Shown here: one piece after another, positions 1 to 64,000 of the stretch
How positions within the stretch are numbered: position 1 is the first letter of the stretch
Layout of the letters: the number at the start of each line of letters is the position of its first letter
Source of the DNA: an uncultured Rubrobacteraceae bacterium
GTDB taxonomy: Bacteria; Actinomycetota; Rubrobacteria; Rubrobacterales; Rubrobacteraceae
Assembly (NCBI GenBank): GCA_902806085.1
Contig: CADCVH010000087.1
Coordinates: 1 to 64,000, forward strand
Length of the DNA stretch: 64,000 nt
Reading direction: 5' to 3'
Notes under the pieces: generated by a model
What the model saw: the letters and a program-made list of their open reading frames with translations, nothing else
Database searches by the model: none
Told to the model about the DNA's origin: nothing
Program-made: the position numbers and the translations under genes

Positions 1-1
1 C

Positions 2-124
2 GATGCGGCCGTGAGCTTCAGCGACAACTACTTCGACCTGGAACCGCGAGAAGAACGGACGATCGCCGTAACCAACGAGCGGGGCACACTAAGGTCCGAC
101 ATGATCGAATTGGGTTGGCGTTGA
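2..124 (+). CDS. C-terminal end of a beta-mannosidase-like glycoside hydrolase (partial)
   Basis: The reading frame is open from the window edge to TGA at 122-124, giving 40 residues. The stretch SDNYFDLEPREERTIAV near its start resembles the C-terminal Ig-like domain of GH2 beta-mannosidases, which typically has FSDNYFDL followed by a PGE turn. Only this end is visible, so catalytic residues cannot be checked. A MITE-like element starts 3 nt after the stop codon, so the native downstream sequence is displaced. Another GH2 enzyme is possible. Confidence 0.55.
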   Translation, partial: DAAVSFSDNYFDLEPREERTIAVTNERGTLRSDMIELGWR

Positions 125-126
125 CC

Positions 127-338
127 AGACCTCGCCACAAACCCCGGGCTCTGTCGCTTTCTTGGTGATCGGCATAGATCAACGCCCGTATGCGCCGCTG
201 TGGCCGCTTGAGAATGCCGTCAAGTAGTGGCGATGTGTTGCTAGCGTGCCTCAAGCGAACGCGGATCGGGCCGTTCCGGCCCGTCGGGACTCGTCTTCAC
301 CAAGAAGCCGCCAGAGCCCGCGCTATATGACGAGGTCT
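127..338. mobile_element. ISL3-related MITE with 42-bp imperfect inverted ends
   Basis: Bases 127-168 and the reverse complement of 297-338 align without gaps over 42 bp at roughly 33 identities. Both begin with AGACCTCG and share the cores GGGCTCTG and TTCTTGGTGA. The same core, ACCCCGGGCTCTGTCG followed by TTGGTGA, forms both ends of the ISL3 element at 42.4-44.7 kb. The ~210-bp body has no credible gene. I infer a non-autonomous element mobilised by an ISL3-type transposase. No direct target duplication is evident. Confidence 0.7.
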
Positions 339-349
339 GTCGCCCCAGC

Positions 350-513
350 CCGCCGTCTCCTTACCGAGTACGAGCAGCTCCCTCTCGAGGAGGTGCGGCT
401 TCACCAGGTGGCTCAAAGAGACGGCCGCGGCGAACATCCATGAGTCCCGCTTGCCGGACGGGAGTTCCTCCATCCCGCGAAGGCGTACGAGTCGCTGCAG
501 GTCCTCCAGGCGG
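350..513 (-). other. Gene remnant of unknown function
   Basis: Read on the minus strand, this stretch gives an uninterrupted peptide with protein-like character, containing SGKRDSWMFAAAVSLSHLV and a GKETAGW end. It has no start of its own and joins out of frame to the IS5 fragment at 514-627. I do not recognise the family. It looks like an internal piece of a gene broken by insertions between the MITE and the IS5 fragment. Confidence 0.3.
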
Positions 514-627
514 GATGGCGTTCACGACCACGCGATGATCTTTGGCCGGTCGCCCCCGCGCCGGCCTCTGCGGGGGGAGCATCGGCAAGAGCCGCGCCCA
601 CTGCTCGTCCGCAAGCTCGTCCTTCAT
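514..627 (-). pseudogene. IS5-family transposase, N-terminal fragment
   Basis: An ATG at 627 opens about 38 residues starting MKDELADEQWARLLPML and including a GRPAKDHRVVVNAI segment. This is the typical N-terminal DUF4096-like beginning of IS5-group transposases (EQW, then a pocket of prolines, then GRP.KDHR..VNAI). Homology stops abruptly near 514, before the DDE catalytic domain, and the frame then runs into unrelated sequence. It is a dead fragment. Confidence 0.6.
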
Positions 628-671
628 GGCCGCGCGCCTTTCCGGGTTGCCGTTGGGTCGGCTAGAGGCGG

Positions 672-1589
672 CTAGAAGTAGCGCGACCCTTCGACGATCT
701 CCCCCCAGGGGACGTAGGAGGCCTCCACCGCCGAGCGCCCCGTGCGCCGCAGGTACTCTCGTACCAGCCGGTAGCCCATCGAGTAGCCGACGAAGTCGGG
801 CAACCCGCGGGGCTCGTAGCCGAACCGCGCCGCCGCCCAGTCCCCGAAGATGTAGCCGCGGATCTCGTTGAAGCCGCTCACCTCCAGCGCGTCCCGCAGG
901 GCCGGCCGCGCCGCTTCCAGCTCGTCCTCGGAGAGCGCCTTCGTCCACGGTCCGAGCAACTCCTCGCCGAAGGTCTCCGCGGCGAACGCCTCGGCGAGTC
1001 CTTCCAAGACTAGATACTGTCCGACGGTAGTGGTTTCATACCAGGGCTCGAAGGCCAGGCGCACCTTGTGGTGCAACTCGTGGACGGCCAAGGCCGGCAG
1101 GCGCGGCAGGTTGTAGTCCGTGGGCCACGCGTAGGCCAGGATCCAGTCCGAAAAGGAGGACCCGCCCATGTAGCCGGCATGGCGCTCCATCAGGTCGGGC
1201 GTTTTGGGGTCGGCCAGAGCCAAGGCGAAGGTGACGCCCTCGAAGTCCACCCCATGTTCTCGCGCGCTGAGCGCCTCCAAGGCCGACTCCTGAGCCCGCA
1301 CGCACCCGGCGAAGGAGTCTCTTTTCTCTAGCTCGGCCAGGGCGTCGAGGCCCTCCTTGGCATCGGAGTCGGGATCGTAGAGGCCGATGAGACGTATCGC
1401 CGCCAGGGCGAGGTCGTCTTCTGAGCCCGCCCCCGCGGCTCCCGCGGTCACGAAGCTCATTACGTGCTCCCACAATGGCCTCAAAGGCTCCATGACCCGC
1501 TCGCGGTAGAGTGCCCCTCTCCTACTCGCCGGAGCGAGGAGCGCCTCCCGCTGTCCTTCCAAGACGTCGATAGTCTTCACGTTGTGCAT
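672..1589 (-). CDS. DUF2268-type putative zinc metallopeptidase
   Basis: The 305-residue product carries a zinc-metalloprotease signature HELHH at residues 170-174 (HExxH), followed by LEGLAEAF around 195-202, which could supply the third acidic ligand. A C-terminal YSMGYRLVREYL segment is typical of DUF2268 proteins, described as predicted Zn-dependent proteases. There is no signal peptide, so the product is probably cytoplasmic. The gene is divergent from a MerR regulator 90 bp away, and its promoter has the 19-bp spacer of MerR-activated promoters, so it is almost certainly the regulator's target. Substrate is unknown. Confidence 0.75.
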   Translation of the reverse strand: MHNVKTIDVLEGQREALLAPASRRGALYRERVMEPLRPLWEHVMSFVTAGAAGAGSEDDLALAAIRLIGLYDPDSDAKEGLDALAELEKRDSFAGCVRAQESALEALSAREHGVDFEGVTFALALADPKTPDLMERHAGYMGGSSFSDWILAYAWPTDYNLPRLPALAVHELHHKVRLAFEPWYETTTVGQYLVLEGLAEAFAAETFGEELLGPWTKALSEDELEAARPALRDALEVSGFNEIRGYIFGDWAAARFGYEPRGLPDFVGYSMGYRLVREYLRRTGRSAVEASYVPWGEIVEGSRYF

Positions 1590-1645
1590 ATGCTCCTACC
1601 TCCCGTTTTTAGACGACCGTCCTTTCTGGCCGGGCTCCGGGAGAT

Positions 1646-1676
1646 AACATAGCGTCTCCCGTTACTGGAGAGTCAA
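1646..1676 (-). promoter_or_regulatory. MerR-type promoter/operator for the DUF2268 gene
   Basis: On the minus strand a -35 TTGACT (complement of 1671-1676) and a -10 TATGTT (complement of 1646-1651) are separated by exactly 19 bp. That over-long spacer is the hallmark of promoters remodelled by MerR activators. The spacer contains the dyad TCTCC-N7-GGAGA. The site lies immediately upstream of the merR-like start at 1680, so binding could also autoregulate the regulator. Confidence 0.75.
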
Positions 1677-1679
1677 GGG

Positions 1680-2685
1680 ATGAAGCGCGTGGACTCGGAA
1701 AAAGCGGCGCTATATAGCATCGGGGAACTTGCTCGTAGAAGCGGGGTGCCGGTGAAGACCATCCGTTATTACTCGGACGTGGGTGTTTTGCCTCCTTCCG
1801 GAGTCACCGAGGCTGGCTACCGTATGTACTCGGAGGCTGACCGCGCCCGGCTGGAGTTGATCCGCACGCTGAGAGCGGCCGGCTTCCGGCTTTCGGACAT
1901 AGCGGCCATGCTCGAAGGCAAGAGTGAGACGCCGGATGCGCTTAGGTTGCAGCTGGAGACCGTAGACCTCCAGCTACGGAACCTGCGGCGCCGCCGTAGG
2001 CTCATTAAATCGGCTCTCGAAGATAATGAGGCGGTGGCGAAGCAGTCCTACCCGGATCGGGTCCACGCGCTGGGTCTACTGGAAGCTCGCGAGCGAGAGG
2101 CCTTCCTCGCCGAGCACCTGGAAAAGGGTCTTGAGGGAACGCTGGTGGACCCGGAGGCGAAAGCCGGATTCTGGCGAGCCATCGTCTCCGGCATGCCCGA
2201 GGAGCTGGACGACGCGCAACTCGCGGCTTGGACGGAACTCGCGAAGCTAGCATCTGATGAGAGCTTCGTGGAGGCACTCCGAGAACAGACGAAACCGATC
2301 TCGGAATCGGCAGAGGGAGATTTCGATCCTTCCGGTTGGAACGGGGCCATAGCAGCCGCCTTCGAGGAAGCCAAGCGAGCAGTCCGGGAGGGCTCTCCGC
2401 CCACCGGAGAGAGTGGACAGCGCGCGATCAGGGAGTGGATAGGGGCCTCAGCGTGGGCCGTAGGCAGACAAGACGATGCACAAATTCTCGGAGTGGCTGC
2501 TCTCCCACTACGAGCGGACGTACGATCCGCGTATGGAGCGCTACTGGGAGCTGGTCGCCACTCTGAAGCGATGGCAGTATGACCCGGCCATAGCGAAAGC
2601 ATACGGGTGGCTCATCGAGGGGCTGCGTTGGCGAGTCTCGGAGCGTCAAGATAGCGTCGGCATGGGTTACCCAAGTCCACGATAG
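1680..2685 (+). pseudogene. MerR-family transcriptional regulator (frameshifted near 2475)
   Basis: ATG 1680 starts a MerR winged-helix domain at residues ~12-80 (SIGELARRSGVPVKTIRYY, then GYRMYSE and a leucine-rich dimerisation region). The first frame ends at 2582, but protein-like sequence continues one frame over (SEWLLSHYERTYDPRMERYW and on to 2685). Removing one base near 2473-2478 would join DDA to KFSEWLL and give a protein of about 335 residues. The DNA-binding part is intact, so the product may still act. It is divergent from the DUF2268 gene, whose MerR-type promoter it should control. The 3' end overlaps the tail of the opposite-strand methyltransferase remnant. Confidence 0.7.
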
Positions 2686-3310
2686 TTTTGCGGACAGGCC
2701 CTAGAAACGTGCCGCCAGAAGCCGGGTCTAGCACCTTCTCTTCGCCGGTAGTAATCGCGAAACTATTAATGAGATCGACTACCTCGACCCGAGTGTAATA
2801 TTGCCCAAACGTGCGCCGTTCTTCGGGCGAGATGAGCCGCTCGACCATGCTGCCGATGACCTCGTAATCCAGCCGCGAGAAGTCAAACTCATGGATCTCT
2901 TCGACGAACGCACGCCAAAAATCTACAACGCTGTCGTTGTAGAAAGGCACGCGGTTGCCTAAGCCAAGCGCGTCTTCACCGAAGACGGTTTCATAGTCGT
3001 GCGTAACCTCTTTCGCGTGAGCGAAGAACGACTCGAAGTGCGTTCGTAGCTGCTCAGATGTGGTGACATGGTCGGGAAGAGCCAGCGATCCGAGTGAGGC
3101 ACCGTAGCGCTTGAGTAGGGCTTCGTAGAAGACTAGCTTGTTGGCCAGGGCGTAGCAAGCTTGCTTGGCAGCAGTTTTGAGGTTGATGCTGATGCCGTCC
3201 GGGTCGGTAACGATAGTCAAGCCGAGTTCATCACGCATCCACTCGTTCAACTCCCGGCGAGTAGCGTCCTTGCGGTGCCGCTGAAATAGTGCGTCACGGG
3301 TCAATGCCAC
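2612..3310 (-). pseudogene. N6-adenine DNA methyltransferase, truncated after motif I
   Basis: The product has an N-terminal helical region and then FGQYYTRVEVVDLI followed by VLDPASGGTFL, the motif I (SAM-binding DPACGSGTFL) of type I/IIG restriction-modification methylases, with one residue lost. The catalytic NPPY motif is absent. Homology ends around 2700 and the last ~30 residues are unrelated sequence at a junction (AGTTTTGCGGACAGGCC) that may be an IS end. The rest of the restriction system is not present. Lower GC than the neighbours suggests transfer. Confidence 0.65.
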
Positions 3311-3759
3311 GGGGGTACGTAGTGCTACTTCTAAAGTTCATCGATGAACTTTACATCGGATGATTACTTCTTAATAACGGACGCACCACGCAGCACGACG
3401 CCTACATCGCGTAAGAATACGACCAGCCACTCCTTACCCCAGATCGGAATCAAATCGACTCCGTAGCCCAGATATAGCAGCACTCCCACTACGACCACGA
3501 CTGCATGCGGTAGCAAGACATCTGGGGCGTCGTCAGATTTATGGCAAAGCAAGGTCTTGAGTTCGCAAAATCAGCTGGAACACGGCGAAAGGAGAGGCGA
3601 CGCAGGTCTACCGTGGGTGGAGGTCCGCGCCGCAACACGGATGGACAAAGGACACGAAGATAGAGCACGAAGGTATCCATACGAGCACCCTGATGAACTC
3701 GACGACCCGGCGGACGAGTTGCTCGGATTGAGCATGAAGGATGGCCAGGTCCATGTTCC
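3311..3759. other. No convincing gene; lower-GC junction region
   Basis: This stretch separates the methyltransferase remnant from the topoisomerase remnant. A minus-strand ORF at 3364-3552 (62 aa) has one possible membrane segment rich in valine, but no recognisable family or clear ribosome binding site. A plus-strand ORF across 3557-3898 contains an acidic stretch (HPDELDDPADELLGL) of unknown meaning and is overrun by the topoisomerase frame. I see no RNA gene here. Confidence 0.4.
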
Positions 3760-4287
3760 CACCTTGGCAAGTGGGGCCAGGAGCAGCGCAAGGCCGTCAC
3801 GGACGCCAGGATCAGGCGCGTCGTCGAGGAATGCCGCGACCTGCCCGGCTACGAGGTCTTCAAGTACCTCGACGAATCCGGGAAGGTGCGAGACGTGAAG
3901 AGCCGCGACCTGAACGCCTACGTCAAGGAGGTCGTGGGGCCGGAGTTCACCGCCAAGGACTTCCGCACCTGGGCCGGGACCCTGATCGCGGCCAACAGGC
4001 TCGCCGAGCTCGGCGCCGCCGAAGGCCCCAAAGCGGCGCAGAAAAACGTGCTCGCCGCGGTCGACGACGTGGCCGGCAGGCTCGGCAACACCAGGGGCAT
4101 CGCGCGGGCCTCGTACGTAAGCCCGCGGGTGATTGACCACTACCTCGAAGGCTCCGTGGTAGCCTATTACGGCGCGCGGCTGGAGGAGATGATCGCCGCG
4201 GAGCAGGGCGGCCTGACCCAGGAGGAAGAGGCGCTCCTGGATCTGCTGAACAGAAGACTCCGCCGCGAGCTCGAGAAGGCCGCGTAA
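3760..4287 (+). pseudogene. DNA topoisomerase IB, 5'-truncated
   Basis: The frame from about 3760 reads LGKWGQEQRKAVTDARIRR, then LPGYEVFKYLD, VKSRDLNAYVKEV, DFRTWAGTL and finally SYVSPRVIDHYLEG. The last three match the C-terminal catalytic half of poxvirus-like bacterial topoisomerase IB (the KDFRTW motif and the region around the active-site tyrosine, probably the Y in ASYVSP). The N-terminal half, about 180 residues, is missing. GTG 3886 could start a short product, but it would lack most of the enzyme. Junction sequence upstream is unrelated. Confidence 0.75.
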
Positions 4288-4316
4288 CGAGGACCCGAGT
4301 GGGAGGCAAGCATACC

Positions 4317-4448
4317 GTGAAGAAAGCCATAGCCCTGAGACTGCTGAAGAGCCCGACGGTGCGCAAGACCGCCGTGAAAGCGCTAAAGAACCCGAAGGTG
4401 CGCGGCATCCTCGCCAAGCAGGTCAAGCGCCGCGTTCTCGGGAAGTAG
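4317..4448 (+). CDS. Small, very basic protein of unknown function (43 aa)
   Basis: GTG 4317 is preceded by GGGAGG at a good distance. The product is about one third lysine/arginine, with alternating aliphatic residues (LRLLKSPTVRKTAVKALKN), and could form an amphipathic helix. It resembles the lysine-rich N-terminus of the BON-domain protein at 8436 in composition only. A nucleic-acid or membrane association is conceivable. It follows the topoisomerase remnant by 30 bp. Confidence 0.5.
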   Translation: MKKAIALRLLKSPTVRKTAVKALKNPKVRGILAKQVKRRVLGK

Positions 4449-4456
4449 GCTTCGGG

Positions 4457-4485
4457 CACCGGCCTTGCCGGGCTGGCGCCCGGTG
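4457..4485. terminator. Bidirectional hairpin between convergent genes
   Basis: CACCGG at 4457-4462 pairs with CCGGTG at 4480-4485, followed by TTTGCTT on the plus strand. It sits between the small basic gene and the convergent ligase gene, as expected for a shared terminator. Confidence 0.4.
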
Positions 4486-4520
4486 TTTGCTTATCTAAGG
4501 GAAGAGATGGCCAGCCTCTG

Positions 4521-5654
4521 CTAGCTTGCGGAGGTTCGGGTTCTGTCGGCGACGTCGCGGGCGACCTCTACTACCGAGCCGGTGTCGCGCCAGACTTCCA
4601 GCTGGCGTTCCGACTCGGTCGGTTCGTCCAGCAGGAGGCCGAGCGGGGCGAGGTCCCTGTCCGTCTTGTTCGAGAGGTCATCGAAGAGGGATTCGACGGC
4701 CTTGCGGGTATCTACCGTCTCGTGCGTCTTGTGGTCGCTGAGGGCGCCGTTCATGCCGTAGCGCTGGGCGCTCCACTTGTTCTCTTCGATCTCGCGGCTC
4801 GGCCGGATCGGTTGGAGGTCGCCGGTTTCGTGCTCGCGGCAGAGGACGTCGCAGAGGGCGGCGGCCAGGGTGATGAGGGCCTCGTTGCGCCTCGTGTCGG
4901 TCTGGGCGTCCAAGGCGCGGACCTCTATCGTGCCGAGGCCGGGGTGCGGGCGGACGTCCCACCAGATCTCAGAGAGGGAGTCTATGGCGCCCGAGCGGTG
5001 GGCGAAATCGACGTACCTGGCGTAGTTTTCCCAGGTGCCCAGGGGCTCGGGCAGGCCCGCGCGGTGGATGGAGCGGGAGAAGATGAGGGTCCGGGTGGAG
5101 TGCATGTCGGTGGGCTCGCCCTGCCAGAACGGCGAGTTGACCGAGACGGCGAGAAGGTGGGGGACGTACTCGCGGAGCCGGTCGAAGAGGTAGACGGCCT
5201 TCTCGCGGCCCTCGACCGCGTAGTGGGCGTGCAGGGAGAAGGTGTTGTTGCGCCGGATCAACCACCCCAGCTTCGCCTTCAGGCGCTGGTAGTGGGGCTT
5301 CTGGATGATCTCCTGCTCCCTCCAGTCGCCGACCGGGTGCGTCCCGCTGGCCCCGAGCAACCTGCCCAGCCCGCCCGCGTGGCCCAGGAGGACCCGCCTC
5401 CGTTCTATCAAGTCCCCGACGACGCCCCCGGGCGTCGGGTGGACGCCGGAGTTTGACTCGATCTCGCAGTCTATGAGCTCCCCGGAGAATTCGTCCTCCG
5501 GCTCGGCGGCGAGGATCTTCTGCGCGCCCCCGGCGAGCTTGAGGGTGCCGGGGTCCGCGAGCCAGAGCTCCTCCTCCGCCCCGAGGGTTCCCTCTCTCGC
5601 GCCCGCCTGGAACGCGCTCTCTGGTATAAGGGACGGCTTCTCGGCGGTGGTCAT
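4521..5654 (-). CDS. Carboxylate-amine ligase, GCS2 family (YbdK/EgtA-like)
   Basis: The 377-residue protein has the glutamate-cysteine ligase type 2 fold signatures: GAEEELWLAD near residue 25, SNSGVHPTP with its acidic IDCEIESN lead, HAHYAVEG (H-x-H-hydrophobic), and WWDVRPHPGLGTIEVRALD, the E-x-R metal and substrate strand. Length fits YbdK-type weak glutamate-cysteine ligases (about 370 aa), which make gamma-glutamyl bonds with ATP. Actinobacterial relatives include EgtA, but no ergothioneine genes are adjacent. ATG 5654 is preceded by an AGGAG-like site. The gene is divergent from the CitG-like gene. Confidence 0.8.
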   Translation of the reverse strand: MTTAEKPSLIPESAFQAGAREGTLGAEEELWLADPGTLKLAGGAQKILAAEPEDEFSGELIDCEIESNSGVHPTPGGVVGDLIERRRVLLGHAGGLGRLLGASGTHPVGDWREQEIIQKPHYQRLKAKLGWLIRRNNTFSLHAHYAVEGREKAVYLFDRLREYVPHLLAVSVNSPFWQGEPTDMHSTRTLIFSRSIHRAGLPEPLGTWENYARYVDFAHRSGAIDSLSEIWWDVRPHPGLGTIEVRALDAQTDTRRNEALITLAAALCDVLCREHETGDLQPIRPSREIEENKWSAQRYGMNGALSDHKTHETVDTRKAVESLFDDLSNKTDRDLAPLGLLLDEPTESERQLEVWRDTGSVVEVARDVADRTRTSAS

Positions 5655-5743
5655 TCTCCTGGGGATCCTCTCTGCTACGGGGCCTCTTCGAAAACGTCGC
5701 CGCGTATATTACCGCGCCCGTCCCCGACGGCCAGGGTAGTGGT

Positions 5744-5749
5744 TAGAAT
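5744..5749 (+). promoter_or_regulatory. -10 box of a leaderless promoter for the CitG-like gene
   Basis: TAGAAT ends 6 nt before ATG 5756, the distance at which transcription normally starts. No ribosome binding site precedes the ATG. The transcript should begin at or within 1-2 nt of the start codon. The same arrangement recurs before the endonuclease IV, XRE and HIT genes. Confidence 0.5.
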
Positions 5750-5755
5750 GTGCCG

Positions 5756-6643
5756 ATGGAGCAAGCCGGCATCCCACGCGTTCCCGCGGGCCTCGTCGCC
5801 CGGTCCGGCGTCGGCGCCCTGACGCTCGTCTACAGCGCCCCGACGCCGGGCCTCGGCTCCCGGTACGCGGACGGGCGCGTCGCCCACGAGGCCAGGGTCC
5901 TCTCCGCCGCGGCCGTCCGCGACGCCCTCGCCGCCGGGCTGGAGGTCGGGGAGACGGTGCTTGAGGCGGCCCGGGCCGCGATGGTCCAGGCCGGCTACGC
6001 CGACACCCGCGCCACGGGCTACCTGGCGCCGCTGGCGCGGGCGGCCCTGATGGGGGAGCCCGTCCGCCGCGTGCTGGGGCGGCTCGGCCACGACGACATC
6101 GTCCCGTTCGCCCGGGCGCTCGAGGCGGCCGGGACCGGCGGCCCCCTCGTCGGCGCCCTCGCGTACACGCTCGGGGCGGGCAAGGACGCGACCCTGCGCG
6201 ACGCGATGCGCTTCGCCTCTGGAAGGGACGCGCTCGCCCGCGAGTACACCCGCGGCTTCGAGGTCACGCGCGAGCTCGCGCGGCCAGCCCTGCTCTCCGC
6301 CCTCTCGCGGGCCGACTCCGTGCGCGGGGCGCTCGTACAAACGTACCTGGAAGTCCTCTCGGAAGTCCCGGACCTGGACGTCGCCGCCGCCGCGGGGCAC
6401 AACGAGGCCGAGGACGTGGCCCGCATGGCCACGGGCGTGCTCAAGGCCGGCGGCGTCCACTCCCGCCGGGGCCTCGAAGGCATCTCCAACCTCGACGGCC
6501 TCCTGCGCGCCGACCCGCGCCTCGCCCCTCGGGCCACCGAGCCGCCCGTCATCGCCGCCGCCTTCCTCGTCTCCCTGGAGTACGGACCGGACGCCCTGAC
6601 CCACCGCATCCGGCCGGCCACGGGCCCCGGCAGGGGTCGTTAG
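5756..6643 (+). CDS. Triphosphoribosyl-dephospho-CoA synthase-like protein (CitG/MdcB family)
   Basis: The all-helical, alanine-rich 295-residue product ends with a block resembling the CitG family: DLDVAAAAGHNEAEDVARMA, then VLKAGGVHSRRGLEGI and a closing AAAFLVSLEYG. In CitG proteins the corresponding region has a nearly invariant NPGTTADL motif; here it reads ATEPPVIAAAF, so catalysis by the classic mechanism is doubtful. No citrate lyase or malonate decarboxylase genes are nearby. It precedes a tandem CbiX and a DR2241-like gene, which suggests a cofactor role. I choose ATG 5756 over GTG 5750 because of the leaderless promoter spacing. Confidence 0.5.
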   Translation: MEQAGIPRVPAGLVARSGVGALTLVYSAPTPGLGSRYADGRVAHEARVLSAAAVRDALAAGLEVGETVLEAARAAMVQAGYADTRATGYLAPLARAALMGEPVRRVLGRLGHDDIVPFARALEAAGTGGPLVGALAYTLGAGKDATLRDAMRFASGRDALAREYTRGFEVTRELARPALLSALSRADSVRGALVQTYLEVLSEVPDLDVAAAAGHNEAEDVARMATGVLKAGGVHSRRGLEGISNLDGLLRADPRLAPRATEPPVIAAAFLVSLEYGPDALTHRIRPATGPGRGR

Positions 6644-6741
6644 GCCGACTGGGCCGTCCCCCGCGCGCAACGCCCGGGCGGCCAGAGAAGGCGGACGGCC
6701 CCCGTGAGGGACGTCCCACACCAGGGTGCCGCCGGCGGGGT

Positions 6742-6747
6742 TAGAAT
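6742..6747 (+). promoter_or_regulatory. -10 box upstream of the CbiX gene
   Basis: TAGAAT lies 30 nt before the TTG start at 6778. Unlike the leaderless cases, an AGAGGAGG ribosome binding site sits in the leader, so this transcript is predicted to be leadered. Confidence 0.4.
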
Positions 6748-6777
6748 CGGGGCGTTGGTAACCCGAAGAGGAGGCTT

Positions 6778-7545
6778 TTGGCCTTGAGAGCGCTCATCAT
6801 CGTTGGGCACGGCTCGCATTTGAACGAGGACTCGAGCCTGCCGGTCTACGAGCACGCGGAGCGCATCCGCCTGACCGGCGAGTTCGACGAGGTCGTCGAG
6901 TGCTTTTGGAAGGAAGAGCCCTCCATGCGCCACGTCCTCGACACCGTGGAGTCGGACGAGGTCTTCGTGGTGCCGGCCTTCATCTCCGAGGGGTACTTTA
7001 CCCAGCAGGTGATCCCACGGGAGCTCGGCCTCGAAGGTCCCGTAACCGTGAAGGGAGACAAGACCGTGAGGTACGCGGGGCCGCTAGGCACCTTCGAGGG
7101 GATGCCCGACGTGATACTAGAGCGGGTGGAGGACCTGATGCGGGGGAGGGAGACCCGGGGGAGGACCTCGCTCGTCCTGCTCGGCCACGGCACGGACCTC
7201 AACAAGAACTCCGGGGGTGTGATCTACCTGAACGCCGCCCGCATCCGCGAGCGCGGCCTCTACGACGAGGTGGGGGTAGGCTTCCTGGACCAGGAGCCGG
7301 AGATAGGGGGCGTGGTCGAGAACGCGGACGCCGACGACGTGATCCTGATCCCCGTCTTTATCGCGGAGGGCTGGCACACGCGCGAGACGATCCCCGAAGA
7401 CCTGGGCCTGACCGGCGAGGTGACCCACCTCGACGGGAAACGGGTCTTCTACGGCGCCCCCGTCGGCACCCACCCCTCGATGGCGAACCTCATCGTCGCC
7501 CGCGCCCGCGAGACGGAGCCCGGCCGGGAGACGCAGGTTGTCTAG
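6778..7545 (+). CDS. Tandem CbiX-type chelatase (sirohydrochlorin cobalto/ferrochelatase-like)
   Basis: Two CbiX/SirB domains lie in one 255-residue chain: domain 1 from IIVGHGSHLN (GHG at residues 10-12) and domain 2 from LVLLGHGTDLN (GHG at 136-138). Matching second halves carry AFISEGYFT and VFIAEGWHT. Histidines 11, 137 and 200 and the nearby glutamates are candidate metal ligands. Class II chelatases of this kind insert Co2+ or Fe2+ into sirohydrochlorin. TTG 6778 follows AGAGGAGG. The gene overlaps the DR2241-like gene by 8 bp. No other tetrapyrrole genes are in the window, so the metal and macrocycle are unproven. Confidence 0.75.
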   Translation: MALRALIIVGHGSHLNEDSSLPVYEHAERIRLTGEFDEVVECFWKEEPSMRHVLDTVESDEVFVVPAFISEGYFTQQVIPRELGLEGPVTVKGDKTVRYAGPLGTFEGMPDVILERVEDLMRGRETRGRTSLVLLGHGTDLNKNSGGVIYLNAARIRERGLYDEVGVGFLDQEPEIGGVVENADADDVILIPVFIAEGWHTRETIPEDLGLTGEVTHLDGKRVFYGAPVGTHPSMANLIVARARETEPGRETQVV

Positions 7546-8347
7546 AGCCGCGACGGACGCGGCGGCGGCCCGCGAGGCCTTCGCCGCCTGGGTGGAGGAG
7601 GCGGGCGAAGGGGGGCGCGTCTTCGGCCAGGTGCTCGTAAGGGCGCCGGAGCCGGGGCTCTTCTCCCTCCGGCACGTCGAGGAGGCGGGGGCTTCCGGGC
7701 TGAAGCTCCACGAAGACCCCCGCGAGGCGCGCGAGATCTCCAAGACCACGGAGGGCGGCGAGTACAGGCCCCTCAAGAGCTCCCCGAACCTCAGGCGCGG
7801 CTGGGAGCTGCGGGTCTCGGGGGCCGGGGACCTCCTCGTCGCCATGAACTACCTCTACCCGGCCGGCGTCGTCCACTGGCACCTCCACCGGGAGGGCCGG
7901 CTGGAGGTGACGAGCTACAGGGAGAACGCCGCCCGCCAGAGCGGCATCTACAAAAGGGTTCAACGCCTCTCGGACGGGGGCGTCCAGGACACGGCGCGCG
8001 CCTGCTGCGAGGACGCCGTCTGCTTGAAGAAGACCTTGTGGGACGTGGACGAGGACACGCCGCTCGGGATGGACCGGGGGGACGGGGAGGTCCCCTGCCC
8101 CGAGCCCTGCAGCGTCTTCGTCTCCCTCGCCCGCCGCGTCCGGCTCTTCGAGCGGGAGAAAAAGCGGGACCTCGACGCCATCGGGCTCTCCCCGTCGGAG
8201 AAAGAGGACCTCGCGGCCCTCGTCGAGGCGGCCGCGACCGGCCACGTGGAGTTCGCCCGGGAGGCGGAGTTCGAGAAGCCCCTCAACGAGCGCCGGATGC
8301 GCTACCGCCGGCTCACCCTGGCCCCGAAACTGCGTCCCGGCGCGTAG
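7538..8347 (+). CDS. DR2241-family iron-sulfur protein
   Basis: The 269-residue product resembles the C-terminal part of Deinococcus DR2241, where a CbiX domain is fused to a stabilising domain and a 4Fe-4S binding domain. Cysteines 156, 157, 162, 187 and 191 form a C-C-x4-C and C-x3-C pattern suited to a [4Fe-4S] cluster. Here the CbiX part is a separate gene directly upstream, overlapping by 8 bp, so the two products probably form a complex. TTG 7538 is the only start that keeps the overlap. Function is inferred to be a redox or delivery partner of the chelatase. Confidence 0.7.
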   Translation: MSRAATDAAAAREAFAAWVEEAGEGGRVFGQVLVRAPEPGLFSLRHVEEAGASGLKLHEDPREAREISKTTEGGEYRPLKSSPNLRRGWELRVSGAGDLLVAMNYLYPAGVVHWHLHREGRLEVTSYRENAARQSGIYKRVQRLSDGGVQDTARACCEDAVCLKKTLWDVDEDTPLGMDRGDGEVPCPEPCSVFVSLARRVRLFEREKKRDLDAIGLSPSEKEDLAALVEAAATGHVEFAREAEFEKPLNERRMRYRRLTLAPKLRPGA

Positions 8348-8379
8348 CCCGTCCCGTTCGCCCGGGGTTGTTTTCGCGC

Positions 8380-8401
8380 GGGTGTGATCGGGTATCACCC
8401 G
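8380..8401. promoter_or_regulatory. Palindromic element upstream of the BON gene
   Basis: CGGGTG and CACCCG flank TGATCGGGTAT about 35 bp before the BON start. It could be an operator or a short hairpin in the leader. No regulator can be assigned. Confidence 0.3.
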
Positions 8402-8435
8402 GGAGACCAACTCGAAACAACACGGAGGCCAATTC

Positions 8436-9140
8436 ATGCCGAAAAAGAGAACCGGCGCCAAACTGGGCGCAAAGGCCGGGGCCAGGGTAGCCCCCCGGGC
8501 GGGCAAGCTCGCCGGCAAGGCGGCGCTAAAGGCGGGCAAGAGCCAGGCGAAGCTCGCCCGGGCCGCCGCGAGCTCCAGCGAGCCCGCCCCGTCCCGCTTC
8601 CTCAAGTACGGCCTCTTCGCGCTGGCAGGCCTCGCGATTGGCGCGCTGCTTTCCCGCTCCAGGGGCGGTAGCGACCCGTCCTTCACCGGCACGACCGGGC
8701 AGCACGCCCCCGACCCCGACAGCCCCGCGGGCCAGCGCGGCGAGACCTGGGGCAGCGGCACGCCCACGGGCACGGCCGGGGGCACGGCCGGGGGCACGGC
8801 CGGGGGCGGCGGCGCCCACCAGAGACCGGACGACCCCAACCGCACCGGGTCCGAGCGCGACTACTCGGACCCCGGCTCCGGCCCCCTCATCGGTGAGCGC
8901 CACCGCGGGAGCGTCGCCGGCGTCGGCGAGTCCCAGGAAGAGGTCGAGCAGCGCATCCGCACCCGCATAGGCGAGGACCCGCGCACCGCGGCCATGCCGC
9001 GGGTCAACGTAGAGGTAACCGACGGCGTCGCGGAGCTGCGAGGCCCCGCCCCCTCCCAGGAAGCCAGGGAGGCCGCCGGCGAGATCGCCGCGAACGTCGA
9101 AGGCGTAACCGAGGTGCGCAACCTTATCGTCGTAAGCTAG
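8436..9140 (+). CDS. BON-domain protein with lysine-rich N-terminus and one membrane helix
   Basis: Residues 1-48 are lysine/alanine-rich, residues ~56-72 (KYGLFALAGLAIGALL) form a membrane helix, residues ~75-150 are Gly/Ser/Thr/Pro-rich and disordered, and residues ~165-234 form a BON domain ending in VEGVTEVRNLIVV. BON domains occur in osmotic-shock and envelope proteins and bind lipids. The basic tail faces the cytoplasm by the positive-inside rule. The linker contains a perfect triplicated 12-bp repeat. The gene ends in a strong hairpin terminator. Role: probably an envelope-stress protein. Confidence 0.75.
   Translation: MPKKRTGAKLGAKAGARVAPRAGKLAGKAALKAGKSQAKLARAAASSSEPAPSRFLKYGLFALAGLAIGALLSRSRGGSDPSFTGTTGQHAPDPDSPAGQRGETWGSGTPTGTAGGTAGGTAGGGGAHQRPDDPNRTGSERDYSDPGSGPLIGERHRGSVAGVGESQEEVEQRIRTRIGEDPRTAAMPRVNVEVTDGVAELRGPAPSQEAREAAGEIAANVEGVTEVRNLIVVS
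8769..8804 (+). repeat. 12-bp unit in three perfect copies
   Basis: GGCACGGCCGGG is repeated three times in tandem inside the BON gene and encodes a GTAG repeat in the disordered linker. Three other genes in this window carry similar 12-bp triplications. Confidence 0.9.
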
Positions 9141-9178
9141 CCCGCCGGCCAGCCACTTGCCGGCCCGGTCCGAAGAAC

Positions 9179-9214
9179 GGGAGCGCCCCCGCCGAACCCG
9201 GCGGGGGCGCTCCC
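9179..9214 (+). terminator. Strong intrinsic-type terminator after the BON gene
   Basis: GGGAGCGCCCCCGCCG (9179-9194) pairs perfectly with its complement at 9199-9214 around an AACC loop: 16 base pairs, followed by GACTTTCGG. It may also stop the small minus-strand gene at 9280. Confidence 0.85.
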
Positions 9215-9279
9215 GACTTTCGGTTTTTCTCCCACAGGCCACAGGCGGTTGCTTGGGCCGACACCTTTGCGGGACGGGC

Positions 9280-9429
9280 TCAGTCTTTGCGACCACCGAC
9301 GTAAGAAGCGAGAAACGCCCCGCAGGCAAGAAGAAAGAACAACCCGCCGAGCAGGCCGACCACATCCCCGGCCCGGATGCTGGACGCTATGAAGAACAGG
9401 GCGGAGACGACGAACAGGACCCACCCCAA
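9280..9429 (-). CDS. Small two-helix membrane protein (49 aa)
   Basis: The minus strand reads WVLFVVSALFFIASSI and LLGGLFFLLACGAFLASY, two clear membrane helices separated by a short RAGDVV turn, and ends GGRKD. The frame is open further upstream but has no ATG, GTG or TTG there. TTG 9429 is preceded by an AAGAGG site at good spacing, so I choose it. Function is unknown. It lies downstream of the phosphomannomutase gene on the same strand, 120 bp away. Confidence 0.45.
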   Translation of the reverse strand: MGWVLFVVSALFFIASSIRAGDVVGLLGGLFFLLACGAFLASYVGGRKD

Positions 9430-9549
9430 GAAGTCGTACCTCTTGTTCTCTTTTGGGCTCCGTCCAGACGTGCGAACCCCTTTCGCAGCGAAGTGCCTAT
9501 CGTGCTTCGTGAGCGCCGCCGCAGCGTTGCGGCGGTTCCACCGGGTCGT

Positions 9550-10905
9550 TTATTCCTGGATAAGGTCCAGCAAGGCGTCCCGCTGCTTCTGTAGTGTCTC
9601 CTCGTCGCCGGCTTCGACGTTCAGGCGGAGGAGGGGTTCGGTGTTGGAGGGGCGCAGGTTAAACCACCAGTCGCCGAGATCCACGGTGAGGCCGTCGAGG
9701 TGGTCCGTCCTGGCGTCCTCGTTCTGGGCGAAGTGGTCTTCCACCTTCTTTAGCGTCGCTTCCCCGTCGGCTACTTCGGAGTTGATCTCGCCGGAGCGGA
9801 CGTAGGGGTCTATGGGGGAGATGAGGTCTGAGATGGGACCTTCCTGGCGGCCGACGAGCTCCGCGACGGTGAGCATGGCTATGATGCCGGAGTCGGCGAA
9901 AAAGTTCTCCCTGAAGTAGAAGTGGGCCGAGTGCTCGCCCCCGAAGGCGGCGTCCCGCTCGCGCATCTGGGGTTTTATGATGGAGTGGCCGGCCTTGGTC
10001 CGGACGGGCGTGCCGCCCTCGCGCCTGACGAGCTCGGGGAAGGCTTTGGAGCAGACGGCGCTGTAGATGATGGTGGCGCCGGGTTCCTTTTCGAGCACGT
10101 TCTTTGCGATCAGGGCGGCCAGGATGTCGCCGTCGATGGTCTCGCCCTTCTCGTTCACGATAAAGCAGCGGTCGGCGTCCCCGTCGAAGGCCACCCCGAA
10201 GTCCGCCTCCTCGGAGCGAACCCGCCCCTGGAGCTCCCTGACGTTCTCCGGCTCTATCGGGTTCGGGGGGTGGTTCGGGAAGGAGCCGTCCAGCTCGAAG
10301 TACATCGGGACGTACTCGAACGGGAGCTTCTCGAAGATGGGCGGGAGCATCTTGCCCGCCATGCCGTTGCCGGCGTCCACCACGATCTTGAGCGGCCTGA
10401 GCCCCTCGGTCTCGATAAAGTTCAGGCAGTGCTTCGCGTATTCCTCGGCGATGTCGCTCCGCTCGACGGAGCCGGGGTACTCGGCCGGTTCGGGGAGCTT
10501 GCCCGAGGTGATGAGGTCCCTGATCTGGCCGATCCCCGACTCGCCTGAGAGCGCGATGGCCTTCTCCCGGCAGAGCTTGAAGCCGTTGTAGTTCTTGGGG
10601 TTGTGGGAGGCCGTGATCATGGCCCCACCAGGCTCCTCCAGGTGCCCCACGGCGAAGTACAGCGCGTCGGTTGAGACCAACCCGAGATCCAACACGTCCG
10701 CCCCGGCCTCCGTCACCCCTCCGATGAACGCCTCCTTGAGGTCGTCCCCCGAGAGCCGCATGTCCCTTGCGACGACCACCCGCGAGCCGGAGAGGGCTAG
10801 GTGGTTGACGAAGGCCCGCCCGATGTCCCTGGCAACGCCCTCGTCGAGCTGCTCCGGGTAGGTCCCCCGGATATCGTAGGCCTTGAATATCGACTCGTCG
10901 ATCAT
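9550..10905 (-). CDS. manB: Phosphomannomutase/phosphoglucomutase
   Basis: The 451-residue protein has all alpha-D-phosphohexomutase landmarks: KAYDIRG at the N-terminus, the phosphoserine loop TASHNPKNYNGFK around residue 100, the Mg2+ loop DGDADR near 240, the sugar-specificity loop GGEHSAHFYF near 325, and RPSNTEPLLRLN at the C-terminus for phosphate binding. GEHSAH is usual in mannose/glucose-specific members. It would make mannose-1-phosphate or glucose-1-phosphate for envelope glycans. ATG 10905 follows GGGGTAGGAG. Confidence 0.9.
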   Translation of the reverse strand: MIDESIFKAYDIRGTYPEQLDEGVARDIGRAFVNHLALSGSRVVVARDMRLSGDDLKEAFIGGVTEAGADVLDLGLVSTDALYFAVGHLEEPGGAMITASHNPKNYNGFKLCREKAIALSGESGIGQIRDLITSGKLPEPAEYPGSVERSDIAEEYAKHCLNFIETEGLRPLKIVVDAGNGMAGKMLPPIFEKLPFEYVPMYFELDGSFPNHPPNPIEPENVRELQGRVRSEEADFGVAFDGDADRCFIVNEKGETIDGDILAALIAKNVLEKEPGATIIYSAVCSKAFPELVRREGGTPVRTKAGHSIIKPQMRERDAAFGGEHSAHFYFRENFFADSGIIAMLTVAELVGRQEGPISDLISPIDPYVRSGEINSEVADGEATLKKVEDHFAQNEDARTDHLDGLTVDLGDWWFNLRPSNTEPLLRLNVEAGDEETLQKQRDALLDLIQE

Positions 10906-10962
10906 CTCCTACCCCTGGGCTCCTCTTGTTCTGGGAACGGCCGGCCGATTTTGGCTTCCGGT

Positions 10963-10968
10963 ACAATA
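10963..10968 (+). promoter_or_regulatory. -10 box upstream of the CPBP gene
   Basis: TACAAT is placed 8 nt before ATG 10977, the start of a 13-codon reading frame that ends just before the CPBP gene. Confidence 0.4.
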
Positions 10969-10976
10969 CCGCCTTA

Positions 10977-11018
10977 TGATCCCTCCTGCAGCGCTCCCCC
11001 TTCGGCCCCGCCGGTAGA
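10977..11018 (+). CDS. Possible 13-residue leaderless leader peptide
   Basis: ATG 10977 opens MIPPAALPLRPRR and stops at TAG 11016-11018, 6 nt before the GTG of the CPBP protease gene. It begins where transcription from TACAAT 10963-10968 should start. Proline and arginine richness is typical of ribosome-slowing leaders. It could couple translation to the downstream gene. It may also be a chance frame. Confidence 0.25.
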
Positions 11019-11024
11019 CGCGCC

Positions 11025-11573
11025 GTGGGCCCCCGCTTCGTCCGTTTCGCCGCCGTTTTCTACGGCCTGCTCGCCGTCGCCGCGGCCGTCTGGTGCGGCC
11101 TGCGGGGGATACAACTGCCCCTCCTCGGTTCGCGTCCCGCAACGGGCCTGGCCCTTGGCCTGGCGACCGCCGCGGGGAGCGTCTCGCTCTCGCTGCTGGC
11201 CTACCGCCTCGTCCCGATCACCCGCAAGCTGGCCGAGGAGCTCGCCCCGAGCCTGGTGGACGGGGCCGACCGCTTCGGGCTGGTGCTGGTTGCGGTGTTC
11301 TCCGGGGTGGGGGAGGAGGCCTTCTTCAGGGGCGCGGTGCAGCAGGAGTTCGGGATACTAATAGCCTCGGCCGCCTTCGGGCTGGCGCACGTCGGCCCCG
11401 ACCGGCGGTACCTGCTCTGGACAGCCTGGGCCGTCCTGGCCGGCGTGATCTTCGGCCTCTTGTTCGAGGCGACCGGCGGCTTGCTCGCCCCCACGGTGGC
11501 GCACGTCGCCCACAACGCCGCGACGCTCCTGATCTGGAAGCGCTCCAGACGGCACGTCGACAAGGACGCGTGA
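11025..11573 (+). CDS. CPBP-family intramembrane metalloprotease
   Basis: The 182-residue product has several membrane helices and the CPBP (CAAX protease and bacteriocin-processing) motifs: EEAFFRGAVQ near residue 95, where the paired glutamates activate water, FGLAHVG near 120, and a final HVAHNAA. It is a short CPBP protein. The stop overlaps the GTG of the next gene by 3 nt (GTGA), so the two are co-translated. Confidence 0.8.
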   Translation: MGPRFVRFAAVFYGLLAVAAAVWCGLRGIQLPLLGSRPATGLALGLATAAGSVSLSLLAYRLVPITRKLAEELAPSLVDGADRFGLVLVAVFSGVGEEAFFRGAVQQEFGILIASAAFGLAHVGPDRRYLLWTAWAVLAGVIFGLLFEATGGLLAPTVAHVAHNAATLLIWKRSRRHVDKDA

Positions 11574-12109
11574 GCAGGCTCCCCGACACCACGACCCCGA
11601 AACCCACCAGGAGACCCGCCGGCCCGGCGATGGTTCTCGCCTCGGCGGCCCTGCTGGCCGCCGGCCTCTTTGCCGCCATGGTCACCGGCAGGGACGATTT
11701 CACCCCCGGCGAGGAGATCCAGGCCCCCGGCATCGAGGACATAGCCGCCGGCACTGGGGACGCGTCGTTCCCCCGCCGGGACTCCTCGCGCTTCGAAGGC
11801 GGCACGGAGGTGGTGCGGGTGTACCTGAGGGTGGAGGACCTGCCGCCGGGGCGGCTGACCGCGGCGGTGGAGCGCTCCGGGCGGGCCTCCGCGGTCTCCC
11901 GGCTCTTCGGTGAACGGGTTCGGGCTGACGGCGGCGGGGAGGAGCGGCTCTCCGTTTCGGAGGGCGGGGTCTCGGGCGTTGTGGCTTTCGAGGTGCGGGC
12001 GGAAGGCGCCCTGCCGGCCGGCGAGTACACGGTGGAGGTGCGTTCCGGGGGTGCCGGGGGCGCCATGCTCGCCAGAAAATACTTCCTGGTTGGGGACCGG
12101 CAGGCCTAG
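11570..12109 (+). CDS. Secreted or membrane-anchored protein of unknown function
   Basis: GTG 11570 overlaps the stop of the CPBP gene. Residues ~15-40 (AMVLASAALLAAGLFAAMV) form a signal anchor. The rest looks like a beta-sandwich: EVVRVYLRVEDLPPGRLTAAV, VVAFEVRAEGALPAGEYTVEV and a closing RKYFLV, as in fibronectin-III-like or DOMON-like secreted domains. No catalytic motif is seen. Coupling to the CPBP gene suggests the protease may act on it or help export it. Confidence 0.6.
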   Translation: MSRLPDTTTPKPTRRPAGPAMVLASAALLAAGLFAAMVTGRDDFTPGEEIQAPGIEDIAAGTGDASFPRRDSSRFEGGTEVVRVYLRVEDLPPGRLTAAVERSGRASAVSRLFGERVRADGGGEERLSVSEGGVSGVVAFEVRAEGALPAGEYTVEVRSGGAGGAMLARKYFLVGDRQA

Positions 12110-12128
12110 TAGTCCTCCGCTTTTCCGA

Positions 12129-12134
12129 TACAAT
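12129..12134 (+). promoter_or_regulatory. Putative -10 box for the sortase-PBP2-lgt transcript
   Basis: TACAAT lies 80 nt before the sortase start. The leader has no obvious additional structure. Inferred from sequence only. Confidence 0.35.
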
Positions 12135-12213
12135 GGGTTGCGTTCTGAGAACGGTTGGCGGCCGGATGGCCGTGCCGTAGAGGGAGGGAAAAATAAGGCG
12201 TCGCACGGATACC

Positions 12214-12897
12214 ATGCTGAACGTCATGAGCCTGCTCCTGACCGGGGTCGGCCTCGCGGTCGCCTTGACCTTCTTCGCGGGAACCCCCGCCCGGGACGCG
12301 GGCGCCGCCGACAAGGCCGAATCGGCAACCCGAACCGAGGCGCCCCCCAAGGCGCCCCCCAAGGCGCCCCCCAAGGCGCCCGTCGTGTCGCCGGAGGTAG
12401 AGAAGTCGCTGGACCGTGCCGACGCCGGCGGGGAACGCAAGGGCCCTTCGTCCGGGGGGGCGCGGGGACCCAAGAACCGGACGCTAAAGGTGAGCATCCC
12501 GGGTATGAGCCGCCTCGACGGCTCGACCATCCCTTACGCCGGCGGAACCAACGAGGCCGCCTTCAAGAAGTACGCCGGGGTTCACCTGAGGGGCACGGGC
12601 GACCCGTGGGACAGGGAGGCAAACGTGTACATAGCCGGGCACCGGCTCGGCTACCCCGGCACGGACAGCTTCCTGGCCTTCTGGGACCTCAACGAGCTCG
12701 AGGAGGGGGACAGGATCTTCCTTACCGACGCAGCCGGCAAGCGATACGTCTACAAGGTTTTCAGGGACTTCATCGTGGAGCCGACCCGGGTCTCCGTCAC
12801 GAGGCCGATAGAGGGGCGCAACATCGTCACGTTGCAGACCTGCACGCTGCCGGATTACTCGCGGCGCCTCATCGTGCAGGCCGAGAAAGTCGCCTAG
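12214..12897 (+). CDS. Sortase, class E-like
   Basis: An N-terminal membrane anchor (residues ~5-24) is followed by a proline/alanine-rich linker with a PKAP repeat and a sortase barrel from ~90 on. The catalytic triad is visible: His143 in YIAGHRLG, Cys210 in VTLQTCT, and Arg217/218 in YSRRLIV. TLQTC is typical of sortases; class E enzymes of high-GC actinobacteria favour LAxTG-type signals and do housekeeping anchoring. An orphan MPDTG sorting signal is at 61.3-61.5 kb. The gene precedes PBP2 by 36 bp, probably in one transcript. Confidence 0.85.
   Translation: MLNVMSLLLTGVGLAVALTFFAGTPARDAGAADKAESATRTEAPPKAPPKAPPKAPVVSPEVEKSLDRADAGGERKGPSSGGARGPKNRTLKVSIPGMSRLDGSTIPYAGGTNEAAFKKYAGVHLRGTGDPWDREANVYIAGHRLGYPGTDSFLAFWDLNELEEGDRIFLTDAAGKRYVYKVFRDFIVEPTRVSVTRPIEGRNIVTLQTCTLPDYSRRLIVQAEKVA
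12340..12375 (+). repeat. 12-bp unit in three perfect copies in the sortase linker
   Basis: GCGCCCCCCAAG is repeated three times and encodes an APPK repeat between the membrane anchor and the sortase domain. Changing copy number would alter linker length by four residues per unit without breaking the frame. Confidence 0.9.
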
Positions 12898-12933
12898 AGG
12901 TTGAAACCGGATACCGTGGGAGGGGGATAGAGG

Positions 12934-15105
12934 TTGCTCCGGTCGCCAGCGCACAAAAAGAAGGAAACGGCGAAGAAGCGGGCCGAGACCCCGCCCATGA
13001 CCAAGGGCAACATGCAGGTGCGGGTCGTCTCGCTCGCCGTGCTCATAGCCGCCGTCTTCGCCGTGCTCGGCGCCCGCCTCTGGTACCTGCAGGTCCTCAC
13101 CGGCGAGGAATACGACGTCATGGCCCAGAACTCGGGCACCCTGACCGTAAAAGACCCGGCCCAGCGCGGCGTCATCTACGACAGGGACGGCGAGATCCTG
13201 GCGAACAACGTCCCGGGCCTCAACGTCACCGTGATACCCAACGAGATCCAGCGCGGCCGGACGGTCGCCGAGGCCCGCAAAAAGGTCGGCGAGCTCGCCG
13301 AAGTCCTCGGGGCCGACCCCAAGAGCGTCCAGCAACGCTACGACGTCGCGATCGACCTCGGGGCGGCCTACAGCCCGATCCTGGTAAAAGAGAACGCCGA
13401 CCAGTCCGCCGTCACCTACATCAGCGAGCGCACGGAGGAGTTCGGGGGCGTCCAGGTCAACGACGACTGGGTGCGCTCGTACCCCGAGGGAAACCTCGCC
13501 TCCCACGTCCTCGGGTACACGGGCGCCATCTCCGAGGACCAGCTAAAACTCGACGACTTCGAGGGCCTCTCCCACGACACTATCATCGGCCAGAGCGGGA
13601 TCGAGTCCTACTACGAGGAGACCCTGCGCGGCGAGGTGGGTTGGCAGAAGTACGACGTGGACGTCCTCGGCCGTATAGTGCCCGAGGGCGCGAGGCTCAA
13701 CTCCACGAGCGAGTTCGTGGACGAGAACGGGACCCCGATAGAGTCCAACCCGACCGAAGAATTGCCGGACCACGTCAAGGAGCCGGAGCCCGGCGACAAC
13801 CTCAGGCTCACCATCGACGTGGACTTGCAGAGGGTGGTCGAGAAGGAGCTAGAAGCCGCCCTTGACCGGACCCGCGCCGAGGGCTACGAGGGCAGGGGCG
13901 GGGCGGTCGTCGCGATGGACCCCGAGACCGGCGAGGTGCTGGCGCTCGCCAGCCGCCCGGACTTCGACCCGCAGCTCTTCGTCGGCGGCATCTCCGGGAC
14001 GGAGGAGTTCGAGGAGTACCAGTACCTCTCCTCGGAGGGGTCCGGGGACCCGTTCACCAACCGCGCCGTCGTCGGCGGGCAGCCGGGCGCGTCGACCTTC
14101 AAGATCTTTACCGGCCTCGCCGGCATGGCCGCGGGGGTTATCGACGCCTACACGATCGTAAACGACAACGTCGCCATGAACGGCGCGGGCTGCTGGGTGC
14201 CGTCGAGCGTCTCGGCCAGCCCGTGTTACAGAAGCTGGCGGCAGAACAGCCCCAACTACCAGTACCTCGGCAACCACGGTCCCCAGAGCCTCTCCGAGGC
14301 GATAGCCGACTCCAACGACATCTTCTTCTACCAGGTGGCGGACTGGATCTGGAACCAGACCGGCGACAAGGACTGGCTGCCCAAGTACTACGAGAAGTGG
14401 GGCTTCGGAAAGCTCACCGGCATAGACATCGGCGGCGAGACCGAGGGTCGGATACCGACGGAGGCCGGCGAGAAGGAGCTCTACAAGGCGCTGCACGGCA
14501 GCGCCGAGGGGGCGTACTGGAGCGTGGGGGACTGGATCAACCTCTCCATCGGCCAGGGTGACCTGCTCGTCTCCCCGATCCAGATGGCCCGGGCCTACTC
14601 CGCCCTCTACAACGGCGGCACGCTCGTCACCCCGCACGTAGGCAAGGACATCACCGACCAGAGCGGGAAGGTGGTCGCCGAGATCTCGCCGGAGCCAGCC
14701 GGCCAGGTCGACGCGGACCAGCACCAGATCGACACGGTGGTTGAGGGGTTCCGCGGCGTTACCGCGAAGAAGGGGACAGCCGAGACCATCTTCGAGGGCT
14801 CGGAGCTGCCGACCATCGGCAAGAGCGGCACGGGCGAGTTGCCGACCGGGGACTTCGTCAACTGGTTCGCGGGTTGGACGGAGAACCAGGACGAGCCGCT
14901 GGTCGTCGTCACCATGATCGAGGGCGGCGGCGCGTTCCAGACGGGCTCGGAGATGACGGCGGGCCCGGCCGTGCGCCACGTCCTCGAGGCGTACTACGGG
15001 GTCGAGCAATCGTCCGAAGACCCGCACCCGACCAACACCCCGCCGATAGAGCCGGCCGACCGGCAGGCCACCGAGGCGCCCACCGCCACCACTTCGGCGG
15101 AGTAG
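12934..15105 (+). CDS. mrdA: Penicillin-binding protein 2 (transpeptidase, elongasome type)
   Basis: The 723-residue class B PBP has a cytoplasmic basic tail, a membrane helix at ~30-50, the dimerisation region beginning QRGVIYDRDGEILANN, and a transpeptidase domain. The catalytic serine is Ser387 in GASTFK (SxxK with Lys390); SNDIFFY gives the SxN motif, and Lys630 starts KSGTG. It crosslinks peptidoglycan during cell elongation. TTG 12934 follows GGGAGGGGG. The insertion with WVPSSVSASPC carries two extracellular cysteines. It is followed 1 bp later by lgt. Confidence 0.88.
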   Translation: MLRSPAHKKKETAKKRAETPPMTKGNMQVRVVSLAVLIAAVFAVLGARLWYLQVLTGEEYDVMAQNSGTLTVKDPAQRGVIYDRDGEILANNVPGLNVTVIPNEIQRGRTVAEARKKVGELAEVLGADPKSVQQRYDVAIDLGAAYSPILVKENADQSAVTYISERTEEFGGVQVNDDWVRSYPEGNLASHVLGYTGAISEDQLKLDDFEGLSHDTIIGQSGIESYYEETLRGEVGWQKYDVDVLGRIVPEGARLNSTSEFVDENGTPIESNPTEELPDHVKEPEPGDNLRLTIDVDLQRVVEKELEAALDRTRAEGYEGRGGAVVAMDPETGEVLALASRPDFDPQLFVGGISGTEEFEEYQYLSSEGSGDPFTNRAVVGGQPGASTFKIFTGLAGMAAGVIDAYTIVNDNVAMNGAGCWVPSSVSASPCYRSWRQNSPNYQYLGNHGPQSLSEAIADSNDIFFYQVADWIWNQTGDKDWLPKYYEKWGFGKLTGIDIGGETEGRIPTEAGEKELYKALHGSAEGAYWSVGDWINLSIGQGDLLVSPIQMARAYSALYNGGTLVTPHVGKDITDQSGKVVAEISPEPAGQVDADQHQIDTVVEGFRGVTAKKGTAETIFEGSELPTIGKSGTGELPTGDFVNWFAGWTENQDEPLVVVTMIEGGGAFQTGSEMTAGPAVRHVLEAYYGVEQSSEDPHPTNTPPIEPADRQATEAPTATTSAE

Positions 15106-15106
15106 C

Positions 15107-15934
15107 TTGAACTTCCCGCTCGCCTCCCTGCCCAGCCCGCCGTCCCCGATCATCTTCGAGGCGGGGCCCTTCGCGCTACGCTACTACGGCCTGTGCATAG
15201 CCCTCGGCATCGTCGTTGCCACGTGGATGTCGGGCCGCGAGCTCGTCCGCAAGGGCTACGAGGGCGAGCTCGCCCTGGACTCGCTCTTCTTTATCATCCC
15301 GCCGGGGTTTATCGGGGCGCGGGCCTACCACGTCATCACGGACTACGACCTCTACGCCGACGACCCCTGGCCCGGCGTCATCGCCGTGTGGAACGGGGGG
15401 CTCGGGATCTACGGCGGCGTGATCGGGGGCTTTATCGGTCTTCTCGTCTTCTGCCGGCTCAGGGGGATCAGCCCGCTCGCCTTCGCCGACGCCGTGGCCC
15501 CGGGCCTGGTGCTCGCCCAGGCCATCGGCCGCTGGGGCAACTACTTCAACCAGGAGCTCTTCGGCCGTCCGTCGGAGCTACCGTGGGCCATAAGGATAGC
15601 CCCGGAGAACAGGCCCGACGGCTTCGCCGACGCCTCCACCTTCCACCCGACCTTCCTCTACGAGAGCATCTGGAACGCGCTCGTGTGCCTCGTGTTGCTC
15701 TGGGTGGCCCGCCGCTTCGCCGACTGGCTCAAGGACGGGGACGTCCTCCTGCTCTACGTCAGCCTCTACTCCACGGGGCGCTTCTTTATGGAGTTGCTCA
15801 GGATCGACCCCGCGTTCCTGATCGGGGGGACCATCCGCGGCAACCTGCTCGTCGCGACCGTGCTCGCGCTCGGCTTCGCCATGATCCTGCTCCTCCGCCA
15901 CTCCCGCCCCCCCAAGCGACCGCAGAGGTCCTAG
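15107..15934 (+). CDS. lgt: Prolipoprotein diacylglyceryl transferase
   Basis: The 275-residue, seven-helix membrane protein carries the Lgt signature GRWGNYFNQELFGRPS starting at residue 141, the upstream RYYGLCIALGI, the glycine-rich GGLGIYGGVIGG, and FHPTFLYES and GRFFMELLR later. Lgt transfers diacylglycerol from phosphatidylglycerol to the lipobox cysteine of preprolipoproteins. Lipoprotein clients are visible at 55.8 and 57.1 kb. The TTG start lies 1 nt after the PBP2 stop, so translation is coupled. Confidence 0.93.
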   Translation: MNFPLASLPSPPSPIIFEAGPFALRYYGLCIALGIVVATWMSGRELVRKGYEGELALDSLFFIIPPGFIGARAYHVITDYDLYADDPWPGVIAVWNGGLGIYGGVIGGFIGLLVFCRLRGISPLAFADAVAPGLVLAQAIGRWGNYFNQELFGRPSELPWAIRIAPENRPDGFADASTFHPTFLYESIWNALVCLVLLWVARRFADWLKDGDVLLLYVSLYSTGRFFMELLRIDPAFLIGGTIRGNLLVATVLALGFAMILLLRHSRPPKRPQRS

Positions 15935-15940
15935 CTCGTC

Positions 15941-15954
15941 CGGGCCGTGGCCCG
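15941..15954. terminator. Short GC hairpin between lgt and rhomboid genes
   Basis: CGGGCC-GT-GGCCCG followed by AAGCCTTTTCC lies between two convergent genes and could terminate both. Confidence 0.4.
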
Positions 15955-15967
15955 AAGCCTTTTCCTC

Positions 15968-16675
15968 TCACCCGAAGCCCACAAAGAACCATAGCCCGAG
16001 CAGCAACGCCTCCACCGCCAGCACGATAAGGACGGGCGAGAGAGCCCGTCCGACTTTCTGGCTGTAGACCGTTGGGGCGACGAGGTAGCCGAAGAGCAGG
16101 CCGCCGGCGAGGCCGCCCATGTGGGCCGTGTTGCTGACGTTCTCTATCGAGAGGCCTATGTAGACGTTTATGGCCAGGAGGATGAGGAGCTGCCGGATCA
16201 GGGGGTTCTGCCAGGAGAAGGTGCCCCTGCGTAAGGAGTAGCCGAGTATGCCGCCGAGGAGGCCGAAGATGGCCCCCGACGCGCCGACGGCGGGCCCGGT
16301 GAAGTCCCCGAAGTACAGGTAGGCTATGCCGCCGGAGAGCCCGCTGAGAAGGTACAACGCGAGGAAGCGGCCCCGCCCGAACGCAGTCTCGACGAACGAG
16401 CCGAGAAAGTACAGCGAGAGCATGTTCAGCGCGAGGTGCACGAACCCGGAGTGCAAAAAGACGCTCGATACGAGGCGCCACACCTGGCCGTCGGCCACGA
16501 GCGCGGGGACGAGGGCCCCCTGCGCCAGGATGTCGCCCGGCTGCGTGACGAGGGCGACGTTCCAGGGGATCGCGCCGGCCGACGCGCCGAGGTACGCGAC
16601 GCCGAGGTAGACGAGAGCGCAGGCGGCGATAAGGCCGTAGGTTACCGGCAGGCGCTGGGGGTTCTGACCGATCAG
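15968..16675 (-). CDS. Rhomboid-family intramembrane serine protease
   Basis: The product has six membrane helices with the catalytic dyad visible: Ser133 in GASGAIFG and His185 in NTAHMGGL. HSGFVHLALNMLSLYFLG around residues 75-92 is the rhomboid HxxxN oxyanion motif. It cleaves membrane proteins within the bilayer. No ATG, GTG or TTG is in frame near the N-terminus. A CTG at 16675, overlapping the upstream stop as CTGA, is the best candidate, but this start is uncertain. It follows the FlgT-like gene with a 4-nt overlap. Confidence 0.8.
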   Translation of the reverse strand: MIGQNPQRLPVTYGLIAACALVYLGVAYLGASAGAIPWNVALVTQPGDILAQGALVPALVADGQVWRLVSSVFLHSGFVHLALNMLSLYFLGSFVETAFGRGRFLALYLLSGLSGGIAYLYFGDFTGPAVGASGAIFGLLGGILGYSLRRGTFSWQNPLIRQLLILLAINVYIGLSIENVSNTAHMGGLAGGLLFGYLVAPTVYSQKVGRALSPVLIVLAVEALLLGLWFFVGFG

Positions 16676-17118
16676 CGGCGCTTGACCTCGCGCGCGGCGT
16701 CCCCGACCTGGATCTTGGACAGGTCCTGCAGCGGACCGCCGAGCATGGACTCCAGGTCCGGGTCGTCGGGGGAGCCGGTCCCGAAGCCCTGCACGCGCAC
16801 GTCGTCGCCGAACATCTGGCCGAACATGCGCTGGAGGTTCTGCTGCATCTCCCCGATGTCCACCGCGCCGAAGGGAGACTGGGCGTTTTGCCCGAGCCGG
16901 GCAACGGCGAGCCTCTCCTTGACCTCCGTTACCTCCGCCTGCGCCTTCACGTCCTCCACGGTACCTAAAGTCTCTCCGGTGTCCGGGTCCCAGACCTCTT
17001 CGCCGTCCGGGGCGAAGACCTCGAAGACCATCCCGGTTCGCACCCCGTCGGCGCGCCCCTTGTTCAAGACGATCTCGTTGTTGCCCAGAACCTTCGCCAC
17101 TTTGCCCTCGACCGCCAT
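16672..17118 (-). CDS. Cytoplasmic protein with FlgT C-terminal-like beta domain
   Basis: ATG 17118 follows GGAGGGAGCGAG. The first ~75 of 148 residues read GKVAKVLGNNEIVLNKGRAD, GVRTGMVFEVF and VWDPDTGETLG. This is the small beta-barrel pattern seen at the C-terminus of FlgT-like and related proteins. The rest is helical with repeated methionines (QRMFGQMFGDDV). There is no signal peptide. Function is unknown. It overlaps the rhomboid gene by 4 nt and is presumably co-expressed with it. Confidence 0.6.
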   Translation of the reverse strand: MAVEGKVAKVLGNNEIVLNKGRADGVRTGMVFEVFAPDGEEVWDPDTGETLGTVEDVKAQAEVTEVKERLAVARLGQNAQSPFGAVDIGEMQQNLQRMFGQMFGDDVRVQGFGTGSPDDPDLESMLGGPLQDLSKIQVGDAAREVKRR

Positions 17119-17217
17119 CTCGCTCCCTCCGGCCGGCCGATCCCCGGCCGGTCCTTTCGGTTCCGTTTCGGTTTGTTTGGAGATTATATCTATCACAACT
17201 TCGCCGTCCCCCTCCGT

Positions 17218-17223
17218 TAGAAT
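17218..17223 (+). promoter_or_regulatory. -10 box of a leaderless promoter for endonuclease IV
   Basis: TAGAAT ends exactly 7 nt before ATG 17231 and no ribosome binding site intervenes, predicting a leaderless mRNA. Confidence 0.5.
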
Positions 17224-17230
17224 CTCCGCC

Positions 17231-18097
17231 ATGCCGAGAAGGACCAACAGCGTGGGGCGCCACCTTCCGACCTCGGGCGGCCTGCGAAAGACCCTCGCGC
17301 TCGCCGCGGAGCAGGGGTGCGAGACGCTGCAGGTCTTCGTCTCCAACCCCCAGGGCTGGGCGGAGCCGGTCCCCCGCGCCGACGCGGAGGCGTTCGCCGG
17401 TGGGATGGAAGAGCTTGGCATCTCGCCGGGGGTGGCCCACGCGAAGTACCTGATCAACCTTGCGTCCCCGAGGGAGGATCTCCGCGAGAACTCGGTGCGT
17501 GCGCTCGCCGCGGAGCTCGTGGCCGCCGGGGGGCTCGGCCTTGACCTCGTCGTCGTCCACGCCGGGAGCCACGGCGGGGAGGGGGAGAAAAAGGGTCTGG
17601 ACCGCCTGGTAGAGGGCCTCGAACGGGCCAGGGAGTTGGCCGGGGATTCCGGGCGCGCGGCGGAGGCCGTCGTCGAGAACTCCGTCGGCGCGGGGACGCA
17701 GTTGTGCTCGACGTTTGAGGCCCTGGGCGAGGTTTCGCGCCGGGCGGGGGCGCGGGTTTGCGTCGACACCGCCCACGCCTTCGTCGCGGGTTACGACCTG
17801 GCGATCCCGGGCGGCCCAGGCTACGTCGCCGCCGAACTGCGGGCCGCTCTTGGTGAAGCGGTGGCGCTGCTTCACCTCAACGACGCCAAAAACGAGTCGG
17901 GGAGCCATCGAGACGGCCACAGGAAGGTGGGGGAGGGCATGATCCCGGAGGACTCCTGGAAGGAACTTTTCGCGGCCTTACCGGGCGTTCCCCTGGTCAT
18001 GGAGACGCCGTACGAGACGCCCGAGGCGGACGCCGAGGAGGTGCGGCGCGTCAAGGAGTTGGCGGGCGGGTTGCGCAAGACCGTCGATGAGGGATAG
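17231..18097 (+). CDS. nfo: Endonuclease IV (apurinic/apyrimidinic endonuclease)
   Basis: The 288-residue TIM barrel has the metal-binding strands of endonuclease IV: VAHAKYLINLAS, VVHAGSH, VVENSVG, CVDTAHAF, LLHLNDAKNESGSHRDGH and METPYE, supplying the His, Glu and Asp ligands of the trinuclear zinc site. Length is standard. It cleaves DNA 5' of abasic sites in base-excision repair, relevant for a stress-tolerant host. The gene appears to be read from a leaderless transcript. Confidence 0.9.
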   Translation: MPRRTNSVGRHLPTSGGLRKTLALAAEQGCETLQVFVSNPQGWAEPVPRADAEAFAGGMEELGISPGVAHAKYLINLASPREDLRENSVRALAAELVAAGGLGLDLVVVHAGSHGGEGEKKGLDRLVEGLERARELAGDSGRAAEAVVENSVGAGTQLCSTFEALGEVSRRAGARVCVDTAHAFVAGYDLAIPGGPGYVAAELRAALGEAVALLHLNDAKNESGSHRDGHRKVGEGMIPEDSWKELFAALPGVPLVMETPYETPEADAEEVRRVKELAGGLRKTVDEG

Positions 18098-18100
18098 AAT
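18095..18100 (+). promoter_or_regulatory. -10 box of a leaderless promoter for the XRE gene
   Basis: TAGAAT overlaps the last codons of nfo and ends 7 nt before the GTG at 18108, the same geometry as for nfo. Confidence 0.45.
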
Positions 18101-18107
18101 CTAGGCC

Positions 18108-18407
18108 GTGAAGACCGTCGAGATCACCGCGAATAGCAAAGAGGGCGACCTCCTCTCGGCCATCGGGGAGACCCTGCGCGCCGAACGCAACGAGCGCGGC
18201 CTCACCCTCAAGCAGGTCGCCGAAGGCGCCCACGTCTCCGTCTCGTACCTCGCCGAGATCGAACGCGGCGAGAAAGACCCGTCTTCGAGGGTACTCGAGA
18301 GCGTCGCAGCCGGCCTCGAGGTGGAGGTGAGCGAGCTGCTCGTCCGGATCGCCGCCTCCCTGGAACCCGCGCCCGTCCTCCCGGTCGCAAGCTCGCTGGC
18401 GGCCTAG
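18108..18407 (+). CDS. XRE-family helix-turn-helix regulator
   Basis: The 99-residue protein has a Cro/CI helix-turn-helix at ~20-75 (LRAERNERGLTLKQVAEGA, then VSVSYLAEIERGEKDPSSRVLESVAAGL). The C-terminus is short with no ligand-binding domain. It starts with GTG on a predicted leaderless transcript, 10 nt after nfo. Targets are unknown. Confidence 0.85.
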   Translation: MKTVEITANSKEGDLLSAIGETLRAERNERGLTLKQVAEGAHVSVSYLAEIERGEKDPSSRVLESVAAGLEVEVSELLVRIAASLEPAPVLPVASSLAA

Positions 18408-18448
18408 CAGCCCCCGGCACGCCGCCCCCCGGCTGTCTGCTTGTCGGC

Positions 18449-18454
18449 TATTAT
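18449..18454 (+). promoter_or_regulatory. -10 box of a leaderless promoter for the HIT gene
   Basis: TATTAT ends 8 nt before GTG 18463; no ribosome binding site is present between them. Confidence 0.4.
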
Positions 18455-18462
18455 CTGTTTCC

Positions 18463-18900
18463 GTGCAAGCCTTGGATTGGGGCGTGATGGAACGGCGGTT
18501 CGGGCGTTATTTTCCGGATATGGAGGCGCTACACGCTGGGTTCCGGACGCAAGCCTGTTTTGTTTGCGGGCTCGTCCCCGGCGCGGTGGAATCGCCGCGG
18601 CACGTCTTTTACGAGGACGACCGGGCTATCGCCTCTCTGGACGGGTACCCGCGGGCTTACGGTTACTCGCTCGTCGCGCCGAAGGAGCACCGCGAGCAGG
18701 TGGGGGCGGCGAGGATGTACGTCTACACGTTCGGGAGCAACGAGGGGAACGCGCACGTCCACTGGCACGTCGTGCCGCTCCCGCCCGGGGTGCCTTACGA
18801 AGAGCAGCAAGGCGCGTGGGCGGGTTGGGACAAGGGGGTGCCGGAGATTCCGCAGCAGGAGATGTCAGATCTGGCTTGGCGCGTCGGGCGCAGGATGTGA
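18463..18900 (+). CDS. HIT-family nucleotide hydrolase, shortened
   Basis: The product has the HIT triad NAHVHWHVVPLPPG near residues 90-103 and an upstream CFVC pair that may bind zinc. Between HREQV and RMYVYTFGS only a few residues remain where relatives carry a ~30-residue helical segment, so an in-frame deletion is likely. HIT proteins hydrolyse nucleotide phosphoramidates or Ap4A-type molecules. The stop overlaps the start of the acetyltransferase gene. A second HIT gene is the passenger of the ISL3 element at 42.4 kb. Confidence 0.75.
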   Translation: MQALDWGVMERRFGRYFPDMEALHAGFRTQACFVCGLVPGAVESPRHVFYEDDRAIASLDGYPRAYGYSLVAPKEHREQVGAARMYVYTFGSNEGNAHVHWHVVPLPPGVPYEEQQGAWAGWDKGVPEIPQQEMSDLAWRVGRRM

Positions 18901-19388
18901 TGGGGGAGCCCGGGAATACGTACGTCTTGCGGCCGATCACGCGGGCCGACGCCGAGCAGATCTCCGGATGGCGCTATCCCGAGCCTTACTCCACTTACGA
19001 CGGCAACCCTTCGGCCGTTCCCGGGCTGCTGGACCCCCGCTACAACTACCACGCGGTCTTCGACGACGCCGGGGAGCTCGTCGGGTACTTCTGCTTTGGC
19101 GCGGACGCCACGATCCCCGAAGGCCGCAGGCGTGGCCTCTACGGCGACGACGCCCTCGACGTGGGCCTCGGCATGCGGCCGGACCTCACGGGCCGGGGTC
19201 TCGGTTTGCGGTTCGTGCTGGCAGGATTGCGCTTCGCCGAGGAGAAGTTCTCGCCGGCGGCGTTCCGTCTGACCGTCGCCGCCTTCAACCGGCGCGCCGT
19301 GGCGGCCTACGAGAAGGCGGGCTTCGGCCTCGTCCAGGAGTTCGGGGACCGCGGGCCTGAGTGGTTGCTCATGAAACGGCCGGCTTAG
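18900..19388 (+). CDS. GNAT-family N-acetyltransferase
   Basis: The 162-residue protein begins TYVLRPITRADAEQISGWRYPEPYSTYD and carries the acetyl-CoA loop RPDLTGRGLGLRFV and the C-terminal NRRAVAAYEKAGFG, all standard GNAT features. ATG 18900 overlaps the HIT stop (TGATG), giving translational coupling. The substrate is not predictable. Confidence 0.85.
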   Translation: MGEPGNTYVLRPITRADAEQISGWRYPEPYSTYDGNPSAVPGLLDPRYNYHAVFDDAGELVGYFCFGADATIPEGRRRGLYGDDALDVGLGMRPDLTGRGLGLRFVLAGLRFAEEKFSPAAFRLTVAAFNRRAVAAYEKAGFGLVQEFGDRGPEWLLMKRPA

Positions 19389-19439
19389 CCTCCGCCGCCC
19401 CCCCGAGAAAGCCAGGAAAGCCGGAGTGCCGGCCTCTCC

Positions 19440-20447
19440 CTACGCCGAGAAGAGGTAGGCGGCCATCACGCCGACGAAGTTGTAGCCGGCGTGGGCGAGG
19501 AAGCTTGCGGTGGTGTTGAAGCGGCGGCGCAGGTACCCGAGGCCTATGGAGAGGATAAAGATGTAGCCGAGGAGCAGGGAGGGGCCGTACTGCACGTGCA
19601 TCGAGGCGAAGAGGACCGAGGTCGGGAGGATGCCAAGGGCCGGTTGGACGGCGCCGCGGAAGAGCGTCTCCTCCCCGAGCCCGGCCCCGACCCCGATAAG
19701 CAGGGCGAAGAGGACGGCCGGGACGAGGCCCAACCCCCGCGGATCGAAGAGCGTGCCCGAGATCTCCCCGACCTCCCGGTAGAGCCCCGGCTGGAGCTGG
19801 CGGAACAGAAAGTCCGCGCCGAGCGAGAGCGCGAAGGCGACGACCACGAAGGCGGCGACGATCCCGAGTTGCCGTGGGTTCAGCGGTCCGTAGCCGAGGC
19901 GGGCGAGCGTCGGCCTCAGCCCGCGCCGGATGCCGGCGCCCACGCCGAGTATCGCCACCGCCACGAAGGGGAGCTGGGTCGCGAGGACCATGCCCACGGG
20001 GAGCCTGCCGCCCGTGCCCAGGGAGAAGGCGCCGATCTCCTCCAACTGGCCGAAGCCCAGGATGCCGATCAGGTTGTTCGTGAGCAGCACCATCGCGAAG
20101 AGCCAGAGCGCGAGGAAGATAGGCGGGTCCGAAAAGAACGTTGCGGGTCGGCGGCCCACGATCTTCAGCAGAGTCGGGACGCAAAGCGCCAGCCCGATCA
20201 GGCCCGCCGCCACGATCGCGCCCGCCGTTATCGTCAACAACCCCGGCGGGTACGTCCCTGCCGGGACCGTGCCGGAGAGCCGCGCGGCCCCCAGCAACGC
20301 CCCCGCCCCGAGCACGAGCAGCGAGACGAAGAGAAGGGTCACCCAGAGCGAGATCTCGGCCCCCCGGCTCTTCCTCGACCACTGAGCCAGCAAGGCCAAA
20401 GCCCCCACGAACACCGTCACCGCGAGCAAAGCCAGAACGTTCTGCAT
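19440..20447 (-). CDS. CPBP-family intramembrane metalloprotease, long form
   Basis: The product has about eight membrane helices and the CPBP motifs GEETLFRGAVQPALG, FASMHVQYG and FLAHAGYNFVG near the C-terminus, supplying the glutamate pair and two histidines. I start at ATG 20447 (MQNVLALLAVTVFV), which places the first helix at the N-terminus. It is one of two CPBP proteases in this window and may process membrane or peptide substrates. Confidence 0.82.
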   Translation of the reverse strand: MQNVLALLAVTVFVGALALLAQWSRKSRGAEISLWVTLLFVSLLVLGAGALLGAARLSGTVPAGTYPPGLLTITAGAIVAAGLIGLALCVPTLLKIVGRRPATFFSDPPIFLALWLFAMVLLTNNLIGILGFGQLEEIGAFSLGTGGRLPVGMVLATQLPFVAVAILGVGAGIRRGLRPTLARLGYGPLNPRQLGIVAAFVVVAFALSLGADFLFRQLQPGLYREVGEISGTLFDPRGLGLVPAVLFALLIGVGAGLGEETLFRGAVQPALGILPTSVLFASMHVQYGPSLLLGYIFILSIGLGYLRRRFNTTASFLAHAGYNFVGVMAAYLFSA

Positions 20448-21241
20448 AAGCGACCTTGAGGTTAGCACACAAGAAAAGCCGGACCGCGCGAAATAATACA
20501 CGGCCCGGATCTCTCGCCTGGGCCAGGAAGGGGGAAGGGCCCAGTGACCGCAATATAGCCCCTCCGAATTACATCCCGGCTACTGATAGATAACAAACAG
20601 GTAACAGCCTTTCGGCACGCTCCGGCTTCGCCTGCGCTCTCAGTACGCTTCTGGCCGGCGGCCCTCGCATTGTGGGTTGTTATGGATCTTCCCAAATCGG
20701 GCCAGCAGTAGCGCAACGTACGGCTGCAGCTAGACCTGGCATAAACAGAGCGTCTCCCAACCGACCACGTGCCGGCAAGATATGCGCCGCAAGGAATATT
20801 GTGCGGACGGCGTTGCCACGGTAGCAATCTAGAGCACCTTCTTGCAGCGTAGTTGGGCGGCATGGCAGTATGCTCGCATGGACCGCTCAAGCAGACGGTT
20901 TACGCGTCTTTCCTCTCCCAGATCGGGGAGGAGGTCTCCTCCGCCGCCTCCGCGGGCGGCTTCGACGAGCCGTACGCGCTCCTGAACCACGATGTCTTGG
21001 CCCTGGACGAGGAGGGGGCTCTCGGCGACTGCGCAAGCTCCGATGGCCCTCTGCGGAGAGGGACCGACTCATAGATTGCAGCGCCGGCGCCCGGACGGAA
21101 CCCATCATGCACCGGGTCGTCAGACGAGCCGACCCCGAGCCGAGTGCGGATAGAAGCATAGCGCAAGGGCGCGAACGTCCGTGGCATCCGAAGCCGCCAC
21201 GTCGGCTTGACAAACACAACCTTCTCATAGAAGAAGGGAGG
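20448..21241. other. No gene supported; degraded sequence before an IS110 remnant
   Basis: ORFs on both strands here lack family signatures and usable ribosome binding sites, and base composition is more even than in the flanking genes. It probably consists of decayed mobile-element and intergenic DNA. Confidence 0.5.
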
Positions 21242-21760
21242 GCGCCCTGCTGGCCGTCACCAAGGTCGCGACGCCGGCTGGGGCCCGCGCCGGGCGAGGC
21301 CCGCCTGCGCCGGTGGCCCAAGGCAAGGGGAGCGCGCAAGTCCCAAGACCTCGCCGGGCGCATCATGGCGGCCGCCAAGGCCCAACTGCGCGAGCTGCCG
21401 GCCGCCGAGACCAAGTCCGCCCTCGCTGCGGAGCTCGCCTCCGAGATGCTGCGAACCAGGAAGCGCATCGCCGAGCTCGATCGGCGTCTCGAGGATTTGC
21501 TCGCCGCGGGCCCCGAGGCGCGGATCGTCAGCTGCTTGCCCGGCATGGGCGTCGTCTTCACGGCCGAGCTCCTGGCCGAGGCGGGCGACCTCGGGAGGTT
21601 CGCCTCCGCCAACTCCTTGGCCGCCGCGGCGGGGATCGCCCCGGTCTTGAGGGCATCGGCGGCCAGCCACCGGCGGAGGGCGAGGCGCGGCAACAAGGTC
21701 CTTGAGCGCGTCCTGTACCCACCGGTCCTACCGGGTGCCAAGCAACTTCGCGTAAGTTCA
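21242..21760 (+). pseudogene. IS110-family transposase, C-terminal remnant
   Basis: From about 21242 the sequence reads ALLAVTKVATPAGAR in one frame and then, after a shift near 21285, ARLRRWPKARGARKSQDLAG, SCLPGMGVVFTAELLAEAGD and LAAAAGIAPVLRAS. These match the transposase at 58.5 kb nearly in order, including the transposase_20 motif LPGMG. The N-terminal DEDD catalytic domain and the C-terminal end are missing. This copy keeps the AEAGDLGRFASAN segment that the 58.5-kb copy lacks. Confidence 0.8.
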
Positions 21761-21768
21761 GTTCTGTC

Positions 21769-21797
21769 GAAGTTCGCGCTGAGGGGTTCTAAGAAGT
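21769..21797 (+). repeat. Dispersed palindromic repeat, copy 1
   Basis: GAAGTTCGCGCTGAGGGG followed by TTCTAAGAAGTT. Related copies are at 23593, 26513, 27302, 56982 and 58222; see findings. Confidence 0.5.
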
Positions 21798-21798
21798 T

Positions 21799-21824
21799 AG
21801 GGGGCGCGGCCTAGCCGCGCCCCC
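21799..21824. terminator. Perfect GC hairpin
   Basis: GGGGGCGCGGC-CTA-GCCGCGCCCCC is a perfect 11-bp stem located 48 bp beyond the stop of the oxidoreductase gene at 21872 (minus strand), so it probably terminates that gene. Confidence 0.6.
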
Positions 21825-21871
21825 CGAAGGATCTCGTTACACTCTTTCTCAAGCTGGCCGCACGACCGGGG

Positions 21872-23311
21872 TCACGTTGCGGGGTTTGCAGACTGCGCAC
21901 CATCCGCGCCCTCGGCCGAAGACGGTGGGATGTTGCGGTTGTAGCGGAATAGGTTCCCCGGGTCGCGGCGGCCCTTCAGCTCCACCAGCCGCTCCCAGTC
22001 ATCCGCCGAGTAGGCCGCCTTCACGCGCTCGGGACTCGCGCCGTTGAGGTCCACGAAGTTCACGTAGGTCGCGCCGGTCGCGTGGGGCTTGGCCGCCTCG
22101 GCGACGTGGGCGAGGTACGCCTGCACCGCCTGGGCCATCTCCGGGGTGAAGGTGGCTCCGATCCCGTTCATGGCGTACGCGGCGTCGCTGCGGCCCATGG
22201 GGTTAAGGTCCGCGGGCGGGCGCGAGAGGGCGCCGCCCAGCTGGCGCATCTCCAGCAACAGCAAGGGCGTGTCGGAGCCCGAGCCCGCCAGGTCCACGAG
22301 CGTCCGGCGGGTCTCCCGCGAGAGCTCGCGCAGCATCTCGGAGTGGCCGTAGGCCCCGATCGGGTCCACGGGGTCCATACTGATCATGTCCATGGCCTCG
22401 TACGGCATCACCCCGAAGGTGTCCATGATGGGCTCGCCGAACCCGCGCCACGGGCCGAGCAACTCCTCGCCCTTCTCGGCGAGGTCCTCGCCCGTGTAGC
22501 AGAACCTCACGGTAATCACGGACCGCCCGCGCAAAGGCTCCGGGACGTCCGGGATCGGCGGGACGTTGAGGAAGGCCACCGCGGAGGTCACCTCCTCCGG
22601 CAGGTCCTCGGCCCAGCGGCTGTAGAGCTCCAGGACCTCCTCGGCCCTCTCGACGGGGTAGAAGAGGTTGCCCCCGAAGACGTGCGTCACGGGGTAGAGG
22701 GCGAACTCCAGGGAGGTGACGATGCCGAAGTTGCCCCCGCCGCCCTTCAGACCCCAGAAGAGGTCCGCGTTCTCGTGGGCGTTGGCCTTGACGAGCTCGC
22801 CCTCGGCGGTCACCACGTCGGCCTCCTTGACGGAGTCGGCGGCGAAGCCGTACTTGCGCCCGAGCCAGCCGAAACCGCCGCCCATGGTGTAGCCGACCAC
22901 GCCGACGTGGGAGGTCGAGCCCTGCAGGCCCGCCAGCCCGTGCGTCGCGGCCTCCGGGACGAGGTCGGCCCACTTCGCGCCGGCCCCGACCCGGGCGGCA
23001 CTCGTATCGGGGTCCACGCGCACGCCTCTCATGCGCGAGGTGTTGATCAGAACGCCGCCGTCGCAGGGGGCGGCGACGCCGTGGCCGGTTGCCATCACCC
23101 CGACGCCGAGTCCTTCGTCGCGCGCCAGACGCACCGCGGCAAGCACGTCCGAGGCGCCCTCGGCCATGACGACGAGCGCGGGGTGCTGGTGGGCGTTGAG
23201 GTTCCACGCGGCGCGGGCCTCGTCGTAACCCCCGTCGCCAGGGGTGTAGGCGTCGCCCTTCAGCCCGCCCTTAAGAGCTTCCAGCGCCGACCCGCCGAGC
23301 GTCGTCTCCAT
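21872..23311 (-). CDS. FAD-binding oxidoreductase, BBE (berberine-bridge) type
   Basis: The 479-residue protein has a PCMH FAD domain (ATGHGVAAPCDGGVLINTSRM near 75-95, then STSHVGVVGYTMGGGFGWLGRKYG) and a C-terminal BBE motif NLFRYNRNIPP. GGGGNFGIVTSLEFALYPV is the usual flavin-contact segment. The family oxidises sugars, alkaloids or related alcohols. The residue pattern RxxGH-C for bicovalent FAD is not fully conserved. No secretion signal is seen. It stands alone, next to an AraC regulator that could control it. Confidence 0.85.
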   Translation of the reverse strand: METTLGGSALEALKGGLKGDAYTPGDGGYDEARAAWNLNAHQHPALVVMAEGASDVLAAVRLARDEGLGVGVMATGHGVAAPCDGGVLINTSRMRGVRVDPDTSAARVGAGAKWADLVPEAATHGLAGLQGSTSHVGVVGYTMGGGFGWLGRKYGFAADSVKEADVVTAEGELVKANAHENADLFWGLKGGGGNFGIVTSLEFALYPVTHVFGGNLFYPVERAEEVLELYSRWAEDLPEEVTSAVAFLNVPPIPDVPEPLRGRSVITVRFCYTGEDLAEKGEELLGPWRGFGEPIMDTFGVMPYEAMDMISMDPVDPIGAYGHSEMLRELSRETRRTLVDLAGSGSDTPLLLLEMRQLGGALSRPPADLNPMGRSDAAYAMNGIGATFTPEMAQAVQAYLAHVAEAAKPHATGATYVNFVDLNGASPERVKAAYSADDWERLVELKGRRDPGNLFRYNRNIPPSSAEGADGAQSANPAT

Positions 23312-23478
23312 CGATGGTCTCCTCCTGCTGAGCGGCCACGGCGTGGCTCATCGACCCGTACTATTGTCTGTCGGAGGAATTTTGACCCCCGGTAGGTAGG
23401 CACGCATCCCCTAAATCCGTCACAACAGTAGTGATCGTCTCATGGGGAGCTTCCTCCTCGTCTATGTCTCTGCACCCC

Positions 23479-23577
23479 GAATTATCCGGCGGCGAAGGGC
23501 GGAACGGCTAACAGGATCTTGCCGTCGGTGTGCGGGATCTTGCCCTTCTTCGAGAAAACCTGTGGAGGCGGGGGCGC
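23479..23577 (+). repeat. Left arm of ~100-bp inverted repeat around araC-like gene
   Basis: This 99-bp segment begins GAATTATCCGGCGGCG and ends GGCGGGGGCGC. Its reverse complement matches 24722-24821 almost base for base. It contains two reading-frame-neutral copies of the word AGATCTTGCC-like core (complement GGCAAGATCC) 11 bp apart. Confidence 0.85.
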
Positions 23578-23592
23578 TAGCGGGGTATAGCG

Positions 23593-23620
23593 AACTTCTT
23601 AGAACCCTCAGGCCGAAGTA
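23593..23620 (-). repeat. Dispersed palindromic repeat, copy 2
   Basis: On the minus strand this reads TACTTCGGCCTGAGGG then TTCTAAGAAGTT, matching the other copies. Further similarity extends rightward through 23680. Confidence 0.45.
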
Positions 23621-23802
23621 CGGGGAATCGCCCTTCCACGCACTTCGCCCCGAAAGGGTTGTCGGAAGTTCGCCTAGGGAAGTGCAAACCTGGTCCATTT
23701 GGGGGATGCGTCCCGCCCCGGCGTGCTCGACACTAATGGGGCTATGGCCGCACGGGGCGCGGGCCTTTTCCGTTCTTCCTCCGCCCCGCCGAAAGAAGGG
23801 TG

Positions 23803-24711
23803 ATGGGGATGGGGCCAGCGGCCAGCGCGTCCGCCAACCTGCGCGGGGGACGTCCGGAAACGCCGGTACTAGAAGCGAGGGAACTCGCGGTCTTCGGCGC
23901 GATCGAGGTGGGGCACCTCCGTCTCCATGCCGGGGAGGTCGAGCTCCTGCCCTTCGACGGGCACCTGGTCAACGTGCACCTGGGCGTCCCGAACCACGCG
24001 GTGCAGCGGCGCAACGGACGGACGCACGGGGGGATCAGGATCACGGGCGCCGTCGACGTCATGCCCGCGGGCACGCCGGCCTACTTCCGCATGGAAGCGG
24101 CGTCCGAGCACGCGTGCATGCTCATCGCGGACCGTTTCGTCCGGCGGGTGGCCCGAGAGGCGGGGGCCGACCCGGATAGCTTCGAGGTCGCGCCCTTCTT
24201 CGACGCCCCCGACCCGCACATCGAGCGCGTCGGGATGTCGCTGCTTTCCGAGATGAAGACCCGGGGCCTCGGGGGCGAGCTCTTCGCCGAGTCGCTGGCC
24301 AACGTGCTGGCGCTGCACCTCCTGCGCAGCCACTCCTCTCTGGGACGCGCCTCCAGGCGGAGGGTCGGGAGCGAAGGCGGCGGCTACTCCGGACGGTCGC
24401 TGGGGCGGGCCACCGACTACATAAACGACAACCTCTCGCGAAAGCTGACGCTTGCGGAGATAGCGGGGGCGGCGCGCATGAGCCCCCACCACTTCGCGCG
24501 CTCGTTCAAGAAGGACACCGGCCTCTCGCCGCACCGGTACGTCGTCCAAAGGCGCGTGGAGCGGGCGAAGGCGCTGCTCGCCAACACCGACCTCACCGTC
24601 TTCGAGGTCGCGAAGGCCGTGGGCTTCGCCAACCACAGCCACCTCTCCTCCCACGTCAGGCGCCTGCTCGGCGTCTCCCCGGGGGCCCTGCGCCGGGACG
24701 GTGCGCGCTAG
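23803..24711 (+). CDS. AraC-family transcriptional regulator
   Basis: The C-terminal ~100 of 302 residues form an AraC/XylS double HTH: RKLTLAEIAGAARMSPHHFA, FKKDTGLSPHRYV and VFEVAKAVGFANHSHLSSHV. The N-terminal ~170 residues resemble cupin-like sensing domains. ATG 23803 is chosen over GTG 23800 because GAAGG sits just upstream. The gene is enclosed by ~100-bp inverted repeats whose arms lie about 225 bp before the start and 11 bp after the stop. Recombination between the arms would invert the gene. Confidence 0.88.
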   Translation: MGMGPAASASANLRGGRPETPVLEARELAVFGAIEVGHLRLHAGEVELLPFDGHLVNVHLGVPNHAVQRRNGRTHGGIRITGAVDVMPAGTPAYFRMEAASEHACMLIADRFVRRVAREAGADPDSFEVAPFFDAPDPHIERVGMSLLSEMKTRGLGGELFAESLANVLALHLLRSHSSLGRASRRRVGSEGGGYSGRSLGRATDYINDNLSRKLTLAEIAGAARMSPHHFARSFKKDTGLSPHRYVVQRRVERAKALLANTDLTVFEVAKAVGFANHSHLSSHVRRLLGVSPGALRRDGAR

Positions 24712-24721
24712 CGGGGCGCCG

Positions 24722-24821
24722 GCGCCCCCGTCTGCGTAGGTTTTTCTCCGAGAAGGGCAAGATCCCGCACACCGACGGCAAGATCCTGTTAGCCGTTCCG
24801 CCCCCCGCCGCCGGATAATTC
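24722..24821 (-). repeat. Right arm of ~100-bp inverted repeat around araC-like gene
   Basis: It starts GCGCCCCCGTCTGCG, ends GCCGCCGGATAATTC, and is the reverse complement of 23479-23577 with about ten mismatches and one indel. The inner end starts 11 bp after the AraC stop codon. Confidence 0.85.
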
Positions 24822-24946
24822 GCAACGGCAAAGATACGCGCTTTGGGGGATACGCTTCTCCCGGTTGGCGAGCAGGATGCCAGTGTCACTGATGCACACC
24901 AGGCGGGGCGGTGAAGGCTCTCTCCCTTCCTCAACGAGAAGGGAAG

Positions 24947-26419
24947 ATGGGCATGAGCGGAGCAAGGAACCTCAAGGCACGGGCGGCGCTTCCGATGGCG
25001 GCCCTGGCGGCAAGTGTGCTAATGGCGGTGGTGCTTGCCGCCCCGGCGCAGGCCGCACCCTTCTCCGTTACCAACACGGCCGATTCCGGGGAAGGCTCCC
25101 TGCGTCAGGCGATGAGTGATGCCAACGCCAGCGCCGGCGAGGACACGATCAACTTCGACCCCTCCCTCTCGCGGCAGACCATCACGCTGGGCTCGCAGTT
25201 GGCCGTGGCCGATAGCGCGGGGCTTACCATCGACGGCGGCAGCGCCAATATCACCGTAAGCGGCAACGATGCCGTGCGGGTGTTCGAGGTACGCAGCGGC
25301 GCAAAGCTCGCCCTGAACAACCTTACGGTGGCCAACGGCAGAGGCGCCGCTGGTGGCGGCATAGCCAACCTGGGCACGCTCACGGTTACCGACTCCACCC
25401 TCTCGGGCAATAGCGCCAACTACTCCGGCGGCGGCGGCATATGGAACAACGGTGGCACGGTCACGGTTGCCAACTCCACCCTCTCCGGCAATAGTTCCAC
25501 CTGGCACGGCGGCGGCATATACAATTGGAACGGTGGCACGCTCACGGTTGCCAACTCCACCCTCTCGGGCAATAGCGTCACCGACTTAGACTACGCCAGC
25601 GGCGGCGGCATAGCGAGCTATGGTGGCACGCTAACGGTTACCAATTCCACCCTCTCGGGCAATAGCGCCGGCGCCGGCAGAGGCGGCGGCATAGAGAGCT
25701 ATGGTGGCAGCGCTACGCTCAAGAACACGATCGTGGCCAACAGCCCTTCGGGCGGGAATTGTTCCGTGACCGTTACCAACGGCGGCCACAACCTCGACTC
25801 GGACGGTAGCTGCGGCTCTGGCACGGCCAACAACTCCATCTCCGGTACCACGGATAAACCTCTGGACCCCAAGCTCGGCGCCCTCGCCGACAACGGCGGC
25901 CCCACAAAGACCCATGCCTTGCTGGAGGGCAGCCCGGCTATAAACAAGGGTAACTCCTTCGGGGCAACCACCGACCAGCGCGGTGTTTCGCGCCCGCAGG
26001 GGGCGGCCTCAGACATCGGCGCCTTCGAGTCCGAGTCCACCGTAGTCGAGGACACCGTTAAGCCAAGGGTTAGCGCCGCGACGCCCGCCGGAACGGGCAT
26101 CGGGCGTGGCACCAACGTCGCGGCCACCTTCTCGGAGAAGATGAGCCCCACCTCGATCACCAAGTCCACCTTCAAGCTCTTCAAGGTCACCTCCAGCGGG
26201 ACAACGCAGGTCACCAACGTGACGGTGACGCCCAGCTCGGACGGCCTGAAGGCCACGCTCAACCCGTTCGGGACGTCCTCGACCTTGCTCTCCTCGAGGA
26301 CCAAGTACAAGGCAGTGGTGACCACGGGGGCGAAGGACCTGGCGGGAAACGCGCTGGATCAGAACCCCACGACCACCGGCAACCAGCAGAAGGCGTGGAC
26401 CTTCACCACGGGAAGCTAA
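24947..26419 (+). CDS. Secreted parallel beta-helix protein with C-terminal Ig-like domain
   Basis: A long signal peptide (ALPMAALAASVLMAVVLAAP, cut after AQAA) leads to SVTNTADSGEGSLRQAM, the common start of CSLREA-type polymorphic outer proteins. Residues ~110-260 are a right-handed beta-helix with repeated LTVTNSTLSGNSA-GGGI coils, about 25-35 residues each. Residues ~370-490 form a bacterial Ig-like domain (VAATFSEKMSPTSITKSTF). It has no sortase motif, so it is probably released or loosely bound. A strong terminator follows. ATG 24947 has a GAGAAGGGAAG site; upstream GTG 24911 is less likely. Confidence 0.8.
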   Translation: MGMSGARNLKARAALPMAALAASVLMAVVLAAPAQAAPFSVTNTADSGEGSLRQAMSDANASAGEDTINFDPSLSRQTITLGSQLAVADSAGLTIDGGSANITVSGNDAVRVFEVRSGAKLALNNLTVANGRGAAGGGIANLGTLTVTDSTLSGNSANYSGGGGIWNNGGTVTVANSTLSGNSSTWHGGGIYNWNGGTLTVANSTLSGNSVTDLDYASGGGIASYGGTLTVTNSTLSGNSAGAGRGGGIESYGGSATLKNTIVANSPSGGNCSVTVTNGGHNLDSDGSCGSGTANNSISGTTDKPLDPKLGALADNGGPTKTHALLEGSPAINKGNSFGATTDQRGVSRPQGAASDIGAFESESTVVEDTVKPRVSAATPAGTGIGRGTNVAATFSEKMSPTSITKSTFKLFKVTSSGTTQVTNVTVTPSSDGLKATLNPFGTSSTLLSSRTKYKAVVTTGAKDLAGNALDQNPTTTGNQQKAWTFTTGS

Positions 26420-26439
26420 CCCCAAGCGTCGAGCGCAGT

Positions 26440-26470
26440 GGAGGGCCGGGGCACGATGCTCCGGCCCTCC
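26440..26470 (+). terminator. Terminator after the beta-helix gene
   Basis: GGAGGGCCGG at 26440-26449 pairs perfectly with CCGGCCCTCC at 26461-26470 around an 11-nt loop, 20 bp after the stop codon. Confidence 0.75.
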
Positions 26471-26512
26471 CTCTTGCCCCTTATTCACCGGAGTGCGTGG
26501 AAGGAGTTTCTC

Positions 26513-26543
26513 GGAACTTCGGGCGTAGGGGGTTCTAGGAAGT
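26513..26543 (+). repeat. Dispersed palindromic repeat, copy 3
   Basis: GGAACTTCGGGCGTAGGG then GGTTCTAGGAAGT. It is preceded at 26481 by TTATTCACCGGAGTGCGTGG, a leader also seen at 27929. Confidence 0.5.
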
Positions 26544-26557
26544 GCGGGACGCGGGAA

Positions 26558-26587
26558 GGGGGACCGGACGCTTTAGGTCCGGCCCCC
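26558..26587. terminator. Terminator of the small RTX-like gene
   Basis: GGGGGACCGGAC pairs with GTCCGGCCCCC around a GCTTTAG loop with one bulged base. It lies 29 bp beyond the stop of the minus-strand gene at 26616. Confidence 0.6.
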
Positions 26588-26615
26588 GGGGTTGGCCCGC
26601 CGTCGTTCGGGCGGG

Positions 26616-27074
26616 CTACCTGAAGGATTCCTCGCAGTTGACGAAGCGGTCGAGGTTCCGGTCCGCGCCCCTCCTGACGGCGTCCACCCCGCCGCCGCAG
26701 TCCACAAAGTCGCCCGCCCCGTCGCCGCTGGAGATCACGGTGTCGTCGCCGGGGCCGCCGTAGAGGGCGTCCTCGCCCCCCTCGCCGTAGAGGACGTCCC
26801 CGCCCGAGCCGCCGTGCACCGCCCGCTCCTCTGCCCGGTCGTCGCCCATCCCACCGTGAATGACGTCGACGCCCGCCCCGCCGTAGAGGAAGTCGTCCCC
26901 GCCCATGCCGTGCAGCGCGTCGTCGCCCGCGAGGCCCTTGATCACGTCGTCCCCGGAGGTTCCCCTGATCAGATCGCCCGCCGCCGTGCCCGAGAGCCCG
27001 GCCGCGAGGGCCGCCCCCGAGAGCGCCGCCAGGAGGATCGCCATCGCCGCAACCGTCGTCGCCGTCCGCCTCAT
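26616..27074 (-). CDS. Small secreted calcium-binding RTX-repeat protein
   Basis: ATG 27074 opens a signal peptide (TTVAAMAILLAALSGAALAAG) followed by about eight hemolysin-type repeats of the GGxGxDx form, such as GTSGDDVIKGLAGDDALHG and GGAGVDVIHGGMGDD. It ends with DFVDCGGGVDAV and NCEES, where two cysteines could pair. Such repeats bind Ca2+ in a parallel beta-roll outside the cell. It has no enzymatic domain. It faces the beta-helix gene across two terminators. Confidence 0.8.
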   Translation of the reverse strand: MRRTATTVAAMAILLAALSGAALAAGLSGTAAGDLIRGTSGDDVIKGLAGDDALHGMGGDDFLYGGAGVDVIHGGMGDDRAEERAVHGGSGGDVLYGEGGEDALYGGPGDDTVISSGDGAGDFVDCGGGVDAVRRGADRNLDRFVNCEESFR

Positions 27075-27494
27075 GTCGTGCCCCTTTCGGTCTGTGACCC
27101 CCGGCCTCCCCGGGCGCCTTTGTCCTGCACTCTGGGGCGCCGGGGCGGGTGGGGTATCACGCAAATGCACTAGATCGGCGGGCCGTTACCGAACCGTCGC
27201 GGGGCTGTGGCCGGTTTGCCGCCGGACCGTTACCGTTCCGGAACATCGGGCGGCGCATCGGGCCGAGGTCACGCCCCGTCCACCCCCTCAGAACCCTTCA
27301 CGGAACTTCGGTCGCAGGGGGTTCTAAGAAGTTACGATGTTCGCGTCCGTGCGCACCCGCTTTGCGACGCTAGTGCCTAGTCATTCGGGGTGAGGAAAAG
27401 ATCCCCCATCGGGGCGATGCTTCGGGGGTCGTTTGGGGACTACAGTTGACCCAGTGCCGGGACGTACCCGACCGAGAAGCGAAGGGGCGGGCTG
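27075..27494. other. Intergenic region with hairpins and one dispersed repeat
   Basis: No gene is supported. It contains a CCGTTACCGAACC and GACCGTTACCGTTCCGGAAC pair of similar words at 27184-27243 and dispersed repeat copy 4. A promoter for the small genes at 27.5 kb is likely but not identified. Confidence 0.4.
27302..27332 (+). repeat. Dispersed palindromic repeat, copy 4
   Basis: GGAACTTCGGTCGCAGGGG then GTTCTAAGAAGT. An upstream AGAACCC at 27290-27296 can pair with the GGGTTCT within it. Confidence 0.55.
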
Positions 27495-27674
27495 ATGTAC
27501 CAAGACTTCGACCGAGGATTGGCCAGGGAGCGGACGGCGCAGATGCGCAAAGAGGTCGACCACTACCGCCTGGCTGCCCGCCTGGCGAAGGCCGCCCGCT
27601 CCGAGGAGGACGGCGCCATCCGCAGGGGCCGAATTGCCCGCGGCGTCGCGCTGGCGACGGCGCTGTTCAGGTAG
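27495..27674 (+). CDS. Small basic/acidic helical protein (59 aa), unknown function
   Basis: ATG 27495 follows GAAGGGGCGGG. The peptide MYQDFDRGLARERTAQMRKE and its continuation are highly charged and likely helical, ending in a short hydrophobic ARGVALATALFR tail. No family is recognised. The coding pattern and ribosome binding site support a real gene. A second small gene starts 8 bp later. Confidence 0.5.
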   Translation: MYQDFDRGLARERTAQMRKEVDHYRLAARLAKAARSEEDGAIRRGRIARGVALATALFR

Positions 27675-27682
27675 GGGTCCCG

Positions 27683-27868
27683 ATGCCCAAGTTCATCCTG
27701 GCCACCGTCGCGCTCTTCCTTGGTCGGCAAGGACCGTCCGGGGCCGACGCCCACGACGCCACGCACGCCAGGACGCGCAGCCGGGACGCCACCCGCCGCC
27801 TGCGGGCGTCCCGCACGCACGATCCGTACGTGCATCTCGGCTCCCTGGGGTTGAACAAGCGGCACTAA
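27683..27868 (+). CDS. Small protein (61 aa) with hydrophobic start, unknown function
   Basis: ATG 27683 opens PKFILATVALFLGRQG, possibly a short signal or membrane-associated helix, followed by an arginine- and histidine-rich tail. It is separated from the previous small gene by 8 bp, so co-translation is likely. No homology is recognised. Confidence 0.4.
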   Translation: MPKFILATVALFLGRQGPSGADAHDATHARTRSRDATRRLRASRTHDPYVHLGSLGLNKRH

Positions 27869-28038
27869 GCAAGCAGCGCTTAGATCTCCTACCAGGGTCC
27901 GAGGCGGCGCACCCCCGCCCCTTCTTCTTAACCTATTCACCCGACCGCGTGGAAGGCGCATTCTGCGCGGTTTGCGGTGGTCGAGGCCCCCACGTGCCCG
28001 TAGACTCGTCAGGTAGCCCCAAGGAGGGAGGAGGGTAC

Positions 28039-28391
28039 GTGGCTATAAAGAAGTTCTTGGCGGAGATCGCGGTCGCCGACATCGGCCCGGCGCGGTCCTG
28101 GTACGAGCGGCTCCTGGGAAGCCCCCCGGACGTTGAGCCGATGGGGGGCTGGTCGAGTGGCATCCCACGGATGGCGGCGGGCTGCAGCTCGAGGGGGACG
28201 GGGAGCGCGCGGGGTCGTGCCACGCCACCATCGTCGTGGGGAGCCTGGACGAGAGGCTGGCGGCGCTGAAGGCCGAGGGGATAGCGGCCGGGCCGGTGGT
28301 CGGCACGCCGGGGCTGGTGAGGGTTGTCACGGTGGCCGACCCAGCGGGCAACCTGATCAACTTCGCCGAGGACCTCACGGACGGGGCCTGA
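28039..28391 (+). pseudogene. Glyoxalase/VOC-family protein, frameshifted at 28143-28148
   Basis: GTG 28039 follows AGGAGGGAGGAGG. The N-terminus FLAEIAVADIGPARSWYERLLG is a canonical VOC beta-alpha start. After a run of six G the correct frame is one base off and resumes as VEWHPTDGGGLQLEGDGERA, ATIVVGSLDERL and VADPAGNLINFAEDL, the closing VOC strands. One missing G accounts for it; the restored protein is 117 residues. Either a real mutation or a homopolymer error. Confidence 0.75.
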
Positions 28392-28417
28392 AGCGCCTGT
28401 TCACCCAACCTTCCTAG

Positions 28418-28561
28418 AGAGACTGTCTGGAAAGTCCCAGAGGCACGAACGTGCGGCCTCCACAGAGGCCCAAATGGGAGCTTTTTCGACCTCTCTGACC
28501 TCCGTATACCGGTCAAATTCGCCGCCGAAACGGCACCCCCAATACTTTCCAGACAGTCTCT
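28418..28561. mobile_element. 144-bp MITE-like element with perfect 18-bp inverted ends
   Basis: AGAGACTGTCTGGAAAGT at 28418-28435 is the exact reverse complement of 28544-28561. CTAG lies just outside or at both ends, suggesting a CTAG target duplication as in several IS5-group elements. It encodes no protein. The IS5-type transposase remnant starts 58 bp beyond it and may be its former helper. Confidence 0.65.
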
Positions 28562-28618
28562 AGAAACTGTTTTGCAATAGGACTCGGAACCGCCTTTCCT
28601 GGGCCTTTCTGAGGCATT

Positions 28619-29286
28619 TCAAAGTACCGCGTTGGCGAGCCTGCGCAGCATGATGCGGCTCATCGCCCACTGGATCATCGCCACCCCGGTCTCCGGCAGC
28701 CTCTCGTAGTCCTTCGCCAGCCGCCGAGCCTGACCCAGCCAGGCGAACGTCCTCTCCACCACCCAGCGCCTCGGCAGCACCGGGAACCCGCGGGGTTTCT
28801 CCCCCGGGCCGTAGCGCCAGAGCTGGCGGTCCGGGCGCCGGGGCACCTCCACCCGCCATCCCCGCTCCTGTTCGGCCCACTCTCGGAAGGTCCTCGTGTA
28901 GGCTCCGTCGGCCCAGACGAGTTCCATCCTTGGCAAATCCTCCCTCGGCTCGTCGGTCAGGAGCCTTTGCGCGCCGTCGCGGTCGTGGAGGCTGGCCGCG
29001 TGGACGAGAGCGCCCAGCACGAGCCCGCCGGTGTCCACCAGCAGGTGGCGTTTCCTTCCCAAGAGGCGCTTGGCCCCGTCGTAGCCCCGCTCGGGTCCTC
29101 CCACGCCGGTCCCCCTGACCGCCTGGCTGTCGATCACCGACGCGCTCGGGTCGCGGTCGCGCCCTTCCGACCGGCGCACCGCTTCACGAAGCCGGTCGTG
29201 GGCCCGCCTCAGCCGCCCGTCCCGGCGCCACTGGTCCAAGGTCCAGACTCTCAGCGGTAGCAGCAGTTCGAGGGCCCGCGAAGGGC
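28619..29286 (-). pseudogene. IS5-family transposase, 5'-truncated
   Basis: The minus-strand frame contains SASVIDSQAVRGTG (first catalytic Asp), GYDGAKRLLGRKRHLLVDT, ELVWADGAYTRTFREW (second Asp) and RRWVVERTFAWLGQARRLAKDYERLPET (catalytic Glu), all DDE_Tnp_1 landmarks of the IS5 group. The first ~70 residues normally beginning with a D-EEW motif are missing and the frame runs into the PP2C region. The truncated copy should be inactive. Confidence 0.8.
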
Positions 29287-29372
29287 GGGGCCGAAGGAGG
29301 TAAGAGCGTGGAGAAGAGGGATGTCCACGGAATACGGCACCGGGGCTGGAACAGGGCCCTTGCGAGGGTGGC

Positions 29373-30196
<824 letters not shown>

Positions 30197-30200
<4 letters not shown>

Positions 30201-30557
30201 GCGGAGCCGCGTTGCTGGCGGCGGTCCTGGTGCTTTCCGCCTACTGCGCGCTGGTCGCGCTCGTTGTGGCGTGGGTCTTGATCTACTGGTTCCCCGCCTA
30301 TCCGACCAATCCGGTCCTCCAAAAGGTCTACGACGTCGTGGATCGCGCCGCCGGGCCCATCATGCGTCCCATAAGGCGCCTGATCCCGACGGTGAACCTG
30401 GGTGGGGGGCTTCGCCGTGGACCTGTCGCCCATACTCGTCCTCCTGGCCCTCTCCGGCGCTCGGGGGCCGCTCCTTGGGCTTACCGGCGGCTTCGCGGGC
30501 CCCGGGATCGCGAGAACGGGTAAGACCGAACTACCCAAACGCGTGCGGACAAGATAG
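30197..30557 (+). pseudogene. YggT-family membrane protein, frameshifted in a G run
   Basis: GTG 30197 overlaps the phosphatase stop by 4 nt. The N-terminus (LSAYCALVALVVAWVLIYWF) and NPVLQKVYDVVDRAAGPIMRPIRRLIPTVN match YggT proteins. After GGTGGGGGGC at 30401-30410 the frame is off by one; removing one G restores FAVDLSPILVLLALS, the second YggT segment. YggT proteins contribute to membrane organisation and osmotic tolerance in many bacteria. Confidence 0.75.
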
Positions 30558-30577
30558 CAATCTAGAGAGGAGAAGCA

Positions 30578-30948
30578 GTGGCAGGAAGATTGGGCGGCAG
30601 GCTCGCGAGGTTTCTGTGCGAGAAGCTGGACGATCCGAGGAGCCGAAAGGCCGCACGCAAGGCGCTGCGGAAAGTCACCGGCGAGGAGCCGAGCCGCCGC
30701 ATGGCAGGGGATGAGGGGCGACCCACGGGGCGACCCACGGGGCGACCCACGGCGACTATATCGCGGGGCTCGGTGCGATCGAGGTCGGTGACCGGGCCGG
30801 CTTCGAGCTGCGAGATCGGTTGGCCGAGGCGCTGAAGCTCTACCCTCGCGACGCCGAGCTCCTCGACGGCGCCCTCGGGCAGGCCCTCGCGCAGTACGAC
30901 CTCAGGACGCTTCCAGACCCAGAGGGGACGTCCCCCGGCGTGAGGTGA
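30578..30948 (+). pseudogene. Unknown protein with 12-bp repeat expansion and shifted frame
   Basis: GTG 30578 has an AGAGGAGAAG site. The first 45 residues are charged (CEKLDDPRSRKAARKALRK). A tandem 12-bp repeat then encodes GRPT units, after which the good-looking frame is different: DYIAGLGAIEVGDRAGFELR, LAEALKLYPRDAELLDGAL and on to TGA 30948. The junction lies at the last repeat copy, so repeat slippage may have broken the frame. No family is recognised. Confidence 0.45.
30717..30752 (+). repeat. 12-bp unit in three perfect copies
   Basis: GGCGACCCACGG is repeated three times and followed by a partial CGAC. It coincides with the frame break in the surrounding gene. Confidence 0.9.
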
Positions 30949-31180
30949 GGAGGCCAGGGGTGGCAGGAAGGCAAGGGGTACCCGGGGCGGTCCGACCGGG
31001 AGCGGTCCGGTGGGCGCACGGGCGTACGGAGACGCTACCCCGGGTCAGCTACCCCGGGTCAAAAAGGCCGCCGCCGCGGGGGCGCCCGGCGTGACCGCCA
31101 GATTATGGCCGCCAAACGCAAGAACTCACGGGTCTCCGCCACGTTCGGCGGTACATCCTCGCGATACGGCGTGGGGGCCG

Positions 31181-32449
31181 TCAGGCGTTCGCGGGGAGGG
31201 TGAGGGCGAACACCGCTCCTGGGCGATCACCGGGGTTGTTGCCCGCGGTGAGGTCGCCGCGCTGGGCGCGGGCGAGGTCGCGGGCTATGGCGAGCCCGAG
31301 GCCCGTGCCGCCACCTTTGCGCGTGCGGGCCTCCTCCGCGCGGTAGAAGCGCTCGAGGATGCGCGGGAGGTGTTCCGGGGGGACGCCGGGGCCCGTGTCC
31401 GAGACGGAGGCCTCCGCCGCGCCGTCCAGCGCCCGTCCCGAGACCGTCACGGTGCCGCCCTTGGGCGTGTGGCGCACGGCGTTGTCCAGAAGCGCGGCGA
31501 GGATCTGGCCCGTCCGCGCCGCGTCGCCGCGGACGAGGAGTTCCGATGGGAGCGAGATCTCCAGCCGGATCTCCTCGGCCGCCGCCCGCTTGAGGAACCG
31601 CTCCGCGGCCTCGCCCGCGACGACCGAGAGGTCGAAGGGCTTGTTCTCGACCTCCAGCCTGCCGGAGTCGAGGCGCGCGAGCAGGAGCAGGTCCGAAAGC
31701 AGCGCGTCCATGCGGTCGATCTCGGAGAGTTGGTCGTCCACGATCTCGCGGTTGTCGGGGGTGGTCGGGTTGCGCCGGATCTCCTCGGCGTTGACCTTCA
31801 CCAGGGCGAGGGGCGTCTTGAGCTCGTGGGAGGCGTCTGCGACGAAGTCCCGCTGCCTCTGAAAAGCCTCCCTGGCCGGGCGCATCGCGTTGCGAGACAT
31901 GTACAGCCCCCCCACCGCCGATAACGCCAGGGCCACGAGGCCCGCGGCGACGAGCACCGCGACCAGGCGCCAGACGGTCTCCCGGACCACGGCCCTGGAC
32001 TGGGCGGCCTGCACCACCGCCATGACCTCGCCGGTCTCGTCGTCCAGGGGCGCGCTAACGACCCGCACGGCGCCGTCGGACCCGCCGTCGACGGTCCCGT
32101 GGTTCGGCTTCTTCTGCAGGGCCGCGTCCCGGGCGAGCTCCTCGTAGGGCAGCCCGAGGGAGGAGCTCGAGTCGCCGAGGCTCAGGGCCCTGGCGGCGAT
32201 GTCTCCGTCGGGCGGGACCGCGACAACGGCGATGTCGGATGGGGTCTTCGCCTTGGTACCCCCGTACTTGTCGCCGCCGCTCAGGTATATCTCGGTCTCG
32301 GCCTTCGCCTCCTGCATGAGGGCCTTGTCCTGCTGCTCCGTGACCGAACGCTCGAAGAACACCACCACGATCGCACCGAAGAGCACGAGAATCAGGGCGA
32401 GGATACCCGCGTATCCGAAGGTGAGGCGCCTCCTGATGCGGTCGAGCAC
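31181..32449 (-). CDS. Sensor histidine kinase
   Basis: The 422-residue protein has membrane helices at ~10-32 and ~170-192 around an extracellular domain of ~135 residues, then HisKA with DFVADASHELKTPLALVK (phospho-His near residue 220) and an HATPase domain with DNAVRHTPKGG, SDTGPGVPPEHLPRI and [11 protein letters not shown]. It lies 3 bp after the response regulator. It faces the MoxR gene train, which it may control in response to envelope stress. Confidence 0.9.
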   Translation of the reverse strand: MLDRIRRRLTFGYAGILALILVLFGAIVVVFFERSVTEQQDKALMQEAKAETEIYLSGGDKYGGTKAKTPSDIAVVAVPPDGDIAARALSLGDSSSSLGLPYEELARDAALQKKPNHGTVDGGSDGAVRVVSAPLDDETGEVMAVVQAAQSRAVVRETVWRLVAVLVAAGLVALALSAVGGLYMSRNAMRPAREAFQRQRDFVADASHELKTPLALVKVNAEEIRRNPTTPDNREIVDDQLSEIDRMDALLSDLLLLARLDSGRLEVENKPFDLSVVAGEAAERFLKRAAAEEIRLEISLPSELLVRGDAARTGQILAALLDNAVRHTPKGGTVTVSGRALDGAAEASVSDTGPGVPPEHLPRILERFYRAEEARTRKGGGTGLGLAIARDLARAQRGDLTAGNNPGDRPGAVFALTLPANA

Positions 32450-32452
32450 GGC

Positions 32453-33145
32453 CTAGGCCGGTCTTCCGGGCGGCTCGAAGGTGTAGCCGATGCCCCGGAC
32501 GGTGCGTATGTGGGAAGGTTCGCCTTCCCGGTCCAGCTTCTTCCTCAAGTACGAGACGTAGTGCTCGACCACGCTCGTCGAGACCTCTCCGGGGACCCCC
32601 CACACGGCGTCGAGCAGCACGGAGCGCGAGAAGACCCTGCCGGGGCTCTGCATGAGGGCCGCGAGGAGCGCGAACTCCTTGGCCGTGAGCTCGACCCGCT
32701 CCTCCCCCCGGCGAACCTCGTGGCGCACCGGGTCGAGCGCCACGTCCCCGACCCTGACGGTCGCCGTCTCCGCGGGCGCGCCCTGGGGCCTCCGGGTCAG
32801 CGCCCTCACGCGAGCGAGGAGCTCCTGCAGGGCGAAGGGCTTCGGGAGGTAGTCGTCGGCGCCGGCGTCGAGGCCCTCGACCCGGTCCTCGATCTGGCCC
32901 CTGGCAGTGAGCATGAGGGCGGGGGTGTGCACGTCCGCAGCCCGAAGACCCCGCACGATCTGGACGCCGCTGCGTCCTGGCAGCATCCAGTCCACGACCA
33001 ACAGATCGAAGCCGTCGTCGAGCGCCCGAGACAGACCCTCACGCCCGTCTGAGGCCACCTCGACGCCGTGACCCTCCTCGCGCAGGACCCGCACGAGCGC
33101 CCGCGCCATCTTCTCTTCGTCCTCTATGAGCAGGATGCGCGCCAT
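32453..33145 (-). CDS. OmpR-family response regulator
   Basis: The 230-residue protein starts MARILLIEDEEKMARAL with acidic pocket residues EDEE, phospho-acceptor Asp in DLLVVDWMLPGRSG, a Lys in PKPFALQELLARV, and a winged-helix DNA-binding domain (LTAKEFALLAALMQSPGRVF, SYLRKKLD). ATG 33145 is chosen because MARILLIEDEE is the usual beginning. It is the partner of the kinase 3 bp downstream and is divergent from the MoxR operon. Confidence 0.92.
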   Translation of the reverse strand: MARILLIEDEEKMARALVRVLREEGHGVEVASDGREGLSRALDDGFDLLVVDWMLPGRSGVQIVRGLRAADVHTPALMLTARGQIEDRVEGLDAGADDYLPKPFALQELLARVRALTRRPQGAPAETATVRVGDVALDPVRHEVRRGEERVELTAKEFALLAALMQSPGRVFSRSVLLDAVWGVPGEVSTSVVEHYVSYLRKKLDREGEPSHIRTVRGIGYTFEPPGRPA

Positions 33146-33320
33146 GTGATGGGCCAATGGTAGCGCAGTCGGCGTTCCTACGGCCGTCCGGGATCACTTT
33201 CTCGGAGAATCCTAAGGAAAGCCGGGGTCCGCCCTAAGACTCCCGTCGCAGACTCTGGATCGACCCCCGGCACGCATCTCGTCCGGGGCGACTACCGAGA
33301 TCCGCACAGGAGAGGACAGC

Positions 33321-34358
33321 GTGGAGAGAGCAGGCAACAACGGGCAGGGAGAGACGAAGGTCCGGACGGAAGCCCAGGCGGCGAGGGTCTCGATGGAGGC
33401 TGCGCTCTTCGAGATGAGGCGCGAGATCGTGGGCCAGGAGGCGCTGCTGGAGCGGGTGCTCGTGGCGCTCCTGACGGGCGGGCACCTCCTGATCGAGGGC
33501 GTCCCAGGCCTCGCGAAGACCCTGACGGTGAAGACGGCCGCGGCGGTGCTCGGCGGCTCGTTCTCCAGGGTGCAGTTCACCCCCGACCTCGTCCCCGCGG
33601 ACCTGGTGGGCACGAGGGTCTTCCGCCCGGACACGGCGACCTTCGCGACCGAGCTAGGTCCCGTGTTCTGCAACTTTCTTCTGGCCGACGAGATCAACCG
33701 CGCCCCCGCCAAGGTCCAGTCGGCCCTGCTGGAGGTGATGCAGGAGCACCAGGTGAGCATAGGCAAGGAGACCTTCGGTGTGCCGGACCCCTTCCTGGTA
33801 ATGGCGACCCAGAACCCGATAGAGAGCGAAGGAACCTACCCGCTCCCCGAGGCCCAGCTCGACCGCTTCGCGATGAAGGTGCTGGTCGGCTACCCGTCGC
33901 GCGAGGAGGAGGCGATGGTGGTAGAGCGCTCCATGCGCCAGGCCCCCCAGGTCAGGAAGACCGTCACCCCGGCCCACCTCGGGGCCTTCCGGCGGGCCGC
34001 CGCCTCCGTCTACGTCGACCGGCTGATAGTCGAGTACGCCGTGGACCTTTGCGCCGCCACGCGCGAGCCGCACCGGCACGGGCTCGGCGACCTGTCGCCC
34101 TACCTGGACTTCGGCGCGAGCCCGCGCGGGCCGATCAACCTGGTGCGCGCCTCCCAGGCCGTCGCTTTCTTGCGGGACCGCGACTACGTCCTGGCCCAGG
34201 ACGTCCGGGGCATCGCCAAGGACGTGCTCCGCCACCGCCTCGTGCTCTCCTACGAGGCGATGGCCGAGGGCGTGGACGCCGACGCGGTCCTCGACGAGAT
34301 CCTCGGCACCGTGCGGGCCCCCAGGCTGGAACTCTCCGAAGAGAGGGCCGGCGCGTGA
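33321..34358 (+). CDS. MoxR-family AAA+ ATPase
   Basis: The 345-residue protein has Walker A GVPGLAKT, Walker B FLLADEINRAP, sensor LVMATQNPIESEGTYPLPEAQLDRF and a C-terminal lid with YLDFGASPRGPINLV, all typical of MoxR chaperone ATPases. MoxR proteins help fold or activate metal-containing VWA proteins, and its downstream partners, DUF58 and VWA genes, are the standard set. GTG 33321 follows GGAGAGGA. It overlaps the DUF58 gene by 4 nt. Confidence 0.93.
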   Translation: MERAGNNGQGETKVRTEAQAARVSMEAALFEMRREIVGQEALLERVLVALLTGGHLLIEGVPGLAKTLTVKTAAAVLGGSFSRVQFTPDLVPADLVGTRVFRPDTATFATELGPVFCNFLLADEINRAPAKVQSALLEVMQEHQVSIGKETFGVPDPFLVMATQNPIESEGTYPLPEAQLDRFAMKVLVGYPSREEEAMVVERSMRQAPQVRKTVTPAHLGAFRRAAASVYVDRLIVEYAVDLCAATREPHRHGLGDLSPYLDFGASPRGPINLVRASQAVAFLRDRDYVLAQDVRGIAKDVLRHRLVLSYEAMAEGVDADAVLDEILGTVRAPRLELSEERAGA

Positions 34359-35299
34359 GCGCGCTCCAGGCGAGGTCCGCGACGCCGCGTACGCCGGACA
34401 AGCCCGGTCCGGGACCCATGCCAGGCGCCATCTTGCGCTCCCTGCGGCCCGCCGTGCGGCGCAGGATCGAGGGGCTTACCACGGGAGAGCACGCCTCCGT
34501 GCTGCTCGGCGAGGGGACCGAGCTCGCGCAGGTCCGGCCCTACGAGCCGGGCGACGACGTGCGCCGGATCGACTGGAACGCCACGGCCAGGACCGGCGGG
34601 CCGCACGTGCGCAAGCTCGTCGCGGAGCGGGCATTCACCTCCTGGGTGGCCCTCGACCGCTCGCCCTCGATGGCCTTCGGCACCGCCGACCGGCGCAAGG
34701 CGGACGTGGCCGAGGGCATCGTTGCGGTGCTCGCGCGCCTCGCCACCGGCGGCGGAGGCCGGGTGGGCCTGCTCGCCTTCGGTGGCTCCCGACCGCTGAC
34801 GATACCGCCCCGCGCGGGGCGCGCCGGCGCTATCGGGATCGTCGAGGCGGCCCGGCGGGATCCCGAAACCGCCGAGGTGGGCCGAACTTCTGTCGGCGGT
34901 GCCCTGGCCGGCCTGGGCCGCCTCGCCCGGCGACGCGGCCTGGTGGCTGTCGTCTCGGACTTCAGGGGACCGCGAAACTGGCAGAGGCCCCTCGCGCGGC
35001 TCGCCATCCGCCACGAGGTGCTCGCCGTCGAGGTGCGGGACCCGCGGGAGGGCGAGCTTCCCGACGTGGGCGAACTCGTCCTGGAAGATCCCGAGACGGG
35101 AAGACAGCTCCGGGCGGACACCGGGAGCCTGCGCCTGAGGGAGCGCTTCGCGTCGGAGGCCGCCGCCGAGCGCCGGGAGGTGGCGGGGGAGATCTCGCGC
35201 TCCGGCGCGACACACGTCGTGCTCTCGACGCGCGGCGACTGGCTCAAGGTTCTGGCCCTACACCTGCGAGGCCGGGCGTCCCGGGGAGGGAGGAGATGA
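34355..35299 (+). CDS. DUF58-domain protein
   Basis: The 314-residue protein has the DUF58 core RPYEPGDDVRRIDWNATART near residue 60-80 and a VWA-like region WVALDRSPSMAFG with a degenerate MIDAS (D-S-PS). No membrane helix is present. It is the usual middle gene of the MoxR-DUF58-BatA module, probably part of a complex assembled by MoxR. GTG 34355 and its stop overlap both neighbours by 4 nt. Confidence 0.9.
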   Translation: MSALQARSATPRTPDKPGPGPMPGAILRSLRPAVRRRIEGLTTGEHASVLLGEGTELAQVRPYEPGDDVRRIDWNATARTGGPHVRKLVAERAFTSWVALDRSPSMAFGTADRRKADVAEGIVAVLARLATGGGGRVGLLAFGGSRPLTIPPRAGRAGAIGIVEAARRDPETAEVGRTSVGGALAGLGRLARRRGLVAVVSDFRGPRNWQRPLARLAIRHEVLAVEVRDPREGELPDVGELVLEDPETGRQLRADTGSLRLRERFASEAAAERREVAGEISRSGATHVVLSTRGDWLKVLALHLRGRASRGGRR

Positions 35300-36276
35300 G
35301 CTTCGCCTGGCCGGTGGCGCTCTGGGCCCTCCTCCTGGTCCCCACGGCGGTCGCGCTCTACCTGGCTCTCCAGAGACGGCGCAAACGGCACGTCGTGCGT
35401 TTCACGAACCTGGACCTGCTCTCCAATTTGGTGCCGCGTCTTCCCGGCTGGCGCCGCCACCTCCCTCCCGTGCTCTTGCTCATGGCGCTGGGCGCGCTGG
35501 TCGTCGGGTTTGCCAGGCCCCAGGCGACGGTCCTCGTGCCGCGGGAGGAGGCCAACGTCGTGATGGTGATGGACGTCTCGGGCTCGATGGAGGCCACGGA
35601 CGTCTCGCCCGACCGGCTGGTCGCGGCCCAGGAGGCCGCCGGGGCCTTCCTCGACCGGTTGCCCGAGGACCTGCGGGTCGGGCTCGTGACGTTCTCGGAA
35701 CGGGAGCAGGTGCTCTCGGCGCCCACCGCGGACCACGCCGCCGTCCGGGACGCCGTGGACTCCCTGGAGGCCGGGGGCGGCACCGCGATGGGCGACGGCC
35801 TCATGCGGGCAACGGAGATCAGCCAGCTCGGCCTGGACGGCGGGCAGCGAGACGGCTCGAACGGGGGCGGCGACGGGGCGGGCGTCCCGGCGGCGGTGGT
35901 GCTGCTCTCCGACGGGGCCAACACCAACGGGCAGACGGAGCCCGCGGAGGCTGCGCGCAGGGCGCGGGATCTCGACGTGCCGGTCTTCACCGTGGCCCTC
36001 GGCACCGAGGGGGGCACCGTCGAGGCGCCGGGTGGGCGGGCGGTCCCCGTACCCCCGGATCAGGAGACCCTGGGGCGAATCGCGCGGCAGACCGGGGGCG
36101 AGTTCTTCGCCTCGGCCTCCGAGGGAGACCTGGTGGACGTCTACGAGGACCTCGGGTCTTCGCTCGGGTTCGTCGAGGAGGAGCTGGAGGTGACCGCGGC
36201 CTTCGCGGCGGCGGGGGCAGTCCTGATCCTGGTCGGCGGCACGCTCTCCGCCCTCTGGTTCGGACGGCTGCCGTGA
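35296..36276 (+). CDS. BatA-like membrane VWA protein
   Basis: Residues 5-25 and ~58-78 are membrane helices; the VWA domain from ~90 has an intact MIDAS DVSGSMEATD, with GTAMGDGL and LLSDGANTNGQ as later metal residues. A final helix sits near 300. This is the BatA/BatB arrangement found with MoxR. The domain faces outside. A short intergenic gap follows, so the envelope module proper ends here. Start ATGA overlaps the DUF58 stop. Confidence 0.88.
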   Translation: MSFAWPVALWALLLVPTAVALYLALQRRRKRHVVRFTNLDLLSNLVPRLPGWRRHLPPVLLLMALGALVVGFARPQATVLVPREEANVVMVMDVSGSMEATDVSPDRLVAAQEAAGAFLDRLPEDLRVGLVTFSEREQVLSAPTADHAAVRDAVDSLEAGGGTAMGDGLMRATEISQLGLDGGQRDGSNGGGDGAGVPAAVVLLSDGANTNGQTEPAEAARRARDLDVPVFTVALGTEGGTVEAPGGRAVPVPPDQETLGRIARQTGGEFFASASEGDLVDVYEDLGSSLGFVEEELEVTAAFAAAGAVLILVGGTLSALWFGRLP

Positions 36277-36367
36277 AGTTCTCCTGTCAACAAAGAAGGG
36301 AGGCAGTCGTGTAAACCTCCACCGGCAGTGACGGTTTGGAACAGAGAGCGAAGTGAGGAGGTGGAAG

Positions 36368-36565
36368 ATGAGAGCGAGGAGATTCCTGGTAGGGATCGCG
36401 GCCGTGGCCGGTCTGGCCCTTTTCGGGGGCGCGGCGATCGCCCAGCAAAACGGGCAGGCTCCGGGGCAGCAGGCGCCCGGCGCGCAGCAGCAGCAAGGGC
36501 CGGGCGGCTCCGGTTATGACTGCCCAGAGAAGGGCGGTCAGGGCCAGCAGGAGACGGAGGTCTAA
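36368..36565 (+). CDS. Small secreted glutamine/glycine-rich peptide (65 aa)
   Basis: ATG 36368 follows GAGGAGGTGGAAG. The signal peptide FLVGIAAVAGLALFGGAAIA is cut after AQQ-like sequence, leaving a mature ~40-residue peptide of Q, G and P with a single cysteine in GYDCPEKGG. The lone cysteine could dimerise or bind metal. I do not recognise the family. It sits between the VWA gene and the dioxygenase-like gene in the same direction. Confidence 0.6.
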   Translation: MRARRFLVGIAAVAGLALFGGAAIAQQNGQAPGQQAPGAQQQQGPGGSGYDCPEKGGQGQQETEV

Positions 36566-36677
36566 CCACCGAAGCAAGGGGGGCGGACGGGGCCTGTTCG
36601 GTGCCGTCCGTCTCCGAGAGAAGGAATCACACCGTTGAAGAGCATCGAGACGGGGATCGCGACCGGAGGTAGGAATA

Positions 36678-37250
36678 GTGAATGGTAGGACGGAGAAGGG
36701 ACGGGCTGGTGGGGACGCGGCGCACGCGTCGCGTTGGCCGGGGGCCGTCGTGGGGCTCTTCGTGCTCGCGCTCGCCGCGGGTATCTTGTTCTACGTCTTT
36801 GCGGGCGAGAGAGCCGCGGCCGGGTCTGGGGACCAGGAGGCGGACGCCCGGAATGTCGCGGCAGGATGCGTGCCCACCGAGAGCGACCCCGGCGGCACGA
36901 ACAACTACATACCCGACGCGCCGGTAGAGGGCGACCTCGGCGACGGCCTGGTGGTGTCGGGGACGGTGCGGGAGGCCGGGACGTGCGAGCCCGTCGAGGA
37001 CGCGCGCGTGCAGGTCTGGCTCTCGACCGCCGGCGGGGACGAGACCGCGCCGGGCAACCGCGGCAGCGTCCTGACGGACGACCGGGGTAGCTACCGGATA
37101 GAGACCGACCCCGCGGTGTCACAGTTCGGGGAGCCCAACGTCCACGTCGCCTACGACGACGGGGAGTACGAAGCGGTCTTCCGGCGCCTGGTGATCGACG
37201 AGGACGATGCGGGCCTGGCGTCGAATCTGGTGCTGGAGCCGAATGGATAG
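36678..37250 (+). CDS. Membrane-anchored protein with intradiol-dioxygenase-like beta domain
   Basis: A signal anchor (VVGLFVLALAAGILFYVFAG) precedes a ~140-residue beta-sandwich: LVVSGTVREAGTCEPVEDARV, LTDDRGSYRIETDP and NVHVAYDDGEYEAVFRRLVIDED. This is the catechol 1,2-dioxygenase or carboxypeptidase-regulatory fold. The Tyr/His iron ligands of true dioxygenases are not evident, so a binding or redox role is more likely than ring cleavage. The stop overlaps the next gene. Two cysteines (VAAGCV and GTCEP) could form a disulfide. Confidence 0.6.
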   Translation: MNGRTEKGRAGGDAAHASRWPGAVVGLFVLALAAGILFYVFAGERAAAGSGDQEADARNVAAGCVPTESDPGGTNNYIPDAPVEGDLGDGLVVSGTVREAGTCEPVEDARVQVWLSTAGGDETAPGNRGSVLTDDRGSYRIETDPAVSQFGEPNVHVAYDDGEYEAVFRRLVIDEDDAGLASNLVLEPNG

Positions 37251-37901
37251 AGGTGGGAAACGCCGGGGGGCGTCCCGCCTCGTTCTCGGGGTCTTCGCCG
37301 TCCTACTCTCGATTCCGGTTCTCGTCGCGCTGGCGAGCCCGCACCTAGCCGATGCGCCGCCGACGCTGCTGGTCGCGACCTCGACCGGGGTGCTCGCCCT
37401 GGGCTTCTGGTCGTCGAGGTCGTTCTGCCGGGCCGGCCGCGCTGGATCGTCCGGGCGGTCGGGGCCGGCCTGATGAGCTGGCACCGCGCCATCGCTCTGG
37501 CCGTAATCGGGCTCGTGCTGCTGCACGTCGGCGCCCTGTTCGTCTACAGCCCCGGCGACGCCCTCTTCGCGCTCACCCCGGCGGCCCCGACGCACTCACG
37601 CCTCGGCGTCCTCGCGCTGGTTTGCCTCGCGCTTACGGCGGCGCTGGCGTTGGGCCGGCGACGGCTAGGCCTCGGCCGCCCGGAATGGCGCGCGCTGCAC
37701 CTCGCGCTGGCCGTGGCCATCCTGGGAACCGCGTTCGCCCACGCCGTCCTGATCCAGGGCGCGCTCGACGGCCCGGTCGGGTCTCTGCTCCTCTACGGCG
37801 GTGTGGCCATCGCCGGTGCCTCGGTCTTGTACACGGGGCTTCTGCGCCCCCTGCGGCTGCGCGGCCGGAGGGAGCCGGGGGCGGGTGACCCCGCGCCGTG
37901 A
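37243..37901 (+). pseudogene. Ferric reductase-like heme membrane protein, frameshifted near 37404
   Basis: ATG 37243 opens a helical protein (LVLGVFAVLLSIPVLVAL and TLLVATSTGVLALG). Around 37404 the frame slips by one base; the continuation reads LLVVEVVLPGRPRWIVR, MSWHRAIALAVIGLVLLHVG and LHLALAVAILGTAFAHAVL. The two His-rich helices (WHRAIA...LLH and LH...AHA) match heme-coordinating ferric-reductase-like proteins. Without the slip the product would be about 219 residues with six helices. An intact 142-residue part can start at ATG 37473. Confidence 0.65.
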
Positions 37902-39061
37902 ACGCCGGAACGGGGGTAGCCACCCGACGTGCCCGGCGCCTGGGCGGACGCCTGGGCGGACGCCTGGGCGGTGTAGACGCCGCCCGCGCGGTCGCTGTGC
38001 TCGGCATGGTCATGGTCCACTTCGGGCCCACCCCGGCCCCCGACACCGCGCTCGGCGACCTCTACGGGGTGACCCACGGGCGCGCCTCCGTCCTGTTCGC
38101 GTTCCTCGCCGGGGTGGGGGTGGCGCTGCTGGCCGCCGGGAGACCGGGCGGGAGTGCCAGGCGGCCGGCGGGCGTCCGCGGACGCCTGCTCCTGCGGGCG
38201 GTTCTGCTGTTGCCGCTCGGGCTGTGGCTGCAAGAACTCGACCACGGGGTGCTGGTGATCCTCCAATTCTACGCGCTCTACTTCGTGTTCGCGGCGCTCG
38301 TCTTTGCGCTCCCCGACCTCTGGCTGCTGGCGGGTGCTGTGTCCTCGCTCCTGGGTGGCGCGCTGGTCTACCTCGTGGCCGAGACGGCCGCGCCGGGATG
38401 GTTCGCCGCCTACCCGGCCGCGATCGGAGATCCACCCGAAAGGATCGCGCGGGACCTGCTGCTCTCTGGGGCGTACCCCCTGGCCACTTGGGCGGCGCCG
38501 CTTCTCGTGGGGTTATGGGTGGGGCGGCGGGACCTCTCGTCGCCGGCGACGCTGTGGTGGATGCTCGGGGCCGGGCTCGCGGTCGCCGGGGCCGCGGCCT
38601 TCGTCGGGCCGGACGGGACGTCGGGTTTCGCCGGGCTCCTGACGGCCGAGCCGCACGGCCAGATGCCGCTCTGGACGCTCGGCTCTATAGGATCCGGGTG
38701 CGCCGTGCTTGGGGCAGCGCTGCTGCTCGTCGGGTGGCTCCCGGGCTTGACGTGGCCGCTGGTCGCTACCGGCCAGATGGCGCTGACCGTCTACGTGGGG
38801 CACCTGCTGCTGCTCGACTCCTACGCGGGGCTGGTACGGCGCGAGTCCGTCCCCGAAGCCTTCCTGACCGTCGGGATCTTCTTCTCTATCGTCGCCTGCG
38901 CCTGTGCCGTCTGGCGTGCGACGCTCTCCCGCGGTCCGCTCGAGTACGCCTTCGCGGCGCCCTGGTGGGCGCTCGAGCGCGTCCTGGGACACCTCGGCCA
39001 GGGCCGCAAGGTCCGCCGCGGGCCCGCCGCGCGCGGAGAGGGAGGTGAGTCCGGAACGTGA
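37898..39061 (+). CDS. DUF418/HGSNAT-like multipass membrane protein
   Basis: The 387-residue protein has about ten membrane helices, a DAARAVAVLGMVMVHFGP start typical of the acyltransferase-like DUF418/DUF1624 families, and a C-terminal GQMALTVYVGHLLLLDSYAG with a conserved His. GTG 37898 overlaps the preceding stop by 4 nt. A triplicated 12-bp repeat encodes the GRLGGRLGG part of the cytoplasmic N-terminus. It might acylate an envelope glycan or lipid; this is inference. Confidence 0.7.
   Translation: MNAGTGVATRRARRLGGRLGGRLGGVDAARAVAVLGMVMVHFGPTPAPDTALGDLYGVTHGRASVLFAFLAGVGVALLAAGRPGGSARRPAGVRGRLLLRAVLLLPLGLWLQELDHGVLVILQFYALYFVFAALVFALPDLWLLAGAVSSLLGGALVYLVAETAAPGWFAAYPAAIGDPPERIARDLLLSGAYPLATWAAPLLVGLWVGRRDLSSPATLWWMLGAGLAVAGAAAFVGPDGTSGFAGLLTAEPHGQMPLWTLGSIGSGCAVLGAALLLVGWLPGLTWPLVATGQMALTVYVGHLLLLDSYAGLVRRESVPEAFLTVGIFFSIVACACAVWRATLSRGPLEYAFAAPWWALERVLGHLGQGRKVRRGPAARGEGGESGT
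37937..37972 (+). repeat. 12-bp unit in three copies
   Basis: CGCCTGGGCGGA is repeated three times (the third ends in T) in the 5' part of the DUF418 gene. Confidence 0.85.
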
Positions 39062-40206
39062 GCCCCGTAGACTACGCCGTAGCGGCGTTCGTGCTCGTGC
39101 TTGCCTTCCTCGGGTGGCGTGCCGGCCTCCTCTCGGCGGCGTTCTCCCTGGCCGGGTTGTTCGCGGGTGTCTACCTGGGCATGAATGCGGCCCCGGCGCT
39201 CGTCTCGGCGTGGCCCGAGCTCGGGGCTTACGAACTGCCCATACTCCTTGGTGCAGCCCTCTTCTGCGGCGCGATCGGACGGTCCCTGTTCGGGGCCGCG
39301 GGCCGTCGTCTCGGGTCCGGTCTGGGACGTCTGCCCGCCGTCGGGACGGTACTCAGAACGCTAAACGGTCTCGGGGGCGCGGTCTTCGGGGTTGTCGTCG
39401 GGCTCGCCCTCGTCTGGGTTTTGGGTCTCGCCGCCCTGCAGGCGCCGCTGCCGGCCGCCAGGCAGGCCGCGGAAGGCTCCGGCGTGATCCGGGCGCTAAA
39501 CGACCGCGTGCCGCCGGGCGTCGTCGGCGAGACGTTCTTCGGCACGTCCGCCCTGGCAGGGTTGGAGAACCCGTGGCCCGGGACCGGCGATCCCGCTTCC
39601 CCCTCCGCCGGTTACCGGCGGGGCGTCCGGGAGGCGGCGCCGGGCGTTGTGCGCGTCTCCGCGTCCACCGGGCCCGCCTTCGGCTCCGCCGGGTCGGGGT
39701 GGACCGCGGCCCCTGGGCTCGTCGTCACCAACGCCCACGTGGTGGAAGGGGCCCAGAGCGTGGGCGTGGGCGTCCGGGGTTCGTGGGAGCGGTTGCCCGC
39801 CGAGGTTCTCGTCTACGACGAGAGAAACGACGTGGCGGTGCTCGGGGTCGAGAACCTCGGTGCTCCGGTTCTGCCAACGGGCCGGGCCTCCCCCGGACGG
39901 CCGGTGGCGATCTTAGGCTACCCGGGCGCGGGATCCTTCGACGCCTCGCCCGGACGCGTGGGCCGGACGGGCCCGCTCCTCGCGGCCGACGCCTCGGGCG
40001 GCTTGCCCGTGGGGAGGACCGTAACCAGCGTGAGCGGCGAGGCGCGACCCGGAAACTCGGGAGGCCCGGTGGTCGACGGCCGCGGCGAGGTGGTCGCCAC
40101 GGTCTTCGGCGCCGGGGTCGGTCCCGGAGAAGCGACGTACGCCGTGCCGTCCTCCATCGTCGAGGAACGCGTGCGTCTTGCGGAACGTCGCGCCGGTGGG
40201 CCGTAA
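39058..40206 (+). CDS. MarP-like membrane serine protease (CvpA fusion)
   Basis: The N-terminal ~150 residues form four membrane helices of CvpA/colicin-V type; from ~195 a trypsin-like periplasmic domain carries TNAHVVEG (His), NDVAVLGV (Asp) and GNSGGPVVD (Ser). This fold is that of mycobacterial MarP, an acid and oxidative stress protease. GTG 39058 overlaps the DUF418 stop by 4 nt. It completes the overlapping part of the envelope-stress gene train. A hairpin follows. Confidence 0.85.
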   Translation: MSPVDYAVAAFVLVLAFLGWRAGLLSAAFSLAGLFAGVYLGMNAAPALVSAWPELGAYELPILLGAALFCGAIGRSLFGAAGRRLGSGLGRLPAVGTVLRTLNGLGGAVFGVVVGLALVWVLGLAALQAPLPAARQAAEGSGVIRALNDRVPPGVVGETFFGTSALAGLENPWPGTGDPASPSAGYRRGVREAAPGVVRVSASTGPAFGSAGSGWTAAPGLVVTNAHVVEGAQSVGVGVRGSWERLPAEVLVYDERNDVAVLGVENLGAPVLPTGRASPGRPVAILGYPGAGSFDASPGRVGRTGPLLAADASGGLPVGRTVTSVSGEARPGNSGGPVVDGRGEVVATVFGAGVGPGEATYAVPSSIVEERVRLAERRAGGP

Positions 40207-40211
40207 CCGTG

Positions 40212-40229
40212 CCTGCGAATCTTCGCAGG
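40212..40229 (+). terminator. Intrinsic-type terminator after the MarP-like gene
   Basis: CCTGCGAA-TC-TTCGCAGG is a perfect 8-bp stem followed by TTTCTC. It separates the MoxR train from the sigma-HtrA pair. Confidence 0.6.
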
Positions 40230-40328
40230 TTTCTCGGAGGCCGCCCTAAGGGGGCGAAGCCATACTCGTCCCCACGACGAACGCGGCGGACGCCTCGAAC
40301 GGACTAAACGCACCGGAAGGAGCGAGCA

Positions 40329-41186
40329 ATGTACAGCCACGCAGCGGGGGCCACGGAGGTTCCGGACCTGATCCCCGGCTACTTCGCGCGCATAGACAAG
40401 GGCAAACTTCTCACGCCGGCCGAGGAGACCGATCTCTCCCGAAAGGCGAGGGCCGGCCAGGAGCCGGCCCGGAAGAGGTTGGTCGAGAAGAACCTCAGGC
40501 TCGTGATCTCGGTGGCCAAGAAGTACCGCGGCTACGGGCTGCCGTTCGAGGACCTCATCCAGGAGGGGAACCTTGGCCTGATGAAGGCGGTGGACAAGTT
40601 CGACCCCGACAAGGGTTTCAGGTTCTCCACGTACGCGACGTGGTGGATCCGCCAGGCGATCCAGCGGGGGGTAGCGGACAAGGGCCTCACCATCCGCGTC
40701 CCCGTCCACATGGGCGAGAGGGTCCGCAAGGCGTCTCGGGCCAGAGGGGAGCTTTCCTCGGAGCTCGGGCGTGAGCCGACGCATGAGGAGGTCGCCGCGA
40801 AGCTCGGGTGCCCGGTCGAGATGCTGGACGAGACCCTCGACGCCCGGAGGGAGATCGTGAGCCTGAACAGGCCCCTGAACCCCGACGAGGGCGCCTCCGA
40901 GTTCGGGGACTTCCTGCCCGACGAGGGCATAACAGACACGGCGGACGACCTGATCGAGGATGAGGGACGGCGCCTGCTGATCCAGGCCGTGGAAGCGCTC
41001 CCGGAACGCCTGCGGCGCGTACTCATCCGGCGCCACGGCCTCGATGCCCACAAGAAGTCCACCCTCCGGCAGCTCGGCGAAGAGCTCGGCGTCTCCCGCG
41101 AGAGGGTCCGCCAGATCCAGGAGGAGGCCGAAACGGCGCTCGCGAAGTCGTTGCGCGGCGCCCTGAGAGAAGAGGTCGTGGCGTGA
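40329..41186 (+). CDS. Sigma-70 family RNA polymerase sigma factor (group 2-like)
   Basis: The 285-residue protein has region 1.2-2 (RLVEKNLRLVISVAKKYRGYGLPFEDLIQEGNLGLM with core-binding, then FSTYATWWIRQAIQR for -10 recognition), region 3, and region 4 with STLRQLGEELGVSRERVRQIQEEAE. It lacks the long region 1.1 and spacer of a primary sigma, so it is probably a stress sigma. ATG 40329 follows GGAAGGAGCGAG. The stop overlaps the HtrA start by 4 nt, a direct link between a stress sigma and an envelope protease. Confidence 0.92.
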   Translation: MYSHAAGATEVPDLIPGYFARIDKGKLLTPAEETDLSRKARAGQEPARKRLVEKNLRLVISVAKKYRGYGLPFEDLIQEGNLGLMKAVDKFDPDKGFRFSTYATWWIRQAIQRGVADKGLTIRVPVHMGERVRKASRARGELSSELGREPTHEEVAAKLGCPVEMLDETLDARREIVSLNRPLNPDEGASEFGDFLPDEGITDTADDLIEDEGRRLLIQAVEALPERLRRVLIRRHGLDAHKKSTLRQLGEELGVSRERVRQIQEEAETALAKSLRGALREEVVA

Positions 41187-42256
41187 GCATCGGGTACAAG
41201 TTCTTGCTGTTGTCCACCGTGTTGCTGGCGCTGGTCGTGGGCGCGGTCGGTCTGGCGCTGTTCGGCGGGGGGGAGGATGGCGGGGCCCAAAGCGCGGTCG
41301 CGCAGACCGCCGCGCCCGCCGAGGTGCCCGCCGGCGAGCCCGTGGCCCGGGTGGCCTCGGAGCTCGGTCCTTCGGCCGTGCAGGTCAACGTCGAGGTCTC
41401 GCAGGACACGCCCTACGGGACAGAGCAGGGCGAAGGGATAGGCAGCGGCGTGGTCTACCGCGAGGACGGCTACGTCGTCACCAACAACCACGTCGTCGAG
41501 GGGGCATCTTCGGTCGAGGTGGCCTTCGCCGACGGCACGACCGAGCGGGGCGAGGTGGTCGCCGGCGACGAGTTCACCGACCTCGCCGTGGTGCGGGTGG
41601 ACCGCGACGGGCTGCCGGCGGCGAGCTTCGCCGAGGGCGACCCGGCGGTGGGCCAGATGGCCGTCGCCATCGGCAGCCCGCAGGGCTTCGATTCCACCGT
41701 CACCTCCGGCGTCATAAGCGGCCTGAGCCGGGAGCTCCCCGCCGAGCTCACCGGCGGGGACACGGCGCTGGTGGACCTGATACAGACCGACGCCGCGATC
41801 TCCCCCGGTTCCTCTGGCGGCGCCCTGGCCGACCGCTCCGGCCGGGTGGTCGGCGTGAACGTGGCCTACGTCCCGCCGGAGGCGGGGGCCGAGAGCCTGG
41901 GGTTCGCCATCCCCTCGGACACGGTTGTCTCGGTCGCCGACCAGCTCATTGAGGACGGCGAGGCCGTCCACCCGTACCTCGGCATCTCGCTGGCCGACGC
42001 CGCCGCAGAGGGGTCAGGCAGCCCGGCCGAGTCCGGCGCGGTCGTCACGGAGGTCGAGCCGGGCGGACCGTCGGAAGAGGCCGGCGTCGTCCCGGAAGAC
42101 GTCGTGACCGCCATCGGGTCCGCCCCCGTGGAGGACTCTGGCGACCTGCTCGGCGGCCTGCGCGACTACACGCCCGGGGAGAACGCCCGGCTTACGCTGG
42201 CGAGGGAGGGCGATGAACTTACGGTCGACGTGCCGCTCGGCGAGCGCAATGGCTAG
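41183..42256 (+). CDS. HtrA/DegP-type periplasmic serine protease with PDZ domain
   Basis: A membrane anchor at ~5-28 leads to a trypsin-like domain with YVVTNNHVVEGASSV (His), EFTDLAVVRV (Asp) and SPGSSGGALAD (Ser). A C-terminal PDZ domain (SGAVVTEVEPGGPSEEAGV, DVVTAIGSAPVED) follows. It degrades or refolds damaged exported proteins. GTG 41183 overlaps the sigma stop. An ISL3 element begins about 110 bp after its stop. Confidence 0.92.
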   Translation: MSIGYKFLLLSTVLLALVVGAVGLALFGGGEDGGAQSAVAQTAAPAEVPAGEPVARVASELGPSAVQVNVEVSQDTPYGTEQGEGIGSGVVYREDGYVVTNNHVVEGASSVEVAFADGTTERGEVVAGDEFTDLAVVRVDRDGLPAASFAEGDPAVGQMAVAIGSPQGFDSTVTSGVISGLSRELPAELTGGDTALVDLIQTDAAISPGSSGGALADRSGRVVGVNVAYVPPEAGAESLGFAIPSDTVVSVADQLIEDGEAVHPYLGISLADAAAEGSGSPAESGAVVTEVEPGGPSEEAGVVPEDVVTAIGSAPVEDSGDLLGGLRDYTPGENARLTLAREGDELTVDVPLGERNG

Positions 42257-42416
42257 AGCAAGCACCGCGACGAAGATCCGGAGCGGGCGCGGCGCCGGCG
42301 CGGCGCCGGCGGGGTCCTCCGGGGCCGTGGACAAGGGAGTAGACTCGTGGTCACTCCACAGACTAGGACATAAACCCCGGGCTCTGTCGGTAAGTTGGTG
42401 AAAGGGGTGTTGCCCG

Positions 42417-42914
42417 TCAGTCGGCTCCGATGGCTGTCCGTAGGTCCTCCACGAACCGCCGCAACACCTCCGGGCCGTAGGTGAACTCCGCGGTGTCCCT
42501 CGCACGGCGGAAGTCTATGGGTCCTTCCTCGTAGGGGTCGCCCACGTAGCGCGGGAGGAAGTGGGCGTGGAGGTGCGGCATCGTGTTGCCGTGGATGTCC
42601 ACGTTTATCTTCACGGCCCCGGTCACCTCCTGCAGAGCACGCGAGGTGCGGCGCATGTCGTCCATGAGCAGGGCCGCTTCCTCCTGCTCCAGATCGTGGA
42701 GCTCGACGGCGTGGCGGTTGAGGACCAGGCAGCAGTAGCCGCGGAAGGGCGCGCCCTCCTCGGTGGTGAGCCTGCTGGCCCCCATCTCGGCTATGACGAC
42801 GACCTCGGGCGGCTTGTGGTCTCCGCAGAGGTCGCACGCCTCCCCGCTCAGAAGCGCCCGCCACCTCTCGGAGTCCCTCCAGGGTCTCCCGTACAACTCC
42901 GGCCTTTCGCTCAC
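42417..42914 (-). CDS. HIT-family protein carried inside the ISL3 element
   Basis: The product shows the HIT triad near the middle: IHGNTMPHLHAHFLPR (H-x-H-x-H with HLHAH). An N-terminal CDLCGD may bind zinc, and the fold matches diadenosine tetraphosphate or phosphoramidate hydrolases. GTG 42914 is preceded by GGGAGGG at ideal spacing. It lies between the left inverted end and the divergent transposase, so it travels with the element. Confidence 0.8.
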   Translation of the reverse strand: MSERPELYGRPWRDSERWRALLSGEACDLCGDHKPPEVVVIAEMGASRLTTEEGAPFRGYCCLVLNRHAVELHDLEQEEAALLMDDMRRTSRALQEVTGAVKINVDIHGNTMPHLHAHFLPRYVGDPYEEGPIDFRRARDTAEFTYGPEVLRRFVEDLRTAIGAD

Positions 42915-42964
42915 GTGCCCTCCCTTTACCGCCGCCATGCCCGAGACAAGAAAGGTAGCAACCC

Positions 42965-44604
42965 GTGGGCAACGCCGCATCCCGACGCCTCCTCCCGGAG
43001 GGCCTCGCGGTCACCGGTCTCCTGGCCGAACCGCACGGCCTGAGGATCCGAGCCACGACCGAAACCCCGCGCGCCCGTTGCCCGGCGTGCGGTAGCTACT
43101 CCGCGAGGGTCCACAGCCGCTACGGGCGGCCGTCGCCGACCTGCCCTGGCGGGGGCTGGCTGTAAAGCTGGAGATCCGCGCCCGCAAGTTCTTCTGCGAC
43201 GGGGCCTCGTGCGAACGCAGGATCTTCTGTGAGAGGTTGCCCAACGTCGCCGCTGGCGCCCGCAAGACGGACCGGCTCGAAGAGGCGCTCCTGGCGATCG
43301 TGCTGGAGCTGGGCGGCAGGGGCGGCGCCAGGCTCGCCGCCGAACTGGGGCTTCTCGTCGGCCGCGACGTCCTTCTCTCTCGGGCCAAACGCGCCGCTCC
43401 GTCCGACGCGGGAGAGGTGCGGGTCCTCGGCGTGGACGACTTCGCCTTCAGGAAGGGCAACGCCTACGGCACCATCCTCGTGGATCTGGAGCGCCGCAAG
43501 GTGGTGGACCTGCTGCCCGATTGCTCCCAGGAAAGCCTTTCGACGTGGCTGGAACGGCACCCGGGGGTGGAGGTGGCGACGCGCGACCGTTCCCGGGTCT
43601 ACCGCGAAGCCCTGGACAAAGGCGCGCCGGACGCCGTGCAGGTGGCCGACCGCTGGCACCTGCTGCGGGGCCTCGCGCTGGGCCTGGAGGAGTTCTTGCT
43701 CCGGAAACGCCCGGCCCTGCGAGGAACGGTCCCCGGGGCGGGAGACGGTGTGCCGGAAGTAGGCGTCGAGGTGTCGGACCCCGCCAGCCGGCCTGGGAGC
43801 TGGCGGGCGCGCAAGGAGGAGGCCGCGAGGCAGCGCCTCGAGCGCCTCGTCGAGCAGTGGCGAGACATCCGCCGCCTGCACCTCGCCGGGGCGGACGTGC
43901 GCTTCATCGCAAGGAGGCTCGGGGTGGGCGCCCGCACCGTCTACCGCTACAGGGAGCTCGAGGAGCCCCCGCCACGTCGGACGTACACGACCAGGGCGAG
44001 CGTCCTGGACCCGTTCGTACCGTACCTTCTGGAACGCTGGGAGGAGGGCTGCCGCGACGGCAAGCGGCTGCTCCGGGAGATCCGGGAGCGGGGCTACGCC
44101 AACAGCGAGAGGACCTTCATCCGCTTCACGGCGGAGCTGAGGCGCGCGGAAGCGGCGGGTAAGCCGCCGTCTTCGACGCCCAGGGCCAGGAAGGGATCGG
44201 TGGCGGGGCTGTCTCCGACCGCGAAGAACGTGGCCGCCCTGTTCATGCGCCGCGAGGAGAAGCTCTCCGAGGAGCAGAAGGAATACCTGGGGAGGCTGTG
44301 CTCCTCCGACGCGGCTTTGGCCGACGCCCGCCGGCTCACCCGGGAGTTCGCGGGGATGGTCAGGGGCCTTGAAGGAGAGAAGCTGGACGGTCGGCTCGCC
44401 GAGGCCGGTACCTCGGAGGCCGAGGTGATGAGGAAGTACGCCGCCGGGCCGAAAAAGGACCTCTCGGCGGTGAGAGCGGGACTCACGGAGGAGTGGAGCA
44501 ACGGGCCCGTCGAGGGCTTCGTCCACAAGCTGAAGCTCGTGAAGCGCCAGGGCTACGGGAGGGCGGGCTTCGACCTGCTGAGGGCGAGGGTGCTGGCAGC
44601 TTAA
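42965..44604 (+). pseudogene. ISL3-family transposase, frameshifted near 43127
   Basis: From GTG 42965 the N-terminal zinc-finger reads RARCPACGSYSARVHSRYGR; a missing base near 43127 shifts the frame and the protein continues as LAVKLEIRARKFFCDGASC, FCERLPNVA and the DDE part from 43237: VLGVDDFAFRKGNAYGTILVDL (Asp1), VATRDRSRVYREAL (Asp2) and EEWSNGPVEGFVHKLKLVKRQGYG (Glu). The restored protein is ~546 residues. ISL3 members do not normally use programmed shifts, so this copy is probably inactive or mis-sequenced. Confidence 0.85.
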
Positions 44605-44681
44605 CCACCGCCGCGACGGCGGTCAGATGGAAGACGCGTGGCTTTCACCAAGAAGCCGACAGAGCCCGGGGTTTATGTCCC

Positions 44682-44872
44682 AGTGTGGTACGCAGCGGTC
44701 CAGACCATAGCGATGCCGTTCGGCCTTTCGTGGATACTCGCCGCCTCGATTACGTATACGAAAGTGCCGAACTTCGTGAAATTGGCCTACTATGCAATAC
44801 CGCTCACGCGAGGTTGGCTCCTGGGCGCCTCGAGCGGGCCGTGGAAGGGTGCAGCGCCCCTTGTTTTGGTGG
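44682..44872. other. Short intergenic spacer between ISL3 and the recombinase operon
   Basis: No gene or strong hairpin is supported. It is the flank that received the ISL3 right end. Confidence 0.4.
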
Positions 44873-45982
44873 CTAGCCGTCGAAGTGGTGGGGGACGTGC
44901 AGGTGGCTCGCGGCCCGTCGCATCGCCCTCTCGCCGCGCCTGTCGTAGCGGGCCGTGGTGGAGGGGTCCGCGTGGCCGGCGAGCTTCTGCGCGACCGAGA
45001 GGTCGCCGACGGCGTCCAGGAGGTCGCCCACGAAGGTCTTGCGGAAGTCGTGGGGCGAGATCTCCTTGACGTTCGCCTCCCTGTGGCGCCGCTTGACCAT
45101 CTTGTAGACGGCCTGGTCGGAGAGCGAGGCCTTCTTCTCCCCGTACGGGTCCGAGCGCTCGACCCGCCCGTCCTTCCTGACGGGCAAAAAGAGCGGGTCG
45201 TCGGGCTCGCCGTCGCCGCGCAGTTCCAGCCAGCCGCCCAGCAGCAGGTCGGCGCCGCCCTCTGCGTAGACGGGCCTCTCCTTGTTGCCCTTCCCGCGCA
45301 CGCGCAGCGTCCCCGTCTCCGGCTCGTAGTCGCCGAGCCTGAGGGAGGCGAGCTCGGTCCGGCGGAGGCCGCCGACGTAGAGCAGCGCCAGCATCGCGGC
45401 GTCCCTGATACCGCGGGCACGCATCTTCGGGTCCTCGGCCTCCCTTGCGCACACCGCGAAGAGCGCGGAGAGCTCTCCGCGCGGTATGGAGCGCCCCGGC
45501 GGGAGGCGCGTGCCGCGGACCGGGGCGACGTCGGAGGCCCGATCGCGCTCGTCGGCGGTCATGAGCCCGAGCCTGAAGCTGGCCTTGAGCACCCCTTTGA
45601 GGGCGGAGAGCATCTTATTGGCCGTGGAGGGCGCGTACTTTTCGGCGAGATAGCCCCGGATGATCGCCGTGTGCGTGCCGGTGAGCCGCCACCAGGGGAA
45701 CGAGAGGGCATCGAGGTGGACGACCCTGCCGTCGGGTCCCTCGCGGCGGGAGGCGACCGCGGCGATCTCCTCAAGCGAGCCGCGCATGGTGCGCCTGGAC
45801 CCTGCAGAGAGCCTCCCCAGGTAGGAGAGGACCGGGTTTTCTTCCCCGACGAGAACCTCGTCGGCAGGAGCGAGCGCCAGGACGGGGGCCGGCAGGACCT
45901 CCGGCGCCGCCAGCAAGGCCGGGTCGGACGGCGCTCGCCCGTCCAGGTCGACGTTCGAAGCAGCGTTCACGGCGTCGCTCAC
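44873..45982 (-). CDS. Tyrosine recombinase/integrase (XerC/D type)
   Basis: The 369-residue protein has an N-terminal SAM-like domain (~45-140) and a catalytic domain with Arg207 in GGLRRTEL, Lys near 231 in VRGKGNKERP, His311 and Arg314 in SPHDFRKTF, His337 in LAGHADPSTT and the nucleophile Tyr346 in TARYDRR. All active-site residues are present. ATG 45982 overlaps the stop of the DUF5615 gene by 4 nt, so it is the third gene of a toxin-antitoxin operon. It could integrate or resolve the element it sits in. Confidence 0.9.
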   Translation of the reverse strand: MSDAVNAASNVDLDGRAPSDPALLAAPEVLPAPVLALAPADEVLVGEENPVLSYLGRLSAGSRRTMRGSLEEIAAVASRREGPDGRVVHLDALSFPWWRLTGTHTAIIRGYLAEKYAPSTANKMLSALKGVLKASFRLGLMTADERDRASDVAPVRGTRLPPGRSIPRGELSALFAVCAREAEDPKMRARGIRDAAMLALLYVGGLRRTELASLRLGDYEPETGTLRVRGKGNKERPVYAEGGADLLLGGWLELRGDGEPDDPLFLPVRKDGRVERSDPYGEKKASLSDQAVYKMVKRRHREANVKEISPHDFRKTFVGDLLDAVGDLSVAQKLAGHADPSTTARYDRRGERAMRRAASHLHVPHHFDG

Positions 45983-46302
45983 GGCAGGCGCGTCGCCTTC
46001 CCCGGCGGGGCCGACCGGATCTTTTCGAGGCCGCCCTCCACGATCGGGGCGGTGTCCCGAAGGCGCGTGCTGCGGGCGGCCAACGACACGACCGCCACCG
46101 CGTGGCGCGAGAGGTTCTGCTGGCGGGGGATGCCCTTGTCGACGGTTACCAGGGCGTCGAAACCCTCCCCCTCCATCAGCGCCAAAAGCTCCCCGTTCTT
46201 CTTGCCCTTCCAGCCCCGCCCGGCGACCGTCTCCACCCCGAAGCCCTCCCCGAAGAACCGGCCGAGCCGCCAGTCCAGCTGCTCATCGAGCAGAACCCGC
46301 AA
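45979..46302 (-). CDS. DUF5615 PIN-like toxin
   Basis: The 107-residue protein begins MRVLLDEQLDWRLGRFF and has GFDALVTVDKGIPRQQNL, the acidic residues of the PIN-like DUF5615 fold (Mut7-C/PIN related RNases). It overlaps the antitoxin by 20 bp and the recombinase by 4 bp. DUF433-DUF5615 pairs are predicted type II toxin-antitoxin modules, with this protein as the nuclease. Confidence 0.8.
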   Translation of the reverse strand: MRVLLDEQLDWRLGRFFGEGFGVETVAGRGWKGKKNGELLALMEGEGFDALVTVDKGIPRQQNLSRHAVAVVSLAARSTRLRDTAPIVEGGLEKIRSAPPGKATRLP

Positions 46303-46516
46303 GGTCGACGGCCTCCTCGACGGCCTCCGGGGTCATCTTGAGGTAGGCAACCGCCTGCTCGCGGCCCACGGTCGGGATCGCCTCCAAAAACTCGTCCAGG
46401 GAGTCGCCGGCGGCCAGGTACTCCACCAGCACCTCGACTGGGACGCGAGTGCCCGCGAAGACCAGCGCCCCGTTCATCACCTCCGGGTCGCGCGATACTA
46501 TCCCCGTCGCCTCCAT
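46283..46516 (-). CDS. DUF433 antitoxin
   Basis: The 77-residue protein has GIVSRDPEVMNGALVFAGTR and PVEVLVEYLAAGDSLDEFLE, the defining DUF433 winged-helix pattern, and pairs with DUF5615. It should bind DNA and its toxin and repress its own operon. A 36-bp palindrome lies 56 bp upstream of its ATG. Confidence 0.85.
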   Translation of the reverse strand: MEATGIVSRDPEVMNGALVFAGTRVPVEVLVEYLAAGDSLDEFLEAIPTVGREQAVAYLKMTPEAVEEAVDLAGSAR

Positions 46517-46571
46517 CTCTCCACCTCCGCTCCACTATCATTGCGACGTGCAGCCACATCCTAGCACAGCC

Positions 46572-46607
46572 TTTCGGTTCCGAGAATGACGATTCTCATA
46601 ACCGAAA
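46572..46607. repeat. 36-bp near-perfect palindrome upstream of the TA-recombinase operon
   Basis: TTTCGGTT-CC-GAGAAT-GACG-ATTCTC-AT-AACCGAAA is a two-step dyad with only the inner dinucleotides mismatched. It may be the antitoxin operator or a core site for the adjacent tyrosine recombinase, whose family binds such inverted arms. Confidence 0.75.
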
Positions 46608-46688
46608 TTGCGCGCCGACAGGCCGTGTGCCCGCGCCCAAGAGGAAACCCGAGCGCGATAGCTCCCAGTTCGCTGGTCCGGACGCGGG

Positions 46689-46949
46689 TCATCGCGGGCG
46701 GGCGGCGGCGAGGTCGGATCGCGGCGGCGCCTTTACCTGTTCGTGGCCCTCGAACGCCTCGGGGCGCAGGAGGTCCGGGCTGGGCTCACCGGTCACCAGC
46801 GAGTCGGCTAGGGCGGACTCCAGCCTGCGGGACCTCGCCTCCACCCGGCGCTTGCCGACGACGCGTAAGGCTTTTACCCCCAACGTGAGCAGCACCACAA
46901 GCATGTTCGAGGAGGCCATCACCGCGATGGCCCACAACATAACCGTCAT
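46689..46949 (-). CDS. Small membrane-anchored protein, possibly truncated
   Basis: From ATG 46949 the product has one membrane helix (MTVMLWAIAVMASSNMLVVL and LTLGVKALRVV) followed by a basic helical stretch (GKRRVEARSRRLESALAD) and ends at 46689. It resembles the start of membrane-anchored HEAT-repeat proteins that neighbour c-di-GMP genes, but the repeats are absent, so it may be truncated by the upstream element. It is divergent from a response regulator. Confidence 0.45.
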   Translation of the reverse strand: MTVMLWAIAVMASSNMLVVLLTLGVKALRVVGKRRVEARSRRLESALADSLVTGEPSPDLLRPEAFEGHEQVKAPPRSDLAAARPR

Positions 46950-47073
46950 GCTCCGTGTCCTGCCAAGGGTTTTTCGTGTCCTTCCGCGTTTGGTCCGGTA
47001 GCTTGCTTTTGGTATGTTGGTCCGTGGGGCATCAATCACCGCAAGTCCACGTGCTGATCGGGGTGACGGATCT

Positions 47074-47481
47074 TTGAACGCGAGCTATCCGAAGGTATTG
47101 GTGGCCGACGACGATCGGATCGTGCGGCGCATAGTCGTCGCTAAGCTCTCCGGTCTCGGCTACGAGATGACGGAGGCCCAGGACGGCCGGGAGGCCCTCG
47201 ACCTGCTGGAGGGCGGACACGTTCCGGACCTCGTGATCACCGACAGCCTCATGCCCCGCGTGAACGGCCTGCAGCTGGTACGCGCGCTCCGGGAGAGCGC
47301 CGACCCCGCCCTCTCCGAGCTGCCGGTCATCATGCTCACCTCCCGTCGGGGCGAGCGCGACGTCATAGAGGGCCTCAAGACCGGCCTCGACGACTACGTG
47401 ACCAAGCCCTTCTCCCCGGACGAGCTGGCCGCCCGCGTCCACACGGCCCTCTGGCGCGCCGGCAAACGCCGCCCCACCTGA
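47074..47481 (+). CDS. Single-domain response regulator (CheY-like)
   Basis: The receiver domain reads KVLVADDDRIVRRIVVAKLS, DLVITDSLMPRVNGLQL (phospho-Asp) and VTKPFSPDELAARV (Lys). There is no output domain. TTG 47074 is preferred because it begins right before the receiver; ATG 47014 would add an odd 20-residue leader. It is divergent from the kinase/cyclase genes and may receive phosphate from the hybrid kinases. Confidence 0.85.
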   Translation: MNASYPKVLVADDDRIVRRIVVAKLSGLGYEMTEAQDGREALDLLEGGHVPDLVITDSLMPRVNGLQLVRALRESADPALSELPVIMLTSRRGERDVIEGLKTGLDDYVTKPFSPDELAARVHTALWRAGKRRPT

Positions 47482-47509
47482 GGATCCGTCGCGCTCCCCG
47501 TTCGCCACG

Positions 47510-48463
47510 CTACGCTTGCGAACGATTGCCGTAGTTTTCCACCCCATTCTTGCCGCCTTCTTTGGCCCCGTAGAGGGCGGCGTCGGCCTCCTTCAGTAGT
47601 TCCTCGAAGGTCTTCTCCTCTTCGGGCGTCAACGCGGCAAGGCCCACGCTGATGGTCACCACTGCCCCCGGTGGCGTCCTCGACTCGTGAGGTATCGCCA
47701 GCTCCTCCACGCCGCGACGCAGGCGTTCGGCGGCGGCGCACGCGGACCCTAGGTCCTGCTCGCGCAGGATTATCAGGAACTCTTCCCCGCCGTAGCGGTA
47801 CGCCGCATCCCCCGCCCTCAGGTTCCCCAAGATCGCGTTCGCCACCCGCCGGAGCACCCCGTCCCCGGCCAGGTGGCCGTGGGTGTCGTTGTACGCCTTG
47901 AACGAGTCCACGTCGCAAAGCATGGCGCAGCAGCCGTGACCGTGGCGCTTCGCCTGGGCGCTCAAGGTCTCCAAATCCTCCCGTAGTTGGAGTCGGTTGC
48001 CGAGGCCCGTGAGCGGGTCCCGGCGCGCCGCGGCGAACAGCTCCCCGTTGAGCTTCTGCAGTTCGGCATTCTGCTCGTTGAGCTGCCGGTGCAGGGAGTT
48101 GACCCGGGAGGCGGCGATGAGCCTCACCTGCAGCTCGTCGCGGTCTAGCGGCTTGGACAGGTAGTCGTCGGCACCCGCCCGCATGCCCTCCAGCAGGTGC
48201 TCCTTGTCCCCCAACGCCGTGAGAAAGACGAAGAAGGTGTACCAGTCGCTGTTGTACGCTCGAACCCTGCGGCAGAGCTCGGGTCCGTCGATGCCCGGCA
48301 TCATCCAGTCGCTTATGATGACCTCCACCTCGGGCGTACCCTGGAAGAGCTCCCACGCCCGCTCTCCGTCTTCGGCCGCGAGGCACTCGTGACCGAACTT
48401 CTCAACGGAGCGACGGAGGATCGTCCGCGATACCGCATCGTCCTCGGCGATCAGGATCCTCAA
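47510..48463 (-). CDS. Response-regulator diguanylate cyclase (REC-GGDEF)
   Basis: Residues 1-120 form a receiver ([38 protein letters not shown]); a coiled linker leads to a GGDEF domain with RDPLTGLGNRL, CDVDSFKAYNDTHGHLAGD and the intact active site RYGGEEFLI. RAGD five residues before GGEEF is a canonical inhibitory I-site. It makes c-di-GMP when phosphorylated. Its start overlaps the hybrid kinase stop by 4 nt. Confidence 0.93.
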   Translation of the reverse strand: MRILIAEDDAVSRTILRRSVEKFGHECLAAEDGERAWELFQGTPEVEVIISDWMMPGIDGPELCRRVRAYNSDWYTFFVFLTALGDKEHLLEGMRAGADDYLSKPLDRDELQVRLIAASRVNSLHRQLNEQNAELQKLNGELFAAARRDPLTGLGNRLQLREDLETLSAQAKRHGHGCCAMLCDVDSFKAYNDTHGHLAGDGVLRRVANAILGNLRAGDAAYRYGGEEFLIILREQDLGSACAAAERLRRGVEELAIPHESRTPPGAVVTISVGLAALTPEEEKTFEELLKEADAALYGAKEGGKNGVENYGNRSQA

Positions 48464-51400
48464 CCCCCGCTCCCCGCCTTCTCGGCCTCCAGCGCCGGGC
48501 GGACGCGCCCAAGCTCCTCTTCGAGTCGCCCGAGCAGCGTCGGGGCGCGGGAGAGGTCTCCGCCGCCGGAAACCTCCTGTAGCTCGGCGCAGATGCGAGC
48601 CATCTTCTCAGCGCCCATGCTGCCCGAGCTGCCCTTGAGGGTGTGGGCTATGCGCTCCACGGGTTGCGCGTTGCCCCCACCGATTGCCTCGCGCATGGCG
48701 GATAGGCCAGAGTTCGCGTCGTCGAAGAACATCGCCGCCAGTTCCGAGAGCATCCCCGAGCCTCCCAGCTCGAGCAGGTTCTCTATCACGGCGCGATTGA
48801 GGGGGCCTTCGGTCTCCTCGAAAGTTTCGATACCGTCCTCCTCCTCTCCTTCGGCGGTGGTTATCGACGCGCCCACCACCTCCACCTCCTCCTGCGGAAC
48901 CCAGCGCCCGAGGACCGCGTCGAGCTCCTCGGGCTTTATGGGCTTCGGGACATAATCGTCCATCCCGGCCTCAAGTGCCTTCTCCCGGTCTCCCTCCATG
49001 GCGTTGGCCGTCATCGCGATGACCGGGGCGCGGCGCCCCGTTCCTTCTTCGCGGCGCCTTATCTCGGCGGTCGCTTCGTAGCCGTCCACCTCCGGCATCT
49101 GCACGTCCATCAGAACGGCCACGTAGGGGACGCGAGAGAGCGCTTCGACGGCCTCGAGGCCGTCGGCGGCGACGTCCGCGCGGTAGCCGAGCCTCTCCAG
49201 CATCCTCACCGCCACCTTCTGATTGACCTGGTTGTCTTCGGCCACCAAAACGCGCCCGCGTGAGCGGGCGCCCGCGGCTCTCGCGTCGCACCTGTCGGCC
49301 GATGGGGCCCCTTTATCCGACGCGTCGTCTTCGGGCACGCCGATCGCGCTGGCTATGGCGTCGTGGAGCTGGGACTGGCGCACCGGCTTGGTGAGGTAGG
49401 CGGAGACGCCCACCGCCCGGGCCTCCTCGCGGTCCACGCCCCGGCCCAGGGAGGTCTGCATGATGAGTCGCGTCGCGGCGATCGCCGGCTCGGCCTTTAC
49501 CCTGCGGGCAAGCTCCATGCCGTCCATCCCGGGCATCTGCATGTCCAGGATCGCCACGTCGTAGGGCTCGCCGTCCTCGGCGGCCCTCCGCAGTAAGCGC
49601 AACGCCTCGGGACCGTCCTTTGCTTGGCCGTTTCGCATCCCCCAAGAGACGACCTGGTGGTGCACGATCTTGCGGTTCGTGTCGTTGTCGTCCACCACGA
49701 GCACCCTGAGGCCGCGAAGATCCGTGTTAGGGGCAGCGGCGGCCCGGGCGCCCCCCGAACTCTTGGCGAAGGGCACCTCGAAGAACAAGGTGCTCCCCTT
49801 GCCCAGCTCGCTCGCGGCGTCGACCTCGCCGCCCATCAACTCCACGAGCTGCTTGGAGATCGCCAGCCCCAGCCCCGTGCCCCCGTAGCGGCGGGTCGTC
49901 GAGGCGTCGGCCTGCGTAAAGGAACCAAAGATGCGGCCGCGCTGCTCTTCGGTCATGCCTATGCCGGTGTCCCTTACCTCGAAGCGAACCCGCGCCGTGG
50001 TCTCCGTCTCGTCGGCCAGGCCCACGCGCAAGACGACCTCCCCCTCCTCGGTGAACTTGACCGCGTTGCTCAGGAGGTTGACCAGGACCTGCCGCAGGCG
50101 TCCCGGATCCCCCCGAAGGGCAGACGGCACGTCGTTATACACGAGGCCGGCGAGCTCCAGCCCCTTATCGTGGGCCCGCTCGGCGAGCAGACCGACCGAC
50201 TCCTCGGCGGCCGTTTTCAGGTCGAAGTCGGTGGCCTCGAGCTCCATCTTCCCGGCCTCGATCTTGGAGAAGTCGAGGATGTCGTTGATTATCGTGAGCA
50301 GGCTCTCCCCCGAGGCGCGCACCGTCTCGGCGTACTCGCGCTGCTCGGGGGTAAGCCCGGTATCCAGGAGGAGCCCCGTCATGCCGATGACGCCGTTCAT
50401 GGGGGTCCTTATCTCGTGGGACATGTTGGCCAGGAATTCGCTCTTCGCGCGGTTGGCCTCCTCCGCGGCCTCCTTGGCCTGCTCCAACTCCGTCACGACG
50501 GACTCGAGTTGCGAGGTCCTCTCCCGCACCCGCTGCCCGAGACCCGCGTTGAGACGTCGAATCTCTTCTTCCGCCCGCTTGCTCGCGGTCACGTCCATCA
50601 GCAGCCCGTCCCACAGGATGTCGTCGTTGGCTTGCCGCTCCGGACGGGAGGCGCCTTGCAACCACTTGGTCTCCCCGGCGCGGGTGATAAATCGACCCTC
50701 CCACTTCCACGGCGAAAGCGTGGCCGCCGACGTCGCGACAGAGCGATCGAATCCCGGACGGTCTTCGGGATGGATCATGCCGATGAGGACGGTAGCGTCT
50801 CGTTGGACCTCTTCCGGCTCGAGACCGCACAACTCGCGGGAGCCCTCGCTGACGAAGGGGAACGCCACGAAGCCGTCCGCGCGCAGGACGAACTGGTAGA
50901 CCATACCGGGAGCGTTCGCCGCGATCCTCTCGTAGCGCGCCTCGCTCTCGCGCAGCATGCTCTCGTTGGCTTTTGCCACGGCGAGGGCGGATTCCAACTG
51001 GGCTGTGCGCTCCTCTACCTTCCTCTCAAGGCTCTCGTTGAGGCGCCGGATCTCCTCCTCGGCCCGCTTGCGCTCGATGGCTTGGGCTATCGCGTCCCCT
51101 ACCGACGCCAGCGCCTCAAGGGCGTCCTCTTCGAGCGCCTCACGGGCGAACATCGCTACCACCCCCACCAGGCGGTCCCCGACGAGCAGCGGGTGCCCGG
51201 CGAAGGCCGCCATCCCCTCCCGCCTGGCCCACTCCTTGTCGCCGACGCGGGGATCGTCGAGGACGTCGTTGGTCAAACGCGGCAGACGTTCCTGGGCGAT
51301 AAGGCCGATCTTGAACCTGCCGACGGGCACGCGGCCGTGTGGGCCGTCCAGGTGGGTATAGATCCCCGCGCTGGCCTGCAGCTCCAGCACGTCCCCTTCT

Positions 51401-51948
51401 TCGCTCACGGTCCAGATGCGGGCGAAGGCCGCATCGAGGTGGCGTACCACGGACTCCGCGCTTCGTTGCAAGGTACCCCGCAAAGCGCCGTCCTCTGCGA
51501 GAACGGAACTCACGTCTGCCCGTAACTCGGCCTGGCGCGCTCGTCTGACTCGGATATCCTCCGCCCGCTTGCGTTCGGTGACGTCGCGGGAAGTCATCAC
51601 GACCCCGTGCATCCTCGGATCGTCAAGCAGGTTGTTGAAGACGGCTTCCAGGTAGCGCCAGGAGCCGTCGGCGTGCATGACCCGGAACTCCACGGGCGGA
51701 TAAGTCCTGGGCTTCTTCACAACCTCGGCGAACAAGCCTCGCATTCGCTCGAGATCATCCTCGTGGGCGTAATCGAAAGCCTGCTTGCCGACCCGCTCTT
51801 CGGGCCGGTAACCCAGCACCCTCTCTATTGCTGGACTCTCGTAACGTACGGTACCGTCCGCCTCGAGGACCTCGATTATGTCCGAGGCATTCTGGACCAG
51901 GAAACCGAACCGGGCTTCGCTGTGGCGACCGTGCCGGTGCTCGCTCAC
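48460..51948 (-). CDS. Hybrid sensor histidine kinase: PAS-GAF-PAS-HK-REC-REC-Hpt
   Basis: The 1162-residue cytoplasmic protein has PAS ([20 protein letters not shown]), a GAF domain (~150-300), coiled coil, a second PAS, HisKA with [21 protein letters not shown] near residue ~520, HATPase ([38 protein letters not shown]), two receivers ([13 protein letters not shown] and [12 protein letters not shown]) and an Hpt domain with [11 protein letters not shown]. It is a complete internal phosphorelay feeding the coupled diguanylate cyclase. No membrane helix is present, so it senses an intracellular signal. Confidence 0.93.
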
Positions 51949-52174
51949 GGCGAACCGGCCTCGAGGTTTGGCGGCACCTGGCTTACCCTCGCTCGGGCGT
52001 TTTCGGGAATTCGCGAGGGCGTGTTAAGGCTGATTTCATCGTCGCTCCTTTCGGCGGCCCGGCCGCCTCTCTATCGGGAGAGGCCCGTAAGCTTTGCGCC
52101 CCCGCCTCGCGACGGGTTTGCCCTTGTCGTGGACCGCGTCACTATAGCAAGCGTTCGGTACCGGAAACCGTGTG

Positions 52175-52222
52175 TATTCACCCAACCTCGTAGAAAGGGC
52201 CTTCTACGAGGTTGGGTGAATA
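52175..52222. repeat. 48-bp palindrome with 21-bp perfect arms
   Basis: TATTCACCCAACCTCGTAGAA at 52175-52195 is the exact reverse complement of 52202-52222 around AGGGCC. It lies between the two kinase-cyclase pairs, about 225 bp upstream of the first kinase start. The word TATTCACC also begins other repeats in the window. Confidence 0.85.
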
Positions 52223-52319
52223 AGCTCTGCCGCGGGCTTACTCGCGCTACCACGCGAGGCGGGCGAGACGGAAGGCCACCCAGGTACAGCGCTAGTAAAC
52301 GGGCAATCGGCAACTGCGA

Positions 52320-52481
52320 TTATCGGGGTCCGAGTATTGCTCGGACGAAAACACCCGTTAAGGATCGAAGTCGGCGTCTCACCCCCGTTATCGGAAGCGG
52401 TCCTCGTCCCTTACCCGGCACTGGGCGGCGCGTTATCGGAAAGCCGGCCTACCAGAGGCTTCGGATAAGCACCATTATCGG
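52320..52481 (+). repeat. Four TTATCGG words in an intergenic region
   Basis: TTATCGG occurs at 52320, 52388, 52433 and 52475, the last three as TTATCGGAA. Spacing is 68, 45 and 42 bp. The set lies just downstream of the second cyclase and may be regulator binding sites for the kinase gene at 51948. Confidence 0.45.
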
Positions 52482-53448
52482 AAGTATTCTGGGCCCGGGA
52501 CGCGGGCGACCGCGCCTTCGGTCGGTTCGGCCGCACCCCCGCCGCCAACCACGCGGTTCCGGCCGGCCGCTTTCGCCCGGTATAGCGCGGCATCGGCCTC
52601 CCTGAGTAGCGCGTCGGCCCCCCCGTTGTGCCCCGGACCGAGCGCGGCGACGCCCGCGCTGACGGTGACCCGCGCGGGCGGCTTCCCGTCCCCGACCGGG
52701 ATCTTCAGGTCCTCGACGGCCCGGCGCGCGAGGTCGGCGGCGGCCTTGGCGGACTCTAGGGCCTGCTCCGGCATGATGAGGAGGAACTCCTCGCCGCCGT
52801 AGCGGTAGGCCGCGTCGCTCCCCGGAGGCGCCCCGCCGAAGCGCCCGCCACCGCGCGCAGGACCTCGTCGCCGGCCAGGTGGCCGTGACAGTCGTTGAGG
52901 GCCTTGAAGTGGTCCACGTCGTAGAGCGCGGCGCAGTAGCTGCGGCCGTAGCGGCGCTCGCGGGCGGCCAGGGCCTCGAGGTCCTCGTGGAGAGCGAGCC
53001 GGTTGCCCAGGCCCGTTAGGGGGTCCTTGCGCGCCTGCTCGAAGAGCTGCCTCTTCTGCTCGCCGAGGCGCCTGCGTAGTCCGGTGACGCGGGCGGCCGA
53101 GATCAGGCGCGCCCGCAGCTCGTCCAGATCGAGCGGCTTGGACAGGTAGTCGTCGGCGCCGGCCTCCATGCCCTCCAGCAGGTGCTCCTTCTCCCCGAGC
53201 GACGTCAGGAAGACGAAGTAGGCGCAGCCTTCTCCCCCCGCCGTCCTTACCCTGCGGCACAGCTCGAGCCCGTCGATGCCGGGCATCAACCGGTCGCTTA
53301 TGACCACGTCGATCCCTTGGGTTTTCTCGAAGAACTCCCAGACCCGCCGGCCGTCCTCGGCGGCCAGGCACTCGTGGCCAAGCTTCTCGAGGGCGGCCTT
53401 AAGTATCGTACGCGGGACGGCCTCGTCCTCCGCCACCAGCACCCTCAA
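52475..53448 (-). pseudogene. Second REC-GGDEF diguanylate cyclase, frameshifted near 52835
   Basis: The receiver (MRVLVAEDEAVPRTILKAAL, VVISDRLMPGIDG, DDYLSKPLDLDEL) and the beginning of the GGDEF domain (DVDHFKALNDCHGHLAGDEV) are intact. One base is missing between 52820 and 52850, after which the other frame gives PGSDAAYRYGGEEFLLIMPEQ and the C-terminus. With the base restored it is a full-length paralogue of 47510-48463. It overlaps the second kinase by 4 nt, the same arrangement as the first pair. Confidence 0.85.
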
Positions 53449-55750
53449 GACCGCCCGACCGGCGACGCCTCGATCTCGAGCGCGGCCCGGGCCCTCCCGA
53501 ACTCCTCTTCGAGGCGGGTCAGGGGTCCCTCGAGCGTGCCCCCCGCGGCCCCCGAGCGGCCCAACGCCTCGAGCTCCTTGCAGGCCTCGGCCATTCCGAG
53601 CGCGCCGAGGCTCGCGCTGGAGCCCGAGAGGGCGTGCGCCACGCGTTCCACCTCCCGGGCCTCCCCCCGCTTGCTAGCCCCCCGCAGCGCCTTCAACTTG
53701 CCCGGCGCCTCGGCCAGGAAGTCGCTGATCAGCCCGCCGAGGAAGTCCGGCCCGCCCGGCTGCTGCAGGCCACGCAGGCCCTCGAGTACGCCGCGGTCGA
53801 TGGCCGCGCCCCCCCGTCCGCCGCGTCGTCCTCCGCCGGCGCCGACCCGGGCGCGGCCTCCCCCTGCGGTGCCCCCCGCGGCACCCAGCGCTCGAGCGCC
53901 GCGGCGAGGTCCTCCGGCCTGACCGGCTTGGGGAGGTGGTCGTCCATGCCCGCCTCAAGCGCCTTCTCGCGGTCGCCGACCATCGCGTTGGCCGTGAGCG
54001 CCACGACGGGCGTACGGCGCCCGGAGCCTTCTTCGCGCCGGCGTATCTCGGCGGCGGCCCCGTAGCCGTCCAGGGCGGGCATCTGCACGTCCATCAGGAC
54101 GGCGGCGTAGGGGACGCGGGAGACGGCCTCCACCGCCTCCTTGCCGTCGGCCACCACGTCCGCGCCGTACCCGAGGTTCTCCAGCATCCTTGCTGCCACC
54201 TTCTGGTTTACGGGGTTGTCCTCGGCCACGAGCACCCTGGCGCTCCGCTCCGGGGCCCCTTCCCCTGCCCCGCCTCGGGGTGCCGGTCGGATCTCCTCCG
54301 GAGGCGTGGTCCCCCCGGTCTCCGCTCCCAACGCTGTCGCTATGGCGTCGAAGAGGCGGGACTGCTTCACCGGCTTGGTCAGGTACGCCACTATGCCGAT
54401 CCGGCGCGCCTCCTCGGCGTCCCCGCGCGCGCCGAGGGAGCTCAGCAGGATCAGGCGCACGGAGGCGAGGGCCGGGTCCTCCTTGATAGCACGGGCGAGC
54501 TCAATGCCGTCCATCCCTGGCATCCGCATGTCCAGGATGGCCAGGTCGTAGGGCGCACCCCCCCGCGCGGCCTCGCGCAGCATCCTAAGGGCCCGCGGGC
54601 CGTCTTCCGCCGTCCCGTTCCTCATCCCCCAAGAGACCACCTGCTCGTGCACGTTCTGCGGCTGGTGTCGTTGTCGTCCACCACCAGCACCCTGGCGCCG
54701 CGCAGGTCGGGCGGCACGCCGCCGGGCGCGGGCGGCTGTCCCGGGCGCTTCGCGAACTGGGCGGTGAACGGGAAGGTGCTCCCCTCCCCCGGCTCGCTCT
54801 CGACTGCTACCCCCCCCCATCATCTCTACGAGCTGCTTGGAGATCGCTAGCCCGAGCCCCGTCCCGCCGTAACGGCGAGTGGTGGAGGCGTCGGCCTGGG
54901 TGAAGGACCGGAAGAGCCTCGAGAGCTGCTCGGCCGTGAGCCCTATGCCGGTGTCGGAGACGGAAAACCGGAGCATAACCTCCCCCTCTTCGGTGAACTT
55001 GATGGCGTTGCCGACGATGTTAGTGAGGACCTGCGTGAGGCGCCCTGGGTCACCCATGAGGGCGGTAGGCACCCCGGGTTCGATAAAGTTGGCGAGCTCC
55101 AACCCCTTCGCGTGGGCCCGCTCGGCGAAGAGCCCCAGCGCCTCCTCGGCCGTGTCCCGCAGGTCGAAATCCACGACCTCGAGCTCCATCCGGCCGGCCC
55201 CTATTTTGGAGAAGTCGAGGACGTCGTTGATGATGGCCAGGAGGTTCTCGCCCGAGAGCCGGACCGTCTCGGCGTACTCGCGCTGCTCGGGGTCAAGCTC
55301 CGTGTCCAGCAAGAGGCCCGTCATGCCGATCACGCCGTTCATCGGCGTCCTTAGCTCGTGGCTCATGTTGGCCAGGAAGTCGCTCTTGGCGCGGTTCGCC
55401 GATTCGGCCTCCTCTTTGGCCCTCTCCAACTCCTGTTCGGCTTGCCGGCGTTCGGTGATATCCATGAACGAGCCGAGCATCCGCACCGGCTCGCCGTCAT
55501 CGTCGCGCACCACGTAGCCCCTATCGAAGACGACCTTGTAGTCGCCTTGTCTGTGGCGCAGCCGGTACTCGGCCGACCACGTCCGGCCCCCGGACTCGAG
55601 CACCGCATTGAGGCCCGAGATTACCCTTTGGCGGTCCTCGGGGTGTATCCGCTCTTCCCACCACGCGCCGCTCTCGCCGATCTCCCCGGGCGCGAAGCCC
55701 AGCATGGGTTGGACGGCGCCGGCCCACCTCTGCACGCCGCTTCTCATGTC
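53445..55750 (-). pseudogene. Second hybrid histidine kinase: PAS-HK-REC-REC-Hpt, three frameshifts
   Basis: The frame has PAS (WEERIHPEDRQRVI), HisKA ([21 protein letters not shown]), HATPase ([36 protein letters not shown]), a damaged receiver, an intact receiver ([14 protein letters not shown]) and an Hpt in another frame (AHALSGSSASLGALG; its normal histidine context is HxLKGSS, here HALSGSS). Shifts sit at the C run 54810-54818, near 54660 and at the C run 53809-53815. ATG 55750 is chosen since the preceding codons fall in the terminator hairpin. Fewer N-terminal domains than the first copy. Confidence 0.8.
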
Positions 55751-55763
55751 TAAAGGTAAGAGA

Positions 55764-55793
55764 GGAGGGCCGAGATAGAGACCCCGGCCCTCC
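55764..55793 (-). terminator. Terminator of the TolB-like gene
   Basis: GGAGGGCCG pairs with CGGCCCTCC around a 12-nt loop, 25 bp beyond the stop of the TolB-like gene on the minus strand. Confidence 0.6.
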
Positions 55794-55817
55794 TTCATGC
55801 CCTTATCTTGTGCCTGA

Positions 55818-56834
55818 CTAGGGCGCCGTCTCCCAGTCGGGCTGGTGCTCGTCTTCCGGGTTGGAGGAGATGTGGTGGCGATCCGTGCCGTCGGGGTTCA
55901 TCGTCGCAAGCCCTATGCCGGACTCGCCGCTGAAGGAGTGATTCGACACGAACAGCATCTTCTTTCCGTCCGCGGACCATACGGGGTCGGACGATCCAAA
56001 GCCGCGGCTGAAGTTGTCCGTGAGGTTGGTGAGCTGCCGGCCGTTGTCGGCGTCGATAGTAAAAATGTCGCCATAGGACCCATATTCGGGAGAGGCCTCG
56101 AAGGCGATCTTGTTGCCGTCCGGTGACCAGTCGGCGTCTCCGGCACCCATGCCCCAGGGCGTCAGCCGCTTTAGCCCGCCGCCGTCCAAGCGCACAGTGA
56201 ACAGAGCCGCTTCTTCGGGGTGGTCGTCGCTTATATAGCGGGCGAACACGAGCCGCCTGCCGTCCGGGGAGAATCGGGGCACGTGGTCGAACTCCGCCTT
56301 TTCGGGAAGCGTGGTCACGCGCCGGACGTTGGTTCCGTCGGCGTCCATCACGTAGATCTCCTCCCTCCACGCGCTGTTGCGGCGGTCGGAGGCGAAGGCG
56401 ATCTGTGAGCCGTCGGGGGACCAGTCCGCGACATCGCTGACGTCGTCGGAGTGGGTCAGCTTGACGATCCCCGAGCCGTCGGGGTTCATAGTGAAGATGT
56501 CGTTGATGGCATTCGAGTCGTCGGGATCGGGATCGGCGCGATTGGACTCGAAGGCTAGCTTGTCGCCCCCGGGCTTCCACACCGCCCAGCCGCTGTCGGC
56601 CGATCCGTTCGTCAGCTTCACCTGGTCGGAGAGGTCCTTGTTGGCGACCCAGGTCTGCTGGAAGCCGTCCGAGTCCTCTCTCATGAACACCATGCTCGGA
56701 GTGGAGTTGGCGGGGTTTTTGGTCTCCTGGCTCCCGCCGCCACAGGAGGCGAGCGCCATCACCAGCGCGAGCCCGAACACCATAGAGGCGGGCCTGCCCA
56801 CCCACGCTACCTTCTTGGCTACGGTCCTTAGCAT
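55818..56834 (-). CDS. TolB-like beta-propeller lipoprotein
   Basis: A lipoprotein signal (MVFGLALVMALASCGGG, lipobox Cys near residue 31) is followed by six or so PD40/WD40-like repeats such as DWSPDGSQIAFASDR, RFSPDGRRLVFARY and VWSADGKKMLFVSN. The fold is a beta-propeller like TolB or DPP-IV propellers, with no catalytic domain. It would be processed by Lgt (15.1 kb) and displayed on the outer membrane-facing surface of the cell membrane. Likely a binding or sensing protein. Confidence 0.85.
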   Translation of the reverse strand: MLRTVAKKVAWVGRPASMVFGLALVMALASCGGGSQETKNPANSTPSMVFMREDSDGFQQTWVANKDLSDQVKLTNGSADSGWAVWKPGGDKLAFESNRADPDPDDSNAINDIFTMNPDGSGIVKLTHSDDVSDVADWSPDGSQIAFASDRRNSAWREEIYVMDADGTNVRRVTTLPEKAEFDHVPRFSPDGRRLVFARYISDDHPEEAALFTVRLDGGGLKRLTPWGMGAGDADWSPDGNKIAFEASPEYGSYGDIFTIDADNGRQLTNLTDNFSRGFGSSDPVWSADGKKMLFVSNHSFSGESGIGLATMNPDGTDRHHISSNPEDEHQPDWETAP

Positions 56835-57103
56835 CTTCCTTTCTCCTTCTCGTTGAGGCTGGGAGAGCGCCTTAAGCGCCGCCCCGCCAGATGTGTTTGA
56901 TAGTCACACCAGTATCATGCTTCCTATCTAGGTGAAGGGCATCTCCCAGATGAGTGATGTTTGGAACGTATGCAGCTATTCTCCGAGAACTCCGTACGTC
57001 CGAAGTTCGCAGCACGCCCGTTCTAGGACGTTCGTGAATAGACGGTTAGCCCCAGTCCGACACCTATGGGGACCCCGGATTAAGGATCGGCAGCCCTTGG
57101 GAG
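56835..57103. other. Intergenic region with one divergent dispersed repeat
   Basis: No gene is supported. It holds the promoter of the TolB-like gene and repeat copy 5. Confidence 0.4.
56982..57040 (-). repeat. Dispersed palindromic repeat, copy 5 (divergent)
   Basis: The minus strand reads TATTCACGAACGTCC, later GCGAACTTCGGACGTACGGAGTTCT, the same order of words as at 26481-26543. Identity is lower than for the other copies. Confidence 0.35.
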
Positions 57104-57985
57104 TTACTTTGAGGCCACGCGCTTCACCGCATCGACGGCCGCTTCGGGCTTGTCCAAGAATATGACGTGGCCGGCATCCACTTTACGAACGCTGCTCCGC
57201 GGCCACCGCTGGGCGACCTCACGCTCGATCTCTACGTAGACGTCATCGCTCTTGAGACAGAGGGGGTCTCCTTCGCACCCGGGCTCCTTTTCGGAAAGGA
57301 GCATCTCGAAGGGTACAGGCGGTGGCGGAGGCGCCTTCTCTAACTCCTTGCTGCTAGCGAACCAGTCGATCCCCTCCGGGTTCTCTCCCGAAAAATAGGC
57401 TTGGTCCTCCTCGCGCACTTCTTCAGTGAACGCTCCACCCAGTGGGTGTATGCGCTCCACCACTTGATCGGCGGGCGGTTCCGGGTTCATCGCCACTACA
57501 CCTACAACCTCATCGGAATAGCGGCGCGCGTAGTGTTGGACGAAGAACCCCCCATACGAACTACCGGCGAGCACGTACGGGCCGGGCACCTCGGCCGTCT
57601 CGAGTAGCTGGTGAAGGTCGTCGACGACGTCACCGGCGGTTCGTGGCGTGGGTGCCTCACCGCTTTCCCCGTTGTTGGCTCGGTCGTAGGAGCACGTCAT
57701 GTATTTGCGGGCAAGAGTATCCCGCACGTACGACACGTCGCTTATAGGCTCCTCCAGTCCCATTTCGAAGACGACGGTGGGAGGGCCGGTTCCGCGACAC
57801 TCCATGTAGAGGCTGCGCCCGTTGGGAAGTTCGAAGGTGCCCTCCGGCGCCGTCTTCTTCTGCGCGGCCTGCTCGCCACCGCTGCCTCCTCCTCCGCAGG
57901 CTGTCGGCGCGAGCATCGCCACCGTCAACACCCCCACGCCGAGGGCCAACCTCATCAACGCCGGGCGGTGCAAAGCGGTGTTCAT
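57104..57985 (-). CDS. Alpha/beta-hydrolase lipoprotein
   Basis: The signal MRLALGVGVLTVAMLAPTAC ends in a lipobox cysteine; the mature domain has an oxyanion-side VVFEMGLEEP, nucleophile Ser in LAGSSYGGFFVQHYA, and a late His in VDAGHVIFLDKPE. A lid carries two cysteines (PGCEGDPLCLK). It belongs to the alpha/beta hydrolases; the substrate is probably an ester. ATG 57985 follows GGGAAAGG; upstream ATGs would lengthen the cytosolic part only. The mature enzyme should sit on the outside of the membrane, anchored by lipid. Confidence 0.85.
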   Translation of the reverse strand: MNTALHRPALMRLALGVGVLTVAMLAPTACGGGGSGGEQAAQKKTAPEGTFELPNGRSLYMECRGTGPPTVVFEMGLEEPISDVSYVRDTLARKYMTCSYDRANNGESGEAPTPRTAGDVVDDLHQLLETAEVPGPYVLAGSSYGGFFVQHYARRYSDEVVGVVAMNPEPPADQVVERIHPLGGAFTEEVREEDQAYFSGENPEGIDWFASSKELEKAPPPPPVPFEMLLSEKEPGCEGDPLCLKSDDVYVEIEREVAQRWPRSSVRKVDAGHVIFLDKPEAAVDAVKRVASK

Positions 57986-58133
57986 GCGTCTTGGCCTTTC
58001 CCAGCGGGGGACTAGCGGCTTTCTCATCGCTTCTCCGCTCCGCAACCTCTGTTGGCCTTACCGTCGAGCAAAACTATGACGCTGCGGCGTTGCAGAGGGA
58101 TCGGCAGTAGTACCCATATTGCGGCGAGAAGGT

Positions 58134-58151
58134 ATGGGCATTTATGCCCAT
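58134..58151. repeat. Short perfect dyad
   Basis: ATGGGCAT-TT-ATGCCCAT is an 18-bp perfect inverted repeat in the intergenic region before the IS110 element; it may be an operator. Confidence 0.5.
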
Positions 58152-58221
58152 TCGGGGAACTAAGGGGCGCTAATACTTGCAGGGGAACCCAGAGAGACAG
58201 GGTCAGACGAGGCCCGCCGCC

Positions 58222-58260
58222 AAGGAACTGCCGAGAACCCCCTCGGCCCGAAGTTCCCGG
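58222..58260 (-). repeat. Dispersed palindromic repeat, copy 6
   Basis: The minus strand reads GGGAACTTCGGGCCGAGGGG then GTTCTCGGCAGTTCC, close to the consensus of the other copies. Confidence 0.5.
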
Positions 58261-58551
58261 CTGACCGAGATCGCCGGTTTGCGGCATACGACACCGACCC
58301 GAGCCTTACCCTGTCCGTGCGCCCGTCGCGTAGCATACGGCGGCGTCCCGACGGCCGGGGATGGCTCGACCCGAGTCGCCATCGCCACAACGGGATTGGC
58401 TACCAGTGCATCGCCCCCCGGCCCGTCGGCGGAGGTCCCCGAAAGACCACTGAATCAGGATCCGCGAGAAGGCATCGCTTCGTAAGGCTGTGACGGGCGG
58501 GGGCATCCGAAGGCGCGGCAACGGACGTGCGTCGGGAAGGCAGCGAAAGCC

Positions 58552-59703
58552 GTGCATTGGGTGGGGTTCGACGTGGGCAAGGCGTTCCGCTGGGTCTGCG
58601 TGCTCGACGAAGAGGGCGAGGTCGTGCTCTCCCGGAGGGTCGCGGCCAAGGAGGAGCGGATCGAGGAGGCGCTTTCGGAGGTCTCCGGGTTTGGGGAACC
58701 GGACGAGCGGGTGGTGGGCATAGACATCCTCGGAGGGCCGGCTACCCTGTTGGAGGCGATCCTCCTTGAGCGCGGCGAGCGGGTGCGCTACGTCTCGGGC
58801 ACCGCCGTGAACAAGCTCGGGGAGGCCTACGCAGGCGGGGAGAACAAGAGCGATCCGCGCGACGCCTTCGTGATTGCGGACCGGCTCAGGTTCCGCTGGC
58901 GCTCCCTTCCGAAGGTCGCCGCCAGGAGGGAGCACCTCGCCGAACTGAGGGTTTTGGTCGGCTACCGGAGGGACCTGGTTCAGGAGCAGGTCCGGCGCAC
59001 GACGCGCCTCAGGGCGATGCTCGCCGAGGTGTTCCCGGGCATGGAAAGCTCGCTGGACTGGAGGAAGGAGGGCCCGCTGCTCGCGGTCACGAAGGTCGCC
59101 ACCCCGGCCGCCGCGCGCAGGCTGGGAGAGGCGCGCCTGGCGCGGTGGCTCAAGGCCCGGGGGGCCCTCAAGGCGGCCTCGCTGGCCGAGCGGATCGTGT
59201 CGGCGGCCAAGTCCCAGAAGCGGGAGATGCCCGCCGCCGAGGTGAAGGCCGCGCTCGTCGCGGAGATCGCCTCCGAGGTCCTGAGGACCAGGGATCGCCT
59301 CCGCGAACTCGACGCCCGGCTGGAGGCGCTCGTGGAAACGGACCCGGGCGGAGAAGTCGTCAGGAGCCTGCCCGGGATGGGGCTCGTCCTCACCGCGGAG
59401 TTCCTAGCCGATCGGCTGGCCGCGGCAGCCGGGATCGTCCCGGTGTCGAGGTCCTCCGGCAGCGTCTCATACCAGCGCAGGGAACGCAGGGGCAACCGGA
59501 TCCTCAAGCGCATCTTCTACAGATCGGCGTTCAGCGCGATCTCCTGCCACGAGCCCAGCCAGGCGTACTACCGACGAAAGCGTTCAGAGGGCAAGACCGC
59601 CCAGCAGGCGGTGATCGCCCTGGCCCGTCGCCGGGTCAACGTGTTGTGGGCGATGCTCAGGGACGGGGTTGTCTACGAAGACAGGGCCACCGCAGCGGCT
59701 TGA
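58552..59703 (+). CDS. IS110-family transposase with an internal deletion
   Basis: The 383-residue protein has the N-terminal DEDD RuvC-like domain (WVGFDVGKAFRWVCVLDEEG, GIDILGG, NKSDPRDAFVIAD) and the C-terminal transposase_20 domain (SLPGMGLVLTAEFL, RRERRGNRILKRIFYRSAFS). Compared with the remnant at 21.2 kb, about 11 residues between LTAEFLA and DRLAAAAG are missing in frame. They lie next to the predicted catalytic serine region, so activity is doubtful. IS110 elements transpose with a bridge RNA encoded in the flank; none can be identified by eye. GTG 58552 is the start. Confidence 0.85.
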   Translation: MHWVGFDVGKAFRWVCVLDEEGEVVLSRRVAAKEERIEEALSEVSGFGEPDERVVGIDILGGPATLLEAILLERGERVRYVSGTAVNKLGEAYAGGENKSDPRDAFVIADRLRFRWRSLPKVAARREHLAELRVLVGYRRDLVQEQVRRTTRLRAMLAEVFPGMESSLDWRKEGPLLAVTKVATPAAARRLGEARLARWLKARGALKAASLAERIVSAAKSQKREMPAAEVKAALVAEIASEVLRTRDRLRELDARLEALVETDPGGEVVRSLPGMGLVLTAEFLADRLAAAAGIVPVSRSSGSVSYQRRERRGNRILKRIFYRSAFSAISCHEPSQAYYRRKRSEGKTAQQAVIALARRRVNVLWAMLRDGVVYEDRATAAA

Positions 59704-59755
59704 AAAAGGCGTCAGGATGCGCTGGGCCTACAAGAACGCCGGGGTCCGAGGGGAC

Positions 59756-60397
59756 CTAGCGACCCGTCTCCACCTCCACAAACTGCCGGCCCAGCAAGAA
59801 CCGCTCGAACCACTCTACCGCGGGGATCGCCGTCTCCGAGAGCCCCGGCTCGGTGTAGGCGTCGAAGTGGGCCCCACTCGCGATCACCAAAGCCTTCGGC
59901 TCCAGCGCCCTCTCGTAGGCCGCCACCGCGAGGTCCGTGAGCGTCAGGGCGTCGTTGCCCCCCACGATCATCAAGAGCGGGGTGGGCGAGATGCGGCTTA
60001 TGTTCGCCGCCGGGTTGTACTCCAAAAACTTCTCCATCGACTCCAGGGAGACCTCGTTGCGCCAGTTGGGCGCGATGGACCGGCCCGTCTCCATGAACCA
60101 CTCGTAGGAGTCGGGGGTCGGCAGCGCCGATGGCTCGCCCTCGGGCGCCACCACCGGGACCTTGCCTCCTTCCTCGCCCCGGTAGCGGGCGAGGCGATCC
60201 TCGGCGAGCGCCTGCTGGAACCCGGCGAAGACGTCCGGGCGCATGAGGCGCTGGGCGTTCGCCCAGCCGTCCACCAGGGGCACCTGCGCGACGGCGGCCT
60301 TGATGCGCCGGTCGAACGCGGTGAGGTGCAGGACGTGCGCCCCGGAGTAGGAGGAGCCCCACACCCCTATCCTCCCTGGCTCCACCTCCGGCCTCAT
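59756..60397 (-). pseudogene. Alpha/beta hydrolase (S15/DUF1100-like), 5'-truncated
   Basis: From ATG 60397 the product begins MRPEVEPGRIGVWGSSYSGAHVL, with the nucleophile GSSYSG near residue 17, DALTLTDLAV (Asp) and SGAHFDAYTE (His). That N-terminus is where the middle of a normal hydrolase should be: a ~100-residue core sheet is missing. The frame continues a few dozen codons upstream but soon meets the HU leader sequence. It is a deletion remnant. Related acyl-peptide or cocaine-esterase-like hydrolases are 280-320 residues. Confidence 0.75.
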
Positions 60398-60441
60398 GGA
60401 GACCCAGCTTATGGCGTTGGGGGTGGGAAGCGGCGTCCCTT

Positions 60442-60500
60442 CCCGTACAAACGGGGGGTAAGGAACCCCAATGAAGCCGCCGCGGAGCGAAAAGTCGGCG
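60442..60500 (+). promoter_or_regulatory. Structured leader of the HU gene: three consecutive hairpins
   Basis: CCCGT-ACAA-ACGGG (60442-60455), GGGT-AAGGA-ACCC (60456-60468), and GCCGCC (60476-60481) pairing with GGCGGC (60495-60500) lie within 75 nt upstream of the HU start. The first two share G55 as an alternative pairing partner, so they could switch. No known riboswitch class is recognised. Confidence 0.45.
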
Positions 60501-60516
60501 GCAGATAGGGAAGTCC

Positions 60517-61149
60517 ATGAACAAGACGGAGCTCATCGAGAAGATCGCCGAGGAGGCTGGCGTGCCCGAGGGCGAGGCCCAGAGGCACTTCGGGGCCTTC
60601 GAGCGGGTGGTCACAGAGGCGCTCAAGGGCGGAGAAGAGGTCAGGATCATGGGCTTCGGGAAGTTCTCCGTGCGCGAGCGCAAGGCCAGGGAGGGCAGGA
60701 ACCCCCAGACCGGCGAGAAGATGAAGATCGCGGCCCAGAAGGTCCCGGCCTTCAGCGCGGGCAACGCCCTCAAGGGGGCCATCCAGGGGCCTTCGAACGG
60801 GGGTCTGAAGTGCCGCCGTTCCGTGGGATGGGGCTCTCTTGACCGAGGCGGCTGTACCGGCACCTTGCCAGGTGCGAAGCAAGACGGGGGGCCCCTGCCC
60901 CCACCCGGCGGTCGTGGAGATCAGGGGCGTGGCCTTCTGCGGGCCGTGCGCCCGCGAGCAAAAGGCGTACTTCGCCATCGGAGAACTCCTCGCGCGGGAG
61001 GGGGAGCGGGGCCTGCGCAGCGGGCCGCTGGCCGAAACGCTGAAGAGGGCGCGGGCAGAGCGCGTGGCTGGGGATGGGGAAGGCGCTACCGCAGAGACGC
61101 ATCACGGGCCCTCGGGCGCCTACGAGGTAAGGCGTCCCTCGCCTACTAG
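60517..61149 (+). CDS. hup: HU-family DNA-binding protein with an abnormal C-terminal extension
   Basis: Residues 1-91 are a full HU/IHF subunit: MNKTELIEKIAEEAGVPEGE, VRIMGFGKFSVRERKAREGR (the GFG-F signature and DNA-binding arm), NPQTGEKMKIAAQKV and AFSAGNALKGAIQ. A normal HU stops here; this frame runs on 120 residues into low-complexity sequence overlapping the next gene in another frame, so the native stop has been lost or a base is mis-called near 60790. The HU part should still fold. The next gene starts at 60839. Confidence 0.75.
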   Translation: MNKTELIEKIAEEAGVPEGEAQRHFGAFERVVTEALKGGEEVRIMGFGKFSVRERKAREGRNPQTGEKMKIAAQKVPAFSAGNALKGAIQGPSNGGLKCRRSVGWGSLDRGGCTGTLPGAKQDGGPLPPPGGRGDQGRGLLRAVRPRAKGVLRHRRTPRAGGGAGPAQRAAGRNAEEGAGRARGWGWGRRYRRDASRALGRLRGKASLAY

Positions 61150-61267
61150 GGCTAGCCAACCGCAAGAAATTGTTTCCGCCGCAACCTCCTCGCCTACGCG
61201 TGGCGGGGTAGAACAGGCATCCCGCGCACGTCCGAACAGGCGGAGAAGGGTGCCGTCGACCGGCTAG
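60839..61267 (+). CDS. Small cysteine-containing protein of unknown function
   Basis: The 142-residue frame starts TEAAVPAPCQVRSKTGGPCPHPAVVEIRGVAFCGPCAREQ. Four cysteines (C-x9-C, then C-x2-C) plus a His make a plausible zinc-binding site, reminiscent of small zinc-ribbon proteins. A helix follows (FAIGELLAREGERGLR), then a basic, disordered tail. It overlaps the spurious HU extension. No family is named with confidence. Confidence 0.55.
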   Translation: MTEAAVPAPCQVRSKTGGPCPHPAVVEIRGVAFCGPCAREQKAYFAIGELLAREGERGLRSGPLAETLKRARAERVAGDGEGATAETHHGPSGAYEVRRPSPTRASQPQEIVSAATSSPTRGGVEQASRARPNRRRRVPSTG

Positions 61268-61295
61268 CCTGCCCGAGCCCAAGACGCACGGGGCC

Positions 61296-61470
61296 CTAGC
61301 GGCAGAGCCTCCTGATGGCGAAGCCCAGTCCGCAGACGCTCATCAGCAGTGCTACGAGTGGTAGTGTGAGTGGCACGCCGCCGGTGTCGGGCATCCGCTG
61401 TGCCGCGGCCTTCTGACCGAAGAGCGTCGGGTCCACGGCTTCGGCCACGAGCGCCGGCGGCAATCTGTTC
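61296..61470 (-). pseudogene. Orphan C-terminal sortase sorting signal (MPDTG)
   Basis: The minus strand reads AVDPTLFGQKAAAQRMPDTG followed by GVPLTLPLVALLMSVCGLGF and a final AIRRLCR. This is the LPxTG-type cassette: signal motif, hydrophobic span, positively charged tail. The sequence upstream has no start and diverges near 61470, so most of the surface protein is gone. It is the only sortable protein end seen here, matching the sortase at 12.2 kb. Confidence 0.6.
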
Positions 61471-61514
61471 GGACCATGAGACTTTACACAGTTTACGTCT
61501 TTACTTACATCCTC

Positions 61515-62915
61515 TTATTTCGCCCGCTCCGCGAGGGCTTCAGAGACCTGCTCCAAGGTACGGTCCTTAGTCTCGGGCACCCGCCTCCATATGAACACCA
61601 AGGCTAGGGCAGCGAACAAGCCATAGAACCAGAACAGGCCTGTGGGCGTGATCAGGTTGATCAAGGTCAGGACCGTGGAAGCAATTATAAAGTCCAAAGT
61701 CCAGTGCGTGACGGCTCCGGCGGCGGACCCCTTGCCTCGTACTTCCGTCGGGTAGACCTCCCCGTTCAGGAGCCAGATAGCGATTCCAAAGCTCGCGCCG
61801 AAAGCCGCGATGTAGACCATGAGGCCGCCAACCAGTAGATAGTTGCTCAGAGAAGAGCCTTCGGGCAAAAGGTAGGCGGCTCCTAGCACAACAAGGCTCA
61901 AGAAGACCACGCTAGCACCGACCAGGAGAAGCGGCCTGCGGCCTAACCGGTCTATGAGCAAGAGCGCCGCCAGCGTGAACAACGTGAAGACCACCCCGAC
62001 ACCCGTAGTGGCAAGTATCGCGGACGAGTTCCCGAACCCTGCATCCGAGAAGAGGCTGGGAGCATAATAGAGGATGGCGTTTACCCCGACCATTTGATTG
62101 AAGAAGGCTATACCTACACCGACCACGAGGGCCGGCCTCACCGAAGGTTGCAAGAGGTCGCGGTAGTTCGTGCTTGCCTCGGCCTTACGCGCCTGCTCTA
62201 TCTCCTGCGCCTCCGCCTCCACATCGGCCCCTTCCCCCCTTACCCGCCTCAGGACCGACAGTGCCTGGTCGCGCCGACCTCGGGCCAGAAGCCACCGTGG
62301 ACTTTCCGTCAAAGGCAGCATACCCAAGAGGAGAATCACGCCCGGTAGCGCTCCGAAGCCAAGCATCCACCTCCAGGCCCCAGCGCCGGAGAATGCGTAG
62401 TTGACGAGGTAGGCACCCAGTATGCCGACCGTAATCATGAACTGCTGCAACGAGACCAGTGAGCCCCGAAAACGCGGAGGGGCCATCTCCGCGATGTATA
62501 TCGGCACCACCATCGAAGCTATTCCGACGGCAAGCCCGAGTATCATGCGGCCGATCACCAAGACTAACAATCCTGGTGCCACAGCACATACCAGCGATCC
62601 AGCGACAAACAGAACCCCCGCCACGATTAATGTCCTTTTTCGCCCGGCCCCGTCCGAGGTGGGGCCGCCCAGAAGCGCACCGGCTACGGCAGCCAACAGC
62701 AAGGAGCCGACCACCACCTGTTGGGCGAAGTCCGAAAGCGAAAGCTCTTCTCTGATAAAAAGTAGCGCCCCGGAAATGACGCCGGTGTCAAACCCGAACA
62801 GAAAGCCGCCCAGCGCCGAAACCGCCGCGGTGACTACCACGAAGCGATTTAAGGTGTCCCTCCCATCTGCCGTAGCTTGGGACGCGTCCTGATTTTCTGG
62901 AGTCTGTTCACTCAT
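61515..62915 (-). CDS. MFS sugar/proton symporter
   Basis: The 466-residue protein has twelve membrane helices and sugar-transporter landmarks: FLFGFDTGVISGALLFI at the start, DGAGRKRTL, APPRFRGSLVSLQQ (PxxRG), PESPRWLL-like TESPRWLLARGR, QMVGVNAILYYAP, DRLGRRPLLL and GEVYPTEVRGKG. It is in the GalP/XylE/GLUT family, importing a hexose or pentose. ATG 62915 (MSEQTPENQ) has a GGAGGAAT-like site. The dehydrogenase fragment upstream suggests a sugar or polyol locus. Confidence 0.9.
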   Translation of the reverse strand: MSEQTPENQDASQATADGRDTLNRFVVVTAAVSALGGFLFGFDTGVISGALLFIREELSLSDFAQQVVVGSLLLAAVAGALLGGPTSDGAGRKRTLIVAGVLFVAGSLVCAVAPGLLVLVIGRMILGLAVGIASMVVPIYIAEMAPPRFRGSLVSLQQFMITVGILGAYLVNYAFSGAGAWRWMLGFGALPGVILLLGMLPLTESPRWLLARGRRDQALSVLRRVRGEGADVEAEAQEIEQARKAEASTNYRDLLQPSVRPALVVGVGIAFFNQMVGVNAILYYAPSLFSDAGFGNSSAILATTGVGVVFTLFTLAALLLIDRLGRRPLLLVGASVVFLSLVVLGAAYLLPEGSSLSNYLLVGGLMVYIAAFGASFGIAIWLLNGEVYPTEVRGKGSAAGAVTHWTLDFIIASTVLTLINLITPTGLFWFYGLFAALALVFIWRRVPETKDRTLEQVSEALAERAK

Positions 62916-62985
62916 GTAGATGATTCCTCCCGTCGCAGACTTGCTCAACCGCCACTTTCTCTCTTTGCGGATTGGAGACGAGCAT

Positions 62986-63267
62986 TCACGGTGTCACCGT
63001 CACCTGCGTGCCTTCACCGCCTATGGAAGTTTCGATGGCTTTCTCGGTCTCCCCGAGCGGGAAGCGGCGGGTGACCACCCGCTTCGCGCCTATGCGCCCC
63101 GACTCGATCAGCCTGAGCGCCATGTTGTGGTCGTGGCGCCGGGGGTCGGAGGCCCCGGTGAGCACCAGCTCGTTGTAGCGGATCAAACGAGCTTCTACCC
63201 CAGCCCGTCCGTCCCCCGCGAGCCCGGCTGAGACGTTGACCCGTGAGTAGGCGTTCATGCCGCGCAT
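62986..63267 (-). pseudogene. Zinc-dependent alcohol/polyol dehydrogenase, C-terminal fragment
   Basis: The frame contains EARLIRYNELVLTGASDPRR and LRLIESGRIGAKRVVTRRFP and LGETEKAIETSIGG, the C-terminal substrate-domain pattern of threonine/iditol-type medium-chain dehydrogenases. The catalytic zinc site and Rossmann fold are missing, and residues before ~20 are unrelated. It is upstream of the sugar transporter on the same strand, so a sugar-alcohol use locus was probably here once. Confidence 0.75.
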
Positions 63268-63535
63268 GGTGCCACGCGGACCACCTGCGCTGCAAACCCC
63301 TCTAGTGTCCGGTCAACGTTGCCGGCCCCTCCTTGCCGCCCGGCAGCGCCGACGCGGCTCAGAAACCATTTCGGGCGGCTCTGAGCAACGCCGGGACCTC
63401 GCCCGCCGCGCTCCACGCGAGCACCGACCCCGAATCCGGCGGTCGGCGGATAATCTTCGGCGTGAATCACAGAATCCACCGGATAATCACCCTCACCCGA
63501 TGTACGCACCGACACGATCAAGGAGGAGAGAGGAC
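63268..63535. other. Intergenic region before two small genes
   Basis: No gene is supported. The words GCGGATAATCTTC and CACCGGATAATCACC at 63448 and 63477 share GGATAATC and may be operator sites for the small genes that follow. Confidence 0.35.
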
Positions 63536-63694
63536 ATGGGTAGGAGACGGAGCACCGCGTCGCGGGACGCGGCCGGCGTCCACCACGTAGCCTCGCGGCT
63601 GAGCCACGAGGGGTTCCGCGCGACGGTCGTCCCGGGCGCCGGCGGCGCGGCCGAGGTGCTGGTGGGCCGGGCGGGTCGGGGCGTGTCGCGGTGA
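63536..63694 (+). CDS. Small arginine-rich protein (52 aa)
   Basis: ATG 63536 has a very strong AAGGAGGAGAG site. The peptide begins MGRRRSTASRDAAGVHHVAS and ends GAAEVLVGRAGRGVSR. RLSHEGFRATVVPGA resembles a small beta-alpha element of unknown meaning. The stop overlaps the next gene start by 4 nt (GTGA), so the two are co-translated. Confidence 0.55.
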   Translation: MGRRRSTASRDAAGVHHVASRLSHEGFRATVVPGAGGAAEVLVGRAGRGVSR

Positions 63695-64000
63695 GGACCG
63701 CCGGGTGCCCCGAAGGCTTCGGAGACGAGGACGATGGCGTCGTTTGCGAGTGGCGGGTGGGCAAGGGTCTGGCCCTCGCCGACGACCCTGGACCGTTCGT
63801 TGTGCTGGTGGACCTTGGGCGCGCCGGCCGGTCGCCGCGGGCGTGGGTGGCGCTTTCGGAGGAGGTGCGCGAGCGCCTCGACCGGGCGGGCGGAGGCCAG
63901 GCTTACCGCTACCGCGCCACGGCCGAGGAGCTGGCCCCACGCGAGGAGGACTGGGACGCCGTCGAGGAGCACCCGCTCGCCGGGCGATCCTCCCAGACGG
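63691..64000 (+). CDS. Unknown protein, 3' end outside the window
   Basis: GTG 63691 overlaps the small gene upstream. The visible 103 residues read DGVVCEWRVGKGLALADDPG, FVVLVDLGRAGRSPRAWVAL and EEVRERLDRAGGGQAYRYRA, an alpha/beta protein with many acidic residues later (EELAPREEDWDAVEEH). No family is recognised. The pair looks like a small accessory operon. Confidence 0.5.
   Translation, partial: MRTAGCPEGFGDEDDGVVCEWRVGKGLALADDPGPFVVLVDLGRAGRSPRAWVALSEEVRERLDRAGGGQAYRYRATAEELAPREEDWDAVEEHPLAGRSSQT

What the first reader, a model, noticed from the sequence alone, without database searches (positions are those of the whole stretch)
23479..24821. AraC regulator enclosed in ~100-bp inverted repeats
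Two arms of 99 and 100 bp match with about ten differences and bracket only the regulator gene and its upstream region. Each arm carries two copies of GGCAAGATCC. Such long intact arms imply a recent duplication, a non-autonomous mobile unit or an invertible switch that flips the regulator relative to its surroundings.
Basis: partly seen in the sequence, partly recalled or inferred. Interest (0 to 1): 0.66.

Follow-up and report, generated by a model that had tools for sequence, protein, structure and literature searches.

The report
Duplicated AraC-dependent promoter flanking its regulator
The two inverted repeats around this regulator gene are most likely two copies of the regulator's own target promoter, pointing outwards at the neighbouring genes on each side; one copy is a recent addition that appears to have recruited a new gene, so this is ordinary gene control and not a flipping DNA switch.

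Summary
The inverted repeat is real: arms at 23478-23577 and 24722-24822, 9 differences in 101 columns. It is best read as two outward-facing copies of one AraC/XylS-type operator-promoter. Each arm holds two half-sites, GGCAAGATCC, repeated every 21 bp. A GGATAATTC -10 box follows, placing the half-sites at about -70..-56 and -49..-35, the register published for XylS/Pm-type promoters such as CphR's. The right arm is ancestral: 13 of 18 homologues of this regulator in Rubrobacteraceae relatives carry a comparable tandem repeat within 150 nt downstream of their stop codon. In 15 of 16 such sites a -10-like box lies at the same distance (0.11 expected). The left arm is an extra copy not found in relatives. 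It keeps what looks like araC stop-codon sequence and faces an FAD-dependent oxidoreductase whose homologues lack the operator. A third copy lies alone on another contig. No evidence supports a switch or a mobile unit: there is no recombinase beside the unit, and inversion would recreate the same two outward promoters. DNA binding, activation and the inducer are inferred, not shown. Novelty is modest: a new member of a known kind, with a clear case of promoter duplication.

The parts
24722..24822 (+). right arm: AraC/XylS-type operator-promoter facing right, ancestral position just downstream of araC
   Evidence: comparable site downstream of most araC homologues
24756..24765 (+). distal half-site GGCAAGATCC (about -70..-56 as a 15-mer)
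24777..24786 (+). proximal half-site GGCAAGATCC (15-mer GGCAAGATCCTGTTA, about -49..-35)
24813..24821 (+). -10-like box GGATAATTC (GATAAT hexamer 24814-24819)
23478..23577 (-). left arm: extra inverted copy of the same operator-promoter facing left, apparently carrying former araC stop-codon sequence (CTAGCGCCCCC) at its inner end
23535..23544 (-). distal half-site of left arm
23514..23523 (-). proximal half-site of left arm
23479..23487 (-). -10-like box GGATAATTC of left arm
23800..24711 (+). AraC-family regulator, 303 aa, C-terminal double HTH; presumed to bind both arms
21872..23311 (-). FAD-binding/BBE oxidoreductase (BagK/FevA1-like), presumed new target of the left arm
24911..26419 (+). 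secreted repeat protein with choice-of-anchor Q and Big_5 domains (start probably ATG 24947), presumed target of the right arm
23697..23710 (+). second conserved box (ATTTGGGGGATGCG) upstream of araC, likely an element of its own promoter
23403..23416 (-). same box upstream of the oxidoreductase, conserved in its closer homologues
24842..24854 (+). variant of the same box upstream of the secreted protein

Best explanation
Each arm is one copy of a promoter controlled by the enclosed AraC-family regulator. A regulator dimer would bind the two tandem half-sites (period 21 bp, about -70..-56 and -49..-35) and recruit RNA polymerase to a promoter that has a -10 box but no recognisable -35, as XylS does at Pm. 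The right arm is the ancestral site downstream of araC and should activate the secreted repeat protein at 24911. The left arm is an inverted duplicate of an araC downstream region. Its -10 box lies 167 nt upstream of the FAD-dependent oxidoreductase start, and it should place that gene under the same regulator on top of its older promoter. Shown here: the repeats, their conservation and geometry, their position next to araC homologues, and the absence of the left arm in relatives. Inferred: binding, activation rather than repression, the inducer, and how the copy arose.
For: 13 of 18 regulator homologues (39-100% identity, own gene included) have a GCAAGAWYC tandem repeat of period 20-21 with at most 3 mismatches in 18 within 150 nt after their stop codon; shuffled sequence reaches this in 0.08%. 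Four distant AraC paralogues of the same genome do not. A -10-like hexamer starts 36-37 nt from the proximal half-site in 15 of 16 rows, 0.11 expected. A profile of the site gives 13 hits at E up to 1.4e-5, all in genomes that encode this regulator; 10 directly follow an araC homologue or its remnant. Genes follow the sites: SDR dehydrogenases 39-42 nt on, SnoaL-like proteins, secreted repeat proteins. The register matches CphR in Rhodococcus (-35..-49 and -55..-69, PMC6205950) and the two 15-bp XylS repeats at Pm (PMC5481539). Nine homologues of the oxidoreductase (39-89% identity) lack the operator upstream, and the closest allele aligns up to window 23416 and stops before the arm.
Against: No binding or expression data. 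The distal half-site in this genome matches little beyond box A of the XylS consensus. Of the five homologues that fail the test, one has 4 mismatches, one has a single half-site with the -10 box, two have the site 0.5 and 1.4 kb away, and one has none. Orthologous loci are not independent, and the motif was partly defined from loci in the test set. The arms are 95% alike over 81 nt including spacer positions, more than function alone demands, so recent copying must be assumed as well.
Confidence: 0.82

Rival explanations
1. The arms are operators at which the regulator represses the outward promoters, with activation by another factor at the second box (ATTTGGGGGATGCG).
For: A second conserved box lies near each of the three genes, so the genes may not need AraC for expression. 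Some AraC proteins also repress (general knowledge).
Against: The proximal half-site ends at about -35 and the promoter has no recognisable -35 hexamer, the usual layout of activation; the register equals that of the activated promoters Pm and PcphA2A1.
Confidence: 0.12
2. The segment 23578-24721 is an invertible switch that flips the regulator by recombination between the arms.
For: Long, well-matched inverted arms; homologous recombination between them is physically possible.
Against: No recombinase lies beside the unit; in the nearby IS110-type ORF only the C-terminal domain was detected. Relatives have the right-hand copy only. Flipping restores near-identical outward promoters, so it gives no on/off change for the flanking genes. 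Only one orientation is in the assembly.
Confidence: 0.03
3. The unit is a non-autonomous mobile element whose arms are terminal inverted repeats.
For: A third arm on contig C68 and a 99% partial copy of araC on contig C110 show that pieces of the unit have been copied.
Against: The C68 arm has no partner and no araC; the C110 copy starts at window 23657, inside the unit, without the left arm; in relatives the right-hand copy alone is conserved in place downstream of araC.
Confidence: 0.05
4. The arms encode a structured RNA or transcription terminators.
For: Position between genes.
Against: Folding is no better than shuffles (z 0.3 to 0.8), no terminator-like site, no Rfam match; the conserved parts are direct repeats.
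Confidence: 0.02

Closest known systems
XylS/Pm of the TOL plasmid (two 15-bp direct repeats, box A TGCA, 6 bp, box B GGTA)
   Same: Tandem half-sites ending at about -35, box A-like GGCA and, in the proximal site, box B-like TGTTA; -10 without recognisable -35; AraC-family regulator
   Different: Half-site sequence differs (distal box B not matched); inducer unknown; the site is duplicated as an inverted outward pair around the regulator gene
CphR/PcphA2A1 of Rhodococcus sp. YH-5B (TGCA-N6-GGNTA at -35..-49 and -55..-69)
   Same: Same register relative to the start site; actinobacterial AraC/XylS-type regulator next to an oxidative enzyme gene
   Different: Single site between regulator and target; sequence and targets differ
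AraC araI1-I2 at PBAD (from general knowledge)
   Same: Direct-repeat half-sites next to -35 bound by an AraC-family activator
   Different: No looping site identified here; different half-site sequence

Membership tests
AraC/XylS family regulator | C-terminal double helix-turn-helix DNA-binding domain | tested here: met
   PF12833 5e-23 and PF00165 6e-18; closest solved chains are AraC-type domains; the C-terminal helices model well
AraC/XylS class II activated promoter | Two direct-repeat half-sites with 20-21 bp period | tested here: met
AraC/XylS class II activated promoter | Proximal half-site overlaps or abuts -35, fixed distance to -10 | tested here: met
   15 of 16 sites at 36-37 nt, shuffle expectation 0.11
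AraC/XylS class II activated promoter | Regulator binds the repeats and activates transcription | not testable with these tools
   needs footprinting and expression assays
XylS binding consensus TGCA-N6-GGNTA | Sequence match of both half-sites | tested here: inconclusive
   proximal site matches 6 of 8 fixed positions, distal 4 of 8 (read from the sequence)
Invertible DNA switch | Dedicated recombinase or evidence of both orientations | tested here: not met
   No intact recombinase beside the unit; one orientation in own assembly; no left arm in relatives. Reads were not available.
MITE or transposon with terminal inverted repeats | Whole two-armed copies at several sites | tested here: not met
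   Only a solo arm elsewhere in the genome; none of the other genomes searched has a two-armed copy

The most novel reading that the evidence does not exclude
The araC downstream promoter is a portable module that has repeatedly been copied as a unit of about 100 bp (left arm, C68) and so captures new genes into a local regulator's control, with the dispersed R2 repeats or recombination between arms as the vehicle.
Probability: 0.2. Interest if true: 0.5.

Novelty: new member of a known kind. Interest (0 to 1): 0.33.

Why it matters
It gives a testable operator for an uncharacterised AraC subfamily of Rubrobacteraceae and a clean recent example of regulatory evolution: a promoter copy, with the pre-duplication state visible in relatives, placed in front of a new gene. 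It also warns that long inverted repeats around a regulator can be duplicated promoters and not switches.

Tried and rejected
Inversion switch and mobile unit (see rivals). Structured RNA or terminator: folding, terminator scan and Rfam all negative. A standard sigma-70 promoter with -35: none found, consistent with activator dependence. Integron attC for the separate R2 repeat: no integron integrase over the cut-off in the genome. A search of papers for the half-site string listed only unrelated texts, and none joins Rubrobacter with an AraC-family operator. The structure model is confident only for the DNA-binding domain (mean pLDDT 48), so the sensor domain was not interpreted. The reversed-motif control also reached 3 mismatches or fewer in 4 of 18, because GCAAGAACG is nearly symmetric; the shuffle control is the one used.

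Full report
Observation. The inverted repeat is real. Local alignment gives arms at 23478-23577 and 24722-24822 with 8 mismatches and 1 gap, with an 81-nt core at 95%. GGCAAGATCC occurs four times in the window, twice per arm. The arms enclose only an AraC-family gene, 23800-24711.

The arm elsewhere. In the genome of the window (4.41 Mb in 133 contigs) one further copy lies alone at C68:3700-3804, without araC. In relatives, diverged copies (71-75%) lie directly downstream of the araC orthologues of G005 and G015. Named records of such relatives are Rubrobacter or Rubrobacteraceae. No relative has an upstream inverted arm.

What it is. The alignment shows two half-sites GCAAGA(T/A)(C/T)C with a 20-21 bp period, then a -10-like box. 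Of 18 homologues of the regulator, own gene included, 13 carry such a tandem repeat with at most 3 mismatches within 150 nt after their stop codon, against 0.08% of shuffles. Six of those 13 helped define the motif; the other 7 did not. Two more homologues (C106, G006) have the site 0.5 and 1.4 kb away, in front of an SDR gene, so the site tracks the target gene. Distant AraC paralogues lack it. A -10-like hexamer starts 36-37 nt from the proximal half-site in 15 of 16 rows, expected 0.11. A sequence profile of the site finds 13 strong hits, all in genomes that encode the regulator, 10 of them directly after araC or its remnant. Open reading frames follow the sites: SDR, SnoaL-like, secreted repeat proteins and others. 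The arms show no RNA structure, terminator or Rfam match.

Mechanism. If GATAAT is the -10, the half-sites lie at about -70..-56 and -49..-35. CphR of Rhodococcus uses -69..-55 and -49..-35 (PMC6205950), and XylS binds two 15-bp direct repeats of box A and box B at Pm (PMC5481539). Binding to direct repeats is a property restricted to few regulators, most of them AraC family (abstract of PMC9723621). I conclude that each arm is an AraC-activated promoter facing outwards. Binding and activation are inferred.

History. The right arm is in the ancestral place. The left arm is new here: nine homologues of the oxidoreductase have no operator upstream, and the closest allele (G001, 88% over 1597 bp) aligns up to window 23416 and then diverges, before the arm. 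The left arm's inner end reads CTAGCGCCCCC, the araC stop-codon context of G005, so it probably derives from the 3' end of an araC gene; this rests on an 11-nt match and is moderate evidence. The closer oxidoreductase homologues share another box, CATTTGGGGGATGCG, which is also present before araC and, as a variant, before the secreted protein, so the arm seems to add a layer to an older promoter.

Against the switch. No recombinase is adjacent, relatives lack the second arm, and inversion would place near-identical promoters outward again. Homologous recombination between arms cannot be excluded without reads.

Open point. Contig C110 begins with 283 bp that are 99.3% identical to window 23657-23939, including the first 46 codons of araC. 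It may be a second copy broken in assembly or a strain variant.

Noticed in passing
window 26470-26548, 27297-27332, 23591-23673, 58227-58257: A dispersed intergenic repeat (R2, about 65-79 bp, core GAACTTC-N18-GAAGTTC) has at least 40 matches in the genome, often clustered in one orientation on C24, C81, C46 and C4; no integron integrase over the cut-off was found.
   Followed up: partly
window 23697-23710 (+), 23403-23416 (-), 24842-24854 (+); C65:28935, C94:21657 and 21839: A second conserved box ATTTGGGGGATGCG, followed in several cases by a -10-like sequence, precedes araC, the oxidoreductase and its closer homologues, and a few other places; its regulator is unknown.
   Followed up: partly
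L013 (contig C110) 1-283: A 99.3% copy of the araC upstream region and first 46 codons at a contig end, without the left arm, on a contig with an ISL3-like transposase ORF; possible second araC copy.
   Followed up: partly
window 20870-21814 and 28619-29749: IS110-type (only C-terminal domain detected) and DDE_Tnp_1 transposase ORFs flank the region.
   Followed up: no
L151 (G015:C197:9489-9545): A profile hit for the operator away from araC, about 210 nt before an ORF that looks like a cyclic-nucleotide-binding protein at a contig end; possible further regulon member.
   Followed up: no

Follow-up and report, generated by a model that had tools for sequence, protein, structure and literature searches.

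The recombinase of the F plasmid represses its own operon, and in the pdif modules of Acinetobacter, toxin-antitoxin (TA) pairs are found next to Xer sites, which flank the module and are acted on by the host XerCD. In F, ccdAB is described as lying upstream of resD (PMC5065971), and for plasmid pEC958, whose RepFIA is 99 % identical to that of F, rfsF sites and oriV-1 are reported in front of ccdAB, with resD behind the pair and given as the multimer-resolution gene (PMC4398462). The account of the Salmonella plasmid pSLT is of a six-gene operon in which a putative resolvase gene, rsdB, is co-transcribed behind ccdAB (PMC5065971). The systems XerS/difSL and XerH/difH are presented as having one recombinase each, of about 355 amino acids, with xerS and xerH adjoining their sites (PMC5357621). 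DUF433 proteins have been predicted to be antitoxins of PIN toxins (PMC2701414), the vapBC10 genes of Synechocystis (PIN-COG2442/DUF433) are reported to work as a TA pair (PMC3834315), and a DUF433-PIN pair of pSYSG is counted among TA systems (PMC4963859).

The locus described here lies in the window, by which we mean the whole stretch of 64,000 nucleotides from an uncultured Rubrobacteraceae bacterium that was analysed. It comprises the following genes, within a unit shared with a plasmid of Rubrobacter radiotolerans:

46283..46516, minus strand: DUF433 antitoxin (putative), 77 amino acids; PF04255, E 1.5e-16, above cut-off
45979..46302, minus strand: DUF5615-like (PIN-like) toxin (putative), 107 amino acids, TTG start; 20-nt overlap with the antitoxin gene; PF18480
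44873..45982, minus strand: tyrosine recombinase, 369 amino acids, GTG start; 4-nt overlap with the toxin gene; PF00589, E 6e-26
44858..46607, minus strand: unit common to the window and R. radiotolerans plasmid 3, 86.4 % DNA identity

An operon of antitoxin, toxin and recombinase with overlaps of 20 and 4 nt had been proposed in the first-pass annotation, and its coordinates were confirmed. Since the genes overlap in this way, the three proteins may well be co-translated. The window toxin falls short of the curated cut-off of PF18480 (DUF5615; E 0.001, 19.4 bits vs 23.8). A relative in locus L045 with 49 % identity to it is above that cut-off (38.1 bits, E 1.5e-9), and a protein of pSYSG from Synechocystis, annotated as DUF5615 PIN-like, is 42 % identical to it. 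The DUF433 antitoxin gene stands directly before the PIN-like toxin gene, as is characteristic of DUF433/DUF5615 type II (VapBC-like) TA systems, and the pair is predicted to act as a toxin and its neutralising antitoxin. The recombinase contains all of the R, K, HxxR, LxGH and Y stretches, which we take to be its active-site stretches.

The order of the genes resembles that of F, in which ccdA, ccdB and a site-specific recombinase gene also abut on one strand. The parts themselves are different, CcdA/CcdB in F against DUF433/DUF5615 here, and ResD is not a close relative of the window recombinase; on the side of pEC958 and F, moreover, two rfsF sites and oriV-1 are described before ccdAB (PMC4398462). 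The first-pass annotation had not recognised the arrangement. The F gene row is a precedent: the kind of arrangement is known (rfsF-ccdAB-resD of F), and here it is made of other, not closely related parts. Because the recombinases and the other parts are not close relatives, the likeness is probably convergent. Neither the three-gene order nor the site was found described in the open-access literature searched. In pSLT, by its description, two other genes intervene between ccdAB and rsdB, and the TA family is another one (PMC5065971). The vapBC10 genes share with the window a DUF433 antitoxin and a PIN toxin, but form a two-gene operon whose antitoxin is reported to activate its own promoter (PMC3834315). 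As in XerS/difSL and XerH/difH, there is a single recombinase of comparable length, with a site of two unequal arms beside the gene, and the half-site is difH-like (PMC5357621), whereas many relatives of the window recombinase are found on plasmids and a TA pair lies between site and gene. Unlike the pdif modules of Acinetobacter, the window has one site and a recombinase of its own. Taken as a whole, the locus is probably an Xer/dif-like module for multimer resolution that works with a single recombinase and has acquired a TA pair between its site and its recombinase gene.

A search of genomes for the three-gene order and the palindrome upstream of it found both on R. radiotolerans RSPS-4 plasmid 3 and in a MAG from an uncultured member of the Rubrobacteraceae (L005/L051), so that the arrangement is not unique to this contig. 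Gene order and the overlaps of 20 and 4 nt are the same in all three. On plasmid 3 (circular, 51,047 bp; three plasmids are described for RSPS-4 in PMC4148983), the genes occupy the following positions:

30414-30647: antitoxin
30628-30951: toxin
30948-32042: recombinase

The antitoxin, toxin and recombinase of plasmid 3 are 94, 84 and 87 % identical to those of the window, and those of the MAG 91, 87 and 86 %. At the DNA level, homology between the window and plasmid 3 starts at 46607, the outer edge of the palindrome, and stops at 44858, just past the recombinase stop codon, and homology between the window and the MAG extends over 44782-46608 (84.7 %). The upstream flanks of the three loci are unrelated to one another, and the three recombinases form one clade with support of 100/100 in a tree of 43 recombinases. 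A TA pair between site and recombinase was thus seen in three genomes of one family.

The palindrome reported earlier upstream of the operon is real. It is a two-arm structure of 36 bp (46572-46607), 55 bp from the antitoxin gene, in which 14 of the 16 arm positions pair around 4 bp. Read as a recombination site with a promoter beside it, it has these parts:

46593..46607, minus strand: left half-site TTTCGGTTATGAGAA; arm conserved in relatives whether or not they have the TA pair
46587..46592, minus strand: 6-bp centre TCGTCA, predicted crossover region; differs between all 10 Rubrobacteraceae sites
46572..46586, minus strand: right half-site TTCTCGGAACCGAAA (reverse complement TTTCGGTTCCGAGAA); 2 positions unlike the left arm
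46558..46563, minus strand: -10-like hexamer TAGGAT with TGC upstream (extended -10), putative promoter; 8 bp past the right arm

The left arm in the window, GTTATGAGAA, is close to the left half-site of difH, AGTTATGAAAA, as given in PMC5357621. Two imperfect arms around a centre of 6-11 bp, beside the recombinase gene, are what defines a single-recombinase Xer/dif site in the same source, and the site described here is of this form; in the window, the TA pair intervenes between site and gene. The sequence TGCTAGnAT is conserved in the alignment of all three TA loci. Taken alone, the palindrome departs only slightly from chance (p = 0.04 for the 250 bp in front of the antitoxin gene, and above 0.1 in many relatives); the window contains 8 matches of this quality at 4 places, vs 22 in 40 shuffled windows. 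Since such single-sequence statistics are weak, the claim rests on conservation across loci. The palindrome did not appear in a repeat listing of the window (seed 9). A repeated regulator box was considered and rejected, as a search of the genome for GAGAATNNNNATTCTC, allowing up to 1 mismatch, gave a single place.

Within the Rubrobacteraceae, a full-length relative of the recombinase (E ≤ 6e-93) was present in 12 of 39 genomes, and a two-arm site was found upstream of it in nine of these. In genome G007 the site is at the end of a different contig from the recombinase, and upstream of the recombinases of G013 and G029 no site was found. Three of the 12 have the TA pair between site and recombinase, a count in which G007 and G013 are not judgeable, their contigs beginning 214 and 430 bp upstream. 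A search of the 39 genomes for the pattern TTATGWRAADNNNNNTTYTCRSAA, allowing up to 2 mismatches, yielded 32 matches, vs 7 for the reversed control pattern. Nine matches were without mismatch, each the sole such match in its genome; eight of them adjoin a recombinase, and the remaining one is that of G007, where site and recombinase are on separate contigs. Among the four places with one mismatch, two (G021:C174 and G036:C77) are beside a broken or truncated recombinase, and two (G012:C23 and G033:C299) are on contigs with no recombinase match. The two-mismatch matches are mostly away from recombinases and chance-like, the exceptions being those of G002 and G012:C19. Eight Rubrobacteraceae recombinases adjoin the TA clade in the tree. 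Another type of arm is upstream of six of them, that of G007 is on the separate contig, and none was found upstream of the G013 recombinase. The commonest arms in relatives without the TA pair are TAGCTTATGTAAA and TTTTCGCAAGCTA, those of the window TCGGTTATGAGAA and TTCTCGGAACCGA. Among the ten sites no two centres are alike, the inner 4 bp being the most variable, and the first and last base of the centre are shared by 6 of the 7 sites that belong to the TA-less type.

In the near-complete genomes G010 (3 contigs) and G011 (4 contigs), the recombinase is on contigs that match circular plasmids of R. indicoceani and R. radiotolerans in length. The window copy, on a contig of 80,477 bp, is probably chromosomal, because the only lgt gene of the genome is on the same contig; genes for a penicillin-binding protein, a sigma factor and an HtrA-like protein (named by eye) are also found there. 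When 21 plasmid proteins (RepA, ParA, 18 others of plasmid 3 and a partial TrfA) were compared with this contig, an S8 peptidase was the only match. An ISL3 element lies 185 bp beyond the recombinase. In an empty-site comparison, left-flank homology to G020 and G021 stops near 42.3 kb, with the right-flank homology on another contig. The cassette of the window was perhaps captured from a plasmid. Its probable chromosomal place makes its present role less sure, and plasmid resolution is hardly its present task. A stabilising role of the TA pair, as suggested in the first-pass annotation, fits the plasmid copies, where it would be replicon stabilisation, and fits the window copy poorly.

The probable chromosomal place of the window copy would also agree with an integrase which recombines the palindrome, as attP, with a chromosomal attB, the cassette being or having been an integrative element with a TA pair of its own. 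DNA homology to the plasmid copy does begin at the outer edge of the site, and one-mismatch sites without recombinase occur in G012 (L107) and G033 (L108). Against this, TTATGWRAADNNNNNTTYTCRSAA has one site each in the window's own genome, in G010 and in G011, and no second one within 2 mismatches, although divergent att sites would escape these patterns. Likewise, no chromosomal attachment site or att duplication was found in the window's own genome within 1-2 mismatches of the patterns tried, and the two flanking sites of a pdif module or excisable unit are not there either, a single site being present within 2 mismatches. We regard the integrase as improbable, and the idea of a recombinase-mobilised unit, put forward earlier, was not borne out by this search of the genome for a second site.

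To follow the site beyond the family, a weight matrix was made from ten Rubrobacteraceae sites and scored against shuffles; the sites came from nine genomes, and one of them (G021:C174) is beside a broken recombinase. In the 300 bp upstream of 22 distant recombinases, z exceeded 4 in nine: those of Chloroflexota (9.0), Abditibacteriota (8.6), Thermaerobacter (6.7), another actinobacterial family (6.6), Nostoc (6.3), Gloeothece (5.6), Halotia (5.5), Tolypothrix (4.3) and Anabaena cylindrica (4.3), so that Bacillota and Cyanobacteria are also among the phyla represented. None of 18 less related, presumably chromosomal Xer-like recombinases of Rubrobacteraceae gave z above 4 in the 600 bp scanned (highest value 2.1). 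When whole loci were scanned, 18 of 25 others, for the most part on plasmids from several phyla, had their best match to the matrix no more than 350 bp upstream of the recombinase, where 1.8 would be expected; the 25 are not independent of each other, and many of them are cyanobacterial. For the 18 less related Xer-like recombinases the count was 2, with 3.3 expected, the control loci being allowed 650 bp since their starts are less sure. The 350-bp limit had been chosen after an earlier scan whose matrix included some of the 25 loci; the matrix of the final scan was from the ten training sites only, none of which is among the 25. The nine training loci with an intact recombinase were left out of the count, as was G013, in which the recombinase is 430 bp from the contig start and the best match of the earlier scan was near the other contig end. 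The site was not the best match in seven loci (Gloeocapsopsis, Stanieria, IncY, IncC, G. citriformis, Nonomuraea and G029), and three of the 18 positive loci (Chloroflexota ZRK35, Scytonema and Gloeocapsa 7428) score low. Most of the distant loci are from a plasmid collection, so that their plasmid homes are partly a sampling effect; the plasmid loci fetched were 20 of the 40 matches listed, plus 2 of 60 and 2 of 8 listed elsewhere.

The same 13-6-13 site precedes relatives without this TA pair, and for this reason the palindrome is assigned to the recombinase and not to the pair. If instead it were an operator of the TA operon only, to which the DUF433 antitoxin or the TA complex binds, then the recombinase would be a passenger with its own site elsewhere. 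The -10-like hexamer 8 bp past the palindrome and the antitoxin start 55 bp downstream would suit an operator, and the DUF433 antitoxin VapB10 is reported to bind its own promoter region (PMC3834315). Against this, such a site also precedes recombinases without this TA pair in several phyla, and no site above shuffles was present where DUF433 genes occur without the recombinase, at two other DUF433 loci of the window's own genome (of three such loci, two were scanned) and in the DUF433-DUF5615 stretch of pSYSG; nor was one present in the ccd region of F. This makes an operator-only palindrome very unlikely. The first-pass annotation had proposed operator, recombination core or both. That the palindrome is the recombination core is well supported as a prediction, since on plasmids from several phyla it accompanies the recombinase whether the TA pair is there or not; an additional operator role is possible, in view of the -10-like hexamer past the right arm.

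In the tree of 43 recombinases, that of the window belongs to a clade of 35 (support 97/99), 22 of them from the plasmid collection, which is separate from the less related Xer-like proteins of Rubrobacteraceae and from ResD of F. Relatives at E < 1e-40 were found in 1489 of 72,556 plasmid records, and relatives at E ≤ 1e-50 in 13 of 396 genomes of the phylum, 12 of the 13 in Rubrobacteraceae. In viral contigs, a search with short peptide patterns of one query found no relative. A close relationship to ResD was considered and rejected: in the 43-sequence comparison, the match covers 41 amino acids only (E 2e-4), and the window recombinase is outside the ResD clade, F ResD itself forming a long branch of uncertain position. 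The XerS equivalog threshold was not reached (56.9 bits vs a cut-off of 267), and the protein is not XerH by score (E 2e-4 to XerH in the PDB).

A recombinase of this kind could also use the site solely for its own transcriptional control and recombine elsewhere or never. The -10-like hexamers of the TA loci, which lie at the right arm or close to it, and the TATAAT of L012, which starts at the arm end, would suit an autorepressor. However, the active-site stretches are conserved in the recombinase, and unequal conserved arms around a variable 6-bp centre are the form of Xer/dif sites, E. coli dif being given as 11-6-11 (PMC5357621). We consider pure autorepression just as unlikely as the operator-only palindrome.

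Other toxin genes occur around related modules. In G020, the site separates the recombinase from a divergently oriented DUF433/DUF5615 pair (66 and 48 % identical), with a PIN gene further out, and in G012 (L053) the site is between the recombinase and a divergent MazE-like/PIN pair. A PIN gene upstream ends just before the site in G025 (L011), DUF1778 and GNAT genes precede site and recombinase on a Gloeothece plasmid (L089), and on a Chloroflexota plasmid (L091) 9 bp separate the recombinase gene from the end of the Fic gene directly upstream. Toxins near the module are thus not rare, and what is special here is that the pair stands between site and recombinase and that the frames overlap. 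The DUF433-DUF5615-integrase genes of a plasmid of Nostoc UHCC 0302 were rejected as the same system, since the recombinase is a different one of 189 amino acids and no matching site is present; they are a parallel only. That TA pair and recombinase, both common on plasmids, came to share an operon by chance and without function as a unit has the slimmest probability of all. Other toxin families do stand beside the same module in L053, L011, L089 and L091, but three genomes whose upstream flanks are unrelated share overlaps, order and site, with protein identities of 84-94 %.

If the locus is a multimer-resolution module, the recombinase would bind the two unequal half-sites, of 13-15 bp, around the 6-bp crossover region. 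In a multimer, whose sites are identical, strand exchange between the 6-bp centres of two copies would then yield replicon monomers. In the TA-bearing clade, the DUF433/DUF5615 pair would have been placed between site and recombinase, with a single promoter beside the site serving antitoxin, toxin and recombinase. The TA pair would penalise loss of the replicon, and the cassette would combine multimer resolution with addiction. Since the extended -10-like sequence is 8 bp past the right arm, site-bound recombinase is expected to hinder transcription of the three genes, and recombinase (or antitoxin) on the site may in this way damp the operon. Tentatively, the palindrome might be crossover site and operator at once, occupancy and release by the recombinase setting the three products so that the cell senses multimer state or replicon loss, in a device independent of F rfsF-ccdAB-resD which can be retained on a chromosome; we think this rather unlikely in its full extent.

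With the site proposed here, a large family of recombinases found on many plasmids gains a predicted recombination site which, in several phyla, is recognisable from the sequence by itself. The operon would be a second, apparently independent case of a TA pair wired into the operon of a probable multimer-resolving recombinase, which lets one ask whether addiction and multimer resolution are selected for co-regulation. Were the site to be both crossover site and operator, one DNA element would report multimer state or replicon loss to the cell.

Sequences similar to the predicted recombination site, the 36-bp two-arm palindrome upstream of the operon, were also found elsewhere than upstream of a recombinase. 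One with a single mismatch lies at position 2936 of L107 and another, also with one mismatch, at position 591 of L108, the latter forming a nearly perfect palindrome (both loci are from Rubrobacteraceae genomes, G012 and G033, respectively). No recombinase match was found on the contigs carrying these two sequences. On the contig of a further Rubrobacteraceae relative (L046, G013:C77) a strong match to the site is located on the minus strand at position 3079, 2.6 kb downstream from where the recombinase begins and close to the opposite end of the 3.2-kb contig. The same palindrome scan of the window identified two further strong palindromes, at about 9178-9215 and 52180-52217, in which all 16 arm positions pair.

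Cumulated along the window, the GC skew reaches its maximum at 44-47 kb. Genes are mostly on the plus strand to the left of the peak (about 33-44 kb) and mostly on the minus strand to its right (about 45-58 kb), and the peak may only reflect gene direction.

An ISL3-family element begins 185 bp beyond the recombinase gene and has the following features:

42359-44687, ISL3-family element, bounded by 46-nt inverted repeats (87 % complementary)
43237-44604, transposase of the element, between the inverted repeats
42417-42980, HIT-domain gene, also between the inverted repeats

The HIT-domain gene is perhaps a passenger of the element, the transposase of which has four more matches in its own genome, spread over three other contigs.

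In two cyanobacterial plasmid loci, L093 (annotated as circular) and L118 (annotated as linear), a member of the window's recombinase family has another tyrosine recombinase next to it, together with a gene for a telomere resolvase/protelomerase. Downstream of the intact operon in L051, from an uncultured Rubrobacteraceae MAG, the C-terminus remnant of a second recombinase is present at 8834-8953 (62 % identical over 40 amino acids).

The gene order of L114, on plasmid unnamed8 of Nostoc sp. UHCC 0302, is a parallel case to the window's operon: DUF433, DUF5615 and then a site-specific integrase follow each other on one strand, although the integrase, unlike the recombinase of the window, has 189 amino acids, belongs to another lineage and is located about 230 bp downstream of the DUF433/DUF5615 genes.
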